From: Pseudomonadota bacterium
GTDB lineage: Bacteria; Desulfobacterota; Binatia; Binatales; Binataceae
DNA: 64,000 bases
Direction of reading: 5' to 3'
NCBI GenBank assembly: GCA_021324885.1
Contig: JAJPIF010000025.1
Span: forward strand, 110,713-174,712
In this document: in pieces, positions 1-64,000 of the stretch
Layout of the letters: the number at the start of each line of letters is the position of its first letter
How positions within the stretch are numbered: position 1 is the first letter of the stretch
The notes under the pieces: generated by a model
What the model was told of the DNA's origin: nothing
Databases searched by the model: none
The model's input: only the letters and a program-made list of their open reading frames with translations
Program-made: the position numbers and the translations under genes

Positions 1-941
1 ATGTAACATTGGCGCCGGAAGTAATCCACTGGCGCCATTTTCAGACCCGGAATCGGCAAGCCCTTGAAACCGCCCTGCACGCCGGCCGCCAACCGGTACA
101 TCCAGAATGCCGCCCATCCCGCGCCGGACTCCAGGTGCACAACCCTCAGCTTCGGATGGCGCTCCAGCACGCCGCCCATGATGAAAGCCGCGCTGGCCAG
201 CATGTTACCGATGCTGAACGCGGTGATGCTCTGCGCGGTGCCGAGCCCCGGCAGATAGTCGTAAAGCATCGAATCGCACGCGTTCAGCGCGCCGACATGA
301 ACGCCCACGGGCACATCGAGATCAGAGATCGTTGCCCACAGCCGATCATAGCAGCGGTGGTAAAGGCGATGTTCTCCCACCGGCACCGGATTGATGTGCA
401 CCGCCTTAAAACCCAGTTCCTTGACGCAGCGTATGGCTTCCCGTGCCGCCTCTTCGGGATCGCGCAAATCCAGCGATCCGGCGCCGACCAATCGATTGCC
501 CGCCTCGGAGCAGAAATCATAGAGCCAGTTGTTGTAGGCGCGCCGATACGCGGCAGCGGCAGCGGCGCTCAGTGTCGGCGCGGCGCAAGTGTACAGACCC
601 GCGGTAGGATAGACGACCATGTAGTCGATCCCAACCCGCTCCATCGCGTCGACGTAACAACGCGGCGGAAACCCCTGGCGAGCATACTCGTCGTAGGCTT
701 CGCCCAGACCAGGCATGATGATTGGTTTGCCGAACACACCCTCCAAAGGCATGTCGATACCGCCCACGCTCACGTCATTATAAAAACCCAGGTCGGTGCT
801 GGCGCCTTTGGAATCCTCCTGATAATAGCCGGTGTAAATCCGCGGCATTTCCGCCCGGAATTTGGGCTCCAGGTATCGCTCCCAGATATTGTTGGGTTCC
901 AGGATATGGCTGTCGGCGTCAATGAATCTCATCCGGTCCAT
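1..941 (-). CDS. Amidohydrolase family 2 protein, C-terminus off window
   Basis: Metal-dependent hydrolase of the ACMSD / gamma-resorcylate decarboxylase superfamily (TIM barrel), substrate unknown. About 313 residues are visible; the C-terminal end runs off the left edge. The N-terminus has the subfamily signature DADSHILEP (metal-site Asp/His), the middle has VPVGVHVGA with a conserved His, and ERHPKLRVVHLESG follows, as in the two paralogues at 48.6 and 51.5 kb. The ATG at 941 is preferred because AAGGAG lies 7 nt upstream; an in-frame ATG at 932 lacks this. It lies 81 bp after the GMC oxidoreductase gene on the same strand and is probably the last visible gene of a three-gene operon with it and the SMP-30 gene. 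The family call is firm; the reaction cannot be predicted. Confidence 0.88.
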   Translation of the reverse strand, partial: MDRMRFIDADSHILEPNNIWERYLEPKFRAEMPRIYTGYYQEDSKGASTDLGFYNDVSVGGIDMPLEGVFGKPIIMPGLGEAYDEYARQGFPPRCYVDAMERVGIDYMVVYPTAGLYTCAAPTLSAAAAAAYRRAYNNWLYDFCSEAGNRLVGAGSLDLRDPEEAAREAIRCVKELGFKAVHINPVPVGEHRLYHRCYDRLWATISDLDVPVGVHVGALNACDSMLYDYLPGLGTAQSITAFSIGNMLASAAFIMGGVLERHPKLRVVHLESGAGWAAFWMYRLAAGVQGGFKGLPIPGLKMAPVDYFRRQCY

Positions 942-1022
942 GGCGCTTCTCCTTACAATTGTGCCGGCGGTTTTCTGCCTCTTTATGTAGCACAACCGGG
1001 AGCCAGGTCGAAAAAGCCGGTT

Positions 1023-2636
1023 TCAGTCGAAGAAGGCGGCGGCGCGTTCCCCAATCATCACCGCGGTATTGGCCGGGCATCGACGCACTACCTGCGGCAT
1101 GATCGAGGTATCCACCACTCTTAAACCCTCGACGCCATACACGCGGCAGTACTGATCCACCACGGCTCCCAGGCCGAACTCCGGACCCATCTGGCAGGTG
1201 CCCGACATGTGAATCGATGTCCCCACGTGGGTGCGCAAAAACTCGTCGAGCGCCGCGTCGGAAGCCAGCTCCTCGTCGGTGGGCGAAAACCGCACCGCTT
1301 CGATCTGACGATAGGGCCGGCTGTCGAGCAGGCGCGCCGCCAGCCGCATCCCGTCGCGCGCCCGTGCCAGGTCCGTCTCGTTTTCGAAGTAGTTGTAATT
1401 GAGCAGCGGCTTGTCCGCAGGATCGGCCGAGGTCAGCTCCATCGTGCCCCTGGCTTTGGACTGCATCATGATGAGCGAAATCGAATGATCGCTGCCGTGC
1501 AGAACCTGGTCGATCACCTTGGCGATTGACATGCTCCGCACGATATCCATCAGCATCTTTGCGCGGCGCATCAGGCCGACGTCATACAGGATTGCCTTGT
1601 TCAGCGGGATCGACGACGGCAGCAGCATCATGTCGCTGTAAACATCGGAACCGCCGGCGGTGTAATGCAAAGCGGTGTGCGCCCACGAGCTTTTGAGCGG
1701 ATCGATCTGCAGATCGTTGCGGACCTGGATGCGCACGGCTACCGAAGCATGATCGCTGAAGTTCTGCCCGACGTTGGGGGAATCGCACAGCACCGGGATA
1801 TTGAAACGGCGCAATTGTTGCGCCGGCCCAATCCCGGAAAGCATCAGCAGATGCGGCGATTTGACCGCGCCCGCGCTCAGCACGACTTCGCCGCCTTCCA
1901 ATTCCACGTTCTGGCCGTTTTGCTGTCCTTCGATCCCCCGCGCCTTCGCACCGTTGAAAAGGACCCGCTGCACGAAGAAGCCGGCGCGCACCGTCAGATT
2001 GGGCCGGTCCAGCGCGGCCTTGAGGTAAGTGATCGCGGTGTTCATCCTAATCCCGTTGACGTTGTTGACCGGCAAAACACCCGCGCCAATCGATCGGGGC
2101 GCATTCATATCCGGATCTTCGGGAAATCCAGCCTCCAGACATGCCTGTAGAAAGGCGTGCGCTACCGGCGGCCATTCCGCGGGTCGGGCACGACGCACGG
2201 GAATCGGACCGCTGGAGCCGTGAAAGTCGTCGTGGAAATCCAAATCGGTCTCCAGCTTGCGCAGATACGGCAGTACCTTTTGGAATGACCATTCATAGTT
2301 GCCCGCCGAAGCCCATCCGTCGAAGTCCTCGGGCAGGGCGCGCGTGAACAAGGTGCCGTTAAGCGCGCTGGAGCCGCCGACCACCTTGCCGCGCGGCACG
2401 ATCTGCTCGACGCCGGGGCGCAGCGTCGCTGAAAAGGCCCAGTTGTTGGGGTGGTCCGGCGCCATCGAACTCAGGATGCCGCCATGGCGCAACTCTTTGG
2501 GAAAAGCGTTCGCGGTCGGGTAATGCGGACCGGCTTCAAGCAGCAGCACCCGGCGCGCCGGATTCTCGGACAGGCGCGCCGCCAACGCGCATCCGGCCGA
2601 ACCGGCCCCCACGATGATTACGTCGTAGCGTGGCAT
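1023..2636 (-). CDS. GMC family FAD-dependent oxidoreductase
   Basis: Flavoprotein alcohol/choline dehydrogenase-type oxidoreductase, about 537 residues, a normal length for the family. The N-terminus is the FAD Rossmann motif VGAGSAGCALAARL with the ribose-binding Glu in LLLEAGP. GMC signature 1 is visible as GGSSALNG and signature 2 as GAVKSPHLLMLSGIGP. The C-terminal catalytic region has the His of SIHMSGTCQMG and the Asn of CPANTAVMIGE. The ATG at 2636 gives a standard N-terminus (MPRYDVIIVG); an in-frame TTG 15 bp upstream is possible, and neither has a strong Shine-Dalgarno sequence. The gene begins 18 bp after the SMP-30 stop, so the two are probably cotranscribed. A plausible role is oxidation of an alcohol whose product is handled by the neighbouring lactonase or hydrolase; that link is inference. 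Confidence 0.92.
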   Translation of the reverse strand: MPRYDVIIVGAGSAGCALAARLSENPARRVLLLEAGPHYPTANAFPKELRHGGILSSMAPDHPNNWAFSATLRPGVEQIVPRGKVVGGSSALNGTLFTRALPEDFDGWASAGNYEWSFQKVLPYLRKLETDLDFHDDFHGSSGPIPVRRARPAEWPPVAHAFLQACLEAGFPEDPDMNAPRSIGAGVLPVNNVNGIRMNTAITYLKAALDRPNLTVRAGFFVQRVLFNGAKARGIEGQQNGQNVELEGGEVVLSAGAVKSPHLLMLSGIGPAQQLRRFNIPVLCDSPNVGQNFSDHASVAVRIQVRNDLQIDPLKSSWAHTALHYTAGGSDVYSDMMLLPSSIPLNKAILYDVGLMRRAKMLMDIVRSMSIAKVIDQVLHGSDHSISLIMMQSKARGTMELTSADPADKPLLNYNYFENETDLARARDGMRLAARLLDSRPYRQIEAVRFSPTDEELASDAALDEFLRTHVGTSIHMSGTCQMGPEFGLGAVVDQYCRVYGVEGLRVVDTSIMPQVVRRCPANTAVMIGERAAAFFD

Positions 2637-2654
2637 CAGTCTGACGCGCAATCG

Positions 2655-3581
2655 CTACTTCATTGTGCGTGGAGTCGGCAAACCGGGAACCTTTACCTCG
2701 ACGCGGCCGAACTCCCGCAAGCCGGTGACGAACAGCGTGGTCAGGCCGTCGCCGCCGAAGCAGAAATTCGTGATGTGCTTGTTGCCGGCCAGAATCGTCC
2801 CCAGATGGCGCCCGGACGGATCGATGATCCAGATCCCTCCGGGTCCCGTGCACCAGATATTGCCCTCGCTGTCAGCCTTCATCCCGTCGGGCGCCCCCGG
2901 CAGCTTGCCGCTCATCTGGCAGAACACACGATCGGAGGCGAGATTCAGCAGGCCGGTGTTGTTGAACAGGTCGAAGCTGAACGCGCGAATATGCATCCGC
3001 AGGCTGTCGTTGATGTAGATGATCGACTCGTCGGGCGAGAGGCAGATGCCGTTGGGGAGCAGGAAATCGCGCGCCACCAGGTTGATCCGGCCGAGGTCGG
3101 GCGAGACACGATAAACACCGGCGAAATCAAGTTCCGTATCGACACGCATCGTGATCGGATCGGTGAAGTAGATGGAGCCGTCGGATTTGACACAAATATC
3201 GTTGGGCCGGTTCAGCGGAAACCCATGATAGCTGTTTGCCACGACCGTGATCGTGCCGTCGTGCTCCTCGCGCGTGACGCGCCGGCTGGCGTGCTCGCAC
3301 GCCAGCAGCCGGCCCTGCGGATCGCGCGTCAGGCCATTGGCGTCGTTGGTGCCGTCCTTGTAAAGCTCAACACCCTTTTGCGCCGACCATTTGTAGCGCA
3401 TGCTGTTCGCGTTGTCGCTGAATAGAAGATAATTCTTTTCATGAAACCATACCGGGCCCTCGGCCACTCCCTTGATCCCGCCGTCCTCGAAAAAGCCGCC
3501 AAAGCCGTCGGCGATCCACTCGATCTCCGCGTTCAGCGACACCAAGCGCTCGATTCCCGCAGCTACTTTTTCAACCGCCAT
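2655..3581 (-). CDS. SMP-30/gluconolactonase family protein
   Basis: Six-bladed beta-propeller lactonase of the SMP-30/gluconolaconase/LRE family, 308 residues. The divalent-metal ligands of the family are visible: Glu in GVAEGPVWF near residue 41, Asn in RPNDICVKSDG and Asp in IIYINDS. A further blade carries PDGMKADSEGNIWCTGPGG. The ATG at 3581 has GGGAGG 9 nt upstream. It is the first gene of a minus-strand run with the GMC oxidoreductase and an amidohydrolase. The 250-bp leader holds a perfect tandem 19-bp repeat (3676-3713) that could be an operator. Likely role: hydrolysis of a lactone or ester in a catabolic pathway. The substrate is unknown, and the family includes gluconolactonases, aldonolactonases and phosphotriesterases. 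Confidence 0.9.
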   Translation of the reverse strand: MAVEKVAAGIERLVSLNAEIEWIADGFGGFFEDGGIKGVAEGPVWFHEKNYLLFSDNANSMRYKWSAQKGVELYKDGTNDANGLTRDPQGRLLACEHASRRVTREEHDGTITVVANSYHGFPLNRPNDICVKSDGSIYFTDPITMRVDTELDFAGVYRVSPDLGRINLVARDFLLPNGICLSPDESIIYINDSLRMHIRAFSFDLFNNTGLLNLASDRVFCQMSGKLPGAPDGMKADSEGNIWCTGPGGIWIIDPSGRHLGTILAGNKHITNFCFGGDGLTTLFVTGLREFGRVEVKVPGLPTPRTMK

Positions 3582-3675
3582 GGTATGAACCCTCCCGGAC
3601 CCTTTATGCGGTTAGAGGTACGCGACAGCTCTGCCCGACGGGCCGTTGTCCACGCCCGGATGCGAGAAGTACCAC

Positions 3676-3713
3676 ATTAGTTCGCGATCGCAAAATTAGT
3701 TCGCGATCGCAAA
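3676..3713. repeat. Perfect tandem 19-bp repeat, candidate operator
   Basis: Two identical 19-bp units, ATTAGTTCGCGATCGCAAA, lie head to tail at 3676-3694 and 3695-3713. Each contains the 8-bp palindrome GCGATCGC. The pair lies 95-132 bp upstream of the SMP-30 start and downstream of the reduced DnaJ gene, so it falls in the likely promoter region of the SMP-30/GMC/amidohydrolase operon. It resembles a double binding site for a dimeric regulator, but no regulator gene is adjacent. Confidence 0.7.
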
Positions 3714-3831
3714 TCGTAATCTGCTCGAGGCGCGCGTGATTGACATGCAGGTGGAAACATTGTCGCCGGCGGAAGCTTTCACGGCTGAGTTCCGGCGTCC
3801 GCGCGGCAAAAAGACCTCGACCCGGCGACAA

Positions 3832-4482
3832 TCAGGCAACCAGTACGGTCACGTCCAGGAGCAGGTTGGTGAGGCCTATGCTGTCCAGCAGCAACTCGAA
3901 GCGCGAGCCGCTTCTGATTCCAGGGGGAATGTCGAGTTCCACCCGCCTGGCGGCCTCGACCATCCCATAGCCACGGCACCGCGGGCATACTCCCCACGGC
4001 CACGACCCCGCGCCCCCGCAACTGGCGCAGGCGACGTAACACGGCACCGCAAACGGCAGCCGCCCTCCGGCCTCGGCTTCCTCGCGGCTCAGCACGATTT
4101 CGAGCTCAAGCCGGCGATGCGGCCCGCCGCTTTTCCGGCGAAAGCCGAAAAAATTGTGCGCAATATGATCGAGAATCTCGCCTGGCGAAGGCGCAACCGA
4201 TCGGAAATCGTCGATAATTCTGATGCGCACGCCGGCTTTGATTTCCTCCACCGGTCTGGAGGCCCTCCTCACCCGGTCAAGGTCAATCTGATGGGAGCGC
4301 CGGCGCGCCGCGCTGCTCAACTCCGTGTAGGCGTCGTGAACTTCGCGAAAACGCGCCGGGTCCGGTTCGCGGCCGGCGTCCGGATGGACCTGACGAGCGA
4401 GCCGCCGATAGGCAGTCTTGATGGTCTCGAGGTCAGCCCCGACGGGCACGCCGAGAATGGAATACAGATCCCGCTTCGGCAT
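3832..4482 (-). CDS. Reduced DnaJ-like co-chaperone (J domain plus one zinc-binding CXXC pair)
   Basis: J-domain protein of 216 residues. Residues 1-65 are a J domain (YSILGVPVGADLETIKTAYR) with the catalytic HPD in RQVHPDAG. A linker follows, then CASCGGAG and CPRCRGYG eight residues apart, which is only two of the four CXXCXGXG repeats of DnaJ and so at most one zinc site. The tail (LDIPPGIRSGSRF, then LLLDVTVLV) matches one DnaJ C-terminal beta domain. The glycine/phenylalanine linker and second substrate domain are missing, so it is about 60% of DnaJ length. It is the last gene of the heat-shock block, 31 bp after an hsp20 gene. It probably stimulates a DnaK ATPase for a special client. 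It does not look broken, since all parts are in one frame and end cleanly. Confidence 0.85.
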   Translation of the reverse strand: MPKRDLYSILGVPVGADLETIKTAYRRLARQVHPDAGREPDPARFREVHDAYTELSSAARRRSHQIDLDRVRRASRPVEEIKAGVRIRIIDDFRSVAPSPGEILDHIAHNFFGFRRKSGGPHRRLELEIVLSREEAEAGGRLPFAVPCYVACASCGGAGSWPWGVCPRCRGYGMVEAARRVELDIPPGIRSGSRFELLLDSIGLTNLLLDVTVLVA

Positions 4483-4513
4483 GGCGAAACATCGTCAGTT
4501 AAAAAAAGCATGC

Positions 4514-4915
4514 TCAGGAGACCTTGACCTCGATCTTGCGCGGCTTGGCCGCTTCGACCTTGGGCAACACCAGCTCCAGCACTCCATTGCGCATCGCGGC
4601 CCGGATGCCGTCGGCGTCGATGCTCTCATGCAACGAGAACTGCCGGAAGTAATTACCCACATTATACTCAGTGTATAACGGGGCCAGGCCGTCATATAAT
4701 TCCGTATTCACTTTGCCTTCGAGAGTGAGTACTCCGTTTTCCAGAGTTACCTCCACGTCCTTTTCGCTCACGCCCGGCATGTCGGCCCACAGTTCCAGAT
4801 GGTCGGGGAATTCGCAAATATCAATGTCGGGCATGTAGTAACGTCCCGGACGGGTTTTCTCACGCTCGGTGGAGAGTTCCTGTTTTTCCCTGGCGGTCAT
4901 TTCCTGCGGTGTCAT
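4514..4915 (-). CDS. Hsp20/alpha-crystallin small heat-shock protein
   Basis: Small heat-shock protein of 133 residues that would form oligomers and hold unfolding proteins for DnaK/DnaJ. The alpha-crystallin domain starts at YYMPDIDICEFPDHLELWAD, contains ADMPGVSEKDVEVTLENGVL, and ends with the conserved GVLELVLPK. The ATG at 4915 is chosen because AGGAGG lies 7 nt upstream; an earlier ATG at 4936 overlaps the upstream stop as ATGA and would make the RBS part of the coding sequence. It lies directly behind a second hsp20 gene and is probably cotranscribed with it. The short C-terminus after the domain (EVKVS) lacks a clear I-x-I anchor. Confidence 0.93.
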   Translation of the reverse strand: MTPQEMTAREKQELSTEREKTRPGRYYMPDIDICEFPDHLELWADMPGVSEKDVEVTLENGVLTLEGKVNTELYDGLAPLYTEYNVGNYFRQFSLHESIDADGIRAAMRNGVLELVLPKVEAAKPRKIEVKVS

Positions 4916-4932
4916 CGGCATTCCTCCTTTCC

Positions 4933-5367
4933 TCATGCGGCCTGAACGCTGATCTGGCGCGGCTTCGAGCTCTCGGCCCTGGGAACGTGGACGATGAGCA
5001 GACCGTTTTCATACTTCGCTTCGGCCTTTTGCAAATCGTAATCTTCGGGCAGTTGGATGCTACGCGAAAATTCACCGAAGGAACGCTCTCGGCGATGGAA
5101 TCCCACCGCGTTGTCGAAGTCGCGCGGTTTGCGCTCGCCGCTGAGCGTCAGCGTCCGCCCCTGGGAAGAAACCTGGATTTGGCCGGGATCGAGACCGGCG
5201 GCTTCGGCGATTATGACGGCGCCCGCCTTGTCCTCGAAAACATTGATCGGGGGATATGCGCCATAGCCGGACAGCCCCAGGCTGATCGCGGGGTTGCGCA
5301 AGAAGCGCTCCAGTTCTCGTTGCAACGTCGGGATCGGGAAGTCCGACCCAAATCTTAGCAGTGCCAT
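4933..5367 (-). CDS. Hsp20/alpha-crystallin small heat-shock protein
   Basis: Small heat-shock protein of 144 residues. The alpha-crystallin domain begins near residue 40 (PPINVFEDKAGAVIIAEAAG), continues through QVSSQGRTLTLSGERK and ends in NGLLIVHVPRAE. AAGGAGG lies 7 nt before the ATG. It is the first gene of the hsp20-hsp20-reduced DnaJ run and has its own candidate promoter just upstream, behind the dnaJ terminator. It is clearly diverged from the downstream hsp20, so the two may form mixed oligomers or serve different clients. Confidence 0.93.
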   Translation of the reverse strand: MALLRFGSDFPIPTLQRELERFLRNPAISLGLSGYGAYPPINVFEDKAGAVIIAEAAGLDPGQIQVSSQGRTLTLSGERKPRDFDNAVGFHRRERSFGEFSRSIQLPEDYDLQKAEAKYENGLLIVHVPRAESSKPRQISVQAA

Positions 5368-5421
5368 GAAAGCCTCCTTTGCGTGTAGTTTTTTTGGTGG
5401 CGGCGACAGCGCCCTGAACGT

Positions 5422-5449
5422 AATTTAATCACGCCAGCGAGATTGTCAT
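5422..5449 (-). promoter_or_regulatory. Candidate promoter of the hsp20 operon
   Basis: On the minus strand an ATGACA box (5444-5449) is separated by 16 bp from a TAAATT box (5422-5427), about 55 bp before the first hsp20 start and downstream of the dnaJ terminator. The match to sigma-70 consensus is moderate. No heat-shock sigma-32 or CIRCE pattern is obvious here. Confidence 0.35.
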
Positions 5450-5474
5450 TGCCGGAAAATGCCGGTTAACCCTG

Positions 5475-5519
5475 AAAAAAAGCTGCGTGGAACAGGCTGG
5501 AAAACCTGTCCCACGCAGC
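5475..5519 (-). terminator. Rho-independent terminator after dnaJ
   Basis: Read on the minus strand, a 9-bp stem (5511-5519 with 5482-5490) continues, past one mismatch, into a 5-bp upper stem (ACAGG with CCTGT). It ends in a run of seven T residues (5475-5481). It lies 38 bp beyond the dnaJ stop and separates dnaJ from the hsp20 run. Confidence 0.9.
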
Positions 5520-5556
5520 CATCAGATTTAGAGAAGAGACTATGCGAGTTTCGGGA

Positions 5557-6687
5557 TCAGCCGAACATCTCGCGGATCTTGTCGACGAAACCCTTGGCCA
5601 TCGGATGGTTGATGTCTTCGCCTGACGCTCTTGCGAACTCCTCAAGCAGCTCGCGCTGGCGTGAACTCAGGCGCTTGGGCGTCTCCACCACGATCTTGAC
5701 CAACTCGTCGCCGCGACCATAACCGTGCAGATCGCTGAAGCCTTTTCCCTTTAAGCGGAAGACCTTACCCGATTGGGTGCCGGCCGGGACCTTGAACTTG
5801 ACTTTGCCGTCGAGCGTTGGGACTTCGATTTCCGCACCCAATGCCGCCTGCGGGAAACTGATCGGGACCTCTACGATTACGTCGCTGTCCTGGCGGGCGA
5901 AAATCGGATGGTCTTTGACGTGAATGACAACGTAGAGGTCTCCGGCGGGACCGCCACCATAACCCGCCTCGCCTTCCCCGCGCAGCTTCAGCCGCGACCC
6001 GTTGTCCACGCCGGCCGGGATGCGCACCGAAAGCGACTGCAGCTTGCGCACACGTCCCTGCCCCTGACATTTCGGGCATGGATCGGAAATGATACTGCCT
6101 TCGCCTCGGCATTGCGCACAGGTCGTTGAAATGGAGAAGAAGCCCTGCTGAGTGCGAACCTGACCGGTGCCGCGGCAGTTCGGACAAGTTCGCAGCCCGC
6201 CCGCACCCGACGCGGTCCGGGTGCCGTTGCACGCTTCGCAGGTAGCCAGGCGCGCGACTTTGATTACGCGTTCGGCGCCCCGATGGGCATCTTCGAAATC
6301 GATTTCGAGGTCATAGCGCAAATCGTCGCCGCGCCGGTTGCGCGCGCGCGAGCGGCCGCGTCCAGTGCCGAAAAAATCGCCGAAAATATCAGAAAAGACG
6401 TCTTCGAAGCCCTGCGAAAAATCGAATCCGCCGAAGCCGCCCGCGCCTTGCGGACCTTGAAACGCAGCGTGACCGAAGCGATCGTACTGGCCGCGTTTCT
6501 CCGGATCCGAAAGCACCTGATAGGCTTCGTTAATTTCCTTGAACTTCTCCTCAGCCTTGCGATCGCCGGGATTACGATCGGGATGATACTGAATAGCCAG
6601 TCTGCGATAGGCTTTTTTAATTTCGTCGTCGTTCGCACCCCGCCCGACGCCGAGTACTTCGTAGTAATCGCGTTTGCTGTTGGCCAT
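5557..6687 (-). CDS. dnaJ: Chaperone protein DnaJ
   Basis: Hsp40 co-chaperone, 376 residues, full family length. The J domain spans residues 1-70 with the HPD of [11 protein letters not shown] Gly/Phe-rich linker follows ([18 protein letters not shown]), then four zinc-binding repeats ([32 protein letters not shown]) and two C-terminal beta domains ([39 protein letters not shown]). It stimulates DnaK ATP hydrolysis and delivers unfolded clients. It lies downstream of dnaK on the same strand. The dnaK terminator lies between them, so dnaJ may need readthrough or its own promoter. Confidence 0.98.
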
Positions 6688-6770
6688 CCCGAATAGATTT
6701 TACCTTAGTTTTCGACCCAACGGTAGGCGCACGCGACTGATAAGGCAAGCATCCGCTCCCGTAGAACCCG

Positions 6771-6799
6771 AAAAAAAGAGCCCCGTCAGCGCGGGGCTC
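6771..6799 (-). terminator. Rho-independent terminator after dnaK
   Basis: On the minus strand GAGCCCCG (6792-6799 reversed) pairs perfectly with CGGGGCTC across a 6-nt loop and is followed by seven T residues (6771-6777). It begins 6 bp past the dnaK stop codon. Confidence 0.92.
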
Positions 6800-6805
6800 C
6801 CTGGC

Positions 6806-8734
6806 TTACTCCTTTACCTCCCGGTAGTCGGCGTCGACCACGTCTTCCTTCTTGCCTTCCTGGCCGCCGCCGTCATGCGAAGCCGCGCCGGGACCGCTTT
6901 GGGCGCCGCCCGCCGCGCCTTGCTGCGCGCGTGTCTTGGCGTACATCGCCTCGGCCAGCTTGTGCGAAGCGTTGGCTAGCGTCTCCGCTGCGGCATTCAA
7001 TACGCCCGGATCCTGCGATTCCAGCTTGGACTTGGCCGATGCCAATGCGTCCTCGATCGACTGCTTGGCCGCGGCGTCCACGTCTGAACCGTATTCCTTG
7101 AGCGACTTCTCGGTCGTATAGATCAGGTTATCGAGCTTGTTGCGAGCCTCGACCACCGCGCGTTTGCGCTTGTCTTCCTCGGCATGCGCCTCCGCCTCAC
7201 GCACCATCCGCTTGATTTCCTCTTCGGTCAGACCCGAGGAGGCGGTAATCCGGATCGATTGCTCCTTGTTGGTGCCCAGGTCCTTGGCGTGGACGTTCAC
7301 GATGCCGTTGGCGTCAATATCGAACGTGACCTCGATCTGCGGCACACCGCGCGGAGCGGGTGGAATTCCGATCAGGTCGAACTGGCCGAGCAGCTTGTTG
7401 TCGGCAGCCATCTCGCGTTCGCCCTGGAACACCCGGATGGTGACTGCGGTCTGATTGTCCTGGGCGGTCGAGAACACCTGGCTCTTGCGGGTCGGGATAG
7501 TGGTGTTCTTCTCAATCAGTTTGGTGAACACACCGCCCAGCGTCTCGATTCCCAGCGACAGCGGGGTTACATCGAGCAGCAGGACGTCCTTGACGTCGCC
7601 CTTGAGCACACCGGCCTGGATTGCGGCACCGACCGCCACGACTTCGTCAGGGTTGACGCCCTTGTGACCTTCGCGCCCGAACAGGCGCCGCACCCGCTCC
7701 TGCACCGCCGGCATCCGGGTCATCCCTCCAACCAGCACCACTTCATTGATGTCGCTGGTTTTCAGTCCGGCATCGCGCAATGCCACGCGGCAGGGCTCTT
7801 CGAGCCGATCCAGCAGATCCGAGCACAGTGCTTCGAGCTTGGCGCGGGTCAGCTTCATATTGAGGTGCTTGGGACCGCTCTGATCCGCGGTGATGAAGGG
7901 CAGGTTGATGTCGGTTTCCATCACGGTGGACAGTTCGCACTTGGCCTTCTCCGCAGCTTCCTTCAGCCGCTGCAAAGCCATCCGATCCTTGCGCAGGTCG
8001 ATTCCCTGGTCCTTGCGGAACTCGTCGGCCAGATAGTCGATCACGCGCTGGTCGAAGTCCTCACCGCCCAAAAACGTATCGCCGTTGGTGGCTTTAACCT
8101 CGAACACGCCTTCGCCGAGTTCGAGGATCGAGATATCGAAAGTGCCACCGCCCAGGTCAAAGACCGCGATCTTCTCGTCCTTCTTCTTGTCCAGGCCGTA
8201 GGCCAGCGAAGCCGCGGTCGGCTCGTTGATGATTCTCAGGACGTTGAGCCCGGCAATGCGGCCGGCGTCCTTGGTTGCCTGGCGCTGGCTGTCATTAAAA
8301 TAAGCGGGAACGGTAATAACCGCTTCGGTGACCTTTTCACCCAGGTAATCCTCGGCGGTCTGTTTCATTTTTTGCAGGATAAATGCTGAAACCTCGGCCG
8401 GGCTGTAGGTTTTACCCCGGATCTCCACCCATGCCGCCCCATCGTCGTGTTTGACCACTTTGTAGGGCAGGACCTTGATCGCTTTCTGCACTTCGGGGTC
8501 GTCGTAACGGCGCCCCATCAGGCGTTTAATCGCGAAAACGGTATTGGTTGGGTTGGTGATCGCCTGCCGTTTGGCGATCTGACCCACCAGCCGCTCACCG
8601 CTTTCGGTAAAAGCGACAACGGAGGGCGTAGTCCGGCTGCCCTCAGAGTTCGCAATTACCACAGGGTCGCCGCCTTCCATGATGGCGACACAGCTGTTGG
8701 TAGTGCCGAGGTCGATGCCGATTACTTTGGCCAT
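6806..8734 (-). CDS. dnaK: Molecular chaperone DnaK (Hsp70)
   Basis: Hsp70 ATPase chaperone, 642 residues. The nucleotide-binding domain starts [17 protein letters not shown] and includes [32 protein letters not shown] and [16 protein letters not shown]. The substrate-binding domain has [17 protein letters not shown]. The C-terminal tail is Gly/Gln-rich and ends in the characteristic [20 protein letters not shown] lies upstream of the ATG. It lies between grpE (81 bp upstream) and a strong terminator, in the order hrcA-grpE-dnaK-dnaJ that is common in bacteria using HrcA control. Confidence 0.99.
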
Positions 8735-8814
8735 TGTTTGCCTCTTCCTGTTAGCAATCCGGCACTTTCCGAGCCGCCGGACGTTATTTGCTTTAGCTGA
8801 AAGATAATCACTGC

Positions 8815-9471
8815 CTAGCGGTTTTCAACCTGATCGCCGCCCGCTCCGCCCTGCTCACCTGCCGGAGCCGGCAACCTGGAGACCGCAACCTGCGCCGGCC
8901 GCAAAACCCGATCGCCGATGTAATATCCACGCACGAACTCATCGACGACCGTATTGGGTTCATGCCTAGTCGACTCGACGCTGTCCACCGCCTCATGCAA
9001 CAGGGGATCGAAGGGTTGGCCGATGGCGCTTAGCTGGGTCACGCCGTGGGCGCGCAGGAAGTCCCTCATCGAGCGCAAGACCATCTCGACCCCTTCCACG
9101 ATCGGCTTGCCGTTGCCGCCGTCGCGCGCCGCCTCGACCGCCCGTTCGAGGTTGTCGATGATTGAAAGCAGGTCCCGCAGCAGCGCCTCGCGCTGAATGC
9201 GCGCATTTTCTTCGGCCTGCTGACGAACCCGTTTACGCGTGTTTTCAGATTCCGCCAAGGCTCGCAGGTATTTGTCCTTGTATTCGGCGGCTTCGTTCTG
9301 TTTCTGTTCCAAAGCCCGTTGTTTCTCCTCGAGGGCCGCCATCGTTTCCCGCAGCTTGTGGCGCACTTCCTCCAACGACAATTCGTCAACCGCATCCGTC
9401 GCTCCGCGCGACCCACGGGTGGCATCCTCGACAGCGCCTTTGTCGTCGTTTTTGTTGATCTTTTCGCTCAT
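8815..9471 (-). CDS. grpE: Nucleotide exchange factor GrpE
   Basis: DnaK nucleotide exchange factor, 218 residues. An acidic N-terminal tail is followed by a long coiled-coil stretch ([20 protein letters not shown]) and the GrpE core [18 protein letters not shown]. The beta domain carries [16 protein letters not shown] and the family ending [18 protein letters not shown]. The ATG at 9471 is used; the in-frame GTG one codon earlier is also possible, and the RBS is weak. It lies between hrcA and dnaK. Confidence 0.97.
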
Positions 9472-9617
9472 CACACAAACCCCAGGACTTTATCTAAAGG
9501 TAATCACGCTTTGACCGTGCGCCATATCGACCCGGTCGATAAAGCGGTGATGGTCGACCGCGGTCATCCGTGGCCGCCCTGTGGCGCAACCTACTCCTGC
9601 GCAGGAATTATCGGACT

Positions 9618-10664
9618 TCAGGAACCGAGCACCCGCGAAAGCGCCTTGGCCGTGTAATCGACCAGGCCGATGACGCGCTCGTAATCCATCCGGACAGGAC
9701 CAACCACGCCCAGGCTGCCCAAGGGCATGGTTCCCCTGGTATAGGCCGCCGACACCACGCTCAGGTCGCTCAGGCGCGGGTCATGCTCGTCGCCAATGGA
9801 AACCTCAATAGTGCCGGCGGTCTCCAGTGTGCGTTCCAGCAAATCGAGCAGAGCGGTTTTGTCCTCCAACGCGCCCAGCAATTCACGTAACTTGTCGGGG
9901 TCATTGAATTCCGGCTGCTGCAAAGCTTTGGCACTGCCTTCAACATAGACCTCGGCAGGCACGTTTCGGCTGACGACCGCATCACCCAGGGTCAGGGCGG
10001 AGCGGATGAACTGATCGTAGCGGACGCGGTCTTCCTTAAGCGCCATTTCGATCCAGGCGCGTGCCTGTTCCAGCGTCCGTCCTTCCAGGCAATCGTCCAA
10101 ATAACGAGCCATCCGCTCGAGCTCTTCCTGCGTATGATCACGTCCGGTTTCGACGACGCGCGTCTGGACCCCGCCACCGCGCGCGACTAACACCGCCATC
10201 ACCTGCGATTCGCGCAGGCGGATAAAATTGACCCGCTCCAGCTCGATCGCTTCGAAACGCGGCGTCATCACCACGGCTGCCTGGCCGGTCAGCAGCGCGA
10301 GCAAACGTGAGGTTTCACGCATGATCTCGCTCAAATCGCGCACCCGCTCCGAGTAACAGTATTCGATTTGGACGCGATCTTGGCGCCCGATCTGCCGCTT
10401 CGGCATCAGGTAATCCACGTAATAGCGGAAAGCCTTCGCGGTCGGCACGCGGCCCGCCGAGGTATGGGGTTGATAAAGGAAATTTTCGGCTTCCAGCTGC
10501 GCCATCATGCTGCGCACGGTGGCCGCCCGAACACCCAGCGAATACCTGGAGACGATATGCTGCGACCCCACCGGCTCCGCCGTCGCAACGAAATCCTGAA
10601 TCACCGCGATCAGTAACACATGGTGTCGTCGGTCCAGATCTCCCGTCCGGGAATTCTTGGTCAT
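9618..10664 (-). CDS. hrcA: Heat-inducible transcription repressor HrcA
   Basis: Repressor of heat-shock genes, 348 residues, normal length. The N-terminal winged helix (AVIQDFVATAEPVGSQHI, then VRAATVRSMMAQLEAENFL) ends in the family hallmark PHTSAGRVPTAKAFRYYVD. The C-terminus has the conserved GPVRMDYERVIGLVDYTAKA. It is first in the block. In well-studied bacteria HrcA binds the CIRCE inverted repeat TTAGCACTC-N9-GAGTGCTAA. I could not find that sequence ahead of hrcA, grpE, dnaK, dnaJ or hsp20, so this HrcA may use a diverged operator. GGGGAA precedes the ATG. Confidence 0.97.
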   Translation of the reverse strand: MTKNSRTGDLDRRHHVLLIAVIQDFVATAEPVGSQHIVSRYSLGVRAATVRSMMAQLEAENFLYQPHTSAGRVPTAKAFRYYVDYLMPKRQIGRQDRVQIEYCYSERVRDLSEIMRETSRLLALLTGQAAVVMTPRFEAIELERVNFIRLRESQVMAVLVARGGGVQTRVVETGRDHTQEELERMARYLDDCLEGRTLEQARAWIEMALKEDRVRYDQFIRSALTLGDAVVSRNVPAEVYVEGSAKALQQPEFNDPDKLRELLGALEDKTALLDLLERTLETAGTIEVSIGDEHDPRLSDLSVVSAAYTRGTMPLGSLGVVGPVRMDYERVIGLVDYTAKALSRVLGS

Positions 10665-10801
10665 AGTTCCCCGTCCTATACCTCGATTTTGTTCCGTCCG
10701 TCACTTTTCTTTCAAGTATCGGGGACCTGATTTTCAAACAGCGTATCTGCGATCCGCGGCCCGATGGCGGATGGGACAAGCGTCGGCTATGCTGATGTGC
10801 G

Positions 10802-12403
10802 ATGGCATCGCGCGACAGAAAGCGCAAACCGGCGCCAACTTACATTCCAGCCGTCCCAGGTGAGGGATTGTGGCTGGAATGCGACGGGTACGACCGCCGG
10901 GCGTGGAAGGAGATCCAGGCTGACGCGCCCACGATCGCCGAACTGGTCGCGACCGGCAATAATCTGGTACCCCATTTCGGAGCCTTGCTCCAGGATCTCT
11001 TTGTCGGCCTGTTCAAATACAACCTGGTGTGGAACGGTCCCGACCGCGTCCGCCGCAGCGCTATTCTCAATCGCACGATCTTGCAGGAACTGTTCGCCTC
11101 CCAGCCCTTCGAAGCATTGAAAACGCGCACCCTGCTGGAAGAGGACAAAGCCGCGATTGCGGCTTTGGCACTGGCCGAGGAAGTCATCGAGATGGTCCGC
11201 AGCCAGCGTTTGCTCAACCGGCGCGAGATACTGGACCTGTGGGACCTCAAGCATCAGGAGGAGGATTTAAAGGAGCGCGGCGAAGCGCTCAAGGCGTTAA
11301 CCGAGCAGCCTCCAAACCAGGGCCAGGACGTCGGTCAGGAAGGCCCTGCCGACAAAGAGATGGCGCGCAAGGTGGAGGAGTTGAAGGAGGCCGCCAATCG
11401 CGCCGCCCAGGTCTCCGAAGCGCGACTTAACCAGAAGGCGCGCGAAATGGAGCAGACGCTCAAACAGGCGCGCCTGTCCGAACTCAAGCGCCTGCAGCGC
11501 AAAGGCGCCCAGTTGGCCCAGGAGATCGATGAGATTGCCGAGGATGCGCAGGATTTCAGCTTGGAATTCGGCCAGGCCGGACGCCTGGCGGCGGGCCAAC
11601 GGCTGGAATTGGGACGCAAACTGGCGCGCAATCGCAAGATTGCCGAACTGGCCCGCATGGTTGGCCGCTTCAAGCAGGACGCGTTGGCCTTGCGGCGCAA
11701 AAACCTCGACCGCGGCTCAAGCGAACTCTATGACATCGAGCGCGGGTCGGAACTGGCCCGCCTGATTCCCGCCGAACTGACCGCGCTGCATCATCCGATC
11801 CTCTTTCGCGATTTCAAGCGCCGCCTGCTGGAAAACGAAATCCTCCAATATCAGCTCCTGCACGATGAGCAAAAGGGCAAAGGTCCGATGGTGGTGTGCC
11901 TCGATCTGAGTTCCTCGATGCAGGGCGACAAGGAATTGTGGGGCAAGGCGGTTACGCTTACCCTGATGGATTTGGCGCGCCGCCAGCGACGGCTCTTCCG
12001 CGCGGTGCTGTTTTCCTCGGGCGAGGCAAGCCTCAAGGTCCTCGACATGAACAACCAGCGCCGTTATGAACCGGAGCTTTCCAAAGTGATCGAACTGGCG
12101 GAGTATTTCCCCGGCGGCGGCACCGAATTCGAACGCCCGATCGATGCGGCCGTGGAACTGCTTGGTAACAAAAAGCTGCAGCGCGGTGACATCGTGATCA
12201 TCACCGATGGCGAGTGTCAGGTCAGCCCCCAATGGCTCGCGCAACTCAATCAACGCAAGGACGAGTTGCAGTTCAAGATCTTCGGCGTGCTCGTCGACAT
12301 GGGTTCCAACGACACCTCGACACTGACCCAGTTCAGCGACCGGGTAACGTCGGTCAAACAACTGAGCGCCAAAGACACCCGCCAGATCTTCCTCAATGTG
12401 TAA
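10802..12403 (+). CDS. VWA domain protein, ViaA-like
   Basis: Soluble 533-residue protein with a C-terminal von Willebrand factor A domain. The metal-dependent adhesion site is complete: DLSSSM near residue 367, Thr in PGGGTEFERP, and Asp in VIITDGE. The central region (about 155-300) is long, charged and helical, probably coiled coil (KEMARKVEELKEAANRAAQ). The stretch PILFRDFKRRLLENEILQYQ just before the VWA domain is typical of ViaA/CoxE-like proteins that partner a MoxR-type AAA+ ATPase. No such ATPase gene is in the window, so its partner must be elsewhere. It is divergent from hrcA across 137 bp. No clear RBS precedes the ATG. The domain is certain; the ViaA-like role is inference. Confidence 0.88.
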   Translation: MASRDRKRKPAPTYIPAVPGEGLWLECDGYDRRAWKEIQADAPTIAELVATGNNLVPHFGALLQDLFVGLFKYNLVWNGPDRVRRSAILNRTILQELFASQPFEALKTRTLLEEDKAAIAALALAEEVIEMVRSQRLLNRREILDLWDLKHQEEDLKERGEALKALTEQPPNQGQDVGQEGPADKEMARKVEELKEAANRAAQVSEARLNQKAREMEQTLKQARLSELKRLQRKGAQLAQEIDEIAEDAQDFSLEFGQAGRLAAGQRLELGRKLARNRKIAELARMVGRFKQDALALRRKNLDRGSSELYDIERGSELARLIPAELTALHHPILFRDFKRRLLENEILQYQLLHDEQKGKGPMVVCLDLSSSMQGDKELWGKAVTLTLMDLARRQRRLFRAVLFSSGEASLKVLDMNNQRRYEPELSKVIELAEYFPGGGTEFERPIDAAVELLGNKKLQRGDIVIITDGECQVSPQWLAQLNQRKDELQFKIFGVLVDMGSNDTSTLTQFSDRVTSVKQLSAKDTRQIFLNV

Positions 12404-12461
12404 CTGGTAAGGACATGCGTTCCTGGCTGAAGGTATTGGGCAGGCGTCCCCGCTTATCCCA

Positions 12462-13685
12462 CTACCTCAGGCTCAATGGCAGCGACTTCAGGCCGCGGCC
12501 AAAGGCCTGGACTGCGTACTGCGGGCGCCATCCTTCGGGGATGCTCAGGTGGGGAAAGCGTTCCAGCACCATCTGGACCGCGATTTTTCCCTGCAAACGC
12601 GCCGGCGCCGCGCCGATACAGAAATGGACCCCCTCGCCGAAGCCGAGATGGTCGTTGGGATCGCGCGTGATGTCGAATTCATCGGGATCCTGGAACACCG
12701 CGGGGTCGCGGTTGGCGGCGCCGGTAACGACATAAACCGGAGTGCGCGCCGGTATCGAGGTCCCGCCAATCTCCACATCTTCGGTGGTCACCCGGAACAA
12801 GGTTTGCACAGGACCGTCATAGCGCAGGGTCTCCTCGATCAGGTCCGGAACCAGCGCCGGATTTGCGCGAAGCTGTTCGAGCAGTTCCGGGCGCGTGACC
12901 ATCTGGTAAAGCGCTCCACTGATCGAGTCGGCGGTGGTCGAAATGCCGCCTGTCACCAGCACCATGACCATCCCAAACAACTCCAGTTCGTTGATCTTTT
13001 CGTCCGCCTCATGCGCCGCAATCGCCAAACTGATCAGGTCCTGGCCGCCGCTGCGTGCGCGCCGGCGTCTGATCAGATCGGTGATATAGGTGTGGCGCGA
13101 TGAAAGGTAATCGTCCGTGTAAAGCGTCTGGCCCGGCGCCCCGATACTGCGCACCAGATCATAATCGCGCTCGGGGATATCCAGCAGATGGCCGAACACC
13201 CTGACCGGAAGCTCCACCGCCAGTGACCTGACGGCGTCGACCTGGGACTGCCCGGACCAACTGTCGAGAATACGCCCGCAGATCGCGCGGAACTGCGGCT
13301 CCATGTCATAGATCCTGCGCACCGCCATCGAGGGCGCCGCCACCCGCCGCAGCCGAGTGTGAATCGGGGGATCGACGAAAGTCATCACTGGCACGCCTCG
13401 AAAGGCGTCGAAGTCCTCGGTCCCCGGCAGATTGGGATTGACGCTGGAGTAGCGCTTGTGATCGCGCAGCACTTCGACGCAGTCGTGATAGCGCGAAACG
13501 ATTCCCCATTGGATGGCGCGGCGCTCGACCATGATCGGCGGCGACGCCAGCAGCGAGCGGTAGTAGGGAATCGGATCGGAGCCGACGGCCGGATCCGACG
13601 AGTCGTATTTGAATTTGAGACTCGGGTTGACTGCTGTTCCGTACGCGGCTTGGTAAATCGTCGGGCTTGGCGGCGTATTGGACAT
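12462..13685 (-). CDS. Cytochrome P450
   Basis: Bacterial class I-type P450 monooxygenase, 407 residues, soluble. The heme-binding loop FGEGVHFCIGAAPARLQ has the cysteine ligand. The K-helix E-x-x-R lies in IEETLRYDGPVQ, and the oxygen-binding I-helix is VTGGISTTADSISG. A PERF-like region follows (DPDEFDITRDPNDHLGFG). Start: the reading frame stays open 400 bp further upstream, but that part is antisense to the SDR gene; the ATG at 13685 (MSNTPPSP) gives family length. It is divergent from the SDR gene, with a palindrome between them that could serve both promoters. Redox partners (ferredoxin and reductase) are not nearby. The substrate is unknown. Confidence 0.94.
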   Translation of the reverse strand: MSNTPPSPTIYQAAYGTAVNPSLKFKYDSSDPAVGSDPIPYYRSLLASPPIMVERRAIQWGIVSRYHDCVEVLRDHKRYSSVNPNLPGTEDFDAFRGVPVMTFVDPPIHTRLRRVAAPSMAVRRIYDMEPQFRAICGRILDSWSGQSQVDAVRSLAVELPVRVFGHLLDIPERDYDLVRSIGAPGQTLYTDDYLSSRHTYITDLIRRRRARSGGQDLISLAIAAHEADEKINELELFGMVMVLVTGGISTTADSISGALYQMVTRPELLEQLRANPALVPDLIEETLRYDGPVQTLFRVTTEDVEIGGTSIPARTPVYVVTGAANRDPAVFQDPDEFDITRDPNDHLGFGEGVHFCIGAAPARLQGKIAVQMVLERFPHLSIPEGWRPQYAVQAFGRGLKSLPLSLR

Positions 13686-13703
13686 ATTATGGCACCCCGC
13701 CCG

Positions 13704-13716
13704 CGATCTTAGATCG
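13704..13716. promoter_or_regulatory. Palindrome in the P450/SDR divergent promoter region
   Basis: A perfect inverted repeat CGATC-TTA-GATCG, inside a wider imperfect pair CGCGAT/ATCGCG (13702-13723), lies 18 bp upstream of the P450 start. A TTGACA box for the SDR direction follows at 13727-13732, with only a weak -10 (TTTGCT) 17 bp later. It is a reasonable operator candidate, but it is short enough to be chance in a sequence rich in GATC and CGATCG. Confidence 0.35.
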
Positions 13717-13803
13717 AATCGCGATGTTGACAAACCGCGGATGACGTTCTTTGCTGGCGCAGCAATCAAACGCCGGACGGCCGGCGAATTTTGGAGAACG
13801 CAA

Positions 13804-14598
13804 ATGGGGTTAAAGGGACAAACCGCGCTGGTGACCGGATCCAGCCGCGGCATCGGCCGCAGGATCGCCGTGGCTCTGGCGCGCGAAGGCGCCGACGTAA
13901 TTTTGAGCGCCAGGACCGTCAAACCCGGAACCGGCGACCATCCGGGCAGCCTCCAGGAAGCTGCCGCCGAATGCGAAGCGGCGGGCGTAAAGGCGGTGGC
14001 GTTGCGATGCGATCTGACCGTCGAAGATGAGGTCCGGCGGATGTGCCGCGACGCGCTGGAGCGTTGCGGCCAGGTAGATATCGTCGTCAATAACGGCGCC
14101 TACTTCAGCGAGGACCAGCACTATACGCCCTTTCTCCAGTTTCGATGGGAAAACTGGCACAACTACGTCAACGCCAACCTGCTGGCGCCGGTGCTGGTCT
14201 GCCGCGAATTGCTGCCGCGGATGATCGAGCGCAAACACGGCATTATCATCAATATCACTTCGAATCTGGCGACCACGGAAATGGCCGCGCTGCCGGGCAA
14301 GGGCGGTGCCGCGATTGCCTACGGCGCCGTCAAGGGCGGCATGCATCGGTTCTCGCAGGGACTGGCCAAGGAAACCGGCGTCCACGGCATACCAACGATC
14401 CTTGTGGATCCCGGCTACACGTTGACGGAAAGAGTCGAGAAAAACAGTGGGCGGCTGGGCGGACTGGACACCAGCCAGGCTCATTCGATGGAGTTGGCGG
14501 CAAAAACCGTGGCCAACCTGTGCGGCCATCCAAACATCATGTTCTTTAACGGCAAAACCGTGATCGCCGCCGACTATGTGCGGGAGCATAATCTCTGA
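13804..14598 (+). CDS. Short-chain dehydrogenase/reductase
   Basis: NAD(P)-dependent SDR oxidoreductase, 264 residues. The cofactor motif is TGSSRGIG near residues 12-19, and the NNAG motif appears as NNGAYFS. The catalytic Ser lies in IINITSNLA, and Tyr and Lys are in IAYGAVKGGMHRF. The usual P-G motif after the fifth helix is VDPGYTLTE. The ATG at 13804 is chosen because GGAG lies 7 nt upstream and it gives the normal N-terminus MGLKGQTALVTG; an earlier open frame is not used. It is followed after 18 bp by an LLM oxidoreductase and is probably cotranscribed with it. It likely interconverts an alcohol and ketone in the same catabolic route as the divergent P450. Confidence 0.95.
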   Translation: MGLKGQTALVTGSSRGIGRRIAVALAREGADVILSARTVKPGTGDHPGSLQEAAAECEAAGVKAVALRCDLTVEDEVRRMCRDALERCGQVDIVVNNGAYFSEDQHYTPFLQFRWENWHNYVNANLLAPVLVCRELLPRMIERKHGIIINITSNLATTEMAALPGKGGAAIAYGAVKGGMHRFSQGLAKETGVHGIPTILVDPGYTLTERVEKNSGRLGGLDTSQAHSMELAAKTVANLCGHPNIMFFNGKTVIAADYVREHNL

Positions 14599-14616
14599 AA
14601 AGGATGGTGGTGCCCA

Positions 14617-15642
14617 ATGAAGTTCGGCGTCCTTTACAACATCGACTACCATCCTGAGGTGCATGGCAGCAGCGCCGACTATTACGCGCAGATTCTCGAG
14701 CAGATTCAGATCCTCGAAGAACTCCGCTTTGATTCGGCCTGGTTTGGCGAACATCATTACGCTGGCTACTCATTCGGAGCACCCGCGGTAATCGCGACCG
14801 CCGCCGCCGCGAAAACCAGCAAAATACGGCTGGGCACCGGCGTCTCACTGGTGCCATTGCACAATCCTCTGCGTCTGGCGGAGGAATACGCGATGCTCGA
14901 TGTGCTGAGCAACGGACGGCTGGAATACGGCGTCGGGCGCGGGTTTCTGAACTATGCCTATCAGCTTATGGGGGTCGATCGGTCGGAAAGTTTCGACCGT
15001 TTTCGCGAGGGCACGGATTTGATAATCGCAGCGTGGACAGCGGACCAGCCGTTTTCGTTCCATGGTAAATTCTGGAACATCGACGACTACCATTTCTTTC
15101 CGCCACCGGTGCAAAAACCCCATCCCGCAATTTACGCCTCGGGTACGGCAACGCGCGAAAGCTACGTTTATGCGGCGACCCGCGGGCTTCATCTATGCAC
15201 GGCCTTCTTTATACCGGATAAGGAGGGCGTGCGGGCCAATATCGCGCTCTACCGCAGAACGCTGGCTGAAAGCGGCCACGATCCGTCGACGCGCGACGTA
15301 GCCGGCGTGTTCCCGATGTACTGCGGGGAATCCCGCGCTGATTCGATCCGCTACGGCGGTCAATGTACGATCAATTATTTCAAGTTCTTCGGCTCGCTTG
15401 AACGCGGTCCCGAACCAAGTTCAGGCCAGGGGTTCGGAAACAAACCTATCGAGTTTTATGACCATCTTGGGCTGGTTCTGCTGGGTGACCCCGATTACTT
15501 GATCGATCGGATTCGATGGGCGGCGGAGTATTACGACACCAATTACCTGCTGTTCGAAGTGGCCCAGGGCGGCGCTTCGCATGAACAGACGATCCAATCC
15601 CTGCGCCGCTTCGCCCGATACGTCATGCCCGCATTCAAGTGA
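14617..15642 (+). CDS. LLM class flavin-dependent oxidoreductase
   Basis: Luciferase-like monooxygenase, 341 residues, expected to use reduced FMN or F420 and oxygen. The family signatures are SAWFGEHHYAGYSFG near residue 37, KIRLGTGVSLVPLHNPLRLA near residue 68, and GRLEYGVGRGF. The C-terminus has the helix region YLIDRIRWAAEYYDTNYLLF. It is one of three LLM proteins in the window (others at 28.1 and 40.5 kb). They share the overall fold motifs but little else by eye, so they probably act on different substrates. It lies 18 bp after the SDR gene. Confidence 0.93.
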   Translation: MKFGVLYNIDYHPEVHGSSADYYAQILEQIQILEELRFDSAWFGEHHYAGYSFGAPAVIATAAAAKTSKIRLGTGVSLVPLHNPLRLAEEYAMLDVLSNGRLEYGVGRGFLNYAYQLMGVDRSESFDRFREGTDLIIAAWTADQPFSFHGKFWNIDDYHFFPPPVQKPHPAIYASGTATRESYVYAATRGLHLCTAFFIPDKEGVRANIALYRRTLAESGHDPSTRDVAGVFPMYCGESRADSIRYGGQCTINYFKFFGSLERGPEPSSGQGFGNKPIEFYDHLGLVLLGDPDYLIDRIRWAAEYYDTNYLLFEVAQGGASHEQTIQSLRRFARYVMPAFK

Positions 15643-15674
15643 CAATCGATCTGCGCAACTCTGCCTCATCGCGG

Positions 15675-16418
15675 CTAGAAGTCGAGCGGCAGTTGTAGAT
15701 ATTCGCGATAGATAAAGTCGCGATGCTCGAGCAAAAGCGGGGTCAGCGCCGCCTCTACCACCGGACCGTTGTCGCTGTACATGCGCCTAAGCCCCGGAGC
15801 GATTGGGCATACCTCTTGCGGCAACGGCGCCATCATGGCCGCGAAGGTGGTCCAATATATATCCAGCGCGGAAAGACGATCACCGACAAAAAAGCGGCTC
15901 CCCGATTGATGCTGATGTTGTAGAAGCTTCGAAAGCGAAGTCAGGATCCGCGCCACCCTGGCAGGAGCCTCCGCAGCCGCGCCCTCATCGTATCCATACT
16001 TCTGCATCATGGAACCCATCAGCGCCCGTGCGCGGCCCTGGCTTTCGGTTCTGCTGAGCGTACGCTTAAACATCATCAGACGGCGCGACCATCCCAGTCC
16101 ATTCTCACCACAGATCTCATTGGCGTAGCCAAACATCACCACCCGATCCGCGATATTCTCGGGAATCAGCGACGGTTGCGGAGCCAGGCGCTCGAATAGA
16201 TACAATTGATCGTTCCATATGTTTCGCGGACGCTCATCGTTCCAGATTACGGAGGGCGCGCTCGTCTGCGAAGTCCATTGCTTAAGTTCGGGATTATCTC
16301 CGCCCACTTCCTGAGCAACCGGGATATAGGAAAGTTTTTTGACGTAGCAGATGCTTTTGGCGGCTTCGCTCCACGGGCCGGGACCACCAGGCGACAACAC
16401 AATCCTGAGCCCCGGCAT
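15675..16418 (-). CDS. Glutathione S-transferase-like protein
   Basis: Two-domain GST-fold protein of 247 residues. The thioredoxin-like N-terminal domain runs MPGLRIVLSPGGPGPWSE to NIWNDQLYLFERLAP, and NDERPRNIW sits where GSTs bind glutathione. The helical C-terminal domain includes FFVGDRLSALDIYWTTFA, which carries the conserved N-capping Asp of GST helix 6. Start: the ATG at 16418 has GGGAGG 8 nt upstream; an ATG 33 bp further upstream has no RBS and would add 11 unneeded residues. It converges with the LLM gene and is followed by a small unknown gene. Detoxification or glutathione-dependent isomerisation are options; the substrate is unknown. Confidence 0.85.
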   Translation of the reverse strand: MPGLRIVLSPGGPGPWSEAAKSICYVKKLSYIPVAQEVGGDNPELKQWTSQTSAPSVIWNDERPRNIWNDQLYLFERLAPQPSLIPENIADRVVMFGYANEICGENGLGWSRRLMMFKRTLSRTESQGRARALMGSMMQKYGYDEGAAAEAPARVARILTSLSKLLQHQHQSGSRFFVGDRLSALDIYWTTFAAMMAPLPQEVCPIAPGLRRMYSDNGPVVEAALTPLLLEHRDFIYREYLQLPLDF

Positions 16419-16481
16419 CGCTTTTGCCTCCCTGACCTCGATGTAGTTCATAGCGCTGCCCGAGTCCTTCCTAAACTGATT

Positions 16482-16865
16482 CTATGACGCAGCTCGCTCG
16501 TACACGCCGCGTTCCTTACGTTTGACGAGCCCGGAGTCGATCCAGCGCGTAATCGCGGCAAAGATTTCGCCCGATCGTTTGTCGCCCACTCCACGCACCG
16601 ACCGCACATCGGAGGCGGTAAAGCGCCGGGGCAATTTGTCGAGCACGGCGCGCCAGTTCATCCTGCCGCCGCTCGACGCCGCAGGGGCGCCGTTGCTGAA
16701 AGCGGCGGTTTTGGCCTCTCCCGTGATTGCCGCCAGCTGCTGCTCCTGCTTTCGCAGTTCATTCAAATCCGATTCAGCGGCGCGAATATCCCTGCGCAAC
16801 CGGTTTAGCGCGGCGATCGCCTGCTGGCGGACGCTTTCAAAAGCCGAACTATCCTTTCTGGGCAT
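16482..16865 (-). CDS. Small coiled-coil/winged-helix-like protein, unknown function
   Basis: Protein of 127 residues whose family I cannot name. Residues 5-50 are charged and heptad-like (QAIAALNRLRRDIRAAESDL) and probably form a coiled coil. A short Ala/Ser/Gly linker follows. The C-terminal part (MNWRAVLDKLPRRFTASDVR, then SGEIFAAITRWIDSGLVKRK) looks like a winged-helix domain with a terminal basic wing. AGAGGAG lies 9 nt before the ATG. It is isolated between the GST-like and HpaB-like genes on the same strand. It may be a DNA-binding or nucleoid-associated protein; this is inference from shape and charge only. Confidence 0.75.
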   Translation of the reverse strand: MPRKDSSAFESVRQQAIAALNRLRRDIRAAESDLNELRKQEQQLAAITGEAKTAAFSNGAPAASSGGRMNWRAVLDKLPRRFTASDVRSVRGVGDKRSGEIFAAITRWIDSGLVKRKERGVYERAAS

Positions 16866-16999
16866 CGCTGATCTCCTCTGTTTCGCAATTGAGTACCTAT
16901 ATATTATCCTGGCGAAAAATCAATCAACAAACGTGTTGTCCCGTCGATCCGGGATTCACAAAAATTGAGGGTCGATTGACAGGAACTGAAGTTCCCCAG

Positions 17000-18430
17000 T
17001 CAGATACCCGCCAATCTCCGCGCGTAAGCGGCGGCCTGCTCAAAATCGTATTCGCGATAAGTCTGGAGTTTTTCCGCCTCGAATCCGCCTTCCGCATGAA
17101 CCGCGAGCACCTCCTGGTAGCCGCCATAATCAGAAGCCGTCATGTCACTTATCAAATACATCAAGCGAAGCCGCTCTTCGACATCGACGTCTTTGCTTGC
17201 GCCCAGCAACTTTCTAACGTATTGACTGGTCTCCTTACAGGACCAATCCTCAGCGGCCGGCGCTGTAACCAGGAGACCACCCGCCAGATCCTGTAAAATT
17301 TGCACGCAATGATGGTAATTGTGAGCAAAATGATATTTGGCGACGTTGACCAAAAGCGTATTGGGAACCGCGATCCTCTGTTCCAATGTGCAGGTGGCGG
17401 CCGCGCGGCGAAGCAAATTCAGGGCAATAGTGTGATAAGCGGCGAGTTGAATCAATTTATCGCGCACATGCCCCGCACTTCCGATCCCATTGGCTTGCGC
17501 GATTGCCCATCCCGCCCCCGCCATCAATTCGAGCAGCGGCAGTTTGTATGAGACCGCGGTGAACCGGTGGAATCGTACGAAGTTGATTGCCAGGCGGCCC
17601 GCCATATCCAGTTCTCCATTAAGAAACACCCGCTCATGAGGTATGAACACGTCCTCGAATACCGTCAGCGTTTCCATCATCTTGCGCCGCGCGCTGATCG
17701 GATGCTCAATCGGATCCTTGGGCTCGCTGCCATGAGGACTGGCGATTAACCTCAGTCCCGGCGCATTCAGGGGTGTGGCGAAGCTGATGGCATAAGGCTC
17801 GTCCCCGGCCTTCATCGCGCGCGTCGGAAGCACGATCAGCTCATTGGCGTTGGTGCTGAGCGACGTGTGCACCTTCGCTCCGCGCACCACGATGCCGTCC
17901 GGGCGTTCCTTTACCACGTGCACGTAATAATCGGGATCGTGCTGTAGCCGCGGCCCCAGCGATCGATCTCCTTTCGCGTCGGTTTGCGCGACCGACAGCG
18001 CGAGGTCATTGTCCCGGCAGTGGGAATAGAAACGCTCGACCCGCTCCAGATATTGCGGTTGGCCGCGCTCCGCCAGCAGCGCCCCGATCATATGCAGTGC
18101 GAAGAGCGCCTCGGTTCCAATTTCCTTGAGCAGTACTGGATAGGCCGCCCCTTCGCGAGTAATCGCAGCAATCAACTCGCTGCGCTTGAGCAGATCCTCA
18201 CTGTCGCGAGGCATCTTGTAGCACCGGTTGTATAAGCGCCCGTCTTCTTCCACCACGGCCAGATCGCGCATACGATCATCCAACGGCATCGTATATGCCA
18301 AAGCCGCGTGCTCCACGGCGATGCCGATGACCGGATGGCGAGTTACGTCGTCAACCCTTTGTCCGCGAAAGAAAACACAGCGGCCGTCGCGAAGGGACTC
18401 CTTGTATGCCTGAGGCGTTCTCAGTGCCAC
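17000..18430 (-). CDS. 4-hydroxyphenylacetate 3-hydroxylase (HpaB) family protein
   Basis: Flavoprotein of the HpaB / 4-hydroxybutyryl-CoA dehydratase family, 476 residues, acyl-CoA dehydrogenase-like fold. Family motifs are visible: TDAKGDRSLGPRLQHDPDYY near residue 150, DGIVVRGAKVHTSLSTNANE, FEDVFIPHERVFLNGE, and GGLLVTAPAAEDW near the end. The cysteines that bind the 4Fe-4S cluster in 4-hydroxybutyryl-CoA dehydratase are absent (ALFALHMIG and VRFHRFTAVSYK where CxxxC and HxxxxxxC are expected), so it is more likely an FADH2-dependent hydroxylase or related oxidase. The GTG at 18430 is preferred: AGGAG lies 10 nt upstream, while the longer frame starts only at TTG. A partner flavin reductase (HpaC) is not adjacent. 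Confidence 0.9.
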   Translation of the reverse strand: MALRTPQAYKESLRDGRCVFFRGQRVDDVTRHPVIGIAVEHAALAYTMPLDDRMRDLAVVEEDGRLYNRCYKMPRDSEDLLKRSELIAAITREGAAYPVLLKEIGTEALFALHMIGALLAERGQPQYLERVERFYSHCRDNDLALSVAQTDAKGDRSLGPRLQHDPDYYVHVVKERPDGIVVRGAKVHTSLSTNANELIVLPTRAMKAGDEPYAISFATPLNAPGLRLIASPHGSEPKDPIEHPISARRKMMETLTVFEDVFIPHERVFLNGELDMAGRLAINFVRFHRFTAVSYKLPLLELMAGAGWAIAQANGIGSAGHVRDKLIQLAAYHTIALNLLRRAAATCTLEQRIAVPNTLLVNVAKYHFAHNYHHCVQILQDLAGGLLVTAPAAEDWSCKETSQYVRKLLGASKDVDVEERLRLMYLISDMTASDYGGYQEVLAVHAEGGFEAEKLQTYREYDFEQAAAYARRLAGI

Positions 18431-18814
18431 TCTATTCTGACTCCTGCATGATACCAAATCGAATATATTGCTTCATTCCGCACCGATCCACCACGGCGCA
18501 GGCTACGATACTCTATCGCTGCAACCGGTTTGCCATTACTTGAAAAGTGCGGCCAAAAACCCTCACCTGGTCAGGAAGAAGGGAGGAAGGAAACCGCTTC
18601 TATGCGGAGCTTCGATGAGGGCCAGTCATCAAAAACGTAAAAACAAATTATTGCGCCCTTCCAAATCGAGTTGCTGAACCTGCCATCCCGCTGCGAAAAT
18701 CAACAAACCTTTCCCACCCTTACCCTGGCAAGACACGAGGGCCGAGGCACCAGGCGCGTGCCAATGGCTTATTTTGACGACAGACGCTGATGATTCGATG
18801 CGGTTGCGGCGGGC
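18431..18814. other. Intergenic stretch with no recognised gene
   Basis: These 384 bases between the HpaB-like and ThDP-enzyme genes hold no convincing reading frame on either strand. A purine-rich patch around 18573-18600 and an AT-rich patch near 18640 stand out, but no promoter, hairpin with T-run or RNA gene could be supported. It presumably carries the promoter of the HpaB-like gene and the 3' end of the ThDP-enzyme transcript. Confidence 0.5.
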
Positions 18815-20446
18815 TCAATATCCCGCAAAACCCATATTGGTCGTCGCCTGCGCGTCGGGATCGGTGCAGACGTTGACCAGCGCCGGCCGATGCGAGGCGA
18901 AAGCGCGTTCAAGCGCGGGCCGGATATCTGCCGGCTGCTCGACGAATTCACCATATCCGCCCAGAGCCTCAACCAGTTTGTCGTAGCGCTGCCATCCCAG
19001 TTCGCGGCCGACGCTGCCGCCGGTTTTGCGTGAGGTAAAGCCGGCATTGTTAGAGACCACGACCACGATCGGGAGCTTGTGGCGGATTGCCGTGTCCATT
19101 TCCATCCCGTTCCATCCAAAGGCACCGTCGCCGCAGAGCACAACCACCTGGCGGTCGGGGCGCGCGACCTGGGCCCCGATACCGAAGGGGACGCCGACCC
19201 CCATGCATCCGTGCGGGCCGGCATTGATGCTTGCGCCGGCCTGGTAGATGGGAATGGATTGGCGCGCGAAATTGAGAATCTCGTGGCCGTCGACCACCAG
19301 GATGGTGTCGCGAGTGATGACCTCGCGCAGTTCACGGCACAGTCGCAGCGGATGAATCGGCACCTGGTTGGAATGCAGCAGCGGGCTTTCGCGTTCTTCG
19401 TTGGAACGCTGCTTGGCGGACAACTGGGAGACCCATGGAGTCTCCTCGCGCGGGCGGAACTTGCCAGCGGCCTCCTGGGTGAGCTGCGCCAGCACCATTT
19501 TGGCGTCGCCGACGATACCTACGGCTACACCTCGGTTATGGCCGATCTCGCGCCCGTCGATGTTTACATTGATAAACTTGGCCTCGCGCGAAAAGCGCGG
19601 GGGCCGCAGATGGGAGAGCATCGCATTGGCCCGCGCTCCGATTACCAGCACCACATCGGCTTCGCGAAAAGCCATCGAACGCGCCGCGGTAAAGGACAAC
19701 GGATGGTCCTCGGGCACGACGCCTCGTCCCTGCGGCGTGGTGAAAAAGGGAATTCCGGTGGCGTCGATGAATTGACGCAGTTCCTCGCTGGCGCCCGACC
19801 AGATGATGCCGCTACCGGTCAGCACAATCGGCCGCTGCGCCGACTGAAGCAGCTCGATAGCGCGGCGCACCAGCGCCGGATCGCCGGCCGGGCGGCTCTC
19901 AACGCGGTAGTTTTCGGGGTATTCAACCCGCTCGGCGTCCAGTTTGGTCATCAGGATGTCGCCGGGTAGATCGAGGTAAACCGGGCCCTTCTTGCCGTCC
20001 ATCGCTTCGCGGAACGCGGTACTTACGTACTCGGGAATCCGCTCGGCCACGTCAACCCGATATGCGGCTTTGACCACCGGCCGCATCATCGCCAACTGAT
20101 CCATTTCCTGGAACGAATCCAGCAGCACACCGCGCATCGGCGCCGATCCTCCGATCGCCACAATCGGCGAGGCGTCGGCCCATGCGTTGGCGAGCCCCGT
20201 GACGGCGTTGGCGGTGCCGGGGCCGGACGGGGTAATGCAGATTCCCGGCTTGCCGGTCACCCGCGCATAGGCATGAGCCGCCATCGCAGCCGCCTGCTCG
20301 TGACGCACGTAGATTCCGGTCATGCCCAGTTCGATGCAGGCACCGGCGGTGCCGCTGGTGGGTCCGCCCATCATGAAAAAGACGGTGTCAACGCCCTCGT
20401 TTTTGAAACAGCGCGCGATAACCTCTTCGCCCCGTATGGTTCCCAT
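18815..20446 (-). CDS. Thiamine pyrophosphate-binding enzyme (acetolactate synthase-like family)
   Basis: ThDP-dependent enzyme of 543 residues with the three-domain layout of acetolactate synthase, oxalyl-CoA decarboxylase and 2-hydroxyacyl-CoA lyase. The N-terminal domain has the activating Glu in YVRHEQAAAMAAHAYARVTG and SGPGTANAVTGLANAW. The central domain includes RPIVLTGSGIIWSGAS. The C-terminal ThDP/Mg motif runs from LCGDGAFGWNGMEMDTAI to VSNNAGF. The short C-terminal tail ends in ATTNMGFAGY. No small regulatory subunit and no ilv genes are nearby, so amino-acid synthesis is unlikely; a lyase or decarboxylase acting on acyl-CoA is a better guess. GAGGAG lies 10 nt before the ATG. Confidence 0.9.
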   Translation of the reverse strand: MGTIRGEEVIARCFKNEGVDTVFFMMGGPTSGTAGACIELGMTGIYVRHEQAAAMAAHAYARVTGKPGICITPSGPGTANAVTGLANAWADASPIVAIGGSAPMRGVLLDSFQEMDQLAMMRPVVKAAYRVDVAERIPEYVSTAFREAMDGKKGPVYLDLPGDILMTKLDAERVEYPENYRVESRPAGDPALVRRAIELLQSAQRPIVLTGSGIIWSGASEELRQFIDATGIPFFTTPQGRGVVPEDHPLSFTAARSMAFREADVVLVIGARANAMLSHLRPPRFSREAKFINVNIDGREIGHNRGVAVGIVGDAKMVLAQLTQEAAGKFRPREETPWVSQLSAKQRSNEERESPLLHSNQVPIHPLRLCRELREVITRDTILVVDGHEILNFARQSIPIYQAGASINAGPHGCMGVGVPFGIGAQVARPDRQVVVLCGDGAFGWNGMEMDTAIRHKLPIVVVVSNNAGFTSRKTGGSVGRELGWQRYDKLVEALGGYGEFVEQPADIRPALERAFASHRPALVNVCTDPDAQATTNMGFAGY

Positions 20447-20631
20447 CTTGAAACAACTCCTCGCCGCGGACGCTAATCAAAGCCCGGCGGCGCAAACTGT
20501 GCAGCAAGCAATAGGTGCGGCCTTCAAGCGCAGCACTGTCGTCAAATAGCCGGTTTGGACCTGACAGAGCAAGCAGACCGGCCAGCGGCAGTGCGGGGGC
20601 CCGGACCCGTCCGGAACTATCGTTTATGGTA

Positions 20632-21960
20632 CTATCGCATGACGCGCGATAACCCGCCTGGAAAGGCATAGATTTCCGGCTCAGCGCATTCCGCCTTGCA
20701 ATTCCTGTCAAAGTCAGGCTCGCCGGTCGGACGCGAGGTGGTGGCGTGGACGTTCTGGAAATCCACCATCGCCTCGGAATTGGTGCCGCGGTAGATGAAC
20801 ATCTCTCCGTTGTTCATGGGATGGGGCCTGAGATAGATCATCTCGCCCTTCCAGAACCTATTCTGGGCGTCGTAGTTGTCGATCCAGGTTTCGTTCCAGG
20901 TATTTTTGTCAACGAACATCACCTTGTGCCCATAGCAGTAGTTACCCAGCTTGGGGAGCGGTGTGATGTCGATTATGTACTCGTCGCGCAATTCCCATTT
21001 GCCGACGGCGGGGGTCGGCCATTGCGGCACGCCGTTTTTATCCCAGTTCCTGTCGTTGTAAAAGGTCGAGAGCTCGCCATGCACCAGCGCAAGGATCTTC
21101 TTTTCGCCCAGCAGCGTCACATTGAAGCTGGGCGGCTGAATCCAGGTGCCGTCGGAGTTGTCATCCTGCACGAAGTCGCTGCCCAGGATCGGCGAACAGC
21201 GCGCCGCCGAGGACAGCCGCAGCGAGCGTCGCAGCGAGGGCAGAAACACGTAGATTTCCTCCAGCTTCTCCGGATCGTCTGGCAGCAGCGCGACTTGCGT
21301 TGTGTATTTCACCTGTTCGGGCGCTGACAGGAAAAACCGCGTCGATTCCAGATAACCTTTGCCGTAGGAGGGATCTTCAGGGTAAACGTCGTCCGAATTA
21401 TGGGTCAGGCGCCATCCGATAACGTCAACCATCTGCACGTAATGGTTGTGGAAGCGATCGATCTGGTCACTGGGGTCGAAGTAATGGATGCGGGTGGGCA
21501 CGAACCCGTACCACACGTTGTAAAGGATTTGAAATGCGATATTCGGTCCGCCGGGTTTGGGGAACGGGATCCCCGCCTGGTAGCCCGCCACGGTATAGGA
21601 GCCGTCCGGAACTTTTTGCAGCCTGGCCTGACCGGCGTATTTTTCGGTCGCTTGCGACAGCGTAGTGGGCCATTTGAAGGGAATGGTCGGGCCGACCACG
21701 ATTGTGTATTCAGGCCCTGGGCCGACTCTCCAGCCGTAGCGCCCGCTGTAAGCCGCGACCATCGATATCGGCATAAACCGCCTGTACTGTTGCCAATTGG
21801 CCAACGTGATTTGCGTGCCGGACGGTATCGTCTGACTCGAGTTGGCGTCGGCCAGGTTCCGGTAAGCGGCGGCGTCAAACCTGATCTGTGCATGTGCAGC
21901 AGGTGCGATAAGGAAAGCAAAGAACAGACAGGACACCCTGGCAAACAACATCCTGTTCAC
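20632..21960 (-). CDS. DUF1329 family exported protein
   Basis: Predicted periplasmic or outer-membrane-associated protein, 442 residues, with a signal peptide (about residues 1-24, hydrophobic run CLFFAFLIAPAAHA then cleavage before QIRF). The body is rich in aromatics and beta-type sequence (YTVAGYQAGIPFPKPGG, RIHYFDPSDQIDRFHNHYVQ). It matches the DUF1329 / outer-membrane lipoprotein-sorting-like family by pattern, whose members often accompany hydrocarbon or lipid metabolism genes. Start: the GTG at 21960 has GGGGAG 8 nt upstream; an ATG 33 bp earlier has no RBS. The start region holds two AAAATTTT palindromes. No RND transporter, the usual neighbour in some lineages, is present. Confidence 0.85.
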   Translation of the reverse strand: MNRMLFARVSCLFFAFLIAPAAHAQIRFDAAAYRNLADANSSQTIPSGTQITLANWQQYRRFMPISMVAAYSGRYGWRVGPGPEYTIVVGPTIPFKWPTTLSQATEKYAGQARLQKVPDGSYTVAGYQAGIPFPKPGGPNIAFQILYNVWYGFVPTRIHYFDPSDQIDRFHNHYVQMVDVIGWRLTHNSDDVYPEDPSYGKGYLESTRFFLSAPEQVKYTTQVALLPDDPEKLEEIYVFLPSLRRSLRLSSAARCSPILGSDFVQDDNSDGTWIQPPSFNVTLLGEKKILALVHGELSTFYNDRNWDKNGVPQWPTPAVGKWELRDEYIIDITPLPKLGNYCYGHKVMFVDKNTWNETWIDNYDAQNRFWKGEMIYLRPHPMNNGEMFIYRGTNSEAMVDFQNVHATTSRPTGEPDFDRNCKAECAEPEIYAFPGGLSRVMR

Positions 21961-21986
21961 AAAATTTTCTCCCCAGAAAATTTTCT
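21960..21986. repeat. Paired AAAATTTT palindromes at the DUF1329 start
   Basis: The palindromic core AAAATTTT occurs twice (21961-21968 and 21977-21984), flanked by similar bases and separated by CTCCCCAG. The central block supplies the GGGGAG ribosome binding site on the minus strand. The pair could be a protein-binding site, or could fold so that the RBS is exposed or hidden. Confidence 0.5.
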
Positions 21987-22110
21987 TTCCCATGGTTGCG
22001 CTACACGACGCGCCGGCAATCTGTCAACCGCAATCCCATGGATTGGAACGTTCGTTGTTGCGGTTTCATTGCTGCGGCAACTCGACGATACGCCTTATAG
22101 TCAGCAAAAT

Positions 22111-22563
22111 TTACGACGGCTTGCGGCGCATCATCGCGGCCCGGCGCGCGCGCACCACAATCTCGCCGCGCTGGTTTTTGCCGCGATGCTCGAAAGTGGC
22201 AATTCCCCATTGCGGCCGCGATTTGGACTCGCGCAACTGAATCACTTCGCTCTCCGCGTAAATCGTATCTCCAATAAAAACCGGCCGTGGGAATTCGACC
22301 TTTTCGAAACCGAGATTGCCCACCGTGGTCCCCAGGGTGAGATCGCCGACCGACAGGCCAACCACCAGGCCCAGGGTGAAGATGCTGTTGACCAGCCTCT
22401 GTCCGAATTCCGCCTGCCTGGAGAATTCCGCGTCCAGATGGAGCGGCTGGAGGTTCATCGTAAGGGCAGTAAACAGCAGGTTGTCGGTTTCGGTGACGGT
22501 GCGTCCGGGTTGATGCTGCAGCACCATCCCGGTGGAAAGTTCCTCAAAATATTTGCCGGCCAT
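22111..22563 (-). CDS. MaoC-like hot-dog dehydratase
   Basis: Single hot-dog-fold protein of 150 residues, R-specific enoyl-CoA hydratase / mesaconyl-CoA hydratase type. The start [20 protein letters not shown] is typical. The hydratase-2 catalytic region is present as [15 protein letters not shown], with Asn, His and Asp in the usual order. Later motifs are [18 protein letters not shown] and [20 protein letters not shown]. It lies 118 bp upstream of the DUF1329 gene on the same strand. It probably hydrates a CoA-bound unsaturated acid; the substrate is unknown. Confidence 0.92.
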
Positions 22564-22660
22564 CGTCTCACCTCTAAAGATTTGCCGTCCGGAGCCTGGC
22601 CCTCCGGCACTCAGAGGATGGTTGCAATCGCATTAAATTTCCAGTCCGGCACAACCCACA

Positions 22661-22689
22661 TTTACTCCGAGCAGCCACCCGATTAGAAT
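22661..22689 (+). promoter_or_regulatory. Candidate typA promoter
   Basis: TTTACT (22661-22666) and TAGAAT (22684-22689) are separated by exactly 17 bp, a good sigma-70 match (4/6 and 5/6). The expected transcription start, 7-8 bp after the -10 box, falls on the first base of the stem-loop at 22697. Confidence 0.55.
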
Positions 22690-22696
22690 GAAGGCT

Positions 22697-22728
22697 GCGC
22701 GGTGAGTTCCCGAGCGGATTCACCGCGC
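22697..22728 (+). promoter_or_regulatory. 5' leader stem-loop of typA
   Basis: GCGCGGTGA (22697-22705) pairs with TCACCGCGC (22720-22728) across a 14-nt loop, and four T residues follow. It lies 20 bp before the typA ATG, and the predicted transcript would begin with it. It could be a 5'-protective or translation-controlling hairpin, or a weak intrinsic terminator/attenuator for upstream transcription. Confidence 0.55.
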
Positions 22729-22748
22729 TTTTGATATCAAAACCGCAT

Positions 22749-24581
22749 ATGCGCCGCGACGATATACGAAACCTCGCGATTATTGCTCATGTCGATCACG
22801 GCAAGACCACGCTGGTCGACGCCCTTTTGCGTCAGTCCGGAATCTTCCGGGCCAATGAACAGGTGATCGAACGGGTGCTCGACTCCTTTGCGCTGGAGCG
22901 CGAACGCGGCATCACGATCCTGGCCAAGAACACTTCGATCACCTGGCACGCAACCCGGATCAACATCGTCGACACCCCCGGCCATTCGGATTTCGGCGGC
23001 GAGGTCGAACGGACGCTTGCGATGGTTGACGGCGTACTGCTGCTGGTTGACGCCTGCGAAGGACCATTACCGCAGACCCGCTTCGTGCTCAAGAAGGCGC
23101 TGGAAGCGGGATTGGCGCCGATCGTCTGTATCAACAAGATCGATCGCCAGGCCGCCCGCCCGGCCGAGGTCCTGGACGAGGTTTACGACTTGTTCATCGA
23201 CCTCGACGCCAATGACAGTCAACTGGACTTTCCGGTTTTGTACACCAATGCGCGCGAAGGTATCGCGCTTGCCAGCCCTGAACAGACGGGCACGGACCTG
23301 ACGCCGCTGTTCGAAGCGATCGTCCGCCACCTGCCCGGCCCCGAAGTGGATCCCGACGCCTCGCTTCAGTTTCAGGCCAATAACCTGGAGTACAACGAAT
23401 ATGTTGGCCGGTTGGCGATCGGTCGCGTGGTCGCCGGATCGATACGCGGGGGCGAAAACTATTCACTGTGCCGGCTCGACGGCAGCCGCGTGGCATGCAG
23501 GATCGCCCACATCTACGGATGGCACGGGCTGAAGCGCATCGAACTGGAGCAGGCGCGCGCGGGCGACATCATCGCGGTGGCGGGAATCGAGGATATCGCG
23601 ATCGGCGAGACCATCGCAGCGGCGGAAAATCCCCGTCCGCTGCCCGCCATCAGGATCGACGAGCCGACCGTGGCGATGACTTTTTCGGTCAACAATTCGC
23701 CGTGGGCGGGACGCGAAGGCCAATACGTTACTTCGCGCAAGCTGCGCGAGCGTATCGAACTGGAAGCGCGGCGCAACGTCAGCATCCGCGTCGAGGAAAC
23801 CAGCGTCGATTCATGGCAGGTGGTCGCGCGTGGCGAACTGCAGCTTGCCGTGATGATCGAGACGATGCGCCGGGAAGGCTATGAACTTCAGGTCTCCAAG
23901 CCTACCGTCGTGACCCGCCAGCAAAACGGCGAAATGGCCGAACCGATGGAACTGGTGATGATTGAAATCCCCGAGGAATTCATCGGGATCGTGACCCAGT
24001 TGCTGTCGCCGCGTAAGGGCAAGATGCGTTCGATGGTGACCCATGCGACCGGCCGCGTGCGCCTGGAGTACGACATCCCCTCGCGCGGCCTGATCGGCTT
24101 CCGCAGCCAGTTCCTCACCGATACGCGCGGCACCGGGATTATGCACACGCTGTTCAACGGCTATGCGCCCTGGGCTGGGCCGATCCAATCGCGCACCAAC
24201 GGCGCGATGATCTCCGATCGCGAGGGCGTGGCCGCCGGCTACGCGCTGTTCCACCTGCAGGAACGGGGACGGCTGTTCATCGGTCCGGGCGACCCCGTTT
24301 ACGAAGGCATGATCGTCGGCGAGTATTCGCGCGAGATCAACCTGCCGGTCAACGTCTGCCGTGAAAAGAAGCTGACCAACATCCGCGCCGCCGGCCACGA
24401 CGAGGCGATCAGATTGACGCCGCCGCGCGTGATGACGCTGGACCTGGCGCTGGAATGGATCGATGAGGAGGAACTGGTCGAGGTCACGCCGGCCTCCGTA
24501 CGCATGCGCAATCGCATACTGAAGACGTCGCTGCGCAACAAGCATCGCGCCGCCTCCCTGGAAGCATCAGCGGCTGGATAA
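22749..24581 (+). CDS. typA: GTP-binding protein TypA/BipA
   Basis: Ribosome-associated translational GTPase, 610 residues. The G motifs are AHVDHGKTT (residues 13-21), switch [28 protein letters not shown] and NKIDR. The TypA C-terminal region is full length: [36 protein letters not shown] and the [15 protein letters not shown] motif. TypA helps 50S assembly, especially in the cold and under stress. The ATG at 22749 is used; an in-frame TTG at 22731 is possible, and neither has a Shine-Dalgarno sequence. A promoter and a stem-loop sit directly upstream, suggesting a short structured leader of about 52 nt. Confidence 0.98.
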
Positions 24582-24725
24582 GCCGAATTTCTCACCGTCG
24601 CCTTGTCAGGTGAAAGCCGGCCTTCCCCGGTCCTGGCCCGCAACGGCGGCCCGGCTTGCATCTGATTCCGAGCGGAGGCTGCGGCTGCAGGCCGCCGTGA
24701 TCGGCGAGCCAAAGCGGAGCGAGGG

Positions 24726-26459
24726 TCAACTCATGGATTTTCTCAGCTTTACGGTCGCGGCGGCGTCAACCTTGAGCGTGGCTGGATCAATCACCACACC
24801 GTAATCGCGGGCGGCGCCCTCGATTGAAACCACTCCCTGCTCGACATCGCGGGCAACCAGTTGCGGATCACGCTCGGTTGGATTGCCGAAACCGCCGCCG
24901 CCGGAAACAAACATGCTCAACGTGTCGCCGGCGCGCAGCGGCTGGTTGGTTTTTTTAGCCGGCAAATCAATCTGACGGTCTGTGCCCGCGTTGACCGCCC
25001 ATCCTCCGCCTCTGGCCGGCTTGCCGCCCATGATTCCGGGCGGCGGGATTCGGCATCGGTCCGCCGCGCGCACCGTCACTTCCGCATCCTCCAGTGCCGT
25101 GACTTCACGATGCAGCCCCGCTCCTCCGCGCCATTTCCCCGGTCCTCCCGAGTCGGTCCACAGCCCGAATCGTTTGAACATGACCGGGTACTCGATTTCG
25201 TAGGCTTCGATGCTGGGCCGGCTCTCGTTGCCTCCAAACAGGCTGATCGGCAGGCCATCGAGTCCATCTTTTACCGAACGGGCGCCCAGCGAGCCGATCA
25301 CCGGATCCATGTAGCTCCAGATTTTGCCGCTGGCGCGATCGATGCCGTTCATGGTGTAAACGTGGACGTTGCCTGACGCCGCCAGAGCGCGGCCGGGAAC
25401 CGCCTGCGACAGCGCCTGAAAAATGGCGTCGATTACCGCCTGCACCGTCGCCATCCGCGCGTTGCATGCCGCCGGCGGCAAGGGATTGACCAAACTGCCC
25501 GCAGGCAGCGTAAAGCTCAGCGGACGGAAACAGCCTTCGTTCATCGGAATTGACGGATCAAGGAAGCATCGCAGGGCGAATACGACGCCGGACAAAGCCT
25601 GCGAGAACGCCGCGTTGATCGCGCCGCGCGCCTGGCGGTCGGTGCCGGTAAAATCGAAATGGCAATCCGAACCCTTCACCGTCACCGCGACGCGTACGGT
25701 GTAGGTTTTGTCCGGCACCACGCCGTCATCCTCCATCACGTAGGATCCGTGATAGGTGCCTTCAGGAATTCTGGCAATTTCGGCGCGGGTCAACCGTTCG
25801 GTGTAGTCGAGCAGCTCGCGCACCAGCGCCTGCAATTCCTCCAGTCCGTATTTGTCGATCAGTTCGACCATTCGGCGGGCGCCGACGTTGGTCCCGCCGA
25901 CCATCGAGCGGATATCGCCCATCACCTTTTCCGGCGTGCGGCTGTTGGCCGAGATGATCCTGACCAAATCGTTGTTGAGTTTGCCGCCGTCGTAGAGTTT
26001 GACCGGCGGCAGCATCAGTCCTTCATGGAAGTACTCGGTCGCGGTTGCGGGCAGTCCTCCCGCGGAAAGGCCGCCGAGGTCGGCGACGTGGATCAGCGCC
26101 GAAGTGAGAAAGCGCGGCTGGCCCGCGCTGAACACCGGTTTGAACACCATTATGTCGTTGGAATGGATGCCACCGCGGAACTGATCATTGAACAGGTAAA
26201 CGTCGCCGTCCTTCATGGTCTCAGGCGGGAAGTCCTTCATCAGCTCGCGCGGCGACCAGCGCAGGCTCGACAGATGCATCAGCGGCGCACCCAGCGATTG
26301 CGCGATCACCTGTCCGGCGCAATCGCATACGGCGGCGCTGGCGTCGGCCGACTCCTTGACCGCGGTGGAATAGGCGCTGCGCACGGCGACGATGCCGATC
26401 TCCTCGGCAATCGTGCCCATCGCGTTCCTGATGACTTCAAGCAAAACGGGATCCGCCAT
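24726..26459 (-). CDS. Hydantoinase B / oxoprolinase family protein
   Basis: HyuB-type subunit, 577 residues, of the N-methylhydantoinase / acetone carboxylase / 5-oxoprolinase superfamily. The start PVLLEVIRNAMGTIAEEIG is characteristic, followed by GDVYLFNDQFRGGIHSNDI, HVADLGGLSAGGL, and the FTGTDRQARGAINAAFSQAL block. The C-terminus has DSGGPGKWRGGAGL, also typical. These enzymes normally need an ATP-binding HyuA subunit, usually encoded next door; here the neighbours are cobyrinate amidase and an LLM oxidoreductase, so HyuA must lie elsewhere or this protein acts alone. The last 60 residues carry the GGGGFGNP turn. Confidence 0.93.
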   Translation of the reverse strand: MADPVLLEVIRNAMGTIAEEIGIVAVRSAYSTAVKESADASAAVCDCAGQVIAQSLGAPLMHLSSLRWSPRELMKDFPPETMKDGDVYLFNDQFRGGIHSNDIMVFKPVFSAGQPRFLTSALIHVADLGGLSAGGLPATATEYFHEGLMLPPVKLYDGGKLNNDLVRIISANSRTPEKVMGDIRSMVGGTNVGARRMVELIDKYGLEELQALVRELLDYTERLTRAEIARIPEGTYHGSYVMEDDGVVPDKTYTVRVAVTVKGSDCHFDFTGTDRQARGAINAAFSQALSGVVFALRCFLDPSIPMNEGCFRPLSFTLPAGSLVNPLPPAACNARMATVQAVIDAIFQALSQAVPGRALAASGNVHVYTMNGIDRASGKIWSYMDPVIGSLGARSVKDGLDGLPISLFGGNESRPSIEAYEIEYPVMFKRFGLWTDSGGPGKWRGGAGLHREVTALEDAEVTVRAADRCRIPPPGIMGGKPARGGGWAVNAGTDRQIDLPAKKTNQPLRAGDTLSMFVSGGGGFGNPTERDPQLVARDVEQGVVSIEGAARDYGVVIDPATLKVDAAATVKLRKSMS

Positions 26460-26569
26460 TTGACCTCCCTTGACTGCTGATCAGCTTTTTAGCCAGCGCG
26501 GCCGCCTCGGGCAAATCGCGCAATCGCCGACGTGAGGAAGTGAACTGACCGCCGGCCCGGAGGCAGGCG

Positions 26570-27955
26570 CTACCGCGGAACAGAGCTATTTCGGCTGCAG
26601 GCATCGACTAATGCGGCGGCAGCGGCAGGATTGGAGGCCCAGTGCGCGTGAACGTAGGATGCGATTGTGTTGCCGATATGGAAGCCTTCGTCGCAGTGTT
26701 GGCCTCCGTATCGGGTTACGACCCTGAAGGCCGGGGCGGCTGAGGACAGTGGCGTCAGGCGCGAGTAGCGGAACTGATGGCCCCGAAACCGGGTGCCCGC
26801 GTCTCCCAGGATCGATTGACGATGCGTGCGGGCCTCGACATAGCCCAGCGCCTGCAGGCGATCGCACATCTCGACGCGCGCCGGTACGACAGCGCACATC
26901 GGATAGTCCCGACCCTCCAGCGTGCGCAGTTCCGAGCACAGGTACATCAGGCCGCCGCATTCGCCATAAACGACGCCGCCATCCGCCGCAAACGAAGCTA
27001 TTTCCCGCCTCATCGCGGAATTGTGCGCAAGCTGCTCCGCGTATGCTTCCGGATAGCCGCCGCCAATATAGATTCCGTCCACCTCGGGCAGGTGAGCATC
27101 GTGCACCGGCGAGAACATCACAAGCTGGGCGCCGGCTCGTTCCAGGCGCGAGAGGTTATCAACGTAGTAAAAATGAAACGCCTCGTCCAAAGCGATTCCG
27201 ATCCTGCATTTGCATGTCCGCGAAACATTGGCTGGTGCAGCCGCTTCGATTTCCAATGGCTTCACGTCTTTAGCCACCGCCATGATAGCGTCAAGGTCGC
27301 ACCATTGGTTGATTACCTCGGCCCACGCCGACAGCAGGCGTTCGGGAACAGAACGTTCGTCGGCGGCCAGCAAGCCGAGATGGCGTTCAGGGAAGCTCAG
27401 GTTCTGATCTGACGGCATTGCGCCCAGTACCGGCGTCCGTTCGCTGGCCTGGCGAAGGAGTTCAAGATGGCCCTTGCTGCCGACGCGATTGCAGATTACT
27501 CCGGCCAGGCGCAGGGTGGGATCGAAAGTCGCGAATCCGTGCGCCACCGCCGCGATCGACCGCGCCATCCCCGACGCGTTGACCATCAGCAAAACCGGCG
27601 CGTCAATCCATTTCGCGATTTGCGCGGTCGAGCCGTCCTCGCCGCGCGCCGACGCGCCGTCGAACAGGCCCATCACGCCTTCGATGACGGCAATGTCGGC
27701 GCCAGCGGAGCCTTTGGCCAATGTGTTGAGCACGGCGCTGCGCCCCATCATCCAGCCGTCCAGGTTGTGGCAATCGCGCCCAGCCGCACGCGCATGGTAG
27801 GTGGGATCGAGATAGTCGGGGCCGCATTTGAACACCGCGACGTTGAGCCCGCGCCCACGCAGCGCGCGAATCAGGCCGACGGTGAATGAGGTCTTTCCCG
27901 CGCCGCTTTCGGTTCCCGCGACCACCAGCCGCGGAACCGTGATGAATTCTGCCAT
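26570..27955 (-). CDS. cobB: Cobyrinate a,c-diamide synthase
   Basis: ATP- and glutamine-dependent amidase of corrin biosynthesis, CbiA/CobB family, 461 residues. The N-terminal synthetase domain has the P-loop GTESGAGKTSF, the motif KCGPDYLDPTYH and VIEGVMGLFDG. The C-terminal class I glutamine amidotransferase domain has the nucleophile Cys in VVYGECGGLMYL and the catalytic His in VHAHWASNP. It is the only cobalamin gene in the window; its neighbours are unrelated, so the rest of the pathway is elsewhere or the cell salvages corrinoids. Between CbiA and CobB specificity (anaerobic or aerobic substrate) the sequence alone does not decide. Confidence 0.95.
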   Translation of the reverse strand: MAEFITVPRLVVAGTESGAGKTSFTVGLIRALRGRGLNVAVFKCGPDYLDPTYHARAAGRDCHNLDGWMMGRSAVLNTLAKGSAGADIAVIEGVMGLFDGASARGEDGSTAQIAKWIDAPVLLMVNASGMARSIAAVAHGFATFDPTLRLAGVICNRVGSKGHLELLRQASERTPVLGAMPSDQNLSFPERHLGLLAADERSVPERLLSAWAEVINQWCDLDAIMAVAKDVKPLEIEAAAPANVSRTCKCRIGIALDEAFHFYYVDNLSRLERAGAQLVMFSPVHDAHLPEVDGIYIGGGYPEAYAEQLAHNSAMRREIASFAADGGVVYGECGGLMYLCSELRTLEGRDYPMCAVVPARVEMCDRLQALGYVEARTHRQSILGDAGTRFRGHQFRYSRLTPLSSAAPAFRVVTRYGGQHCDEGFHIGNTIASYVHAHWASNPAAAAALVDACSRNSSVPR

Positions 27956-28081
27956 TGGTCCAACCAGTCAGCCTTCGCCATCTTCAAGCCAGCTATCGCG
28001 CCTCCCCCCCAGGGCAAATCCAGGGCTACCCACGGCGCCAAGCGCGCCGCGGATTCATTATAGAGGCGTGCGCAGCAACGT

Positions 28082-29185
28082 TCAGCTCCGCAGCTCGCGG
28101 CGCGCCGACGACGACTTGAGCTTGGGCACCACCTGGTTCGCGAACAGATCGATGGACCGCATGATCTGGTCGTGCGGCGTCGTGTAGAGCTGCATAAACA
28201 GCATTACCTCGTCCACGCCGGCATCCTCCAGGAACTGCAGGGAATCCAGGCATCGGGCAGGATCGCCGATGCAGGCGCCGCCGAACTTGACCACGTCTTC
28301 GATCGGAATCTGGTCCACCTGGGCGAAGTTCTTCACGAAATTATCGATGATAGCTTTGTAGCTGGCGGGAGGCTTGCCTTCGATCCAGGGAGCGAACAGG
28401 TCGCGCGTCTGCCGCGTGTACATCTTCATGTTCGCGCCCTGCAGGTCCAGCGCTTCGCGGTCGCTCGGCGAGCACAGCGCCATCCGCAGCACCGAGAAAT
28501 GATTATTCACGAATTTGCCGATCGGCTTGGCATTGCGGATCTTTTCGCGATAGGTCCTGACATACTCATTGGAGTTGGCCTCGCTGATGCCGAAGCCGAG
28601 TACGCCCAGCCCATGCTCGGCGGCAAACTCGACGGTTGAGGCCTGAGTGCACGCCACCGACATCGGAGGATGCGGCTGCTGGACGGGTTTGGGAATCACC
28701 GCGCGCTCGGGCATCTGGATCAGTTTGCCATCCCATTTGAACCTTTCCTGGGTCCACATCGCGGGAAGCATCGCCAGCGCCTCTTCCCATTGCGGGCGCG
28801 TCAGATCCGGATCGACATGAAACGCCGACAGCTCGGATTCGCAAATAGCGCGGCCGCCGCCGAACTCCACTCTGCCGTCGGACAGGGTATCGAGCACGGC
28901 GATGCGCTCGGCGACGCGCGCCGGATGATTAATGTTGAACGGCAGCAGCACGATCCCGTGTCCGAGCCGGATACGGCTGGTTTTGGCCGCCAGAAACGCC
29001 AAAACTTCTTCGGGCGCCGAACTATACGAAAATCGCTCGAGGAAGTGATGTTCGGTAAACCAAACGGCCCGATACCCGAGACTGTCGGCGAGCTGCACCT
29101 GCTCGATGCATTCCTTGTAGATACGCCGGACCGATTGGGGACTCGGGTCTGACGTTTCCAACTCATAGAACAGGCTGATTTCCAA
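28082..29185 (-). CDS. LLM class flavin-dependent oxidoreductase
   Basis: Luciferase-like monooxygenase, 367 residues. Motifs: YRAVWFTEHHFLERFSYSS, SRIRLGHGIVLLPFNINHPA, SDGRVEFGGGRAI, and FGGACIGDPARCLDSLQFLE near the end. It is longer than the other two LLM proteins because of an insertion around residues 235-285. The frame has no ATG near the N-terminus: the TTG at 29185, with GAGG 9 nt upstream, is the only start that keeps the first beta strand (EISLFYE). It is first in a minus-strand run with cobB (126 bp downstream) and the HyuB-like gene, though functional linkage is doubtful. Confidence 0.92.
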   Translation of the reverse strand: MEISLFYELETSDPSPQSVRRIYKECIEQVQLADSLGYRAVWFTEHHFLERFSYSSAPEEVLAFLAAKTSRIRLGHGIVLLPFNINHPARVAERIAVLDTLSDGRVEFGGGRAICESELSAFHVDPDLTRPQWEEALAMLPAMWTQERFKWDGKLIQMPERAVIPKPVQQPHPPMSVACTQASTVEFAAEHGLGVLGFGISEANSNEYVRTYREKIRNAKPIGKFVNNHFSVLRMALCSPSDREALDLQGANMKMYTRQTRDLFAPWIEGKPPASYKAIIDNFVKNFAQVDQIPIEDVVKFGGACIGDPARCLDSLQFLEDAGVDEVMLFMQLYTTPHDQIMRSIDLFANQVVPKLKSSSARRELRS

Positions 29186-29617
29186 GGCGCTTTACCTCGC
29201 TTTCAGACTTTCCGCGACATCCGCGGCCCCGCTCGTGGGCGGCCGTCCCTGCAGCCGTTTCCGCCCGCACACGGCCACACGTTTCGATCTACCATCTTTA
29301 GCCCGTTCGCATCCATACTATGCGCCGGCAACCGAAGGTGAATAAGCGTACCGTCAAAGTGCTTGCAGGAGCTTCCATTTTGCCCAGAGGGCTGCGATGT
29401 GTGGTTCAAAAGGCCCTGCAGCGCTATTTAAAAATGACGGAATTCATATTAAATCTGCGCGATTTTCTTGCGCCTTGGCCGATAATTGGGCTATGGTCCG
29501 TTCGCTTAGCTTCCAGTCTGGAGGGGGGCTTCAGTCCATGACAACCGCTTTGGTACCTTGCGTAACTTGCGGGTACGCTTTGCCGAAGGCGTCCGTGCCT
29601 GGATGAGGTATCAAAAC
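29186..29617. other. Upstream region of the peptide-modification operon
   Basis: These 432 bases separate the minus-strand LLM gene from the plus-strand peptide operon. No believable gene is present; a 35-codon frame at 29434 lacks an RBS. The part from about 29425 to 29500 is noticeably AT-richer than its surroundings. It offers only weak promoter matches (TTCAAA/TTTAAA at about 29405-29432; TTGCGC/TATGGT 18 bp apart at about 29469-29500). The operon promoter is probably here but cannot be fixed by eye. Confidence 0.5.
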
Positions 29618-29797
29618 ATGCCTCAGTCTTCGCAGGGTTCGTCGCCGCCAAGCGACAGGGAATTCACGCTCAAAACCAGGAAGCCTTACGTTAAACCATC
29701 TTTCCGGCGTGAACAGATCTTCGAAACGATGGCATTGCAGTGCGGCAAGATACAAAGCACACAGTCGTCATGTCATTACAACAGAAAGAGCTCCTGA
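29618..29797 (+). CDS. Candidate modified-peptide precursor (59 aa)
   Basis: Short peptide, 59 residues, probably the substrate of the downstream enzymes. A Ser/Gln/Pro-rich start (MPQSSQGSSPPSD) leads to a Y-x-x-P motif, KPYVKPSFRR (residues 22-31), then EQIFETMALQCGK (32-44) and a polar Ser/Thr/Gln tail with a second cysteine (Cys42, Cys52). The Y-x-x-P plus hydrophobic pattern is what PqqD-type proteins recognise in lasso-peptide leaders, and a PqqD protein is encoded in this operon. The ATG at 29618 has GAGG 9 nt upstream; an ATG at 29603 is also in frame. Its 3' end overlaps the peptidase start by 28 bp, suggesting coupling. It could be a chance frame, but motif, RBS and position argue against that. 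Confidence 0.6.
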   Translation: MPQSSQGSSPPSDREFTLKTRKPYVKPSFRREQIFETMALQCGKIQSTQSSCHYNRKSS

Positions 29798-30294
29798 TTG
29801 GTCCTTCGCTGATCGGCGAGTCGAGTATTGATGATGTAAATATTCACGATCGCATCGGCTGCGAGCTGGTTGCCGAAGCGCTTCGCGCCGGCGCTCACAC
29901 ACGCGTGCGGGTGATGGGAACCAGCATGCTTCCGGCGCTGCGGCCCGGAGACGTTCTGGTCGTGCGCGGTGGATCAGAACATCCCGCTGTGAATGAGATC
30001 GTTCTCTTCCTACGCTACGGACGCCTGTTCGCCCATCGTGTGTTGCGCAAAATCGGCGCCGACTTGATCACTCGGGGCGACGCTTTGCCCGATCCCGACC
30101 CGCCGGTGCGAGCCGCGGAATTATTGGGCGTGGTTGTCGCGGTGATCCGCGACGGTTCCCGCCAACTTCCCGCAGGGCCGCCTTCGATCGCGCAACGGAT
30201 GGCGGCTGCGGCCATGCGGCGCTCAAACACTGTCCACCGGCTGGTGCTCAGATGGTGCAATGCGCAAACCCAGAGCGTCCTGGATGAGGGCTGA
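29770..30294 (+). CDS. S24/S26 family peptidase, SipW/Sec11-like Ser-His type, soluble
   Basis: Protein of 174 residues with a signal-peptidase-type catalytic core. The Ser motif is VMGTSMLPALRPGDVLVV (Ser52), followed by NEIVLFLRYGRLFAHRVLRK (His89) and LITRGDALPDPDPP. This order, G-x-S-M-x-P then H-R-V then (K/R)GDA-x-x-x-D, matches the S26B (SipW/Sec11) class, where His replaces Lys as general base. No transmembrane segment is visible, so it is probably cytosolic. The ATG at 29770 overlaps the precursor gene; a GTG 30 bp earlier is possible. Inferred role: removal of the leader from the modified peptide, or a regulatory self-cleaving protein. HprK-like kinase follows after 12 bp. Confidence 0.85.
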   Translation: MSLQQKELLIGPSLIGESSIDDVNIHDRIGCELVAEALRAGAHTRVRVMGTSMLPALRPGDVLVVRGGSEHPAVNEIVLFLRYGRLFAHRVLRKIGADLITRGDALPDPDPPVRAAELLGVVVAVIRDGSRQLPAGPPSIAQRMAAAAMRRSNTVHRLVLRWCNAQTQSVLDEG

Positions 30295-30306
30295 GGAAGC
30301 GCGCAG

Positions 30307-31149
30307 GTGATCGCGGGCAATACCAGAGCATTCTCAGCGCAGCGATACGAAATTCGCGATTTCCATGTCTGCTTCGAGATTGGCGGCGTGCCCTTCGTGC
30401 TGACGGCGAAGGATCCCGCCTTTATCGCGATGCTGGAGAATCGCTACGCCAATTTCCTGCGCGAACGTGTTTGTGCTCGGGCTGTCAGAATAAGGATCGA
30501 GCTGACGCCACCCTGGTGTGCCACCGGCGACGCAGGCCTCGAAATCTATTTCAAAGGCGCGCGATGGGTGATGAAGCGGGGCGATTTTTACGCCGAATGG
30601 GACAGGGACTTGGGGCGAGGCACGGTTCGTCAATCGGCAAATCCTTACGCAATCGATTCAGTGATCCGGATCATGTTGAGCCTGATACTGGCGCGACAGC
30701 GCGGCTTCCTGCTCCATTCGGCGAGCGCGGTTCGCGGCGGGCGTGCTTTTTTGTTTTGCGGGGTCTCGGGGTCCGGCAAAACCACTATCGCGCGGATGGC
30801 CCCGCGCGACTCTGCCCTGCTCAGCGACGAGATTTCCTGCCTGCGCTGCACAGCAAGCGGGTATTATGCATTTGGAACCCCATTTGCCGGCGACCTTGGT
30901 GTGGCGGGCGCAGCGGTAGCAGCGCCGGTTGCCGCCCTTTACTTCCTGCGCCAGGGACCGCGCAACCGAATCGAACCAATCGACCCACCGCGCGCTGTGG
31001 CGCAACTGATGCGTAACATTCTTTTCTTCGCCAAAGACTGCGAAGCCGGGGCGCAGGTGTTCGAAACAGCCTGCGATTTCGGCGCGCGAGTCGATGCGGC
31101 TGAACTCACGTTCAAGGCCGACCCCACGGTATGGGAGCTAATCCGATGA
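30307..31149 (+). CDS. HprK-related kinase
   Basis: Protein of 280 residues related to the C-terminal kinase domain of HPr kinase/phosphorylase. The P-loop is CGVSGSGKTTIARM (152-164), preceded by GFLLHSASAV (133-142), and the acidic motif LLSDEISC lies at 171-178. The N-terminal 120 residues are unlike HprK. Similar 'HprK-rel-A' proteins are known to travel with PqqD-like peptide chaperones, with unknown targets. The start is GTG, supported by GAGG 8 nt upstream. The stop overlaps the PqqD start as ATGA. It may phosphorylate the peptide or a partner, or act as an ATP-dependent switch; no HPr/PTS genes are present here. Confidence 0.88.
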   Translation: MIAGNTRAFSAQRYEIRDFHVCFEIGGVPFVLTAKDPAFIAMLENRYANFLRERVCARAVRIRIELTPPWCATGDAGLEIYFKGARWVMKRGDFYAEWDRDLGRGTVRQSANPYAIDSVIRIMLSLILARQRGFLLHSASAVRGGRAFLFCGVSGSGKTTIARMAPRDSALLSDEISCLRCTASGYYAFGTPFAGDLGVAGAAVAAPVAALYFLRQGPRNRIEPIDPPRAVAQLMRNILFFAKDCEAGAQVFETACDFGARVDAAELTFKADPTVWELIR

Positions 31150-31448
31150 ATGACAGTACCGGCAAGAAATATATCAGCCGAAGCCAGGCGGTTGCCGCCC
31201 GCATGCTGGGCGAGGAAATGATGATCATGTCGATCCGCGACTCCGCCCTCTTCAGCCTCAATCCAACCGCCAGCGCCATCTGGCAGGCTGCCGACGGCGT
31301 CACCCCATTGCGGGAGATAGTCGAGCGCGCAATCGTTGCTCACTTCGAAGTCGAGCCGGACACCGCCTACCGCGACGCAGTCGAGTTGGTCGAAGCTTTG
31401 GCCGGCCACGGGATTTTGAAAATCGCCGCCGAGCCTGCGCGCTCATAG
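31146..31448 (+). CDS. PqqD family peptide chaperone (RiPP recognition element)
   Basis: Small winged-helix protein of 100 residues. PqqD-like proteins hold the leader of a ribosomal peptide and present it to a radical SAM enzyme. Visible family features: RDSALFSLNPTASAIWQAAD (residues 31-50, the classic L-N-x-T-A-x-x-I-W block), GVTPLREIVERAIVAHFEV, and a final helix DAVELVEALAGHGIL. The ATG at 31146 is preferred since GGGAG lies 8 nt upstream and it shares ATGA with the kinase stop; an ATG 15 bp earlier is less likely. It is the probable reader of the Y-x-x-P motif in the 59-residue peptide. Confidence 0.93.
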   Translation: MNDSTGKKYISRSQAVAARMLGEEMMIMSIRDSALFSLNPTASAIWQAADGVTPLREIVERAIVAHFEVEPDTAYRDAVELVEALAGHGILKIAAEPARS

Positions 31449-31598
31449 CACTGTCACGGCAGCGCCTCCGTAGCTTCAGGAGAGAGACCAGGAACCAGGT
31501 TTACTAATTGCGGCCACCGATGAATATCGAATCCGTGAAGCGAAATATATTCACGCCGTCCGACGTGAAACAATTGTGGTGGAGCGCAGGACACAAGC

Positions 31599-32642
31599 AT
31601 GGGCTCGCTGGTTGAAGAACTCAATGCCCGGGCGATCGAGCTTGGCGTTCCCCTCGGCGTGCATCTGGACCTGACCTGGCGATGCAACGAACGCTGCATA
31701 CATTGCTACCTCGATCACGACGGCGCCGGCGAGTTGAGTTTCGTGGAGATCGATGAATTGCTGGTCCAACTGGCCAATGCCGGGGTGTTCTTTCTTACTT
31801 TGAGCGGAGGCGAACCGCTGCTGCGCAAGGACTTCTTCGCAATCCTGCGCCGGGCCCGCGAACTCAGTTTCAACGTCAAGCTCAAGACCAACGCGATCCT
31901 GATTGGCGAGCGGGAGACTGCACTGATCCGCGACCTCGGCGTCGAGTCGGTGCAGGTAAGCATCTACTCCAATCAGCCTGAGGTTCACGACGCCATCACC
32001 GGGGCCTCCGGTTCGCTGGCGCGATCGATCCGTGCAATCCGGCTGCTGGTTTCCCGCGGCCTCAAGGTGACGATCGCCCATGTGATCATGCGTCCCAACC
32101 GCGGCCACTATCCCACCGTTCGCGCTCTGGCCGCCGAACTGGGAGCGGTCTTCACCATCGATCCGACCATCACCCCCCATATCAACGGCAACCGGTCATT
32201 GCTGGCCCTCAACATCGCGTCTGCCGATTTGCGAGATGTGCTCCGGGACAAGAGCCTGGTGGCAGACAGCAACGAGTTCGCGCCAGCCGCGCCCTCGGAT
32301 GAGGACCTGGTGAACGGGATACCGTGCAGCGCGGGCCATAGTTCCTGCTACATTTCGCCGTTTGGAGATGTCTATCCTTGCGTGCAGTTTCCTCTGCCGA
32401 GCGGCAATATCCGCCGCCAGCGGTTCATTGATATCTGGAAGCACTCGCCCCAGTTGGCTGAGGTGCGATCGATTCGTCTGCGCGATCTGCCGGTCTGCTC
32501 GACCTGCGCCCACGCCACCTCGTGCTCGCGCTGCCCGGGCCTGGCCTTTATGGAGGGCAATATGCGCGGCCCTTCCACCCAGGATTGCGAGAAATCCTAC
32601 GCGCGCACCGCAATCCCAACCGCCAATATGGTCAGACACTAG
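31599..32642 (+). CDS. Radical SAM/SPASM peptide-modifying enzyme
   Basis: Radical S-adenosylmethionine enzyme of 347 residues. The SAM cluster cysteines are C29, C33 and C36 in RCNERCIHCYLDHDG, and the SAM-binding turn is LTLSGGEPLLRKD. A C-terminal SPASM domain binds extra Fe-S clusters (GIPCSAGHSSCYISPFGDVY, then CSTCAHATSCSRCPG and a last Cys in TQDCEKS). Such enzymes make thioether, carbon-carbon or other cross-links in peptides chosen by a PqqD partner. GCAGG lies 8 nt before the ATG. It lies 150 bp after pqqD on the same strand and ends the cluster. The peptide upstream, with Cys42 and Cys52, is the obvious candidate substrate; the actual modification cannot be read from sequence. Confidence 0.93.
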   Translation: MGSLVEELNARAIELGVPLGVHLDLTWRCNERCIHCYLDHDGAGELSFVEIDELLVQLANAGVFFLTLSGGEPLLRKDFFAILRRARELSFNVKLKTNAILIGERETALIRDLGVESVQVSIYSNQPEVHDAITGASGSLARSIRAIRLLVSRGLKVTIAHVIMRPNRGHYPTVRALAAELGAVFTIDPTITPHINGNRSLLALNIASADLRDVLRDKSLVADSNEFAPAAPSDEDLVNGIPCSAGHSSCYISPFGDVYPCVQFPLPSGNIRRQRFIDIWKHSPQLAEVRSIRLRDLPVCSTCAHATSCSRCPGLAFMEGNMRGPSTQDCEKSYARTAIPTANMVRH

Positions 32643-32757
32643 GCATGCACGGTCAGGTAGTGTCCCTCTCCGCGGATCAGAATTGCCTGAACAGGCGGAC
32701 CCATGGTGGCAGGCGCCGCGCCGGCTTCCGTAGTCGCCGGGCGACGGCCCTGCAAGC

Positions 32758-32968
32758 CTAATCGTCGGCGTCGATATCGCTATCGGAAATCAGACCGCTG
32801 GCCTCATCACCGGCGGTGGTGAGCAGGCGTCCCGACGCGTCCTGAATGTCATCGGTGCGCTTGTTATACCACCCCAGCAATTTTCCGTTGCGGTCATAAG
32901 CGTACTGGTTGCCACCCTGCTCTCGCGTCCAGCCCGGAAGCTGCCCGATTTTTTACTCTTTTCAACAC
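32758..32968 (-). pseudogene. Gene remnant or frameshifted small gene next to tRNA-Leu
   Basis: A 63-codon stretch (32758-32949, minus strand) has a protein-like composition, GWTREQGGNQYAYDRNGKLL then GWYNKRTDDIQDASGRLL, and ends EASGLISDSDIDADD, but it has no start codon. A TAA precedes it, lying partly within a run of six A residues (32949-32954). Deleting one A would join it to GTG TTG AAA AGA GTA from 32968. The pattern of D-x-x-G-(K/R)-L-L repeats suggests a once-functional beta-rich domain. It lies just 3' of tRNA-Leu, a common integration site, so it may be what is left of an inserted element. A sequencing error in the A-run is the main alternative. Confidence 0.4.
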
Positions 32969-33022
32969 GCCGCGCCTTCGAATAATCAACCTTCTCGAAA
33001 GCTGTACTTGCTCGGATGTTGA

Positions 33023-33109
33023 TGGTGCGAGGGGCGGGACTTGAACCCGCACGGTATTTCTACCACGAGCCCCTCAAACTCGCGTGTCTGCCTGTTCCAC
33101 CACCCTCGC
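33023..33109 (-). tRNA. tRNA-Leu (anticodon GAG)
   Basis: An 87-nt tRNA with encoded CCA. The acceptor stem GCGAGGG (33103-33109 reversed) pairs with CCCTCGC (33027-33033 reversed), followed by discriminator A and CCA at 33023-33025. The D-arm region is GGTGGAACAGGCAGACAC. The anticodon stem CGAGT/GCTCG has one T-G wobble, and its 7-nt loop TTGAGGG gives anticodon GAG. A long variable arm and the T-arm GGTTCAAGTCC are present, all typical of leucine tRNA. It lies 13 bp after secG on the same strand, as in many proteobacteria. Confidence 0.97.
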
Positions 33110-33122
33110 ACTGAATGAGCCG

Positions 33123-33467
33123 CTACTTATGGGTTCCGGCAGGATTTCCCCGACCGCCAAGCGGTTTGACAGGCGCCGTCAGCGGCTTGGCCGGCGCGGA
33201 GATCGGAGCGGGCGCGCCGGTGAAAATGCTTGACGTCAGCCGATGGGTCGAGTTGTATGCCAAGTAAAGAGACGTGCAGAAAAAAGCGGCGGCCAGACCG
33301 CCTGTCAACCGGGTCAGGAAGTTGCCGGCTCCGCTCGAGCCGAACACCGTCTGGCTGGAGCCGCCGAACACCGCCCCGATATCTGCGCCTTTGCCCTGCT
33401 GAAGCAGAACCACGACGGACAGAACCACACAAATCATCAAGTGTATAGCCAAAACTACTGAATACAT
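33123..33467 (-). CDS. secG: Protein translocase subunit SecG
   Basis: Small inner-membrane subunit of the SecYEG translocon, 114 residues. Two transmembrane helices (VVLAIHLMICVVLSVVVLLQ at the N-terminus and LAAAFFCTSLYLAY around 56-72) flank the conserved loop QQGKGADIGAVFGGSSQTVF. The C-terminal tail is long, Pro/Ala-rich and low in complexity. It follows tpiA and precedes tRNA-Leu, the usual order. The ATG at 33467 lacks a strong RBS; it starts 26 bp after the tpiA stop. Confidence 0.96.
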   Translation of the reverse strand: MYSVVLAIHLMICVVLSVVVLLQQGKGADIGAVFGGSSQTVFGSSGAGNFLTRLTGGLAAAFFCTSLYLAYNSTHRLTSSIFTGAPAPISAPAKPLTAPVKPLGGRGNPAGTHK

Positions 33468-33493
33468 CTAAATTCGACCAGCATACCGGATGC

Positions 33494-34267
33494 TCAGAGC
33501 TTGAGCGCCCGAACAATACGTACAAAAGATTCAGCCCTTAAGCTTGCTCCGCCGACCAGAGCCCCGTCAATATCGGGCTTGGACATCAGCGAGTCAACGT
33601 TTTCCGCCGTTACGCTGCCACCATAAAGGATCCTGATGTTATGAGCGGTATCCTCATCGGCCCGCTCGATCAGCACTCCGCGCAAGGCACGATGCTCGGT
33701 CTGCGCCTGATCGGGCGTCGCGTTTTTGCCGGTGCCAATCGCCCACACCGGCTCGTACGCGATGACCACCCGGGCTATCTGGGCGCAATCTAGCTCCTGC
33801 AGTCCATTCAACAGTTGATTGGTCAGGGTTTTAGTGGTGTCGCCCGCCTCGCGCTGCGCGAGAGTCTCGCCGATGCACAGGATGGGGGTGAGGTCGTGGC
33901 GCAGGGCGGCCTTAACCTTTTTGTTTATCAGTTCATCGGTTTCGCCGAAGACGTGGCGGCGTTCGGAATGTCCAAGGATCACATGGGTGACGCCGAAAGC
34001 CTTCAGCATCGGGGCTGAAATCTCGCCCGTGAATGCGCCGTGATCCTCGAAGTACATATTCTGCGCGCCCAGCGCGATAGCCGATCCAGCCAGTTCCTGC
34101 TGAACCGCCGGAATGAGGATCGCCGGCGGAGCGATCATGACCTCGCGTTCCTTGCCCAGAGCTCCCAGCTCGGGGTCGAGTTCAGCGCGGATTGCTTTTA
34201 CCAGATCGCGTGCCGCGACCGGGTCCAGATTCATCTTCCAATTGGCGGCAAAAAGTTTCCTGCGCAT
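33494..34267 (-). CDS. tpiA: Triosephosphate isomerase
   Basis: Glycolytic enzyme interconverting dihydroxyacetone phosphate and glyceraldehyde 3-phosphate, 257 residues. Catalytic residues are visible: Lys in AANWKMNLD, His in VILGHSERRHVFGE and Glu in VIAYEPVWAIGTGKNA. The phosphate-binding loop is RILYGGSVTAENVDSL. AGAGG lies 7 nt before the ATG. It is third in the gap-pgk-tpiA-secG operon, 36 bp after pgk. Confidence 0.98.
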   Translation of the reverse strand: MRRKLFAANWKMNLDPVAARDLVKAIRAELDPELGALGKEREVMIAPPAILIPAVQQELAGSAIALGAQNMYFEDHGAFTGEISAPMLKAFGVTHVILGHSERRHVFGETDELINKKVKAALRHDLTPILCIGETLAQREAGDTTKTLTNQLLNGLQELDCAQIARVVIAYEPVWAIGTGKNATPDQAQTEHRALRGVLIERADEDTAHNIRILYGGSVTAENVDSLMSKPDIDGALVGGASLRAESFVRIVRALKL

Positions 34268-34303
34268 GATTTTCCTCTGGATCGAAACGCGGGCGCAAAC
34301 GGG

Positions 34304-35473
34304 CTACTTTTCAAGCGCCTTGATGCCGGGCAGTTCGATGCCTTCCAGAAATTCGAGGCTCGCGCCGCCCCCGGTGGAGATGTGCCAGAATCTCGACGCC
34401 CAGGGCTGGCCCGCGACGGCTGCCGCGGTGTCACCTCCACCCAGCACGCTTTTAGCTGCACTGCCCGCCAAGGCCTGACCTATCGCCATCGTACCATGGG
34501 CGAAGGCGGGTATCTCGAATAATCCCAGTGGCCCGTTCCATACCGCGGTTTTCGCCAGTGCGATGTGCGAAATGAAGCGTTGGATGGTCTGGGGACCGAT
34601 GTCCAGGCCCATTTTGTCCTCGGGAATCCGCGTCACCACCTCGACCGCGGCATCGGCCGACGGCTCGGCCGCGACCACGTGATCCGAGGGCAATTCGAAG
34701 CTGACGTTGCGGGCGCGCGCGGCTTGCAGCAGTTCAACCGCCAGTCCGATTTTGTCTTCTTCGACCCGGGATTTTCCCGTCGCCTCACCCATCGCGCGCA
34801 AAAACGTGTAGGCCATCGCGCCGCCGATCAGAAACACGTCCACCCGGGTCATCAGGTTGCGAATGACCCCAATCTTATCCGAAACCTTGGCCCCACCCAG
34901 GATTGCAATGTACGGATGCTCGGGATTCGTGGTCAGCGCGCTCAGCGCCTCTATCTCGCGCATCATCAGGAACCCAGGGGCGCGCTCGGTCAGGTAACGC
35001 GTCACTCCCACCGTTGACGCATGCGCGCGATGGGCGCTGCCGAAGGCGTCATTGACGTAAACCTCCTTGCCGCGCGCCAGCTCGTGCGCGAAGTCCGCAT
35101 CGTTGGTTTCCTCCTCCGGATGAAAGCGCAGGTTTTCCAGCAGCAGCGCATGGCCCGCTGCGAGCGCGCTCACCAAACGTCCGGTAATGTCGCCGATACA
35201 ATCAGGCGCCAGCGCCACCTTCATCCCGAGTTTGTCGCTCAGGTAGGACGCGACCGGTTTGAGACTGTATTTGACATCTCGCTCTTTGGGACGGCCCAGG
35301 TGGGAACAGAGGATCGCCGCTCCACCCTGCTCCAGAATGTAGCGGATGGTTTGGAGGCTGGCGTCGATGCGGCTGGCGTCCGCGATAGCTCCATTCTCCA
35401 GCGGCACGTTGAAATCGCAACGCACCAGCACCTTCCTGTTCTTCAGATTCAGGCTGCGCAAATCAGTGAGCAT
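34304..35473 (-). CDS. pgk: Phosphoglycerate kinase
   Basis: Glycolytic ATP-forming kinase, 389 residues. The N-terminal signature is [15 protein letters not shown], with the substrate motif [11 protein letters not shown]. The hinge and nucleotide region includes [34 protein letters not shown] and the C-terminal phosphate loop [12 protein letters not shown]. The ATG at 35473 ([10 protein letters not shown]) fits the family; an in-frame GTG at 35509 would add 12 residues. No strong RBS precedes either. It lies between gap and tpiA. Confidence 0.98.
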
Positions 35474-35512
35474 GATACAAACCGGTCGCTGGCGATTCGC
35501 AGGCGGCACCCA

Positions 35513-36517
35513 CTACAGTTTGCTCGCGATCATCGCGGTCAGTTCGGCCAAACGGTTGGAAAATCCCCATTCATTGTCATACCAGGAGAAGATCTTGACC
35601 AGTCGCTTGCTCAGCACCTTGGTCAGCGGCGCGTCAAAAATCGAGGAATGCGGATTGCCGTTGAAGTCGGAGGAGACCAGCGGCTCGTCGCAGTATTGCA
35701 GGATTCCTTTGAGCTCCCCTTCGGCCGCCCGCTTCATGGCCGCGTTGATCGCCTTTTCGTCGGCGTCCTTTTCGATGTTCGCGGTCAAGTCGACCACCGA
35801 CACGTTGGCGGTCGGCACGCGCATCGCGATCCCGTCCAGCTTGCCGCTGAGCGCGGGCAGAACAAGGCCGATCGCCTTGGCCGCTCCGGTCGAGGTCGGA
35901 ATCATTGCCATCGCAGCCGCGCGGGCGCGGCGCAAATCCTTGTGCGGCCCGTCCAGCAGCATCTGGTCGTTGGTATAGCTGTGCACGGTCGTCATCAGGC
36001 CGTCGATGATGCCGAAATTCTCATGCAGCACCTTGGCCACCGGCGCCAGGCAATTGGTGGTGCACGACGCGTTGGACACGATCTGATGCTTGGCCGGATC
36101 ATAGGTGTTGGCGTTGATACCCATGCAGAGGGTGGCGTCGACGTTTTCCGCCGGCGCGCTGATCACGACTTTCTTCGCCCCCGCCGCCAGATGCGCCGCA
36201 GCTTTATCACGCGTTGTGAACAATCCGGTCGATTCGACCACGATCTGAACGCCGAGCTTTGCCCATGGCAACTTGGCCGGATCGCGCTCGGACAGCACCT
36301 GGAAGGAATTGCCGTCAACCATTATGTGGCCCCCTTCGGTCTTGACCTGCTGTTTAAGGGCGCCGTGAATCGAGTCGTGTCTTAGCAGGTGGGCCAAAGT
36401 GGCGGGATCGGTGATGTCGTTCACCGCGACCACCTGAAGGTCCTTTTGCGCCAGGGCGGCGCGGTAAAACATCCGGCCGATTCGGCCAAAACCGTTGATC
36501 CCAATCTTAATCGCCAC
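35513..36517 (-). CDS. gap: Glyceraldehyde-3-phosphate dehydrogenase
   Basis: NAD-dependent type I GAPDH, 334 residues. The Rossmann start is KIGINGFGRIGRMFYRAAL. The catalytic Cys is in SNASCTTNCLAP with its His in TTVHSYTNDQ, and the C-terminus has FSWYDNEWGFSNRLAEL. The Asp of VAVND at the end of the second strand points to NAD rather than NADP. The start is GTG with GGGAGG 8 nt upstream. It is first in the glycolytic operon and has a candidate promoter about 40-70 bp upstream. Confidence 0.98.
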   Translation of the reverse strand: MAIKIGINGFGRIGRMFYRAALAQKDLQVVAVNDITDPATLAHLLRHDSIHGALKQQVKTEGGHIMVDGNSFQVLSERDPAKLPWAKLGVQIVVESTGLFTTRDKAAAHLAAGAKKVVISAPAENVDATLCMGINANTYDPAKHQIVSNASCTTNCLAPVAKVLHENFGIIDGLMTTVHSYTNDQMLLDGPHKDLRRARAAAMAMIPTSTGAAKAIGLVLPALSGKLDGIAMRVPTANVSVVDLTANIEKDADEKAINAAMKRAAEGELKGILQYCDEPLVSSDFNGNPHSSIFDAPLTKVLSKRLVKIFSWYDNEWGFSNRLAELTAMIASKL

Positions 36518-36555
36518 GTTCGTTTCCTCCCGGGAAGTCCAATTCAGGCTAGCAA

Positions 36556-36585
36556 ATTATGCGGCTCCAGACAGCCTGACAACAA
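36556..36585 (-). promoter_or_regulatory. Candidate promoter of the gap operon
   Basis: On the minus strand CATAAT (36556-36561, 5/6 to consensus) is preceded by TTGTTG 18 bp away (36580-36585) or TTGTCA 15 bp away (36577-36582). It lies 39 bp ahead of the gap GTG and would drive gap-pgk-tpiA-secG and possibly tRNA-Leu. Confidence 0.45.
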
Positions 36586-36660
36586 CAAACCCGGGTAAAA
36601 TGAACGCGATAGGCATCGATTGTTCCGCCGCTTCGACGGTTGAATTACAATTGATTCACC

Positions 36661-37647
36661 ATGGGTAAACACGCGGTTGGTAAAATTCAGATCGTCAGCC
36701 ATGGCCCCTCATGCTTTGACGGCGTGGTCTCCGCCGTCACGGTCGCCCGCTTTTACCAGGGTTTTAACGTGACTCCGGTTTTCGCCGCCAATCAGGACGC
36801 CGACCGCATTATCGAGGAGTTGCGCGTGGCCGGGCCCGGCGATGAAATCTGGATCACCGACCTGTCATGGAATGACACGGCCACCGCCGAGCATCTGCGC
36901 CGCCTGACCGAGGTCGGCGCGCGCGTCTATTGGATTGACCATCATCGCTCGGCCATGCGTCGGCTGGGCTCGCCCGAGTTCGACGTGCCGTTTGCAGGCA
37001 AGCTGCTAAGTGAGGACTTTTCGGCCTCGCGGCTGGTTTACAACTTCATGATGGAGCGCAGCGATCTGCCCGATATCGAGTATCGACGCACGGCGCTGCG
37101 CGGTTTCTTTGCGATTGTCGATAGGGCTGACGACCACGACCGCTGGCTCCATCGCCTGCCCGACTCCTCCGATTGGGCGCTCGCGGTTCAGACGCTGGGA
37201 TCGCTGGAATCGTATCGGGAACTACTGCAGATGGCGGAGCCGGCGATGTCGCGCGCGCTTGGCCAGGCCCTGGAGTTGGGGAGAAGGTCGATGCGTCAGA
37301 GCATGGATCTCGCCGACAGCACCAGTTACGAACGCCCGCTGGGCGACGGTCTGAAACTGGTGACGGCGTGCTGTTTCGGCTATTCCAGCGAAGTCGCGGC
37401 GCACATCTATCAAAGCCGCAGCAACACCATCGTCGCTCTGCTCGATATGCGCAGCGGCGGCGTCAGTCTCAGGCGCAGCGCCGATTGCAATGCGGATCTG
37501 TCGCGAATCGCGTCCGCGCTGGGGGGTGGCGGACATGCGGCGGCCTCCGGCTTTGTTATCGAAAAGATCAGGCCCGCCCTGGCGGCGCAGTTGTCGGAAG
37601 TGCTGGGTGAAAGTATTCTTAGGGCGCTCAGCTCCGGCGCGCAGTAA
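36661..37647 (+). CDS. DHH family phosphoesterase
   Basis: Manganese-dependent phosphoesterase-like protein of 328 residues with DHH and DHHA1 domains. DHH-domain motifs are SHGPSCFDGVVSAVTVA, ITDLSW and the namesake WIDHHRSAMRRL near residue 96. A further acidic site is VDRADDHDRW. The DHHA1 motif is ALGGGGHAAASGFVIEK near the C-terminus. The first-strand D-x-D of RecJ-type enzymes is replaced by FDG, which is common in the NrnB/cyclic-oligonucleotide branch. It probably hydrolyses nanoRNA or a (cyclic di)nucleotide. TACAAT 10 bp before the ATG and no Shine-Dalgarno sequence suggest a very short leader. Divergent from gap. Confidence 0.9.
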   Translation: MGKHAVGKIQIVSHGPSCFDGVVSAVTVARFYQGFNVTPVFAANQDADRIIEELRVAGPGDEIWITDLSWNDTATAEHLRRLTEVGARVYWIDHHRSAMRRLGSPEFDVPFAGKLLSEDFSASRLVYNFMMERSDLPDIEYRRTALRGFFAIVDRADDHDRWLHRLPDSSDWALAVQTLGSLESYRELLQMAEPAMSRALGQALELGRRSMRQSMDLADSTSYERPLGDGLKLVTACCFGYSSEVAAHIYQSRSNTIVALLDMRSGGVSLRRSADCNADLSRIASALGGGGHAAASGFVIEKIRPALAAQLSEVLGESILRALSSGAQ

Positions 37648-37688
37648 GAATCCATAAACCGCACGGCCGAAGCGGGCGAGGTGATCTG

Positions 37689-38870
37689 ATGGATCTCACT
37701 TACGGGCCGGAAGAGGAACGTTTCAGAGAACGGGTTAAGGCCTTTTTGGCGAACAATCTGCCCAAAGGATGGGGCACCAGCGATTTCGGCTCGATGGGCC
37801 GGGATGAAATTCAGTTTCTACGCGACTGGCAACGCAAGCTCTATGAAAATGGCTTTTTGGGAATGTCGTGGCCCAAAGAGTACGGCGGCCAGGGTGCCAG
37901 CGCGATCGAGATGGCGATCTTCAACGAAGAGTGCGCCAAAGTGCGCGCACCCAGCCCGCTCAACGTGCTGGGACTCTCGCTGGCCGGCCCCACCATCATC
38001 GCCCACGGCACCCCCGAGCAGAAAAGCCGCTATCTGCCCAAAATTCTTTCGTGCGAGGAAATCTGGTGCCAGGGATTTTCCGAGCCCGGCTCAGGCTCCG
38101 ATCTCGGCTCGCTGCGCACTCGCGCCGAGTTGCGTGGCGATGAATTCATCGTCAACGGCCAGAAGGTATGGACCTCGCTGGCTCATATCGCCGACTGGTG
38201 CATGCTGCTGGTGCGCACCGACCCCAGCCTCCCCAAGCATCGCGGGCTCAGCTATCTGCTGGTCGATATGAAGACGCCGGGCGTAACCGTCAAACCCCTG
38301 CGCCAGATGACCGGCAGCGCCGAGTTCAACGAGATGTTTTTTGAGGACGTCCATGTGCCGCGCGAAAATCTGCTGGGCGGTCTCAACAACGGCTGGAAGG
38401 TGGCGATGACGACGCTGGCCAACGAGCGCGGCACGATGTCGCTGGCGATGGCGGCGCGGTTTTTTATGACCTACAACGAGATGGTCAATATGTGCCGCAA
38501 GCTGAACCGACCGGTGCTGAAGGATCCGCGCGTGCGCCAGCAGCTCGCGCAATTCTACGTCGATCTGCAGGGGCTCAAATACACGCTTTATCGCAGCTTC
38601 TCCACCATACTGCGCGGCGGAACGCCCGGTCCGGAGGGGTCGGTTTCGAAAATTGCCTGGTCGGAGCTCAATCAGCGGATGCACGAATTCGTGATGCAGG
38701 TCGAGGGACCAGCCAGCCAACTGATGGGCCGCCAGACCTATTCGATAGAATCGGGGCGCTGGCAATACGGCTACCTGCGCTCGCGCGCCAACACTATCGA
38801 AGCCGGCACCTCGGAAATCCAGCGCAACATCATCGCCGAACGCGTCCTGGGCCTGCCCCGTGCCCGCTAA
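37689..38870 (+). CDS. Acyl-CoA dehydrogenase
   Basis: FAD-dependent acyl-CoA dehydrogenase, 393 residues. The N-terminal helical domain begins LTYGPEEERFRERVKAFLAN. The signature between domains is WCQGFSEPGSGSDLGSLRTR, and KVWTSLAHIADWCMLLVRTD follows. The C-terminus has RANTIEAGTSEIQRNIIAER, which includes the typical (E)-G-T-x-x-I-x-R-N motif. GAGG lies 8 nt before the ATG. It is alone on this strand, 41 bp after the DHH gene. The SIESGRWQYGYLRSRA region resembles the large FadE-like branch used for branched, aromatic or steroid acyl-CoAs. The substrate is unknown. Confidence 0.95.
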   Translation: MDLTYGPEEERFRERVKAFLANNLPKGWGTSDFGSMGRDEIQFLRDWQRKLYENGFLGMSWPKEYGGQGASAIEMAIFNEECAKVRAPSPLNVLGLSLAGPTIIAHGTPEQKSRYLPKILSCEEIWCQGFSEPGSGSDLGSLRTRAELRGDEFIVNGQKVWTSLAHIADWCMLLVRTDPSLPKHRGLSYLLVDMKTPGVTVKPLRQMTGSAEFNEMFFEDVHVPRENLLGGLNNGWKVAMTTLANERGTMSLAMAARFFMTYNEMVNMCRKLNRPVLKDPRVRQQLAQFYVDLQGLKYTLYRSFSTILRGGTPGPEGSVSKIAWSELNQRMHEFVMQVEGPASQLMGRQTYSIESGRWQYGYLRSRANTIEAGTSEIQRNIIAERVLGLPRAR

Positions 38871-38893
38871 AATTTTAATATAGCTGACGAGAT

Positions 38894-39832
38894 TTATTGG
38901 CTTTCAAACACCGATCGCATCAACACCGATACCTCGGCGATCGCCTGCCTGCCCTTGTCGATCGCCGCGGCGAAGCTGATAAAGCCGTGTATCGTTCCCT
39001 CGTAGCATCGATACGTTACCTTCACTCCGGCTTGCGCAAGGCGTCGCGCGTAGGCCGCGCCCTCGTCCCTTAAGGGGTCGAATTCCGCCGTGAATATAAT
39101 CGCGGGCGGTAGATTCCTAAGGTCCGCGGCATGGGCGAGCGACGCGTAAGGATTAGCCCGGTCGCGATCGTCCTTGACGTACTGCTTCCAATACCAGTCC
39201 ATCCGCGATCGCGTCAGAAAGTAGCCTTCAGCGAGACTCTTTTGCGAGGGTGTATCCAGCGAACTGTCGAGCACGGGATAAAGCAAGGTCTGGCAGAGGA
39301 TTTGCGGACCGCCGCGATCACGGACCAGCAGACAGGTTGCGGCGGCAAGGTTGCCGCCTGAACTGTCACCGCATACCGCCAACCGAGCGGCATCGGCCCC
39401 GAGCGCTGGCGCATTGACGGCCGCCCATTGCACCGCGGCATAGCAATCCTCGAGCCCGGCAGGAAACCTGTTTTCCGGCGCGAGCCGATAATCCACGGAG
39501 ACCGTCAAACATCCGATCCGCATGGTCAATTCGCGGCACAGCGGATCATGACGATCCAAATCGCCGGTCACCCATCCGCCGCCGTGAAAGAACACCATGA
39601 TGGGAAGCCCATTCCTGGGCGACGGACGATAAGTCCGGATATTTACCTGACCGGCGGACGTGGGAATGGTACGGTCTTCGCTTACGAGGCTGCTGGCGGC
39701 AGGCGGCGATGGCGCCGGCGCCAGATTGCTGTAGGCCTTGCGCAAATAATCGGCCGTAAGCTGGTCAAAGGGCGGAAGCTGGATCGAAGACAATTTCTCG
39801 ATGATAGCTTTGCTCTGGTTGTCCAGCGGCAT
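38894..39832 (-). CDS. Alpha/beta hydrolase, hormone-sensitive lipase family
   Basis: Esterase of 312 residues. The oxyanion-hole motif is VFFHGGGWVTGD, the nucleophile elbow CGDSSGGNLAAA (catalytic Ser), the acid AEFDPLRDEG and the His IHGFISF. These are the hallmarks of the HSL/BCHE-like family (carboxylesterase type IV). The ATG at 39832 is preferred because GGAG lies 8 nt upstream; a longer frame begins 81 bp earlier and would add a poorly conserved tail. It converges with the acyl-CoA dehydrogenase gene. It probably cleaves medium-chain esters in the cytoplasm. Confidence 0.93.
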   Translation of the reverse strand: MPLDNQSKAIIEKLSSIQLPPFDQLTADYLRKAYSNLAPAPSPPAASSLVSEDRTIPTSAGQVNIRTYRPSPRNGLPIMVFFHGGGWVTGDLDRHDPLCRELTMRIGCLTVSVDYRLAPENRFPAGLEDCYAAVQWAAVNAPALGADAARLAVCGDSSGGNLAAATCLLVRDRGGPQILCQTLLYPVLDSSLDTPSQKSLAEGYFLTRSRMDWYWKQYVKDDRDRANPYASLAHAADLRNLPPAIIFTAEFDPLRDEGAAYARRLAQAGVKVTYRCYEGTIHGFISFAAAIDKGRQAIAEVSVLMRSVFESQ

Positions 39833-39920
39833 TGGAGAATCTCCATCGATCTGGTCGGGACGGCGACCCGCATTCGGCGAGCACACGGACCCACCCTGCC
39901 GGTTTGATACCACGGGGCGA

Positions 39921-40421
39921 TTAATCGCCTTCGCTACCCTTTTGCAGTTGTGGCCATTGGCCCGATTCCATCTCTTTGCCGTACTTGGTCAGGACGTCGG
40001 CAACCGCCCGCATCATGTCGGCATGCATCTGCATCATCTTGCCGGCCAGTTTCGGATTGCGCGCGATCAACCGCATCATCATGGGCGGCGGCATCATCAT
40101 CGGCGATTGCATCATCGGCATCATGTTCATGCCGGAACCCATCCCGCCCATTTCCATCCCGGGCATTCCCATTCGTCCAGGCATCCCCATCTCACCGGGC
40201 CCTCCGGATGGCCGATGCATAAACATTTGACTATGCATCTCGCCGCCCATGCCTGAACATGGAGGCATCCCGCTTGAACCATGTCCTGCAGCCGCTCCGC
40301 CCGTCTGACTGGCTGCAGCGGGCGGCGTCTGACCATGGGCGTGACGGAGACCTACGCTCAGAAGCAGAACGATCACCAGAAGTCCAATTGTTTCAGTTGC
40401 GCGCCTGGTCGGCAGATTCAT
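39921..40421 (-). CDS. Methionine-rich exported protein, possibly metal-binding
   Basis: Protein of 166 residues with an N-terminal signal (TIGLLVIVLLLSVGLRHAHG, cleavage near residue 31). The middle (about 45-115) is extremely rich in Met, Gly and Pro, with blocks such as EMGMPGRMGMPGMEMGGMG, NMMPMMQ and MMMPPPMMM, plus several His. The last 50 residues form a normal amphipathic helix (ARNPKLAGKMMQMHADMMRA). Met/His-rich periplasmic proteins often bind Cu(I), Ag(I) or similar ions. The ATG at 40421 has GGGAG about 9 nt upstream; an ATG 39 bp earlier is possible. No copper efflux genes are adjacent, so the metal role is inference. The tail slightly recalls Spy/CpxP-like LTxxQ-type proteins but lacks their motif. 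Confidence 0.8.
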   Translation of the reverse strand: MNLPTRRATETIGLLVIVLLLSVGLRHAHGQTPPAAASQTGGAAAGHGSSGMPPCSGMGGEMHSQMFMHRPSGGPGEMGMPGRMGMPGMEMGGMGSGMNMMPMMQSPMMMPPPMMMRLIARNPKLAGKMMQMHADMMRAVADVLTKYGKEMESGQWPQLQKGSEGD

Positions 40422-40533
40422 GTGCAGGTCTCCCTGGCTGGTCTTGCACAGCCGACTCATTGCTGGGAGCAGACCGTGCTGTCTGAATCAGTTTGCCTTA
40501 CCCACGGATCGAGCACAACTCACACCGTCCAAC

Positions 40534-41553
40534 TTAACTGAAGTGCGGTATTACCTTTTGCGCGAATAGCTCCAGGTAAGGATACATAACCGACGGCCGC
40601 AGGCCCGGCGGCACGGTCATGAAGCAGAAATGCTCGACCGGCATTCCGGCGACCTGTTCTTTGATTATCTGCACGGCGTTCTCCGGCGTCACGATTGAGA
40701 CGTAGCGCATCGACTTGAGTTGTTCGACATCTTTTGGATAGGGCATCGCCCGTCCCATCCCCGCCTTTTCCAGACCCACCGCGTAATCCTGAAACACGTG
40801 GAGAAGGTTGGGTCCCAGCTCGCGCCAGGTCTTTTCGGGCTCGTTGGAAGCAATCAACCAGAGATTACCCTCGATCACCCGGAGCCGATCCGGGTTCTTT
40901 CCGAGCGCGGCCATTTCGGTCCGGGCGCCTTCGTAAATGCTCCTGATGCCAGCACCGATGAGGCCGTCGCCGTATCGCGCGACGCGGCGGGCCGCGGGTT
41001 TGGTCATCCCGCCGACCCAGATTGCCGGCCGCGGACGCTGCACCGGGCGCGGTTCGATGCGCACGTTCTCGACATTGTAGTACTTGCCACGGAAGGTGAG
41101 CGTTTCTCCCTCCCACAACCGGCGAATGATTTCGAGCCCCTCGTTGGTGCGCGCGCCGCGTTCATGGTAAGGAATCCCGTACCCTGCAAATTCGTGGACC
41201 CGGTAGCCCAGACCGACGCCTAATTCGAAACGACCACGCGAGAGGATATCGACGGTGGCGCAATCCTCGGCCAGCCGCACCGGATGATATAGCGGGAGCA
41301 GCAACACGTTGGTGCCGATTCGAATCCGCTTGGTCTTCACCGCCAGGGCGGCGGCGATCACGACCGGCGACGGTGAATATCCGTCATCGGCGAAGTGATG
41401 CTCGGTCAGCCAGGCGCTTTCGTATCCCAGGTTCTCGGCCCAAACGACCTGCTCGATAGTTTCGGCATACAGGTCCTCGTACGCACGGCGCCATTGCGGA
41501 GGATTGCGGAAATCAAACCACAGGCCGAAGCGCAATTTCGGTGACGAACTCAT
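40534..41553 (-). CDS. LLM class flavin-dependent oxidoreductase
   Basis: Luciferase-like monooxygenase, 339 residues. Motifs: YESAWLTEHHFADDGYSPSP, RIRIGTNVLLLPLYHPVRLA, GRFELGVGLGYRVHEF, and GGMTKPAARRVARYGDGLI, which is typical of the F420-linked or alkanesulfonate-type LLM branch. GGAGG lies 7 nt before the ATG. It is divergent from the EthD-like gene across 155 bp, which might share regulation. No coenzyme F420 synthesis genes are in view, so the flavin is undecided. Confidence 0.94.
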   Translation of the reverse strand: MSSSPKLRFGLWFDFRNPPQWRRAYEDLYAETIEQVVWAENLGYESAWLTEHHFADDGYSPSPVVIAAALAVKTKRIRIGTNVLLLPLYHPVRLAEDCATVDILSRGRFELGVGLGYRVHEFAGYGIPYHERGARTNEGLEIIRRLWEGETLTFRGKYYNVENVRIEPRPVQRPRPAIWVGGMTKPAARRVARYGDGLIGAGIRSIYEGARTEMAALGKNPDRLRVIEGNLWLIASNEPEKTWRELGPNLLHVFQDYAVGLEKAGMGRAMPYPKDVEQLKSMRYVSIVTPENAVQIIKEQVAGMPVEHFCFMTVPPGLRPSVMYPYLELFAQKVIPHFS

Positions 41554-41708
41554 GGCTCAACCTCCGTTTGCCGGGCGGGATCAGACAATCCGCCAGCGAG
41601 GAAACCCGGTATCATGCGCCAGCCTCAGCGGCAAGCTTGGAATGCCGGGGCGGGTTTTGGTATTGCTCTGCTGTCAGGACGAATCGACGCACGGGGAGGT
41701 GTTGCGCG

Positions 41709-42461
41709 ATGAGTGAACCAGCCGTCAAGAGCAGAAAAGTGATGTCCCTGATCGCCTGCGAACCCCAACGGGATCGGGCTGAATTTCGCGACCGCTTTCT
41801 CCACCATCACGCGCCGCTGGTGCTGCTGCACTGCCCGCGTATCCGCCGCTACGTGGTCGATCTCGTCGACGTTCAGGCCAGGATTGTGTTTCGCGGCACA
41901 ACCACCCGTCCGCATCGCGAGGTAAATCCGCCGCCGTTTGAAGCGATCGAAGAGATGTGGTTCGACAGCTTCGATGACTTCAAGGATCCCGCACGGCTTT
42001 ATGCGACCCCGGCGGGCGAAGAGCTGATTCGCGACGATCTGGCGGCGATGGGTGCGCGATGCTTTTACTACCTGGTTTCGCCCGTAGTCCAGTGGGATCG
42101 AGTTCCCGAGGCGCCGCTGGGTGAACGCACGCCCGGTGTCAAGTCGATGTTCATCTCGCGCCGCCACGAGAATCTCGACATCAAGGCGGCGGAAAAGGCC
42201 TGGCGCGAGCATCGCATCGCGGCGGAGAAATATCACAACTACGCGACGCGCTACGTGCAGAATGGTGTAATTACGGCACTGACCCCGGACGCTCCTGTAT
42301 GGCACGGATGCGCCGAACTGTTCTATCCGACGCTGGAGGACCTTGAGCAGCGCTTCGTAGGCGGGACAGTCGAAGGCGAAGTGGAAATCGCCAAGGACGC
42401 GGCGCGCTTCGTGGCCGACTCCTACCCGCTGTTCACCAGCGAATACGTGCTGCGCCGGTAG
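41709..42461 (+). CDS. EthD-domain-like protein, probably tandem domains
   Basis: Protein of 250 residues that appears to hold two ferredoxin-like (dimeric alpha/beta barrel) domains. The first (about 10-115) has the EthD-like pattern RDRFLHHHAPLVLLHCPRI, with VVDLVDVQ and EMWFDSFDDF. The second (about 135-245) has AWREHRIAAEKYHNYATRYV, HGCAELFYPTLEDL and a closing helix. A His-rich helix followed by a W-F/L-Y-F strand is characteristic of EthD and related polyketide or ether degradation accessory proteins. The ATG at 41709 has GGAGG 9 nt upstream; a much longer open frame starts earlier but lies over the divergent LLM start. Function uncertain; catabolic accessory or heme-independent cyclase/monooxygenase roles are known for the fold. 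Confidence 0.75.
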   Translation: MSEPAVKSRKVMSLIACEPQRDRAEFRDRFLHHHAPLVLLHCPRIRRYVVDLVDVQARIVFRGTTTRPHREVNPPPFEAIEEMWFDSFDDFKDPARLYATPAGEELIRDDLAAMGARCFYYLVSPVVQWDRVPEAPLGERTPGVKSMFISRRHENLDIKAAEKAWREHRIAAEKYHNYATRYVQNGVITALTPDAPVWHGCAELFYPTLEDLEQRFVGGTVEGEVEIAKDAARFVADSYPLFTSEYVLRR

Positions 42462-42558
42462 CTCCAAATCGATCAAAAGTACGCGGCCGCTAAATGTGGG
42501 GCTGAATGGCCGGCCAACCCGCCTCACCGCGATGGTTAATGCTGGCTGCGCTGTGTGC

Positions 42559-43218
42559 TCAAACGTATGCTTCCGGATTGGCGCGATAGGCAGCGTCGAG
42601 GAGTTCGACTACTTCCTTGTCCGTGGTCTGGTCGAAATCCTCATAAAATTCGCCGATCGCAAAGAAGAAAGCCGGTTTTTCCAGGCATATAGCGACGTCA
42701 GCGTCGGCCCGCAGCGACTCGATCGTCTCGGGCGGCGCCACCGGCACCGCCAGCACCAGTTTACGCGGTCCCTGGCGTCTCACGCCTCTCAGTGCGGCCC
42801 GAATCGACCCGCCGGTCGCAATACCGTCATCGACCACGATCGCTGTTTGTCCGGCAACGTTAATAGGCGGACGTCCCTTGCGGTAAAGGTCCTGCCGGCG
42901 CCGGATCTCCTTCAGTTCGCTTTCAATTTCCGCCTGCAAATACTCGGCCGAAACCTCGAGTTCCTGGATGATCTCTTCATTCAGAACACTTTGCGGATGA
43001 TCACCGTCAACGATCGCGCCCAGACCCAACTCATGCTGTCCGGGGGCGCCGAGTTTGCGCACAACTATGACATCGAGCGGCGCCTTGAGTCTGCTCGCGA
43101 TCTCGAAACCGACCGGTACGCCTCCCCGCGGCAGGGCGAGTACAACCGGGGATTCAAAGCGCAATTTCTCCAGCACCGCGGCGAGTTGCCGTCCAGCATC
43201 TTTGCGATCAGTGAACAT
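42559..43218 (-). CDS. Phosphoribosyltransferase family protein
   Basis: Type I phosphoribosyltransferase-fold protein, 219 residues. The PRPP-binding loop is AIVVDDGIATGGSIRAAL near residues 125-142. The N-terminal part has LALPRGGVPVGFEIASRL and the conserved DVIVVRKLGAPGQHELGLGA. This subfamily occurs beside, or fused to, dienelactone-hydrolase-like domains in many bacteria, and here it overlaps such a gene by 11 bp. Its substrate is unknown; nucleotide salvage is not supported by context. Translational coupling with the hydrolase is likely. Confidence 0.93.
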   Translation of the reverse strand: MFTDRKDAGRQLAAVLEKLRFESPVVLALPRGGVPVGFEIASRLKAPLDVIVVRKLGAPGQHELGLGAIVDGDHPQSVLNEEIIQELEVSAEYLQAEIESELKEIRRRQDLYRKGRPPINVAGQTAIVVDDGIATGGSIRAALRGVRRQGPRKLVLAVPVAPPETIESLRADADVAICLEKPAFFFAIGEFYEDFDQTTDKEVVELLDAAYRANPEAYV

Positions 43219-43870
43219 GGTTGCTCCTTGCGCCGGAGTTGGCGGCGGCCAGATGTTTGGTAAACCACTGGGTTGCCAATCTCACCACCTCATCGAGGGT
43301 TCCGGGTTCCTCGAACAGGTGGGTTGCGCCTGGCACGATGGTCAGTTTCTTCTCGCATCGCAACCGCGCGTAGGCCTGGCGATTGAGCTCGATCACTATT
43401 TCATCGTTGCCGCCGACGATCAGCAAGGTCGGCGCCATTACCCGCTCCAGCGCGTTGGCGGCGAGATCGGGACGGCCGCCGCGCGATACAATCGCTCCAA
43501 CTTGCTGATTTGACGCACCGGCGACCAGCGCGGCGGCGGCGCCGGTGCTCGCGCCAAAGTAACCCAGCGGCCAATCGGGTTTTTGCCTTTTGATCCATTC
43601 GGTGGTCTCCAGCAAGCGGCTGGCCAGCAACGGGATGTCGAACACCTTTTCGCGACTGCGCTCTTCCGCTGCGGTCAACAGGTCGAAAAGCAGCGTTGCA
43701 AACCCGGCTTTCTGCAGCGCTGCGGCCACGTAGACATTACGCGGACTGCGGCGGCTGCTCCCGCTGCCATGAGCAAACACCACGACCGCAGCCGCCTCCG
43801 TCGGTATCGTCAGGCTTCCTTCCAGACCGCTGGGCATTATTCGAACTTCGCGGGAATCGATCGGCGCCAT
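43208..43870 (-). CDS. Alpha/beta hydrolase (dienelactone hydrolase-like)
   Basis: Hydrolase of 220 residues. VVVFAHGSGSSRRSPRNVYV gives the oxyanion region, GYFGASTGAAAALVA the nucleophile elbow (G-A-S-T-G, Ser), LLIVGGNDEIV the acid and VPGATHLFEEPG the His. The ATG at 43870 is chosen for GGAGG 9 nt upstream; a frame starting 144 bp earlier has no similar signal. It overlaps the phosphoribosyltransferase start. In other bacteria these two domains form one polypeptide, which supports a shared pathway. The natural substrate is unknown. Confidence 0.92.
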   Translation of the reverse strand: MAPIDSREVRIMPSGLEGSLTIPTEAAAVVVFAHGSGSSRRSPRNVYVAAALQKAGFATLLFDLLTAAEERSREKVFDIPLLASRLLETTEWIKRQKPDWPLGYFGASTGAAAALVAGASNQQVGAIVSRGGRPDLAANALERVMAPTLLIVGGNDEIVIELNRQAYARLRCEKKLTIVPGATHLFEEPGTLDEVVRLATQWFTKHLAAANSGARSNHVH

Positions 43871-44125
43871 CGTTTCCGCCCTCCACGTAAGGTCGGCTTG
43901 GGAAGGACGCATCCGGCATGCCAGTGCCCGATGCGTCCGGCGCGGCGCACCGGGCTTGATCGCGCCCTGATTCACGAACGGCGTTGACTCGTTCGGTAGC
44001 ATTGAGTTGGCCATTTTGGAACCACTGCGCCCCCCTCATCGGCGAGAAACCGACAAAAAAGGATGCCGCCGGGCGCAATGGAGTTTCAGCTTCACCGACG
44101 GGCTTGCGGATGAGACACTATACGG

Positions 44126-46342
44126 ATGTCCTCCAATCGTGCGCAAAATCGGCCGCGGCGTCCGGGGGTTCCGTATCCGCTGGGCGCCACCTGGGACGGA
44201 GAAGGAGTCAATTTTGCTCTTTTCTCCGAAAATGCCACCGGCGTCGAGCTTTGCCTGTTTGGCGGAGCCGACGGCAACCATGAGGAGGCCCGCATCGAAA
44301 TCACCGAACAGTCGGATCAGGTCTGGCATGTTTACCTGCCCGCAATCGCGCCCGGCCAGCGCTACGGCTATCGCGTTCACGGGCCATACGATCCTGCGGC
44401 CGGCCACCGTTTCAATGCGCAAAAATTACTGCTCGACCCCTATGCCAAGACTATCGACCGGCCCTTGCGATGGAGCGACGCGCTGCTCGGGTATGAAATC
44501 GGCGGCCCCGACGCCGACTTGAACATCGATCGGCGCGATAACGCAAGCGTGATGCCGAAAAGCGTCGTGGTGGACGATGCTTTCGATTGGAACGGCGACC
44601 ACCTGCTGCGGACCGCGTGGAACGAAACCGTCATCTATGAGGTTCACGTTAAGGGCTTTACCTGGCGCCATCCGCAGGTCCCGCCGGCGATGCGCGGCAC
44701 CTACGCCGGGCTGGCCAGCCCGCCCGCGATCGACCATCTGCGCGCGCTGGGAATAACCGCGGTCGAGTTGATGCCTGTGCATCAGTCGGTCAGCAGCCAC
44801 GTCCTGGAAGAGCGGGGACTTACTGATTATTGGGGTTACAACTCGATTGGTTACTTTGCGCCGGATTTGCGGTTTTCATCCTCCGGTTCGCTGGGCCAGC
44901 AGGTGACCGAGTTCAAGTCGATGGTGAAGGCGCTGCATCAGGCCGGAATCGAAGTAATCCTCGATGTGGTTTATAATCATACCGCGGAAGGCAGCCATCT
45001 GGGGCCGACGCTGTGCTTTCGCGGTATCGACAATCTCAGCTATTACCGGCTCCAGCAGTCCAACCGGCGGCTGTACGCAGACTTCACGGGATGCGGCAAC
45101 ACACTCAACATGCGCCATCCGCGAACCTTGCAATTGGTGATGGACAGCCTGCGCTACTGGGTTCTGGAGATGCACGTCGACGGCTTCCGCTTCGATCTGG
45201 CTGCGGCGCTGGCGCGCGAACTGCACGACGTCGATCGGCTGGCAGCTTTCTTCGATATCATTCTTCAGGATCCGGTGCTGTGCCAGGTCAAACTAATCGC
45301 CGAACCCTGGGATCTTGGGGAAGGCGGCTACCAGGTGGGCAATTTTCCCGTGCTGTGGAGCGAGTGGAACGGCAAATACCGCGACGCGGTGCGCGATTTC
45401 TGGCGCGGCGCCGACCAGACGCTGGGTGAGTTCGCAACCCGTTTTACCGGCAGTTCCGACCTCTATGGGCCCAGCCGGCGCCAGCCCCATGCCAGCATCA
45501 ATTTCGTCACCTGCCATGACGGCTTCACCCTGCACGACCTGGTCTCGTACAACTTCAAACACAACGACGCCAACCGTGAAGAAAACCGCGACGGCGACAA
45601 CCACAACCGCTCATGGAACTGCGGTGCCGAAGGTCCCACCGGAGATCCAATTGTCAACCTGATGCGGGCGCGGCAAAAACGCAACTTCCTTGCGACATTG
45701 TTTCTGTCCCAGGGGGTGCCGATGCTGCTGGCCGGCGATGAGATCGGGCGAACCCAGAAGGGCAACAACAACGCCTATTGTCAGGACAACGAAATCTCAT
45801 GGCTGGACTGGGACAATGTCGACCGCGAACTGCTCGAATTCACTCGCCACCTGATCCGCTTCCATCAGGACCATCCCATTTTCCGCCGCCGCCGATGGTT
45901 TCAGGGACGGCCCATTCACGGTCAGGACGTGCATGATATCGCATGGTTCAGGCCGTCGGGCGAAGAGATGTCGGAGGAGGATTGGCGCCACGGGTTTGCC
46001 AAGTCTATCGGCGTCTTCCTGAACGGCGATGCCATTCCAAGCCCCGGTCCGATGGGTGAGCGAATCGTGGACGACAGCTTTTACCTGCTGATCAACGCGC
46101 ATTTTGAGCAGTTGGCCTTTGTGCTGCCAATGCGCCAGGACTGCTCGGGATGGGTAAAGGTTTTAGACACCTCCGATGGCTTTATACAACCCGATTCCAC
46201 GGTTCTGCTGCCCGGGGAGCGCGTTAACGTGTATGCCCGATCGCTGGTATTGATGCGTCTGGTGGTTGATGCGCGGCGCCGCGCCGCAACCGGCCGCGAC
46301 GCGGCGAAACCCGTGGCCGGAAATCCCGTTGTGCTAAAGTAG
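44126..46342 (+). CDS. glgX: Glycogen debranching enzyme GlgX
   Basis: Isoamylase-type debranching enzyme of GH13, 738 residues. The N-terminal CBM48-like domain is PYPLGATWDGEGVNFALFSE. In the (beta/alpha)8 barrel the catalytic Asp lies in HVDGFRFDLAAALA, Glu in LIAEPWDLGEGGYQVGNFP and the transition-state Asp in NFVTCHDGFTLHDL. WNEWNGKYRD-like text (LWSEWNGKYRD) and LLAGDEIGRTQKGNNNAYC are GlgX/TreX hallmarks. It trims alpha-1,6 branches of glycogen or limit dextrins. No other glycogen genes are adjacent. The RBS is weak. rtcB begins 16 bp downstream. Confidence 0.97.
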   Translation: MSSNRAQNRPRRPGVPYPLGATWDGEGVNFALFSENATGVELCLFGGADGNHEEARIEITEQSDQVWHVYLPAIAPGQRYGYRVHGPYDPAAGHRFNAQKLLLDPYAKTIDRPLRWSDALLGYEIGGPDADLNIDRRDNASVMPKSVVVDDAFDWNGDHLLRTAWNETVIYEVHVKGFTWRHPQVPPAMRGTYAGLASPPAIDHLRALGITAVELMPVHQSVSSHVLEERGLTDYWGYNSIGYFAPDLRFSSSGSLGQQVTEFKSMVKALHQAGIEVILDVVYNHTAEGSHLGPTLCFRGIDNLSYYRLQQSNRRLYADFTGCGNTLNMRHPRTLQLVMDSLRYWVLEMHVDGFRFDLAAALARELHDVDRLAAFFDIILQDPVLCQVKLIAEPWDLGEGGYQVGNFPVLWSEWNGKYRDAVRDFWRGADQTLGEFATRFTGSSDLYGPSRRQPHASINFVTCHDGFTLHDLVSYNFKHNDANREENRDGDNHNRSWNCGAEGPTGDPIVNLMRARQKRNFLATLFLSQGVPMLLAGDEIGRTQKGNNNAYCQDNEISWLDWDNVDRELLEFTRHLIRFHQDHPIFRRRRWFQGRPIHGQDVHDIAWFRPSGEEMSEEDWRHGFAKSIGVFLNGDAIPSPGPMGERIVDDSFYLLINAHFEQLAFVLPMRQDCSGWVKVLDTSDGFIQPDSTVLLPGERVNVYARSLVLMRLVVDARRRAATGRDAAKPVAGNPVVLK

Positions 46343-46358
46343 CCGTGTAGTCTATTCG

Positions 46359-47804
46359 ATGGCAGCGATAGCAACCCTCAAGGTTCACGATTATCTGTGG
46401 GAGATCCCGCGCAGCGGTATGATGCGCGTGCCCGGACGGATCTATGCCAGCGAACAGATGATGGCCGAGATGCGCAACGATCCTGCGTTGATACAGGTCG
46501 CTAATGTTGCGTGTCTCCCCGGGATCGTCGGTTACTCGCTCGCGATGCCTGACATCCATATGGGTTACGGTTTTCCGATCGGAGGAGTCGCCGCGGTCGA
46601 TCCCGATAACGGCGTCATATCGCCCGGAGGCGTCGGCTACGACATCAACTGCGGCGTGCGTCTGATTCGCACAAAACTAAGCTATGACGACGTGCGCGAC
46701 AAGGCGGAACGGATGGCGGATGCGCTGTTCGAGGCGATTCCGGCGGGCGTCGGCTCCAAGGGCGCGATCCCTGGCCTGGCCATCGACGACCTGCGACGGC
46801 TGGTGGCCAAAGGGGCTCGATGGGCCCGCGACCGCGGCTACGCTTGCGAGGCGGACCTCGAGCATACGGAAGAAAACGGCTGCCTGGAAATGGCGGATTC
46901 CTCCGCCATCAGCGATCAGGCCTACCAGCGCGGACGCGTCCAGCTCGGCACCCTGGGGTCGGGCAATCATTTCCTGGAATGCAGCCGCGTCGACCAGATC
47001 TACGACAGCGCGACGGCGCAGGCGCTCGGGCTGGAGCTGGGCCAGGTGACGATTCTGATTCATTCCGGCTCGCGCGGCCTCGGCCATCAGACCTGCGATG
47101 ATTATCTGAAGACGATGGGAGCGGCGATGGGCCGCTATGGGATCCAACTGCCCGACCGTCAGCTTGCCGCCGTGCCGATCAAATCCGCGGAGGGCCGCGC
47201 CTACCTTGGCGCGATGGCGGCGGCGGCGAATTTCGCCTGGTGCAACCGCCAGTTGATCATGCATCTGGCCCAACGCGCGCTGGAGGCGGCGCTTCAGCTC
47301 AGCCCGCGAGAGCTGGGTTTCAGTTTGATTTACGACGTCTGCCATAACATCGCTAAATTCGAACAGCACGAAGTTAACGGCGAGCGCCGTACCTTGTGCG
47401 TACATCGCAAAGGGGCCACACGCGCTTTCGCTCCGGGCCATCCGAGTCTCCCCGCCGCCCTGCGCAATCTGGGGCAGCCGGTGCTGATTCCGGGCGACAT
47501 GGGCCGTTACTCGTTCCTCCTGATCGGGCAGGAAGGCGCGATGAAGGAAACCTTCGGCTCGACCTGTCACGGCGCGGGACGCGTGATGAGCCGCCATCAG
47601 GCGCAGCGCACCGCCCGCGGGCGCAACTTGTATGCCGAGATGGCCGCGGCCGGCGTCGTGGTGCGGTCGCGCGGCCGCTCGACCATCGCCGAAGAAATGC
47701 CGGCCGCTTACAAAGACGTCGCCGACGTTGTCGGCGTGATGGAAGCCGCAGGCGTCAGCCGCAGGGTCGCACGCCTAAAGCCCTTCGCAGTCGTCAAAGG
47801 CTGA
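46359..47804 (+). CDS. rtcB: RNA-splicing ligase RtcB
   Basis: GTP- and Mn-dependent RNA ligase joining 2',3'-cyclic phosphate (or 3'-phosphate) to 5'-OH ends, 481 residues. Metal-site Cys is in GGVGYDINCGVRLIR, His ligands in LGSGNHFLECSRV and ILIHSGSRGLGHQ, and the guanylylated His in CHGAGRVMSRHQA. MPDIHMGYGFPIGGVAA is also characteristic. Archease and RtcA are not present nearby, and no sigma-54 activator (RtcR) is seen. It follows glgX by 16 bp and may be cotranscribed, which is an unusual pairing. It may serve in tRNA or rRNA repair. Confidence 0.97.
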   Translation: MAAIATLKVHDYLWEIPRSGMMRVPGRIYASEQMMAEMRNDPALIQVANVACLPGIVGYSLAMPDIHMGYGFPIGGVAAVDPDNGVISPGGVGYDINCGVRLIRTKLSYDDVRDKAERMADALFEAIPAGVGSKGAIPGLAIDDLRRLVAKGARWARDRGYACEADLEHTEENGCLEMADSSAISDQAYQRGRVQLGTLGSGNHFLECSRVDQIYDSATAQALGLELGQVTILIHSGSRGLGHQTCDDYLKTMGAAMGRYGIQLPDRQLAAVPIKSAEGRAYLGAMAAAANFAWCNRQLIMHLAQRALEAALQLSPRELGFSLIYDVCHNIAKFEQHEVNGERRTLCVHRKGATRAFAPGHPSLPAALRNLGQPVLIPGDMGRYSFLLIGQEGAMKETFGSTCHGAGRVMSRHQAQRTARGRNLYAEMAAAGVVVRSRGRSTIAEEMPAAYKDVADVVGVMEAAGVSRRVARLKPFAVVKG

Positions 47805-48007
47805 GGCAAAACAAGCAAAATGTGCGACCTTTGGGTGCGGTTCATTGCTGGACTGAAGGCCAAACCTGGTCAGCAGCATCAACAAAGAGGAGCGGAGGAA
47901 GAGTAGTGAGAGAGCAGAAAAGATAACGGTGGACTCACACCCTTTTTGCTGTCTGTTCTTCGTCTCACTTTCTTTCCTTGTTCCTCTCTCTTTCGCGGAG
48001 GTGCCTA

Positions 48008-48502
48008 ATGCAGGAACTGTTAATGCGGGCGCAACGAATAGCCGAGCTGCTCAAGGCGCGGCGTGAAACCGTGGTGGTCGCGGAATCATCGACCGGAGGG
48101 CTCATTTCGGCGGCGTTGCTCAGCGTGGGCGGTGCTTCGGCTTACTTTTTGGGCGGCGCTGTCGTCTATACTCTGAAGGCCCGGCGCATCCTGCTCGACA
48201 TCCAGGACGACGCGGTAAAAGGGATGCGAGGCGCCAGCGAGCCATACGCGACGTTATTGGCGCGCACCGCGCGTGAGCGATTTGGAGCAACCTGGAGCAT
48301 CGCAGAAAGCGGCGCGACCGGGCCCACCGGGAATCGCTACGGCGATCCGCCCGGTCATACCTGTATCGCGATTGCGGGCCCACTGGAACGGAGCATTACG
48401 CTTGAAACCGGCGAGAACGATCGGGTGGGCAATATGTATGCGTTCGCCGCGAAGGCGCTGGACCTGCTTGGTGAAGCGCTTGCAACGAGCGGACAGAAGT
48501 GA
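48008..48502 (+). CDS. pncC: Nicotinamide-nucleotide amidohydrolase (CinA C-terminal domain)
   Basis: Stand-alone CinA C-terminal domain, 164 residues, which converts nicotinamide mononucleotide to nicotinic acid mononucleotide in pyridine-nucleotide recycling. The catalytic Ser region is VVVAESSTGGLISAALLSV. SAYFLGGAVVYTLKARRILL and WSIAESGATGPTGNRYGDPP follow as in PncC. The ATG at 48008 is selected for GGAGG 6 nt upstream; a frame opening 30 bp earlier has none. The C-terminus is conserved and complete. It converges with the amidohydrolase at 48616. Confidence 0.96.
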   Translation: MQELLMRAQRIAELLKARRETVVVAESSTGGLISAALLSVGGASAYFLGGAVVYTLKARRILLDIQDDAVKGMRGASEPYATLLARTARERFGATWSIAESGATGPTGNRYGDPPGHTCIAIAGPLERSITLETGENDRVGNMYAFAAKALDLLGEALATSGQK

Positions 48503-48524
48503 GGGAAGAGAAGGAAGCAGTGTG

Positions 48525-48555
48525 AAAAAAGGGTGGGAATTTTCGCATCCCACCC
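48525..48555 (-). terminator. Rho-independent terminator after the 48.6-kb amidohydrolase
   Basis: GGGTGGGA (minus strand 48548-48555) pairs perfectly with TCCCACCC (48531-48538) over a 9-nt loop, and six T residues follow on the minus strand (48525-48530). On the plus strand the stem is followed by AAAACC only, so it serves the minus-strand gene. It lies 60 bp beyond that stop. Confidence 0.85.
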
Positions 48556-48580
48556 AAAACCAGAAGGTCGCTTTTCCTAT

Positions 48581-48619
48581 CTCACTACTTGCTGCTTACC
48601 CTCATTCCTGTCTTTTCAC
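48581..48619. repeat. Pyrimidine-rich dispersed repeat, copy 1
   Basis: A stretch containing ACTACTTGCTGCTTACCCTC and then ATTCCTGTCTTTTC is clearly related to the copy at 49851-49890. Both lie immediately past the 3' end of a minus-strand gene (the amidohydrolase here), and both face a purine-rich partner on the same strand (here 48498-48520), giving an imperfect long stem. A more diverged, inverted relative appears at 47890-47915. Confidence 0.5.
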
Positions 48620-49728
48620 GGTTCAATCGGCAGCTTGTACAACTCGATCACATTTGTACGGGCGATGCGCTTCTGGTCCTCGACCGGGACGCCGTGGAAA
48701 TGCTCTTCGAGGTTGGGAATCGATTTGGGCCAGGTGCCGTCGTAATGGGGGAAATCCGAGCCCCACATCATGTTGCGCGTGCCCACAACGTCGCGCATCC
48801 GCACCGCGGTCTTGTCGCGCATGAAGGTGCAGATCACCTGGTCATGGAAGATCTGGCTGGGCGTGCGGCCCGAGGTGATACCACCGGAACCCGCCCACCC
48901 CTGGTCGCGGAAATAATGGTAATCCATCCGCTCCAGCGCCGGCGCCGGCCACGACGCGTCGTTTTCCACGCTCAGCACCTTGAGCTTGGGATGGCGGTCG
49001 AAGGTGCCGCCCATGATCATCGTGCAGATCGAATACATCACCGGCGTGAAAGCGAGAGAGAAATCCACCAGCATATTGTTGGTTAACGTAAACCACTTCT
49101 TGTCGCCGGCCACGTGCAGGCTGACCGGCATCTCAAGGTCGGCGGACGCGTCCCAGAGCGGGTCCCATTTTTTGTGGTTGTAGCCCTCCCCGATTTCCTG
49201 CTGCACGCTGATCTGCGCCGATACCATCCCCATCTTGCGGCACCGCTCCATCTCCTTGACCGCGCGATCCACCGGCTCGGTGGGTATCATGGCGACGCCG
49301 AACAGGCGTTTGGGCGCGGTGGAACAGAAATTCGCCAGCCAGTCGTTGAACGCCTGCATGCAGGCGAACTGGAAGTCCAGGTCGGTCATCGGATAAAAAG
49401 TCGTGCCGAAGGTGGTGTAGAGCACCTCGGCTTCCACCCCGTCGCGGTCCTGGTCCTTGAGCCGTTCGAACGGGTCATAGGAACCGGGCAGGACGTTTTC
49501 CCACCGCTCGGCCATCGAAATGTCCTTGGCATCCTTGTTGACCGAGGACGAAGTGCCGATACCGCGTTTTTCCTGGCGCCCGCCGGGACACCAGAACATG
49601 TCCTGATCGGCTTCATGCACCAGGCGCGGGGCTCGATCCAAAAACTTGCGATCGATTCGTTTGGTCCATAAATCGGGCGGCTCGACCACGTGGGAATCCG
49701 CTGATATCGGTTTGAATGACAGGCTCAT
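48616..49728 (-). CDS. Amidohydrolase family 2 protein
   Basis: Metal-dependent hydrolase or decarboxylase-like protein, 370 residues, ACMSD superfamily. Signatures: ISADSHVVEPPDLWTKRI near the start, DRDGVEAEVLYTTFGTTFYP, MPVSLHVAGDK (conserved His), RHPKLKVLSVENDASWPAPA and the catalytic Asp in MMWGSDFPHYDGTWPKS. It is a close paralogue of the gene at 51510 (similar length and motif order) and more distant from the one at the left edge. It lies on the same strand as, and 164 bp downstream of, the methylmalonate-semialdehyde dehydrogenase. The substrate is unknown; such proteins are frequent in steroid and aromatic degraders. Confidence 0.93.
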   Translation of the reverse strand: MSLSFKPISADSHVVEPPDLWTKRIDRKFLDRAPRLVHEADQDMFWCPGGRQEKRGIGTSSSVNKDAKDISMAERWENVLPGSYDPFERLKDQDRDGVEAEVLYTTFGTTFYPMTDLDFQFACMQAFNDWLANFCSTAPKRLFGVAMIPTEPVDRAVKEMERCRKMGMVSAQISVQQEIGEGYNHKKWDPLWDASADLEMPVSLHVAGDKKWFTLTNNMLVDFSLAFTPVMYSICTMIMGGTFDRHPKLKVLSVENDASWPAPALERMDYHYFRDQGWAGSGGITSGRTPSQIFHDQVICTFMRDKTAVRMRDVVGTRNMMWGSDFPHYDGTWPKSIPNLEEHFHGVPVEDQKRIARTNVIELYKLPIEP

Positions 49729-49850
49729 AAACGCTTTTACTCCTGCCGGTTTTTCACTCAGTCAATCAATAGCGCAAAGGGGAGGCGATAGAAAAGAGGG
49801 AAGAAGAGACATACCGGACCCTCAACGAAGACCCGCGCGCCGCTGTTGTT

Positions 49851-49890
49851 CTCGCACTACTCGCCGCTTTTCCCTCACCTCTCTTTTCTC
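49851..49890. repeat. Pyrimidine-rich dispersed repeat, copy 2
   Basis: CTCGCACTACTCGCCGCTTT followed by TCCCTCACCTCTCTTTTC aligns with the copy at 48581-48619. It ends 2 bp before the stop codon of the dehydrogenase gene (minus strand). A purine-rich partner GATAGAAAAGAGGGAAGAAG lies about 60 bp away (49786-49805) and is largely complementary to its right half. It may form a 3' transcript stem or be a small mobile repeat. Confidence 0.5.
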
Positions 49891-49892
49891 CC

Positions 49893-51329
49893 TCACCAGC
49901 GCGACACCACTATCTTCTTGCGCGTATAAAACTCGATTCCATCGCTGCCCTGCAGATGCAGGTCGCCGTAAAAGGAACTCTTCCATCCGGTGAAAGGATA
50001 AAAGGCCAGCGGCTGAGCCACGCCGACATTGATTCCGATCATCCCGCATTCGACTTCGTCGCGGAATTGACGGGCGGCCCGGCCGGAACCGGTGAACACC
50101 GCAGCCATGTTGCCCAGCGGCAGACGGTTTACCAGATTAATCGCTTCTCTGACGTCTTTGACGCGGCTTATCGAAAGCACCGGTCCAAAGATTTCCTCGC
50201 GCCCCGCGGCCATCGCGGGCGTCACTCGGTCCACGATAGTGGGGCCGACGAAAAAACCGGGGCGTTGCACGTATTCGGGCGCACGTCCGTCGACCACCAG
50301 ATCGGCGCCCTGGGCGGCCGCGCGTTCAATATGGCCGAGGACGCGGAGGCGATGGTCGTCGGCGACCAGCGGGCCCATATCCACGGCAGGATCATCGCCT
50401 GGTCCAAGCTTGAGCTTGCGCGCCGCCGCCTCCAGGCGAGGAACAAGCTGGTCGGCGGCTTCGCCGATTGCGACCGCGACGCTTCCCGCCAGGCATCGTT
50501 CGCCGGCGTTGCCGAAGGCCGAATTGATGATTGCGGAGGTGGCCATATCCCAGTCGGTGTCGGGCAGAACGAAAATGTGATTTTTGGCGCCGCCTGCGGC
50601 CTGCACGCGTTTGCCGTGACGGGCGGACTCCTGGTAAACATGGCGCGCCGCCGGCTCCGACCCAACGAATGAAATCGCGCGCACCTCCGGCGCCGCCAGC
50701 ATCGCGTTGACAGTCTCCGCCGCGCCGTGCACCAAGTTGAGCACGCCGTCGGGAAAGCCCGCGTCGGTTAACAACTCTGCCAGGCGCACCGCGCCCAGCG
50801 GCGTGCGTTCGGATGGCTTCAGTACGAAGGTATTGCCGCTCACCAGTGCCAGCGGAAACATCCACAGCGGTATCATCACAGGGAAATTGAATGGAACGAT
50901 CCCGCCGACAACGCCGAGAGGATAACGGTAATAATCCTGATCGATCGCGGTGCTGACCGCTCGAAGCGTGCGGCCCTGCAGCAACGTGGGCGCGGAGCAT
51001 GCGAAGTCGACCACCTCAATTCCGCGCCGCACCTCGCCGCGCGCCTCCTCCAGGGTCTTGCCGTGATTGCGGGTGACGATCGCGGCCAATTCCTCGAAAT
51101 GGCGCTCCAAAACGGTCTTGTAGCTGAACATCAGCCGGGTGCGTTCAAGCACCGGCGTCGCGGCCCATCCGGGCCATGCGCGCACCGCTGCGGCGACGGC
51201 GTCTTCGACCTCGGCCGCCGAGCTGAGCGGGGTCTGCTCAATCACTTCGCCGGTGGCTGGATTGAACAACGGCACGCTGCGGGCCCCGCGTGGCTCGCGC
51301 CATTTTCCGCCGATTAGATTGGACAGCAT
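49893..51329 (-). CDS. mmsA: CoA-acylating methylmalonate-semialdehyde dehydrogenase
   Basis: Aldehyde dehydrogenase of the MmsA/IolA family, 478 residues, which turns methylmalonate or malonate semialdehyde into propionyl- or acetyl-CoA in valine, inositol and beta-alanine breakdown. Start LIGGKWREPRGA; NAD-site VGGIVPFNFPVMIPLWMFP; substrate loop VGSEPAARHVYQESARHGKR; AAGGAKNHIFVLPDTD, which marks the CoA-acylating branch; catalytic Cys in GNAGERCLAGSVAVA; C-terminal FYTRKKIVVSRW. It is flanked by two paralogous amidohydrolase genes rather than by mmsB or iol genes, so it may act on semialdehydes from their products. Confidence 0.95.
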   Translation of the reverse strand: MLSNLIGGKWREPRGARSVPLFNPATGEVIEQTPLSSAAEVEDAVAAAVRAWPGWAATPVLERTRLMFSYKTVLERHFEELAAIVTRNHGKTLEEARGEVRRGIEVVDFACSAPTLLQGRTLRAVSTAIDQDYYRYPLGVVGGIVPFNFPVMIPLWMFPLALVSGNTFVLKPSERTPLGAVRLAELLTDAGFPDGVLNLVHGAAETVNAMLAAPEVRAISFVGSEPAARHVYQESARHGKRVQAAGGAKNHIFVLPDTDWDMATSAIINSAFGNAGERCLAGSVAVAIGEAADQLVPRLEAAARKLKLGPGDDPAVDMGPLVADDHRLRVLGHIERAAAQGADLVVDGRAPEYVQRPGFFVGPTIVDRVTPAMAAGREEIFGPVLSISRVKDVREAINLVNRLPLGNMAAVFTGSGRAARQFRDEVECGMIGINVGVAQPLAFYPFTGWKSSFYGDLHLQGSDGIEFYTRKKIVVSRW

Positions 51330-51509
51330 TTAACGCCTGACGCTTAGTAATTAAGCGCCGCCTATTACGTTGCGCAAGGCCTTTTAATGGACCAACTGTA
51401 CTATCGGCTTGTCATCTGTTCGCGGACCGCCTTGATCTTAGCCAAAAAACCGGCCAATGATCGCCATCAAATAACCAAGGCCGCCGATCGATTTGGGGAG
51501 TAAGCAGCA

Positions 51510-52631
51510 ATGGAAAATCTGCCCGCCTTCAAAATGGTATCCGCCGATTCTCATGTCGTCGAACCGCCCAATCTGTGGGTCGAACGCGTCGATCTGCGCT
51601 ACCGCGAGCGCGCCCCGCGCATCGTCAGCGAGCCGGACTCGGACTACCTGGTGTGCGAAGGCGGGCTGACCTACAAGCATCCTATCGGCCTGACCGTGTG
51701 CACCGAAGCCGCCGACGACGAGGTCAGCATGATCGGTCGCTTCGCTAACGTGCGCAAGGGAGCGTGGGACCCCCACGCCCGTCTGGCCGACATGGACCGC
51801 GACGGGGTGGAGGCGGAAATCCTTTACACCAGTTTCGGCCTCAGCATGTTTTCAATCCCCGATCCGGACTTTCAACTGGCCTGCTTCCGCGCTTTCAATG
51901 ATTGGTTGGCGGAGTACAGCTCCGGCGCCCCCAACCGGTTGTACGGTGTGGCGATGATTCCGACCGATCCGATCGAAGCGGCCACGGCGGAGATGGCGCG
52001 CTGCCGCAAGATGGGTTTGCGGGCGGCCATGATCAGTATCAGCCAGGACACCGGCCAGGGCTACGAAAATCCGGCCTACGATCCAATCTGGTCGGCGTCG
52101 GAAGACCTGGAAATGCCGATCAGCCTGCACGTCGCGGCCAGCAAGAAACACTTCTCCCAGACCGGCAATGTGATGGCGGATTTCTCACTCGCCTTCACGC
52201 CGACCATGTACTCGCTGGCGGCGATGATCTTCTCTGGCGTGTTCGACCGCCATCGCAAGCTCAAGGTGGTGTCGGTGGAAAACGACGCCGCGTGGGTGGC
52301 GGGAATCCTGGAGCGGATGGACTTCCGCGCTCATCGCGATCGGGGATGGGCGGGCGCCTTCAACGCCATCACGTCGGGCCGCCCGCCCAGCCAGATCTTC
52401 CACGAACACGTGGGCGTCACCTTCATGCGCGATCGCACCGCGGTGCGCAACCGCGACATCATCGGGCTCTCCAACCTGATGTGGGGCTCCGACTATCCGC
52501 ACTTCGACGGCACCTGGCCGCATTCAAAGGAGGTGCTCTCGGAGCATTTCGGCGGTGTCCCGATCGAAGATCAACTGCGCATCGCGCGGCGCAACGCTAT
52601 CGAGTTGTACCGCCTGCCACTTGAGCAATGA
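51510..52631 (+). CDS. Amidohydrolase family 2 protein
   Basis: Metal-dependent hydrolase or decarboxylase-like protein, 373 residues, paralogue of the 48616-49728 gene. VSADSHVVEPPNLWVERVD opens it; DRDGVEAEILYTSFG, MPISLHVAASK, RHRKLKVVSVENDAAWVAG and LMWGSDYPHFDGTWPHS follow in the same order. Differences cluster around residues 45-65 and in the substrate lid, suggesting a different substrate. GGGGAG lies 9 nt before the ATG. It is divergent from mmsA across 180 bp, so the trio may be co-regulated. Confidence 0.94.
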   Translation: MENLPAFKMVSADSHVVEPPNLWVERVDLRYRERAPRIVSEPDSDYLVCEGGLTYKHPIGLTVCTEAADDEVSMIGRFANVRKGAWDPHARLADMDRDGVEAEILYTSFGLSMFSIPDPDFQLACFRAFNDWLAEYSSGAPNRLYGVAMIPTDPIEAATAEMARCRKMGLRAAMISISQDTGQGYENPAYDPIWSASEDLEMPISLHVAASKKHFSQTGNVMADFSLAFTPTMYSLAAMIFSGVFDRHRKLKVVSVENDAAWVAGILERMDFRAHRDRGWAGAFNAITSGRPPSQIFHEHVGVTFMRDRTAVRNRDIIGLSNLMWGSDYPHFDGTWPHSKEVLSEHFGGVPIEDQLRIARRNAIELYRLPLEQ

Positions 52632-52655
52632 GAGAGCAGGCGAATTCTTTGTGGG

Positions 52656-52946
52656 TTATTGCCCGGTGATGAGGAAGGTCACCCGTCTTAGCGCGTGGTG
52701 CTGCGAGGAGCAGGCGACGACACCGCCAGCGCCCAGCGAGGTGCAATCATCGATGCAATCGTCGTACTCGCTGCGGGTATCGGCCAGGCATTCCTCGAGG
52801 TCTTGGAGATCTTCGTCGCCATGGCTGTAATCGGCGCGGCATTGGCCCAGGTTGGAGACGTATTCGCCCTTGCAATCGTCGTCGCATCCGCCGGCGTGCG
52901 CCGGGAGCGGCGCTGCGAGCGCAAACGCGAACAGGCAGGACAGCAT
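52656..52946 (-). CDS. Exported cysteine-rich small protein with mirrored CX3C motifs
   Basis: Predicted exported protein of 96 residues, family unknown. A signal peptide (LSCLFAFALAAPLPAHA) precedes a strongly acidic mature part. Its six cysteines have a mirror-symmetric spacing: C-x3-C-x10-C-x16-C-x10-C-x3-C (CDDDC to CIDDC). This suggests a helical hairpin closed by three disulfides, as in CHCH-like folds. A seventh Cys follows in GGVVACSSQ. The start is uncertain: the ATG at 52946 gives a minimal signal peptide; a TTG at 52973 would add positive charge, and an ATG at 53039 a longer N-terminus. None has a good RBS. It converges with the 51.5-kb amidohydrolase and is divergent from the next exported protein. 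Confidence 0.65.
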   Translation of the reverse strand: MLSCLFAFALAAPLPAHAGGCDDDCKGEYVSNLGQCRADYSHGDEDLQDLEECLADTRSEYDDCIDDCTSLGAGGVVACSSQHHALRRVTFLITGQ

Positions 52947-53194
52947 CTTGAGCCGGGCAGCCGTTCGCGGCAAGCTTTTAACGCCGCAACGGCGCGGCTG
53001 TGAAACTGCAAACGTAAAAAACTTACTGGCCCAGGTCATCTCCGCCAATCGCCAGCGTGAGCCGCTTGACCTTCGATACTTGAACAATTCTGATTGACAA
53101 ATGCTCCCAAGGCAATTGGCTGCGCGTTTTCGACCGTGCCCGCCTTCGAAAATTTCCTGAACACGGGCGGTCGAGCAGCGCGCTTTGGTCCCGC

Positions 53195-54544
53195 GTGAGT
53201 ATCGGTATTTTTTCCCGCAGACGCGGCGCATTGCTCCGCGGCCTGTTGATTCTGGCTTCGATCGCGGTCGTATCACCGGCTGGCGCCAGTCCGCGGGTCT
53301 GGCAACCCCTGCTGCTGCGGGGAAAACAGCTCCCGCAACTCCTGAATGTTCCGGTCAGCCGGATCGAAGTCCTCGCCGTCCATCATGGCAGGCTTGAACC
53401 GATTCCGTTCCAGGTCGATTCGGTCCTGATCGGCGGAATTTACGCTTTGCCGCAGGGACCCGTACCCACGGCAATCGTCGGCGAGCAGGCGGTCGGGCCG
53501 GACGACGAAATAACGATGATGATGTTCGATCTGGGCGAGCGCATCCCCGACACGACCGTGCTGCCCACGGGCGCCCTTGAAGTTGCAGTGACGGATCCGC
53601 TGGGTGGCCCGCAGCGTTACGTCTACATGGCCGCCGTCAAAAATCCGCGGCTGAGCCCGGCTCACTACGTCGATTACGATCCGCGACACGAGATCGTGGA
53701 AACCGACAGCTACAGACTCGGCTTTAAGAACGAATTTCCCGATGACTTTCGCCTCCAAAGCCACAAGGGTGAACTTTCCCAAAACCTGATCGACGGGTTT
53801 GAGCTGCGTGGCCGGGTCTCACTGCTCAATCTGATCAAGGTGCATCTGACCGAAAAGGACATCAAAAGCCGCCTGCTCGCTTACCGCGTTGGACCGGTAC
53901 GAGTGATTCGGCGCGTTGGCCATCGCATTGAGATCTTAAAGCCGATTCAATCGCCCGAGGTTTCCACCGTGGAGTTCTTCTATCGCGATTTCGGGCAGGC
54001 GCCGTTCACGATGCGCCTTCCCTGGCACAGGCTGTTCCGTGATGTCCAGGGCACAATCGCGATGGAGTTCATGAATTTGCGCGGTTATTCGATCCTGGCC
54101 TCCGGGCTGGAGCAGCCAATCGAAATCAACAACAGCGGCGCCGCCGCGATCATCGATCACGACACGCCGGCCACATGGCTCGCGCTGCGCGGCGGCGGCC
54201 GCCTGATGCTGCAAACCTTTGCGCCGTCTGCGGATCTCGATCAAATCACGCGCGAACTCTATTACCAAGCCGAGCCGTGCCGCTCCGGGGGTCCGCAATG
54301 CGGGCTGGCGGCCGCGGTTGGAATTGAGACCGACGGATGGCAGCGCCTGTCCAGCGGACCCCATCGCTTTGATCCGTTGCTGATAAGCGCCCCCGAAAAT
54401 TACGGCGCGCGCACAGCAATCGACGAAGCCTCGACCGCCGTGGTGGTAACGGTGCGCGTGGCCAGGCAGCGGTCGCCCAATCCGTCGGCGTCGGTCTCCC
54501 GCGCGGTCATTTCACAGGCGCCGCTTTCCGAGCCCGGCAAATGA
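53195..54544 (+). CDS. Exported protein of unknown function
   Basis: Protein of 449 residues with a signal peptide (RGLLILASIAVVSPAGA, cleavage near residue 31). No domain is recognised. The sequence is mixed alpha/beta with beta-rich stretches such as RYVYMAAVKNPRLSPAHYVD and VEFFYRDFGQAPFTMRLPWH, and a late CRSGGPQC pair. It may be a beta-sandwich or beta-propeller-like periplasmic protein. The start is GTG at 53195. It converges with the MCE transporter operon, ending 1 bp before its last stop codon. Codon use and GC look like the neighbours, so recent transfer is not suggested. Confidence 0.8.
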   Translation: MSIGIFSRRRGALLRGLLILASIAVVSPAGASPRVWQPLLLRGKQLPQLLNVPVSRIEVLAVHHGRLEPIPFQVDSVLIGGIYALPQGPVPTAIVGEQAVGPDDEITMMMFDLGERIPDTTVLPTGALEVAVTDPLGGPQRYVYMAAVKNPRLSPAHYVDYDPRHEIVETDSYRLGFKNEFPDDFRLQSHKGELSQNLIDGFELRGRVSLLNLIKVHLTEKDIKSRLLAYRVGPVRVIRRVGHRIEILKPIQSPEVSTVEFFYRDFGQAPFTMRLPWHRLFRDVQGTIAMEFMNLRGYSILASGLEQPIEINNSGAAAIIDHDTPATWLALRGGGRLMLQTFAPSADLDQITRELYYQAEPCRSGGPQCGLAAAVGIETDGWQRLSSGPHRFDPLLISAPENYGARTAIDEASTAVVVTVRVARQRSPNPSASVSRAVISQAPLSEPGK

Positions 54545-54545
54545 T

Positions 54546-55190
54546 TCAGCCCTGGTGACGGCGGGCGGCGAGCTGCGCGATCGCCTCTGCGATTTGGCGG
54601 CTTAGATCGCCCAGGGCCTGGCTCAATGCGGCCACGCCTTGATCGGTATCGGCTCCGCACGATGCTTTCAGATCGGAGTGGCGGCCTTGAAGGATATGCC
54701 CGTCAACCGGGTTGTCGATACTCCATCGGGCGGCCAAGCCGCTTTCCCCATCGGTGCCACACTCGAAGCGATCGACCGTGATCGCAATCTGATAATCGAC
54801 ATGGGTGGAGCTATACCAGGGAAATTGGATGATTTGCTGGGTCCCGAGCAGCGTCGTCAGGTTTTGCGAAAGCACATGGGTGAAATTGTCTTTGAGCGGC
54901 TCAGCCCAATGATCGTCATTGAGAAAGCGCACCTGGTTAGGAGCGATGCGCGTGGCTATTTCAGAACGCTCCAGATACTGGGGGAATTTGATTGGGCCCA
55001 GGCCCAATACCAACCCGCTGGTGTCGTTCTGATCGATGGCATTTTGCGCGGTCGCAATCGGCGTAAGTAGAAAATAACGGGAATGATCGGGTATCGGCGT
55101 CAGAATAGTGCACGCCGCCAATGAAACCAAAACCGCGATCATCCAAAGTCCGGCCAGACGGATGTGGTGGCTCAAGCTTTGGTGCTTCAT
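54546..55190 (-). CDS. ABC-type transport auxiliary lipoprotein (PqiC-like)
   Basis: Outer-membrane lipoprotein-like component of an MCE system, 214 residues. The lipobox is SLAAC with Cys27 after a hydrophobic run, and YFLLTPIATAQNA follows, as in PqiC/YmbA and Mla-linked lipoproteins. Later motifs are PIKFPQYLERSEIATRIAPN and DHWAEPLKDNFTHVLSQNL, both family-typical. The ATG overlaps the MlaD-like stop as ATGA. It is the last gene of the operon and probably anchors the transport bridge at the outer membrane. Confidence 0.9.
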   Translation of the reverse strand: MKHQSLSHHIRLAGLWMIAVLVSLAACTILTPIPDHSRYFLLTPIATAQNAIDQNDTSGLVLGLGPIKFPQYLERSEIATRIAPNQVRFLNDDHWAEPLKDNFTHVLSQNLTTLLGTQQIIQFPWYSSTHVDYQIAITVDRFECGTDGESGLAARWSIDNPVDGHILQGRHSDLKASCGADTDQGVAALSQALGDLSRQIAEAIAQLAARRHQG

Positions 55191-56206
55191 CGCCCGTCCT
55201 GAGCCACGCCGCGAATCACGGCACTGGGATTGCGCCGCAGAAAATCGGCCAGATCGCGGGTAGAACGTGCGGCGGCGGAAACGTCCTCCAGCGCTTTGTT
55301 GAGTTGATAGTTAACCGGTGAAGCCGGATCGAGAATCGTCCTGGCTTCGAGGAAGGCGCCCTGTGCCGCCACGAACGCCTGCTGGGCCGCCGCCAGAGAC
55401 GATCGCGCCTGGCGCATGGTTTCGGCGGTATTGTCCGAAGCTTCGCGCAAGCTGCGCGAGAGGGGCACAACTTCGGTCCTGATAGTGTCGGTCATGCGCT
55501 GCGCGCTTTGCGCCGCCGCGTCGAGCGAGGTGATCGCAAGCTGAAGCCGGTCCAGCGCGGTTTGAAGCTGCGGCGACTGCACCAGGTCGCGCAGCGCGTC
55601 GGTGGTCCGCGTCATCGAATCGATCGCTGCCTGGAAATCGATTTGGCTCAACCTGCCCAGTACTCTACCGACATCCTGCTGGACCTGCTCGAATTCGGTG
55701 CGGCGAGTCGGGATTTCGGGAAAGGTTGAATTGGGCGGCAGCACGAAATTGGCGGGGGTTCCCGGATGCATATCGAGGTCGACATAGAGCAGTCCGGTGA
55801 GCAGACTTTCCATCGCCAGTTCGCCGCGCAACCCCGCGTCGATCAATCTTTTCAAGGATTTCGGATCGGTCAGATTCAAGGCCTCACCGCCGCGCCTGGT
55901 CATCTTTCTTTCATCCAATTCGATCAAAACCGGCACGCGCATCCCGGTAGGGTTATTGGTCCGGACCGCATACTCGAGTTGATTGAGACTAAGCAATATT
56001 CGATAAACCGAGCCGATTTCGACACCGTGAAATTTCACTGGCGCATCCACGCGCAGGCCGTTGACATTGCTTTGGAAGTACAAAACGTAGATCTGGCGGC
56101 GCCGAAACAGCGAACCTGAGCCCAGAAGCGTAATTGCCAGGATAACCAGCACCAGCGCGCCGGCCACGAACGCTCCGACCACGGCTGGATCTGCTCGTTT
56201 AGCCAT
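55187..56206 (-). CDS. MlaD family (MCE domain) protein
   Basis: Inner-membrane-anchored lipid-binding protein of 339 residues. One N-terminal transmembrane helix (FVAGALVLVILAITLLGSG) precedes the MCE domain (IYVLYFQSNVNGLRVDAPV, FHGVEIGSVYRILL, LRGELAMESLLTGLLYVDLD). The C-terminal half (about 190-330) is a long helical region with repeated Ala/Gln/Ser heptads, probably a coiled coil spanning the periplasm as in PqiB/YebT-like or mycobacterial Mce proteins. It overlaps mlaF-like by 8 bp and the lipoprotein by 4 bp. It would form a hexamer that carries phospholipids or hydrophobic substrates. Confidence 0.93.
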   Translation of the reverse strand: MAKRADPAVVGAFVAGALVLVILAITLLGSGSLFRRRQIYVLYFQSNVNGLRVDAPVKFHGVEIGSVYRILLSLNQLEYAVRTNNPTGMRVPVLIELDERKMTRRGGEALNLTDPKSLKRLIDAGLRGELAMESLLTGLLYVDLDMHPGTPANFVLPPNSTFPEIPTRRTEFEQVQQDVGRVLGRLSQIDFQAAIDSMTRTTDALRDLVQSPQLQTALDRLQLAITSLDAAAQSAQRMTDTIRTEVVPLSRSLREASDNTAETMRQARSSLAAAQQAFVAAQGAFLEARTILDPASPVNYQLNKALEDVSAAARSTRDLADFLRRNPSAVIRGVAQDGR

Positions 56207-57011
56207 GATTTGGCACCAATCCTGACTGTGCTTCTCCTCGCGTCAGAAACCGACGCACCCGAGGATCGTCGCTGTGGTCGCGCAGTTGTCTGGGATTACC
56301 GTAAGCGATGGGCGCGCGGCTCTCGCCGTCCAACAGAACGCTGTCGTCACCGATGGTGAAGATGCTGGCGAGTTCGTGCGTAACCACTACCACGGTCGTG
56401 CCCAGGCTGGCGCGCAATTCCAGGATAAGATCGTCGAGCAGGCGCGAGGTTATCGGATCGAGCCCCGCCGAGGGCTCGTCGAAAAAAAGAATTTCCGGAT
56501 CAAGCGCGATAGCCCTGGCGATCGCGGCGCGTTTTTGCATCCCACCGCTGAGCTGCGACGGATAGAAATCCTCGAATCCCTTGAGCCCGACCATTGCCAG
56601 CTTCAGCGAGGCCACCTCGCGGATTTCGGCCGGGCTCAGATTGGTGAATTCAGCCAGCGGCAGCCCGACGTTTTCCGCCAGGGTCATCGAGGTCCACAAC
56701 GCTCCGCTCTGGTAGGTGACGCCGAAGCGGCGCACAATCTCGCGCCGTTGCTCAGGCCCCGCGGCGGTGAAATTCACCCCGCTGTACAGGACTTCGCCGG
56801 CCACTGGTTCGAGCAGGCCGATCATGGCGCGCAGCAGCGTGCTTTTGCCGCTTCCGCTTCCGCCCATGATGATGAAAATCTCCTGGCGCCTGACCATGAA
56901 GTTGATTTCCCTCATCACGACAAACTCGCCATAGGCGAGCGTGAGATTGCGCACCTCAATATGGGGTTTGAGATCCGCAGACGAGCCGTTTACTGGGTTA
57001 TCGGGCGCCAT
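56199..57011 (-). CDS. ABC transporter ATP-binding protein (MlaF-like)
   Basis: ATPase subunit of the MCE transporter, 270 residues. Walker A is IIMGGSGSGKSTLLRAM, the Q-loop follows in VTYQSGALWTSMTLAENVGL, the signature is PSQLSGGMQKRAAIARA and Walker B LFFDEPSAGLDP. The MlaF-specific R-R-x-x-x-R-F-G-V block is present (EQRREIVRRFGVTY). The ATG at 57011 shares TGATG with the permease stop; one codon earlier a TTG is also in frame. Order permease-ATPase-MCE-lipoprotein as expected. Confidence 0.95.
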   Translation of the reverse strand: MAPDNPVNGSSADLKPHIEVRNLTLAYGEFVVMREINFMVRRQEIFIIMGGSGSGKSTLLRAMIGLLEPVAGEVLYSGVNFTAAGPEQRREIVRRFGVTYQSGALWTSMTLAENVGLPLAEFTNLSPAEIREVASLKLAMVGLKGFEDFYPSQLSGGMQKRAAIARAIALDPEILFFDEPSAGLDPITSRLLDDLILELRASLGTTVVVVTHELASIFTIGDDSVLLDGESRAPIAYGNPRQLRDHSDDPRVRRFLTRGEAQSGLVPNHG

Positions 57012-58228
57012 CAAAGACCAAGAATATTAAACACGACGGCAAAAACACCGCACGCACTGACGACCGCCACGATGCCGGTGACGACCGCGGAGGTGGCGGC
57101 TTCACCCACAGCCGAGGAACTGGAGCCGCATTGGAAACCGCGCAAGCATCCGGCCAGGCCGATCAGGACGCCATAGGCGGCGGCCTTGAACAGGCCGCCT
57201 AACACCGAAGTCAAATCGATCGCCTGAAGTGACGCATCCAGGTAGCTGCGCAGCGAAAGGTGCAGCATCGCGGATCCCACCGCCGCTCCACCCATGATGC
57301 CGAGCAAATCGGAGTACGCGCACAGCAGCGGCATCATCAGGACCAGCGCGATCACGCGCGGGAGAACGAGGAACTCCATCGACGGTATTCCCATCGTCTC
57401 CAGCGCGTCAATCTCCTGGGTCACCTTCATTGCGCCCAATTGCGCGGCGAAAGCGGCGCCGGTGCGTCCCGCCATGATGATCGCGGTCATCATCGCGCCC
57501 ATCTCGCGCACCATCCCGATCGCGACCAGGTTGGCAACGAAAATCTGTGCGCCAACTTTTTCCAATTGCACCGCGCCCATGAAGGCAAGGATGACGCCGA
57601 CCAGAAAGCTGATCAGGGAAACAATTCCCAGCGCGTTCGCTCCGCATTGTTGAACCGTGAGCGCAAGATCCGAAAACTGGTAGCGCGCCCGTCCGCGCAG
57701 GAAATTTACCAAAGCGATGCTGAATTCGCCCAGGAAGGCGAGCGACTCAGTGATCGACCGGCTATAGTCGATGCTCAACTGTCCGATGCGGGCGAGCAGG
57801 CCGGGCGCGGCAGGGGTAGCACGAACGGCCCTGGCTTGCGGCGCCGCTTGGGCCAGGTCCAGCAACCGCTCAAGGCCATGGGGCATCGCGCTTAGATCGA
57901 TCTTGATTGCGCGGCTCCGGGCCAACTCACAAGCCTTGGCGATAAAGGTCACCAGCGCGCTGTCCCAGGCGCCCAGCTCGGCGCCGTCAAAGGCCACGCG
58001 TCTGATCGCGGCACCCTTGGACAGCTCGCGTTCGAAATCGGCGATGGGAGGCAAACCTACGTCGAGCGACCACGCGCCGACCAGCCGAACCAGGAGCGTG
58101 CCGTTTTCGCGCTCGAAAAGAACGGCACTTTCGTCGGTTGCGGCGCCAGCCGCCGGGGCATCCGCCAACGCCGCTCCGCCTCCCTTATCAGCTATGACAG
58201 CGCCTCCCCTGACTGGCCGCTCCACCAT
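57011..58228 (-). CDS. MlaE family permease with N-terminal STAS-like domain
   Basis: Membrane permease of the MCE transporter, 405 residues. Residues 1-130 are soluble and look STAS-like (GTLLVRLVGAWSLDVGLPP, VAFDGAELGAWDSALVTFI), which replaces a separate MlaB subunit. From about residue 140 the MlaE domain has the motifs VRFLRG-like NFLRGRARYQFSDLAL, VGVILAFMGAVQLEKVGAQI, MVREMGAMMTAIIMAGRTGA and VTQEIDALETMGIPSMEFLV, with five to six transmembrane helices. The start is uncertain: the ATG at 58228 is used; frames at 58246 and 58291 are also open and no RBS decides. First gene of the four-gene operon. No MlaC or MlaA gene is present. Confidence 0.92.
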   Translation of the reverse strand: MVERPVRGGAVIADKGGGAALADAPAAGAATDESAVLFERENGTLLVRLVGAWSLDVGLPPIADFERELSKGAAIRRVAFDGAELGAWDSALVTFIAKACELARSRAIKIDLSAMPHGLERLLDLAQAAPQARAVRATPAAPGLLARIGQLSIDYSRSITESLAFLGEFSIALVNFLRGRARYQFSDLALTVQQCGANALGIVSLISFLVGVILAFMGAVQLEKVGAQIFVANLVAIGMVREMGAMMTAIIMAGRTGAAFAAQLGAMKVTQEIDALETMGIPSMEFLVLPRVIALVLMMPLLCAYSDLLGIMGGAAVGSAMLHLSLRSYLDASLQAIDLTSVLGGLFKAAAYGVLIGLAGCLRGFQCGSSSSAVGEAATSAVVTGIVAVVSACGVFAVVFNILGL

Positions 58229-58412
58229 GACAAAGCAATATAGCATTGATGGCGCTGAGAATGGCCCTGGCGCGGAAAATCCCCAGCCCATCTATTCAAC
58301 CGGATGCCCCCCATCGGACGGCTTGAGCATCGGATGCGGCTGGGTTAGAAGGTCTGGACTGTTTGGAGAGTGCCGGCGTTTGTGCGCCGGCGGATTGCGA
58401 GGCAACGTTCTG

Positions 58413-58757
58413 ATGACAGGCCGAATTGGACTGAGAGCTGCGATTTTGGCGGCGCTGATAACGGCAGGCCCGGCCCTGGGGCAAACGGCGATCAAGATTC
58501 ACGACATTTTGCGAAGTCCCGCCGTGTACAACGAGCACAACGTCGCGGTATTCGGGCATGTAAAAGCACTCTCGTTCGGGCCCCATTACACGACCTTCAA
58601 GATCTGCGGCGCGCATTGCCTGGATGTCCTCGCCTGGGGCCATCCACGAATTTCCGAACACCAGGCGCTCAGTGTGCGCGGCCGGTTTCATATTTCGAAG
58701 GAAATCGATCATCGGAAGTGGCGCAATTTGATCGAGGTTGAGCACGGTACTCTCTAA
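58413..58757 (+). CDS. Small exported protein with OB-fold-like domain
   Basis: Protein of 114 residues with a signal peptide (GLRAAILAALITAGPALG). The mature part reads as one OB-fold: IHDILRSPAVYNEHNVAVFG, then HVKALSFGPHYTTFKICGAH, CLDVLAWG and LSVRGRFHISKEID, a pattern like tRNA_anti/bacterial OB-fold proteins that start from x-x-G-x-V. Two cysteines in the CGAHC motif could form a disulfide. The ATG at 58413 follows no strong RBS. It is divergent from the MCE operon across 184 bp and convergent with gamma-glutamyltransferase. Function unknown. Confidence 0.75.
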   Translation: MTGRIGLRAAILAALITAGPALGQTAIKIHDILRSPAVYNEHNVAVFGHVKALSFGPHYTTFKICGAHCLDVLAWGHPRISEHQALSVRGRFHISKEIDHRKWRNLIEVEHGTL

Positions 58758-58811
58758 TCCGAATTCCCCCCTGTGCAGCGTCGTGCCGGCTTGACGGGGT
58801 CAGACCGGTTG

Positions 58812-60581
58812 CTACCAGCCGATTACCTGCGCGGGCATCAGGCCGGCCAACTGCCCGCGGGGATCGGCGCCGCCGCTGACATCGCTGGTTGCCGGATCGT
58901 AAGCGGCTGCCAGTACAAATCCTTCGCGATAGGACGGCATCACCTCGACCACGTGGCCGCGTGCCCTGAGTTCGCTGCGCACATGTTCGTCGACACGGTC
59001 TTCGATTCGCAGCAGTCCCGGATTAGCGGTGTGCGGATAGAATGTGATCGGCATATGGCCGGAAGAAAACCGCGGCGCTTCGATCGCCTCCTGCAAATCC
59101 ATTCCGAAGTGGACCAGGTTGAGGAAGAACTGCAGCGTCCATTGGTCCTGGTTGTCGCCGCCCGGCGTTCCAAACGCGATACATCTGCCAGCGGGATCGA
59201 TCGCAAGCGACGGGGTGAGCGTGGTCCGCGGGCGTTTGCCCGGCGCCAGTGCGTTGGGATGGTGCTCGTCGAGATGGAAGCTCTGCAGCCTCGTACCGAG
59301 CGGGAAACCGAGCGTGTCGATCACGGGCGAACTGGGAATCCATCCGCCGCTGGGCGTGATCGCGATCGCATTGCCATGACGATCGGCGGCATCGACGTGG
59401 ACCGTTCCGCGCCCCCAGTTCGTGGCCTGCGCTGGTGGATCGATCGCAGCCCGCATCGTGGCCGGATCGCCCGGCCGCGCCGGATCAAGCAAGGCGCGAT
59501 CGGGATCGATCAGGCGGCGGCGCATTTCAGCGTACTGGCGCGAAAGCAGCCCCTTGATTGGAACCTGCGCGTATTCGGGATCGCCGTACCAGGCTTCGCG
59601 ATCGGCGAACGCCAGTTTGGCCGCTTCGATCACGCAATGGATGTACTGGGTCGAATTATGCCCGAGCGCCGGGAGATCGAAGCCCTCGAGCAAGCGCAGT
59701 TGCTGGAGAAAAACCGGGCCTTGGGACCAGGGCTGGCATTTGAAGATGGTGTATCCATGGTAATCGATGCTCAGCGGTTGCTCGATTTTGGTCCGGAAAC
59801 GCGCGAAGTCCTCCATCGACAGCAGGCCGCCATTGGCCTCGGACCACTTCACCATTTCGGCGGCGATATCGCCGAGAAAATAGCGTTGGCGAACCGCGTC
59901 CAGGCCGGCGGCGCGCCCGCCGTTTCGCGCTCCCGCTTCAGCCTCGATAAGACGGCGGAAAAATCGTGCGAGGGAGGGATTTTTCAGGCGATCGCCGACC
60001 TGTGGCACCTTGCCGCCGGGCAGGTAGATTGCCGCCGTCGTGGGCCATCGCTTGAGGAAATGGCCCGCATTGGCGTGCAGCGACGCCATCTCGGTGGTTC
60101 CGGTTACCGCGGTGCTTCGGGCCGGATTGCCTACCAGTCCGGAATGGGCTGGAAAACCCTCTTCGGCCAGCTCCAATGCCGGTTCGAGGACGCGCGCAAG
60201 CGTGAAGGTGCCGAAGTGTTCCAAAGCCGTGAGCAATGCGTCCAACGCGGCGGGGACACCGGCAGCCAACAGCCCTTGGCCGGGAATCAACTTTATCCCC
60301 AGGGAGCGGTAGTGCGCGATCGTGGCGCGGGCGGGCGCGGTCATATTGCCATTGATCGAAAAGACCCGAGCGCTGCCGGCCGGCCGCACTAAAATCGGCG
60401 CCTCGCCGCCAATCGTATGCAGGTGCGGATTGACAATTCCCTCAACTAACGTCGCAGCAATCGCGGCGTCGATCGCGTTGCCGCCGGCTGCGAACATGCG
60501 CGCCCCGGCCGCTGCTGATAAATAATGCTCCGTCGCAATCACGGCGTGATTGCCCATCACCAGTGGATAAATCGTCGACAT
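58812..60581 (-). CDS. Gamma-glutamyltransferase family protein
   Basis: N-terminal nucleophile hydrolase, 589 residues, that cleaves or transfers gamma-glutamyl groups from glutathione-type compounds. The autoprocessing site is before Thr in GRGTVHVDAADRHGNAIAIT (about residue 395). Large-subunit motifs: AAGGNAIDAAIAATLVEGIV, PHLHTIGGEAPILV, PGQGLLAAGVPAALDALL. Small subunit: the GG loop is FGTPGGDNQDQWTLQFFLN. No signal peptide is visible, so it may be cytosolic, unlike E. coli Ggt; members of this branch include glutaryl- or cephalosporin acylase-like enzymes. The start ATG has AGGG upstream. The usual Ser-Ser pair at the oxyanion hole is IPSSPVID-like text. Confidence 0.93.
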   Translation of the reverse strand: MSTIYPLVMGNHAVIATEHYLSAAAGARMFAAGGNAIDAAIAATLVEGIVNPHLHTIGGEAPILVRPAGSARVFSINGNMTAPARATIAHYRSLGIKLIPGQGLLAAGVPAALDALLTALEHFGTFTLARVLEPALELAEEGFPAHSGLVGNPARSTAVTGTTEMASLHANAGHFLKRWPTTAAIYLPGGKVPQVGDRLKNPSLARFFRRLIEAEAGARNGGRAAGLDAVRQRYFLGDIAAEMVKWSEANGGLLSMEDFARFRTKIEQPLSIDYHGYTIFKCQPWSQGPVFLQQLRLLEGFDLPALGHNSTQYIHCVIEAAKLAFADREAWYGDPEYAQVPIKGLLSRQYAEMRRRLIDPDRALLDPARPGDPATMRAAIDPPAQATNWGRGTVHVDAADRHGNAIAITPSGGWIPSSPVIDTLGFPLGTRLQSFHLDEHHPNALAPGKRPRTTLTPSLAIDPAGRCIAFGTPGGDNQDQWTLQFFLNLVHFGMDLQEAIEAPRFSSGHMPITFYPHTANPGLLRIEDRVDEHVRSELRARGHVVEVMPSYREGFVLAAAYDPATSDVSGGADPRGQLAGLMPAQVIGW

Positions 60582-60828
60582 GGCCCTTGATCTTCCCTGC
60601 CCCGCGAGAAACGTCCCTCAGACTATGCTATAAATGGATTGGAGTGAAAATCTCTGGAAATCCATTGGTCCGTAATACGCGTGAAATCTGATCAATTCTC
60701 TATTAGGCGTACGGCTGCCGCAGGCTGGATGAATTTTGGCCAGAGCCGGTGTCGTCTAATGGTCAGGTATGACGAAAGTGCGAGGCGGAACGCCCATTTT
60801 TGGGCAATCCGGGGAGAAGGGCAAATCT

Positions 60829-61041
60829 GTGAACTCATCGGCAGAAGACAGGCAGGATGGGGTTGTGGGGAGATATTGCCGACTGCTCAAGCCGGTTCGC
60901 GACCGCGAGGGTCATTCCCGCTTCAATGAACGGTTACGAATCCTGCGCGAGGTGCGTAATCTGGACCGCGTGATGTATTTGGTCCAGTTCGAGGACGGCG
61001 CCACAACCTTCGTTTTTCCCCATGAAGTGATAGTCGAATAG
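60829..61041 (+). CDS. Small conserved protein of unknown function
   Basis: Protein of 70 residues. The second half, LRILREVRNLDRVMYLVQFE followed by DGATTFVFPHEVIVE, looks like a small beta-barrel (strand-turn-strand with FEDG turn) of the kind found in SH3-like translation or cell-wall proteins. The start is GTG at 60829 because AAGG lies 8 nt upstream; an ATG at 60769 is in frame but has no RBS. It stands alone between gamma-glutamyltransferase (divergent) and the zinc dehydrogenase. Family not recognised. Confidence 0.65.
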   Translation: MNSSAEDRQDGVVGRYCRLLKPVRDREGHSRFNERLRILREVRNLDRVMYLVQFEDGATTFVFPHEVIVE

Positions 61042-61173
61042 CCGGCTCGGCACGCCTGGCCGACGCTCGCTTTCCTGGCATTCCCGTTAAAGCAGGAGCT
61101 ATGCCTGCTTTGTCGGCCTTCTGCGGCTGCCGTAAGATGACGGCAAAGGAAATCCCAGTCCGGAGGTGACGCA

Positions 61174-62199
61174 ATGCGTGCCGCGGTCTTGAAAGCGCCC
61201 AAATCGATCGAACTTGACCACGCTTACCCGGAACCGCCGATGGGCCCGGCGGACCTCAAGCTCAAGGTAGATTACACGGGGATTTGCGGCAGCGATTTGC
61301 ATGTCTTTGCGGTCGAACCGCCGATGATGAAAATGCCGGTGGTGCTGGGGCATGAATTCTCCGCACAGGTGGTCGAGGTCGGGCCGGAAACGCGCGGTTT
61401 CGAGCCAGGCGACCGGGCGGTCGGCCTGATTTATCCAAGTTGCGGACGCTGCGAGTACTGTGTTCAGGGCGATTTTACTCTTTGCGATTTGCGCGCGGTC
61501 AATTTCAACCAACGCAACGGATCTTTTGCCGAATTCATTACGGTACCGGCGCGCCAGTTGTTCCTGGTCCCGCCGGGCACTCCCGCCGATGAAGCTGCGC
61601 TGATTGAACCCGCTTCGGTGGCTGTGCATGCGATCCGGCGCTCTCGCCTGAGCGTGGGCGAACGAGTGGTGGTATTCGGGGGCGGACCGCTGGGCCTGTT
61701 GATCATGAAATTGGCCCAACTCGCTGGCGCAGATCGGGTCGCGCTGGTCGAACCGGTGGCGGGACGCCGCAACCTGGGCCGGGATTACGGCGCCGATTTG
61801 GTGCTCGATCCGGCTGACGAAATCCAGGGCCAGATCAACGACGCCACTGACGGACGCGGCGCGGACATCGTTTTCGAGGTGGCGGGCAGCGGACGGGCGT
61901 TTGCGGCCGCCGGGAAAGCGGTGCGCAAACAGGGCCGGATGGTCGTGGTGGCGGTCTATGAAGGACGCGACATCCCGTACAATCCCAATCGTTTCGTGGC
62001 TGATGAAGTCGATCTGATACACAGCTACTGGGCCGGCGCGATCGACTTCCGCCGCGCAGTAAATCTGGTGTCAAGCCGCAAACTCGACGTGCGGCCATTA
62101 ATCACCGGCCGCGTGGGCCTCGATCAGATGCAATCCGCGATGGACGGACTGTTAGCCGATCGCGGCAATCACAGCAAAATACTGGTGGCGTGCAGTTGA
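61174..62199 (+). CDS. Zinc-dependent alcohol dehydrogenase (MDR family)
   Basis: Medium-chain dehydrogenase of 341 residues, close to threonine/sorbitol dehydrogenases. Catalytic zinc Cys is in TGICGSDLHVF, its partners in VLGHEFSAQVVEVG. The structural-zinc loop is CGRCEYCVQGDFTLC, with four cysteines. The NAD-binding motif is VVFGGGPLGLLIMKLAQLAG, and ALVEPVAG carries Glu after the second strand, favouring NAD. The C-terminus has VDLIHSYWAGAIDFRRAVNL. GGAGG lies 7 nt before the ATG. It may oxidise a polyol or secondary alcohol; the substrate is unknown. Confidence 0.94.
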   Translation: MRAAVLKAPKSIELDHAYPEPPMGPADLKLKVDYTGICGSDLHVFAVEPPMMKMPVVLGHEFSAQVVEVGPETRGFEPGDRAVGLIYPSCGRCEYCVQGDFTLCDLRAVNFNQRNGSFAEFITVPARQLFLVPPGTPADEAALIEPASVAVHAIRRSRLSVGERVVVFGGGPLGLLIMKLAQLAGADRVALVEPVAGRRNLGRDYGADLVLDPADEIQGQINDATDGRGADIVFEVAGSGRAFAAAGKAVRKQGRMVVVAVYEGRDIPYNPNRFVADEVDLIHSYWAGAIDFRRAVNLVSSRKLDVRPLITGRVGLDQMQSAMDGLLADRGNHSKILVACS

Positions 62200-62253
62200 A
62201 AACAGCACACTGAAAAACGTCGCAAGAGACGCAGAAAAGGGCAATGATAAATT

Positions 62254-62463
62254 CTACAATTCGCGCAGGGCGCGATCGGCCAGCGGGTTGCCCACCGCCA
62301 GCAGCAAACCGATCGCGAAGACCACGCCGCCCCAACCAGCCCACCATCCCGATCGCCATCCCACGCCCAATCCAATCATCACCGCACCCCACACAGGCAA
62401 AGCGAGCGAGATCGCCATCCGCAGCACGAAATCGACCATTATGTCCAGCTTCTCGCTACTCAT
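62254..62463 (-). CDS. Small two-helix membrane protein
   Basis: Protein of 69 residues with two predicted transmembrane segments: VDFVLRMAISLALPVWGAVM and, after the loop GLGVGWRSGWWAGW, VVFAIGLLLAVGNPL. GAGG lies 6 nt before the ATG. The central GxxxGWRSGWW loop suggests helix packing. It lies downstream of the glycosyltransferase on the same strand (80 bp). Function unknown; some short proteins of this kind accompany lipid A-modifying glycosyltransferases. Confidence 0.75.
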   Translation of the reverse strand: MSSEKLDIMVDFVLRMAISLALPVWGAVMIGLGVGWRSGWWAGWGGVVFAIGLLLAVGNPLADRALREL

Positions 62464-62543
62464 TATTTGCCTCTATTTGTATCGCGTGAAGGCTATGTGC
62501 CGTCGACACCAGCCACGACGAATCAGGACTCAATGTCACCTTT

Positions 62544-64000
62544 TTAATGTTTATCATGATTTGGTTCAAACGGGATTGAACCGATTTTCAACAGGACCAT
62601 CCGATGGCCGTCCAGGGCCGGGCGCGACGCCAGTACCTCGCTGCCCTCGACTGAATGTCTGAACTTAACCCAGTTGTCCTGGATCAGGACGTAGCGCGGC
62701 TGGTAGCGGCGGGTGTGGGAGACCCACGCCAACTCCCTGATCGGCTGGCCATAATAATAGGAAATTTCATAATCGGGGCCGTCCGGGGTATAGACAGGTT
62801 GCCCGGCGGTCACCGCCCGCATCTGAATTGCAAACTCCTTAAAGGCGCGCCGCGCCGCCAGGTTCGGCCGGATGATCCCGATCCACAGACTGACTCCAGC
62901 CATCCCGGCCAAAGCAATCGCGATTGCGGTTTGCGCCGCTCTTCCACGCCGCCACAAGACCAGTGCCACGATCGAAGCGGTGGCGGCCGCCAGTATCAAG
63001 GCCGCCTCATGCGGTCGCCGCGCACCCGAAACAAAAAGTCTGAGATAAGCCGCATCACTGGATTGCATATGAGCACCGAGCCAGCCGACCAGCGCAGGCT
63101 GGCGGCTCAACACCAAACCGCCCGCCGTTGCAATTAGCATCGCCGCTGCGGCGACCAGGCCAACGGCGCGGCGCAAGCGCTCGGCTGCAGGCGGGATCTT
63201 GCCAGCGCCTGCGGTGATGATGGCGGCCACAAGAATCGCGAAGGGCGCGAACGCCGGCAGTATATAGTCGTCGCGCTTGGCGCTGGCGATCGAGAACAGA
63301 CCCAGCACCGCGATCAGGAAGGCCAACTGGTAGAGCTGCGGACGCGCGCTGGCGCGCAACGGGATCGATGCGACCAGCAAGGCAGGAATGTACAGACTGA
63401 AAGGCAACGACGTGCCGATGAAGCGAACCAGCAGGTAGTAGAAAGGACGGCTCGCCTCACCCGTACCGCCCAGTTTGGCAGGCACGAAATGGCCCAGGTT
63501 TTCCTGCATGAACTGGACTTTCGCGATGGCGCCGTGAGTCTCGATCAGGGCCGGCACATACCACGCCGCAGCGACAATCGCGGCGACGACCAGCGTGCCC
63601 CACGCCCAGGACTGCGCTGCCAGGCTCAAGGGATTGCGGCGCACCATCAGCAGGTAAACCGCCACCGCGAGCCCGCACAGCACCGCGGCCAGCGGTCCCT
63701 TGGTCAGAATCGCAAGTCCCATAATTAAACCCGCCGGCAGCCAGTAACGGCCGGTCGCCCCCCCCTCCAGCATCGGATAGAGCAGGCAATAGGCCCCGAA
63801 CAGCAGAAACGTGAACAGCATGTCAGTGCGGGCGTAAGCGGCATGCGAGCAAAAGCCGTAGCAGCTCAGCAGGACCATCCAGGCGATCCATCCGGCGACG
63901 CCGTCCAACCAGGCGCTCGCGTAGCCCATCACCAACATCGACAATCCCGCCGCGGCGATCAGCGAGACCGCCCGCGCTCCGGCTTCGTCGGTAACCCCGC
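62544..64000 (-). CDS. ArnT-like (GT83/PMT) glycosyltransferase, N-terminus off window
   Basis: Integral-membrane glycosyltransferase that uses a lipid-linked sugar donor, C-terminal about 485 residues visible; the frame runs off the right edge. At least nine hydrophobic segments are present, e.g. GWIAWMVLLSCYGFCSHAAY, and YARTDMLFTFLLFGAYCLLY with the family R-T-D motif. GLAILTKGPLAAVLCGLAVA holds the conserved T-K-G-P. PFYYLLVRFIGTSLPFSL and SAKRDDYILPAFAPFAIL follow, typical of ArnT and related family 39/83 proteins. The C-terminal soluble part includes GPDYEISYYYGQPI. It may add sugars to lipid A or to proteins; the acceptor cannot be told. Confidence 0.93.
   Translation of the reverse strand, partial: GVTDEAGARAVSLIAAAGLSMLVMGYASAWLDGVAGWIAWMVLLSCYGFCSHAAYARTDMLFTFLLFGAYCLLYPMLEGGATGRYWLPAGLIMGLAILTKGPLAAVLCGLAVAVYLLMVRRNPLSLAAQSWAWGTLVVAAIVAAAWYVPALIETHGAIAKVQFMQENLGHFVPAKLGGTGEASRPFYYLLVRFIGTSLPFSLYIPALLVASIPLRASARPQLYQLAFLIAVLGLFSIASAKRDDYILPAFAPFAILVAAIITAGAGKIPPAAERLRRAVGLVAAAAMLIATAGGLVLSRQPALVGWLGAHMQSSDAAYLRLFVSGARRPHEAALILAAATASIVALVLWRRGRAAQTAIAIALAGMAGVSLWIGIIRPNLAARRAFKEFAIQMRAVTAGQPVYTPDGPDYEISYYYGQPIRELAWVSHTRRYQPRYVLIQDNWVKFRHSVEGSEVLASRPALDGHRMVLLKIGSIPFEPNHDKH

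Follow-up and report, generated by a model that had tools for sequence, protein, structure and literature searches.

The window analysed here, a stretch of 64,000 nucleotides of bacterial DNA, carries at positions 29618–32642 five genes on the same strand, and all five frames were confirmed from the ORF list at the coordinates originally predicted:

29618..29797, + strand: precursor peptide of 59 aa (ORF list)
29770..30294, + strand: soluble homologue of S26B/Sec11-like signal peptidases (Pfam Peptidase_S24, aligned active site)
30307..31149, + strand: kinase of the HprK/PEPCK fold (predicted structure, aligned motifs)
31146..31448, + strand: PqqD-family RiPP recognition element (PF05402, 56.5 bits)
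31599..32642, + strand: radical SAM/SPASM peptide maturase (Pfam, invariant Cys)

The precursor gene overlaps the peptidase gene and the kinase gene overlaps that of PqqD; peptidase and kinase are 12 bases apart, PqqD and radical SAM enzyme 150 bases. The start of the peptidase is uncertain, with an alternative GTG at 29740, and PqqD may begin at ATG 31146 or 31131. One operon holds a conserved precursor with a leader, an RRE protein and a modifying enzyme. The claim of a RiPP-type operon, in which a conserved Cys-containing peptide is accompanied by a Ser/His Sec11-like peptidase, an HprK-related kinase, PqqD and a radical SAM/SPASM enzyme, was supported, and the five genes very probably produce a small modified peptide.

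The operon products and their conserved residues

The precursor contains the leader segment K-P-Y24-V-K-P27, FET at 35–37, M-A-L-Q, C42-G-K, C52 and a terminal S59; judging from a putative cleavage site, the mature product is predicted to run from C42 to S59 (18 aa). No Pfam or NCBIfam family matched it at E ≤ 1. The whole cluster lies on one contig in three relatives (G001, G016 and G008), where the peptides preceding the peptidase are 58, 44 and 48% identical to the window precursor, respectively. In G002 the cluster is split over two contigs and a further precursor precedes peptidase, kinase and PqqD. Related peptides were thus present where the original prediction had proposed to look for them, with a family that extends across phyla, and a chance small frame could be ruled out because the precursor is conserved.

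S26B signal peptidases use a catalytic Ser together with His and Asp, rather than Lys. The window peptidase has this Ser-His-Asp arrangement, as S52, H89 and D104 are invariant in 16/16 aligned sequences, and among solved structures its closest chains are SEC11C and SEC11A; its match to Pfam Peptidase_S24 (24.7 bits) is barely above the cut-off of 23.3. The NCBIfam lasso PqqD models scored the window PqqD below their cut-off (29.6 vs 80). The radical SAM gene matched Pfam Radical_SAM (77.4 bits) and SPASM (45.9 bits), with a CX3CX2C motif at 29-33-36 and SPASM cysteines at 243, 261, 300, 303, 309 and 312, all nine being invariant in 17/17 aligned sequences. Its nearest solved chains are SkfB (2.5e-34) and PqqE (2.1e-31).

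Assignment of the kinase relied on structure. Pfam gave sub-threshold PEPCK/AAA matches only, the best NCBIfam models (ScmC and HprK_rel_A) were both below cut-off, and a profile search of PDB sequences returned P-loop and PEPCK matches only; the PEPCK/HprK fold came from the fold search, in which the predicted model (pLDDT 94.7) matched PEPCK with Z 15.3 and HPr kinase/phosphatase with a Foldseek E of 8e-5. The window kinase combines this fold with a P-loop and catalytic His/Asp residues, the GxSGxGK loop, H118 and D155-E156 being invariant in 15/15 aligned kinases (numbering from 30364).

Spread of the precursor family and its enzymes

Genome contigs were scanned for FETxALxCGK with a degenerate 30-base pattern, which at least 119 stretches matched, against approximately 7.5 expected at even base composition. 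Of the 119 matches listed, 107 carry a leader in frame, 106 with Y-x-x-P and one (L106, also kept) with L-X-K-P, in which X is an unresolved residue; the 12 loci dropped comprise 11 without Y-x-x-P before the motif and L103, which has no in-frame leader. One dropped locus, L140, looks like a real precursor interrupted where its stretch ends. We tabulated 110 distinct precursor sequences in one listing and 107 in the final one. The FETxALxCGK residues are no evidence of conservation because the search pattern forces them, and Y-x-x-P was imposed as a filter. Three features lie outside the pattern and, among the matches listed, recur in the 107 precursors: a C-terminal Ser (107/107), a Cys at −8 (97/107) and A, S, T or G at the predicted −1 position before Cys-Gly-Lys (101/107). 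The earlier description of a Cys-containing Y-x-x-P peptide was correct and overlooked this invariant Ser. The middle of the core varies, and tail length and end (Cys −8, Ser −1) are kept. The window precursor is an exception in having Gln before CGK, as do 4/107 relatives among the matches listed; Gln is a poor residue for a signal peptidase, and an Elusimicrobiota homologue has Ala-Cys at this junction.

Among the matches listed, precursor loci occur in Acidobacteriota, Elusimicrobiota, Rokubacteria, Pseudomonadota, Armatimonadota and others, with phylum labels taken from record titles. Where a title said only 'bacterium', the peptide type decided the placement, and L052 (Nevskia soli by title) was set apart from Acidobacteriota. 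The bacteria concerned come from soil and groundwater. The system had been rightly singled out as a candidate, in an account that was incomplete in that the family is not peculiar to the window genome.

Separate occurrence of the other genes in most genomes would have counted against the original prediction, but among the matches listed all four enzymes are present together in 58/107 loci, in stretches of at most 8 kb. Enzyme gene order is phylum-specific (with the position of the peptidase fixed by rule where long ORFs overlap), yet the four enzymes keep together. A radical SAM gene (E ≤ 1e-40) was found in 20/21 precursor-bearing genomes checked and a kinase gene (E ≤ 1.3e-39) in 24/25. In 15 genomes the radical SAM gene is missing from the precursor stretch, and 14 of these have one elsewhere (12 on another contig, two approximately 4 kb away on the same contig); likewise, 20 of the 21 genomes with no kinase in the precursor stretch have one, 17 on another contig and three on the same. 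At these thresholds neither enzyme was found in G151. G003 keeps an open precursor frame and has a broken propeller gene (see below), with no kinase or close radical SAM gene found. Some precursors lie apart from the enzymes beside unrelated genes, which by eye are housekeeping-like at L117 and L163 and encode a sedolisin at L052. One to four precursors per genome were counted in 21 genomes.

In 200 genomes of the acidobacterial class of G148, the precursor is present in 29, the radical SAM clade (E ≤ 1e-80) in 30 and both in 27. This cut was picked after viewing the list; at 1e-60 the clade is found in 38 genomes, 27 of them shared. The best 10 radical SAM and best five propeller candidates per genome were scored, and three 200-genome draws were taken as identical, since the listed handles agree. 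Genomes are non-independent samples, so Fisher values for such co-occurrence counts overstate their significance. In the window class, 6 of 148 genomes have the precursor (E ≤ 1e-20).

The original prediction also noted the absence of a transporter, which holds at the window locus and fails for some relatives, whose clusters contain an ABC exporter and a PF14907 nucleotidyltransferase. PF14907 is found in 68/148 genomes, the window genome's copy being on another contig, and is therefore too common to be a specific partner.

A secreted beta-propeller often beside the precursor

The earlier gene inventory missed a probable partner. In Acidobacteriota and Pseudomonadota the precursor is frequently adjoined by a gene for a large secreted PQQ-like beta-propeller, for which the predicted model has an 8-bladed fold (Z 30.8 against an 8-bladed design, with 317 residues superposed at 2.2 Å; mean pLDDT 72). 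Its profile matches Cake propellers and BamB; in the Foldseek ranking WD40 propellers come first, with low TM-scores, and quinohemoprotein alcohol dehydrogenases are among the weaker matches. The window genome has its propeller gene on a different contig from the operon, and no propeller or remnant was detected upstream of the cluster (29181–29640; best E 0.055).

In the G148 class the propeller is present in 22/29 precursor-bearing genomes, seven having no member of the family, as against 3/171 others (25/200 in total). In the window class all six precursor genomes have it (broken in G003), as does G022. The propeller accompanies the precursor even in stretches without the enzymes. Among the matches listed, A2-type propellers were found in only 32/107 loci, many stretches ending early; the 27 Elusimicrobiota, seven Armatimonadota-type and four other loci yielded none. 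Of the A2-type propellers, that of L113 is broken and that of L076 is weak. PQQ_2 propellers within other large proteins lie next to the precursors of L057, L081, L062 and L238, and in one Elusimicrobiota genome the propeller is the terminal part of a repeat-rich protein of 4543 aa.

Known systems and a proposed pathway

The gene content resembles several known systems. The SynChlorMet cassette, defined by the NCBIfam models ScmC, ScmD, ScmE and ScmF, shares an HprK-like protein, a PqqD homologue and radical SAM/SPASM enzymes, and the ScmC model matches 15/15 kinases at E ≤ 0.001 (best 1e-10). Nevertheless, scores of the window genes were far under the equivalog cut-offs (ScmC 32.2/125, ScmD 22.1/100, ScmE 99.7/400, ScmF 71.3/400), and membership was rejected; the window cluster also differs in having one radical SAM enzyme, a defined precursor and a peptidase. 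The PQQ and mycofactocin pathways combine a precursor, a PqqD-type reader, a radical SAM/SPASM enzyme and a peptidase, all shared here, whereas the window operon adds a kinase and has a different precursor; membership was rejected, with scores below cut-off for PqqE (95.8 vs 381), PqqD (13.8 vs 46) and MftC (129.9 vs 265 bits). Sactipeptide systems (SkfB, AlbA) share a SPASM/twitch-type radical SAM enzyme, here predicted to act on conserved Cys, with SkfB as the closest solved chain, but here PqqD is free-standing, a kinase and an S26B peptidase are present and the thioether is a prediction.

Against the ring pattern of lasso cores, the window core contains Cys and does not show that pattern. 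The cluster does have the lasso-type combination of a YxxP leader motif and a B1-type PqqD. Phosphorylated lasso peptides (paeninodin type; pseudomycoidin) share the Y-x-x-P leader (YxxP motif: PMC10368454, PMC12710340), the PqqD-like B1, an HPr-kinase homologue and the C-terminal Ser, and some of their clusters contain a nucleotidyltransferase (PMC8498205, PMC10368454). Y-x-x-P-like recognition is not lasso-specific, as PMC12710340 describes related motifs for the RREs of PQQ and sactipeptide systems as well. In place of the cyclase and the B2 protease, the window cluster has a radical SAM/SPASM enzyme and an S26B-type peptidase, respectively; because neither an Asn-synthetase-like cyclase nor a B2 protease is among the five window genes and three flanking genes scanned, a lasso cluster was rejected. 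Maturation of quinohemoprotein amine dehydrogenase (QHNDH; QhpC, QhpD, QhpB) offers a parallel to the proposed system, pairing a small radical-SAM-cross-linked Cys peptide with a beta-propeller subunit (PMC8172795). QHNDH also has a diheme cytochrome alpha subunit and a QhpC-like gamma subunit (PMC8172795); QhpC is an approximately 9 kDa subunit with four thioethers, whereas here a product of 18–21 residues is predicted, together with a kinase and PqqD.

From the gene content, conservation and co-occurrence described above we infer the following chemistry and role, a pathway that we regard, if only just, as probable overall. PqqD, by homology, would bind the Y-x-x-P leader and present the precursor to the radical SAM/SPASM enzyme, which would join at least one of the two conserved Cys (the CGK Cys, Cys −8) to a peptide carbon, most likely as a thioether, the sactisynthase SkfB being its closest relative of solved structure. 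The C-terminal Ser is invariant and therefore a plausible target for the HprK-fold kinase, which, by analogy with several lasso-peptide kinases, is predicted to phosphorylate its side chain; in clusters with PF14907 the phosphate could be further decorated. The Sec11-like Ser-His-Asp peptidase would then cut after A-L-[A/S], releasing a Cys-Gly-Lys...Cys-x6-Ser peptide of 18–21 residues. The exported peptide may work with the secreted 8-bladed PQQ-like beta-propeller, as adjacency and co-occurrence suggest, a pairing likened to that of the cross-linked and propeller subunits of QHNDH, and a single enzyme set may act on precursors elsewhere in the genome. More tentatively, the product could be, rather than a free natural product, a short cross-linked, phosphate-capped prosthetic or structural partner of large secreted propellers, with one operon serving several precursor–propeller pairs per genome.

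No description of this peptide family was found in the open-licence PMC literature, and the recurrence of the peptide and its enzymes with a secreted propeller points to an undescribed peptide system. Y-x-x-P leader recognition, a lasso-type Ser kinase and radical SAM chemistry would be combined in one conserved pathway with a probable protein partner, in phyla known mostly from metagenomes. Should the propellers need the peptide, RiPP enzymes would mature part of large extracellular proteins, in parallel to quinohemoprotein amine dehydrogenase and with a new enzyme set. The precursor motif, enzyme set and partner are defined sharply enough for direct tests.

Alternative explanations differ in the step that they dispute. 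That the peptide is an orphan small frame and no substrate, the operon modifying a small molecule instead, has the absence of a known product as its sole support and is highly improbable, given that the peptide is kept beside the enzymes across phyla. Unlikely is a kinase that targets a different peptide residue or a different substrate altogether, such as a regulator, with the C-terminal Ser serving recognition by the peptidase or exporter: in sequence the kinase is distant from the HprK families described so far and one lasso kinase phosphorylates the ring residue Ser3 of the core (PMC10368454), but other HprK-type kinases of lasso clusters target the C-terminal Ser (PMC8498205), and the kinase was found in nearly all precursor-bearing genomes checked.

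The role of the product could also be different from that proposed. It could be a secreted signal or antimicrobial peptide, the propeller then being a receptor, an immunity protein or a neighbour with no link to it. In some Acidobacteriota, genes for an ABC ATPase and an ABC-2 permease are found repeatedly upstream (the permease group in 12 loci, with one representative of each group scanned), and the multiple precursors per genome and variable core middle would fit such a product. We nevertheless consider it unlikely, as the sequences vary only modestly by the standards of antimicrobials, the window operon has no transporter and the propeller tracks the precursor even where enzymes are missing from the stretch. 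Less probable still is a redox cofactor derived from the peptide, with synthesis and trimming as for PQQ or mycofactocin and with the secreted propeller as the enzyme that depends on it. It would account for PqqD beside a PqqE-like radical SAM enzyme, for the FETxALxCGK core kept across phyla (though selected by the search pattern) and for a PQQ-like 8-bladed partner with quinohemoprotein alcohol dehydrogenases among its weaker Foldseek matches. However, the conserved tail length and end would be needless for a cofactor of a few residues. PQQ and mycofactocin precursors carry Tyr/Glu and Val-Tyr pairs, respectively, and the conserved part of the present family has no pair of either type; moreover, the Elusimicrobiota propeller, at the end of its very large repeat-rich protein, is unlike a dehydrogenase.

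The operon and its precursor peptide

The five genes of the peptide-modification operon described in the original prediction are all present on one strand:

29618-32642, all one strand: precursor-peptidase-kinase-PqqD-radical SAM/SPASM cluster, whose products are a peptide of 59 aa, a protein resembling signal peptidases, a P-loop kinase, PqqD and a radical SAM/SPASM enzyme

The upstream flank carries two genes on the opposite strand, one luciferase-like and one of CobB/CbiA type, and the downstream flank tRNA-Leu, SecG and glycolytic genes (the last recognised by eye). Neither flank is related to the operon, which is a self-contained unit. Among the matches listed (for the radical SAM enzyme, the best 25 of 75 families), none of the window proteins reached a curated NCBIfam cut-off. 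The tRNA-Leu (gag; 33023-33109, minus strand), located 3' of the operon, is a possible integration site.

The same gene order was found in the related genomes G001, G016 and G008, whose peptides are 58, 44 and 48% identical to that of the window; in G002 the cluster is spread over two contigs. Within the window's class, the precursor is clearly encoded in 6 of 148 genomes (E <= 1e-20), with a weak match in one more (E 0.007). Scanning genome contigs with the pattern FETxALxCGK returned at least 119 stretches, against approximately 7.5 expected by chance. An in-frame leader precedes the motif in 107 of the 119 listed stretches, as Y-x-x-P in 106 and as L-X-K-P, with one unresolved residue, in locus L106. 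Judging from record titles, these 107 loci belong to Acidobacteriota (54), Elusimicrobiota (27, two of which are records without a title), Pseudomonadota (10), Rokubacteria (4), Armatimonadota or unlabelled relatives (7) and others (4), together with L052, labelled Nevskia soli. On this sequence evidence the window peptide is a real precursor. The earlier assignment to RiPPs was right in kind, and the system is larger and better defined than first described.

All 107 listed precursors end in Ser and 97 have a Cys eight residues before the C-terminus, neither of which is forced by the search pattern; the position of the Cys indicates that the peptide end is read with a fixed spacing. The search pattern leaves the position before Cys-Gly-Lys entirely open, yet 101 of the 107 have Ala, Ser, Thr or Gly there; the Ala two residues further upstream is forced by the pattern. 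Signal peptidases follow an A-x-A rule, which these two positions fit, and therefore the peptidase probably cuts directly before Cys-Gly-Lys. The predicted product would have 18 residues in 57 of the listed precursors, 21 in 33 and 17 in seven. The window peptide, with Gln before Cys-Gly-Lys, is an exception.

Several variants were observed. Locus L103 has the motif and the full enzyme set and lacks an in-frame YxxP leader, possibly through a frameshift or assembly error. Upstream of the L101 precursor (G152:C158:9094-9186) lies a second, degenerate copy, FETQALSYGK, in which Tyr replaces the motif Cys. Genomes G163 and G168 (Eisenbacteria, Fermentibacteria; L086, L127, L161) each encode three to four paralogues; in the three loci named, Gly/Ser-rich tails extend 54-55 residues past CGK, the last residue still being Ser. 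A distant cousin recognised by eye in genome G080 (L044, G080:C373, 166-2991) encodes PqqD, radical SAM, precursor, a signal-peptidase homologue and then PF14907. Its precursor, with a KKPYEKP leader and the end ...TTCAKADSGLCGPGPVQS, keeps YxxP, two Cys and the terminal Ser without FETxALxCGK, so that the family probably extends beyond the sequences which the search motif can recover.

Conservation and arrangement of the enzymes

Active sites are conserved in the aligned enzymes. The peptidase, whose closest solved relatives are SEC11 chains, has invariant Ser, His and Asp (16/16 sequences), and the radical SAM/SPASM enzyme, closest to SkfB and PqqE, keeps all nine cysteines of its radical SAM and SPASM parts (17/17). 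The kinase retains the P-loop, one His and an Asp-Glu pair (15/15); its model (pLDDT 94.7) matches PEPCK over 228 residues at 3.9 A (Z 15.3), and in Foldseek also HPr kinase/phosphatase (E 8e-5).

The four enzymes are all present in 58 of the 107 listed loci, at least two in 80 and none in 15 (stretches of 8 kb or less). The enzyme set stays together while gene order varies.

Table. Gene order in the 58 listed full sets.
precursor-peptidase-kinase-PqqD-radical SAM: 28 Acidobacteriota, 7 Pseudomonadota
kinase-PqqD-precursor-peptidase-radical SAM: 15 Elusimicrobiota
peptidase-kinase-PqqD-precursor-radical SAM: 3 Rokubacteria
other orders: 3 loci
set on opposite strand: 2 loci

Precursor-bearing genomes (one to four precursors each in 21 genomes) also encode the radical SAM enzyme (E <= 1e-40; 20 of 21 checked) and the kinase (E <= 1.3e-39; 24 of 25), G151 being the sole exception for both. 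Where the radical SAM gene was absent from the precursor stretch (15 of 21), it was found elsewhere in 14, on another contig in 12 and on the precursor's own contig, at a distance of approximately 4 kb, in two (L126, L124). The kinase gene, absent from the stretch in 21 of 25, was found elsewhere in 20, on another contig in 17 and on the same contig in three (L126, L057, L124).

A secreted propeller and the proposed mechanism

Many precursor genes adjoin a gene whose product has some 600 aa or more, with an intergenic gap of 3 bases in G001 and, in many members, a hydrophobic N-terminal stretch seen by eye. Three members scanned gave no Pfam match. Profile and model (mean pLDDT 72) both indicate an 8-bladed PQQ-like propeller, the model matching Cake8 over 317 residues at 2.2 A (Z 30.8), tetrathionate hydrolase over 356 residues at 3.0 A (Z 26.8) and BamB (Z ~26); the first Foldseek rows were WD40 propellers with low TM-scores.

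This propeller occurs in 32 of the 107 listed loci: 9 of 10 in Pseudomonadota (broken in L113), 22 of 54 in Acidobacteriota and one of four, weakly, in Rokubacteria, and in listed loci of no remaining group. It is present in six of the 15 enzyme-free stretches, L113 included. Among 200 genomes of the acidobacterial class of G148, 29 have the precursor, 25 the propeller and 22 both (Fisher 2.8e-20, kinship ignored); precursor and radical SAM clade occur together in 27. In the window's class, all six precursor genomes and one other encode the propeller. In G003 (L042, 9079-9601) a propeller gene broken into two frames directly precedes an open precursor frame, and a search for the kinase and a close radical SAM found neither. 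The window genome has an intact 667-aa homologue on contig C25, with no cluster genes in the ORF list of the 19 kb read around it.

Precursor, active sites and gene set are conserved, and the association with a partner is present. We propose that PqqD would read the Y-x-x-P leader, a motif known from lasso systems and resembling those of the readers in PQQ and sactipeptide pathways (PMC12710340), and that the radical SAM enzyme may cross-link Cys. By analogy with lasso kinases of Firmicutes and Proteobacteria, which phosphorylate a C-terminal Ser in systems where sugars can afterwards be attached by a nucleotidyltransferase (PMC8498205), the kinase may phosphorylate the terminal Ser; one lasso kinase acts on Ser3 instead (PMC10368454). 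The peptidase would release the peptide, which could be exported and then join the propeller. This last step has a precedent in quinohemoprotein amine dehydrogenase, which combines a beta-propeller subunit and a small subunit cross-linked by a radical SAM enzyme (PMC8172795). Against this mechanism, the window locus has no propeller, and this propeller family is absent from 7 of the 29 precursor-bearing genomes in the class of G148. It is also opposed by precursors that adjoin housekeeping-like genes (L117, L163) or flank a different secreted neighbour, a sedolisin (pro-kumamolisin-type protease) encoded between two precursor genes (L052/L239, G157:C268), and by exporter genes limited to part of the Acidobacteriota.

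The predicted system shares the leader, PqqD, kinase and terminal Ser with phosphorylated lasso systems and the radical SAM/SPASM enzyme with sactipeptide or PQQ systems, and from its genes would act like a hybrid of these. By the tests made it is placed in none of these, and no description of this precursor-enzyme family was found in the open-licence literature searched. Its product and partner are now open to direct test.

Other large proteins beside the precursor carry PQQ_2 domains, in two Acidobacteriota loci (L081, L057) and one of Armatimonadota (L062), with a signal below cut-off in L077 (Rokubacteria). In the one Elusimicrobiota genome where the large downstream protein was followed to its end (L045/L238), a 4543-aa repeat-rich protein 3' of the cluster (L238, 1371-15002) carries a PQQ_2 propeller at its C-terminus (46.1 bits against a cut-off of 27.6); the available parts of comparable proteins in L051 and L094 contained no propeller. 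Several other Elusimicrobiota loci have pseudopilin-like genes, recognised by eye, upstream of the kinase.
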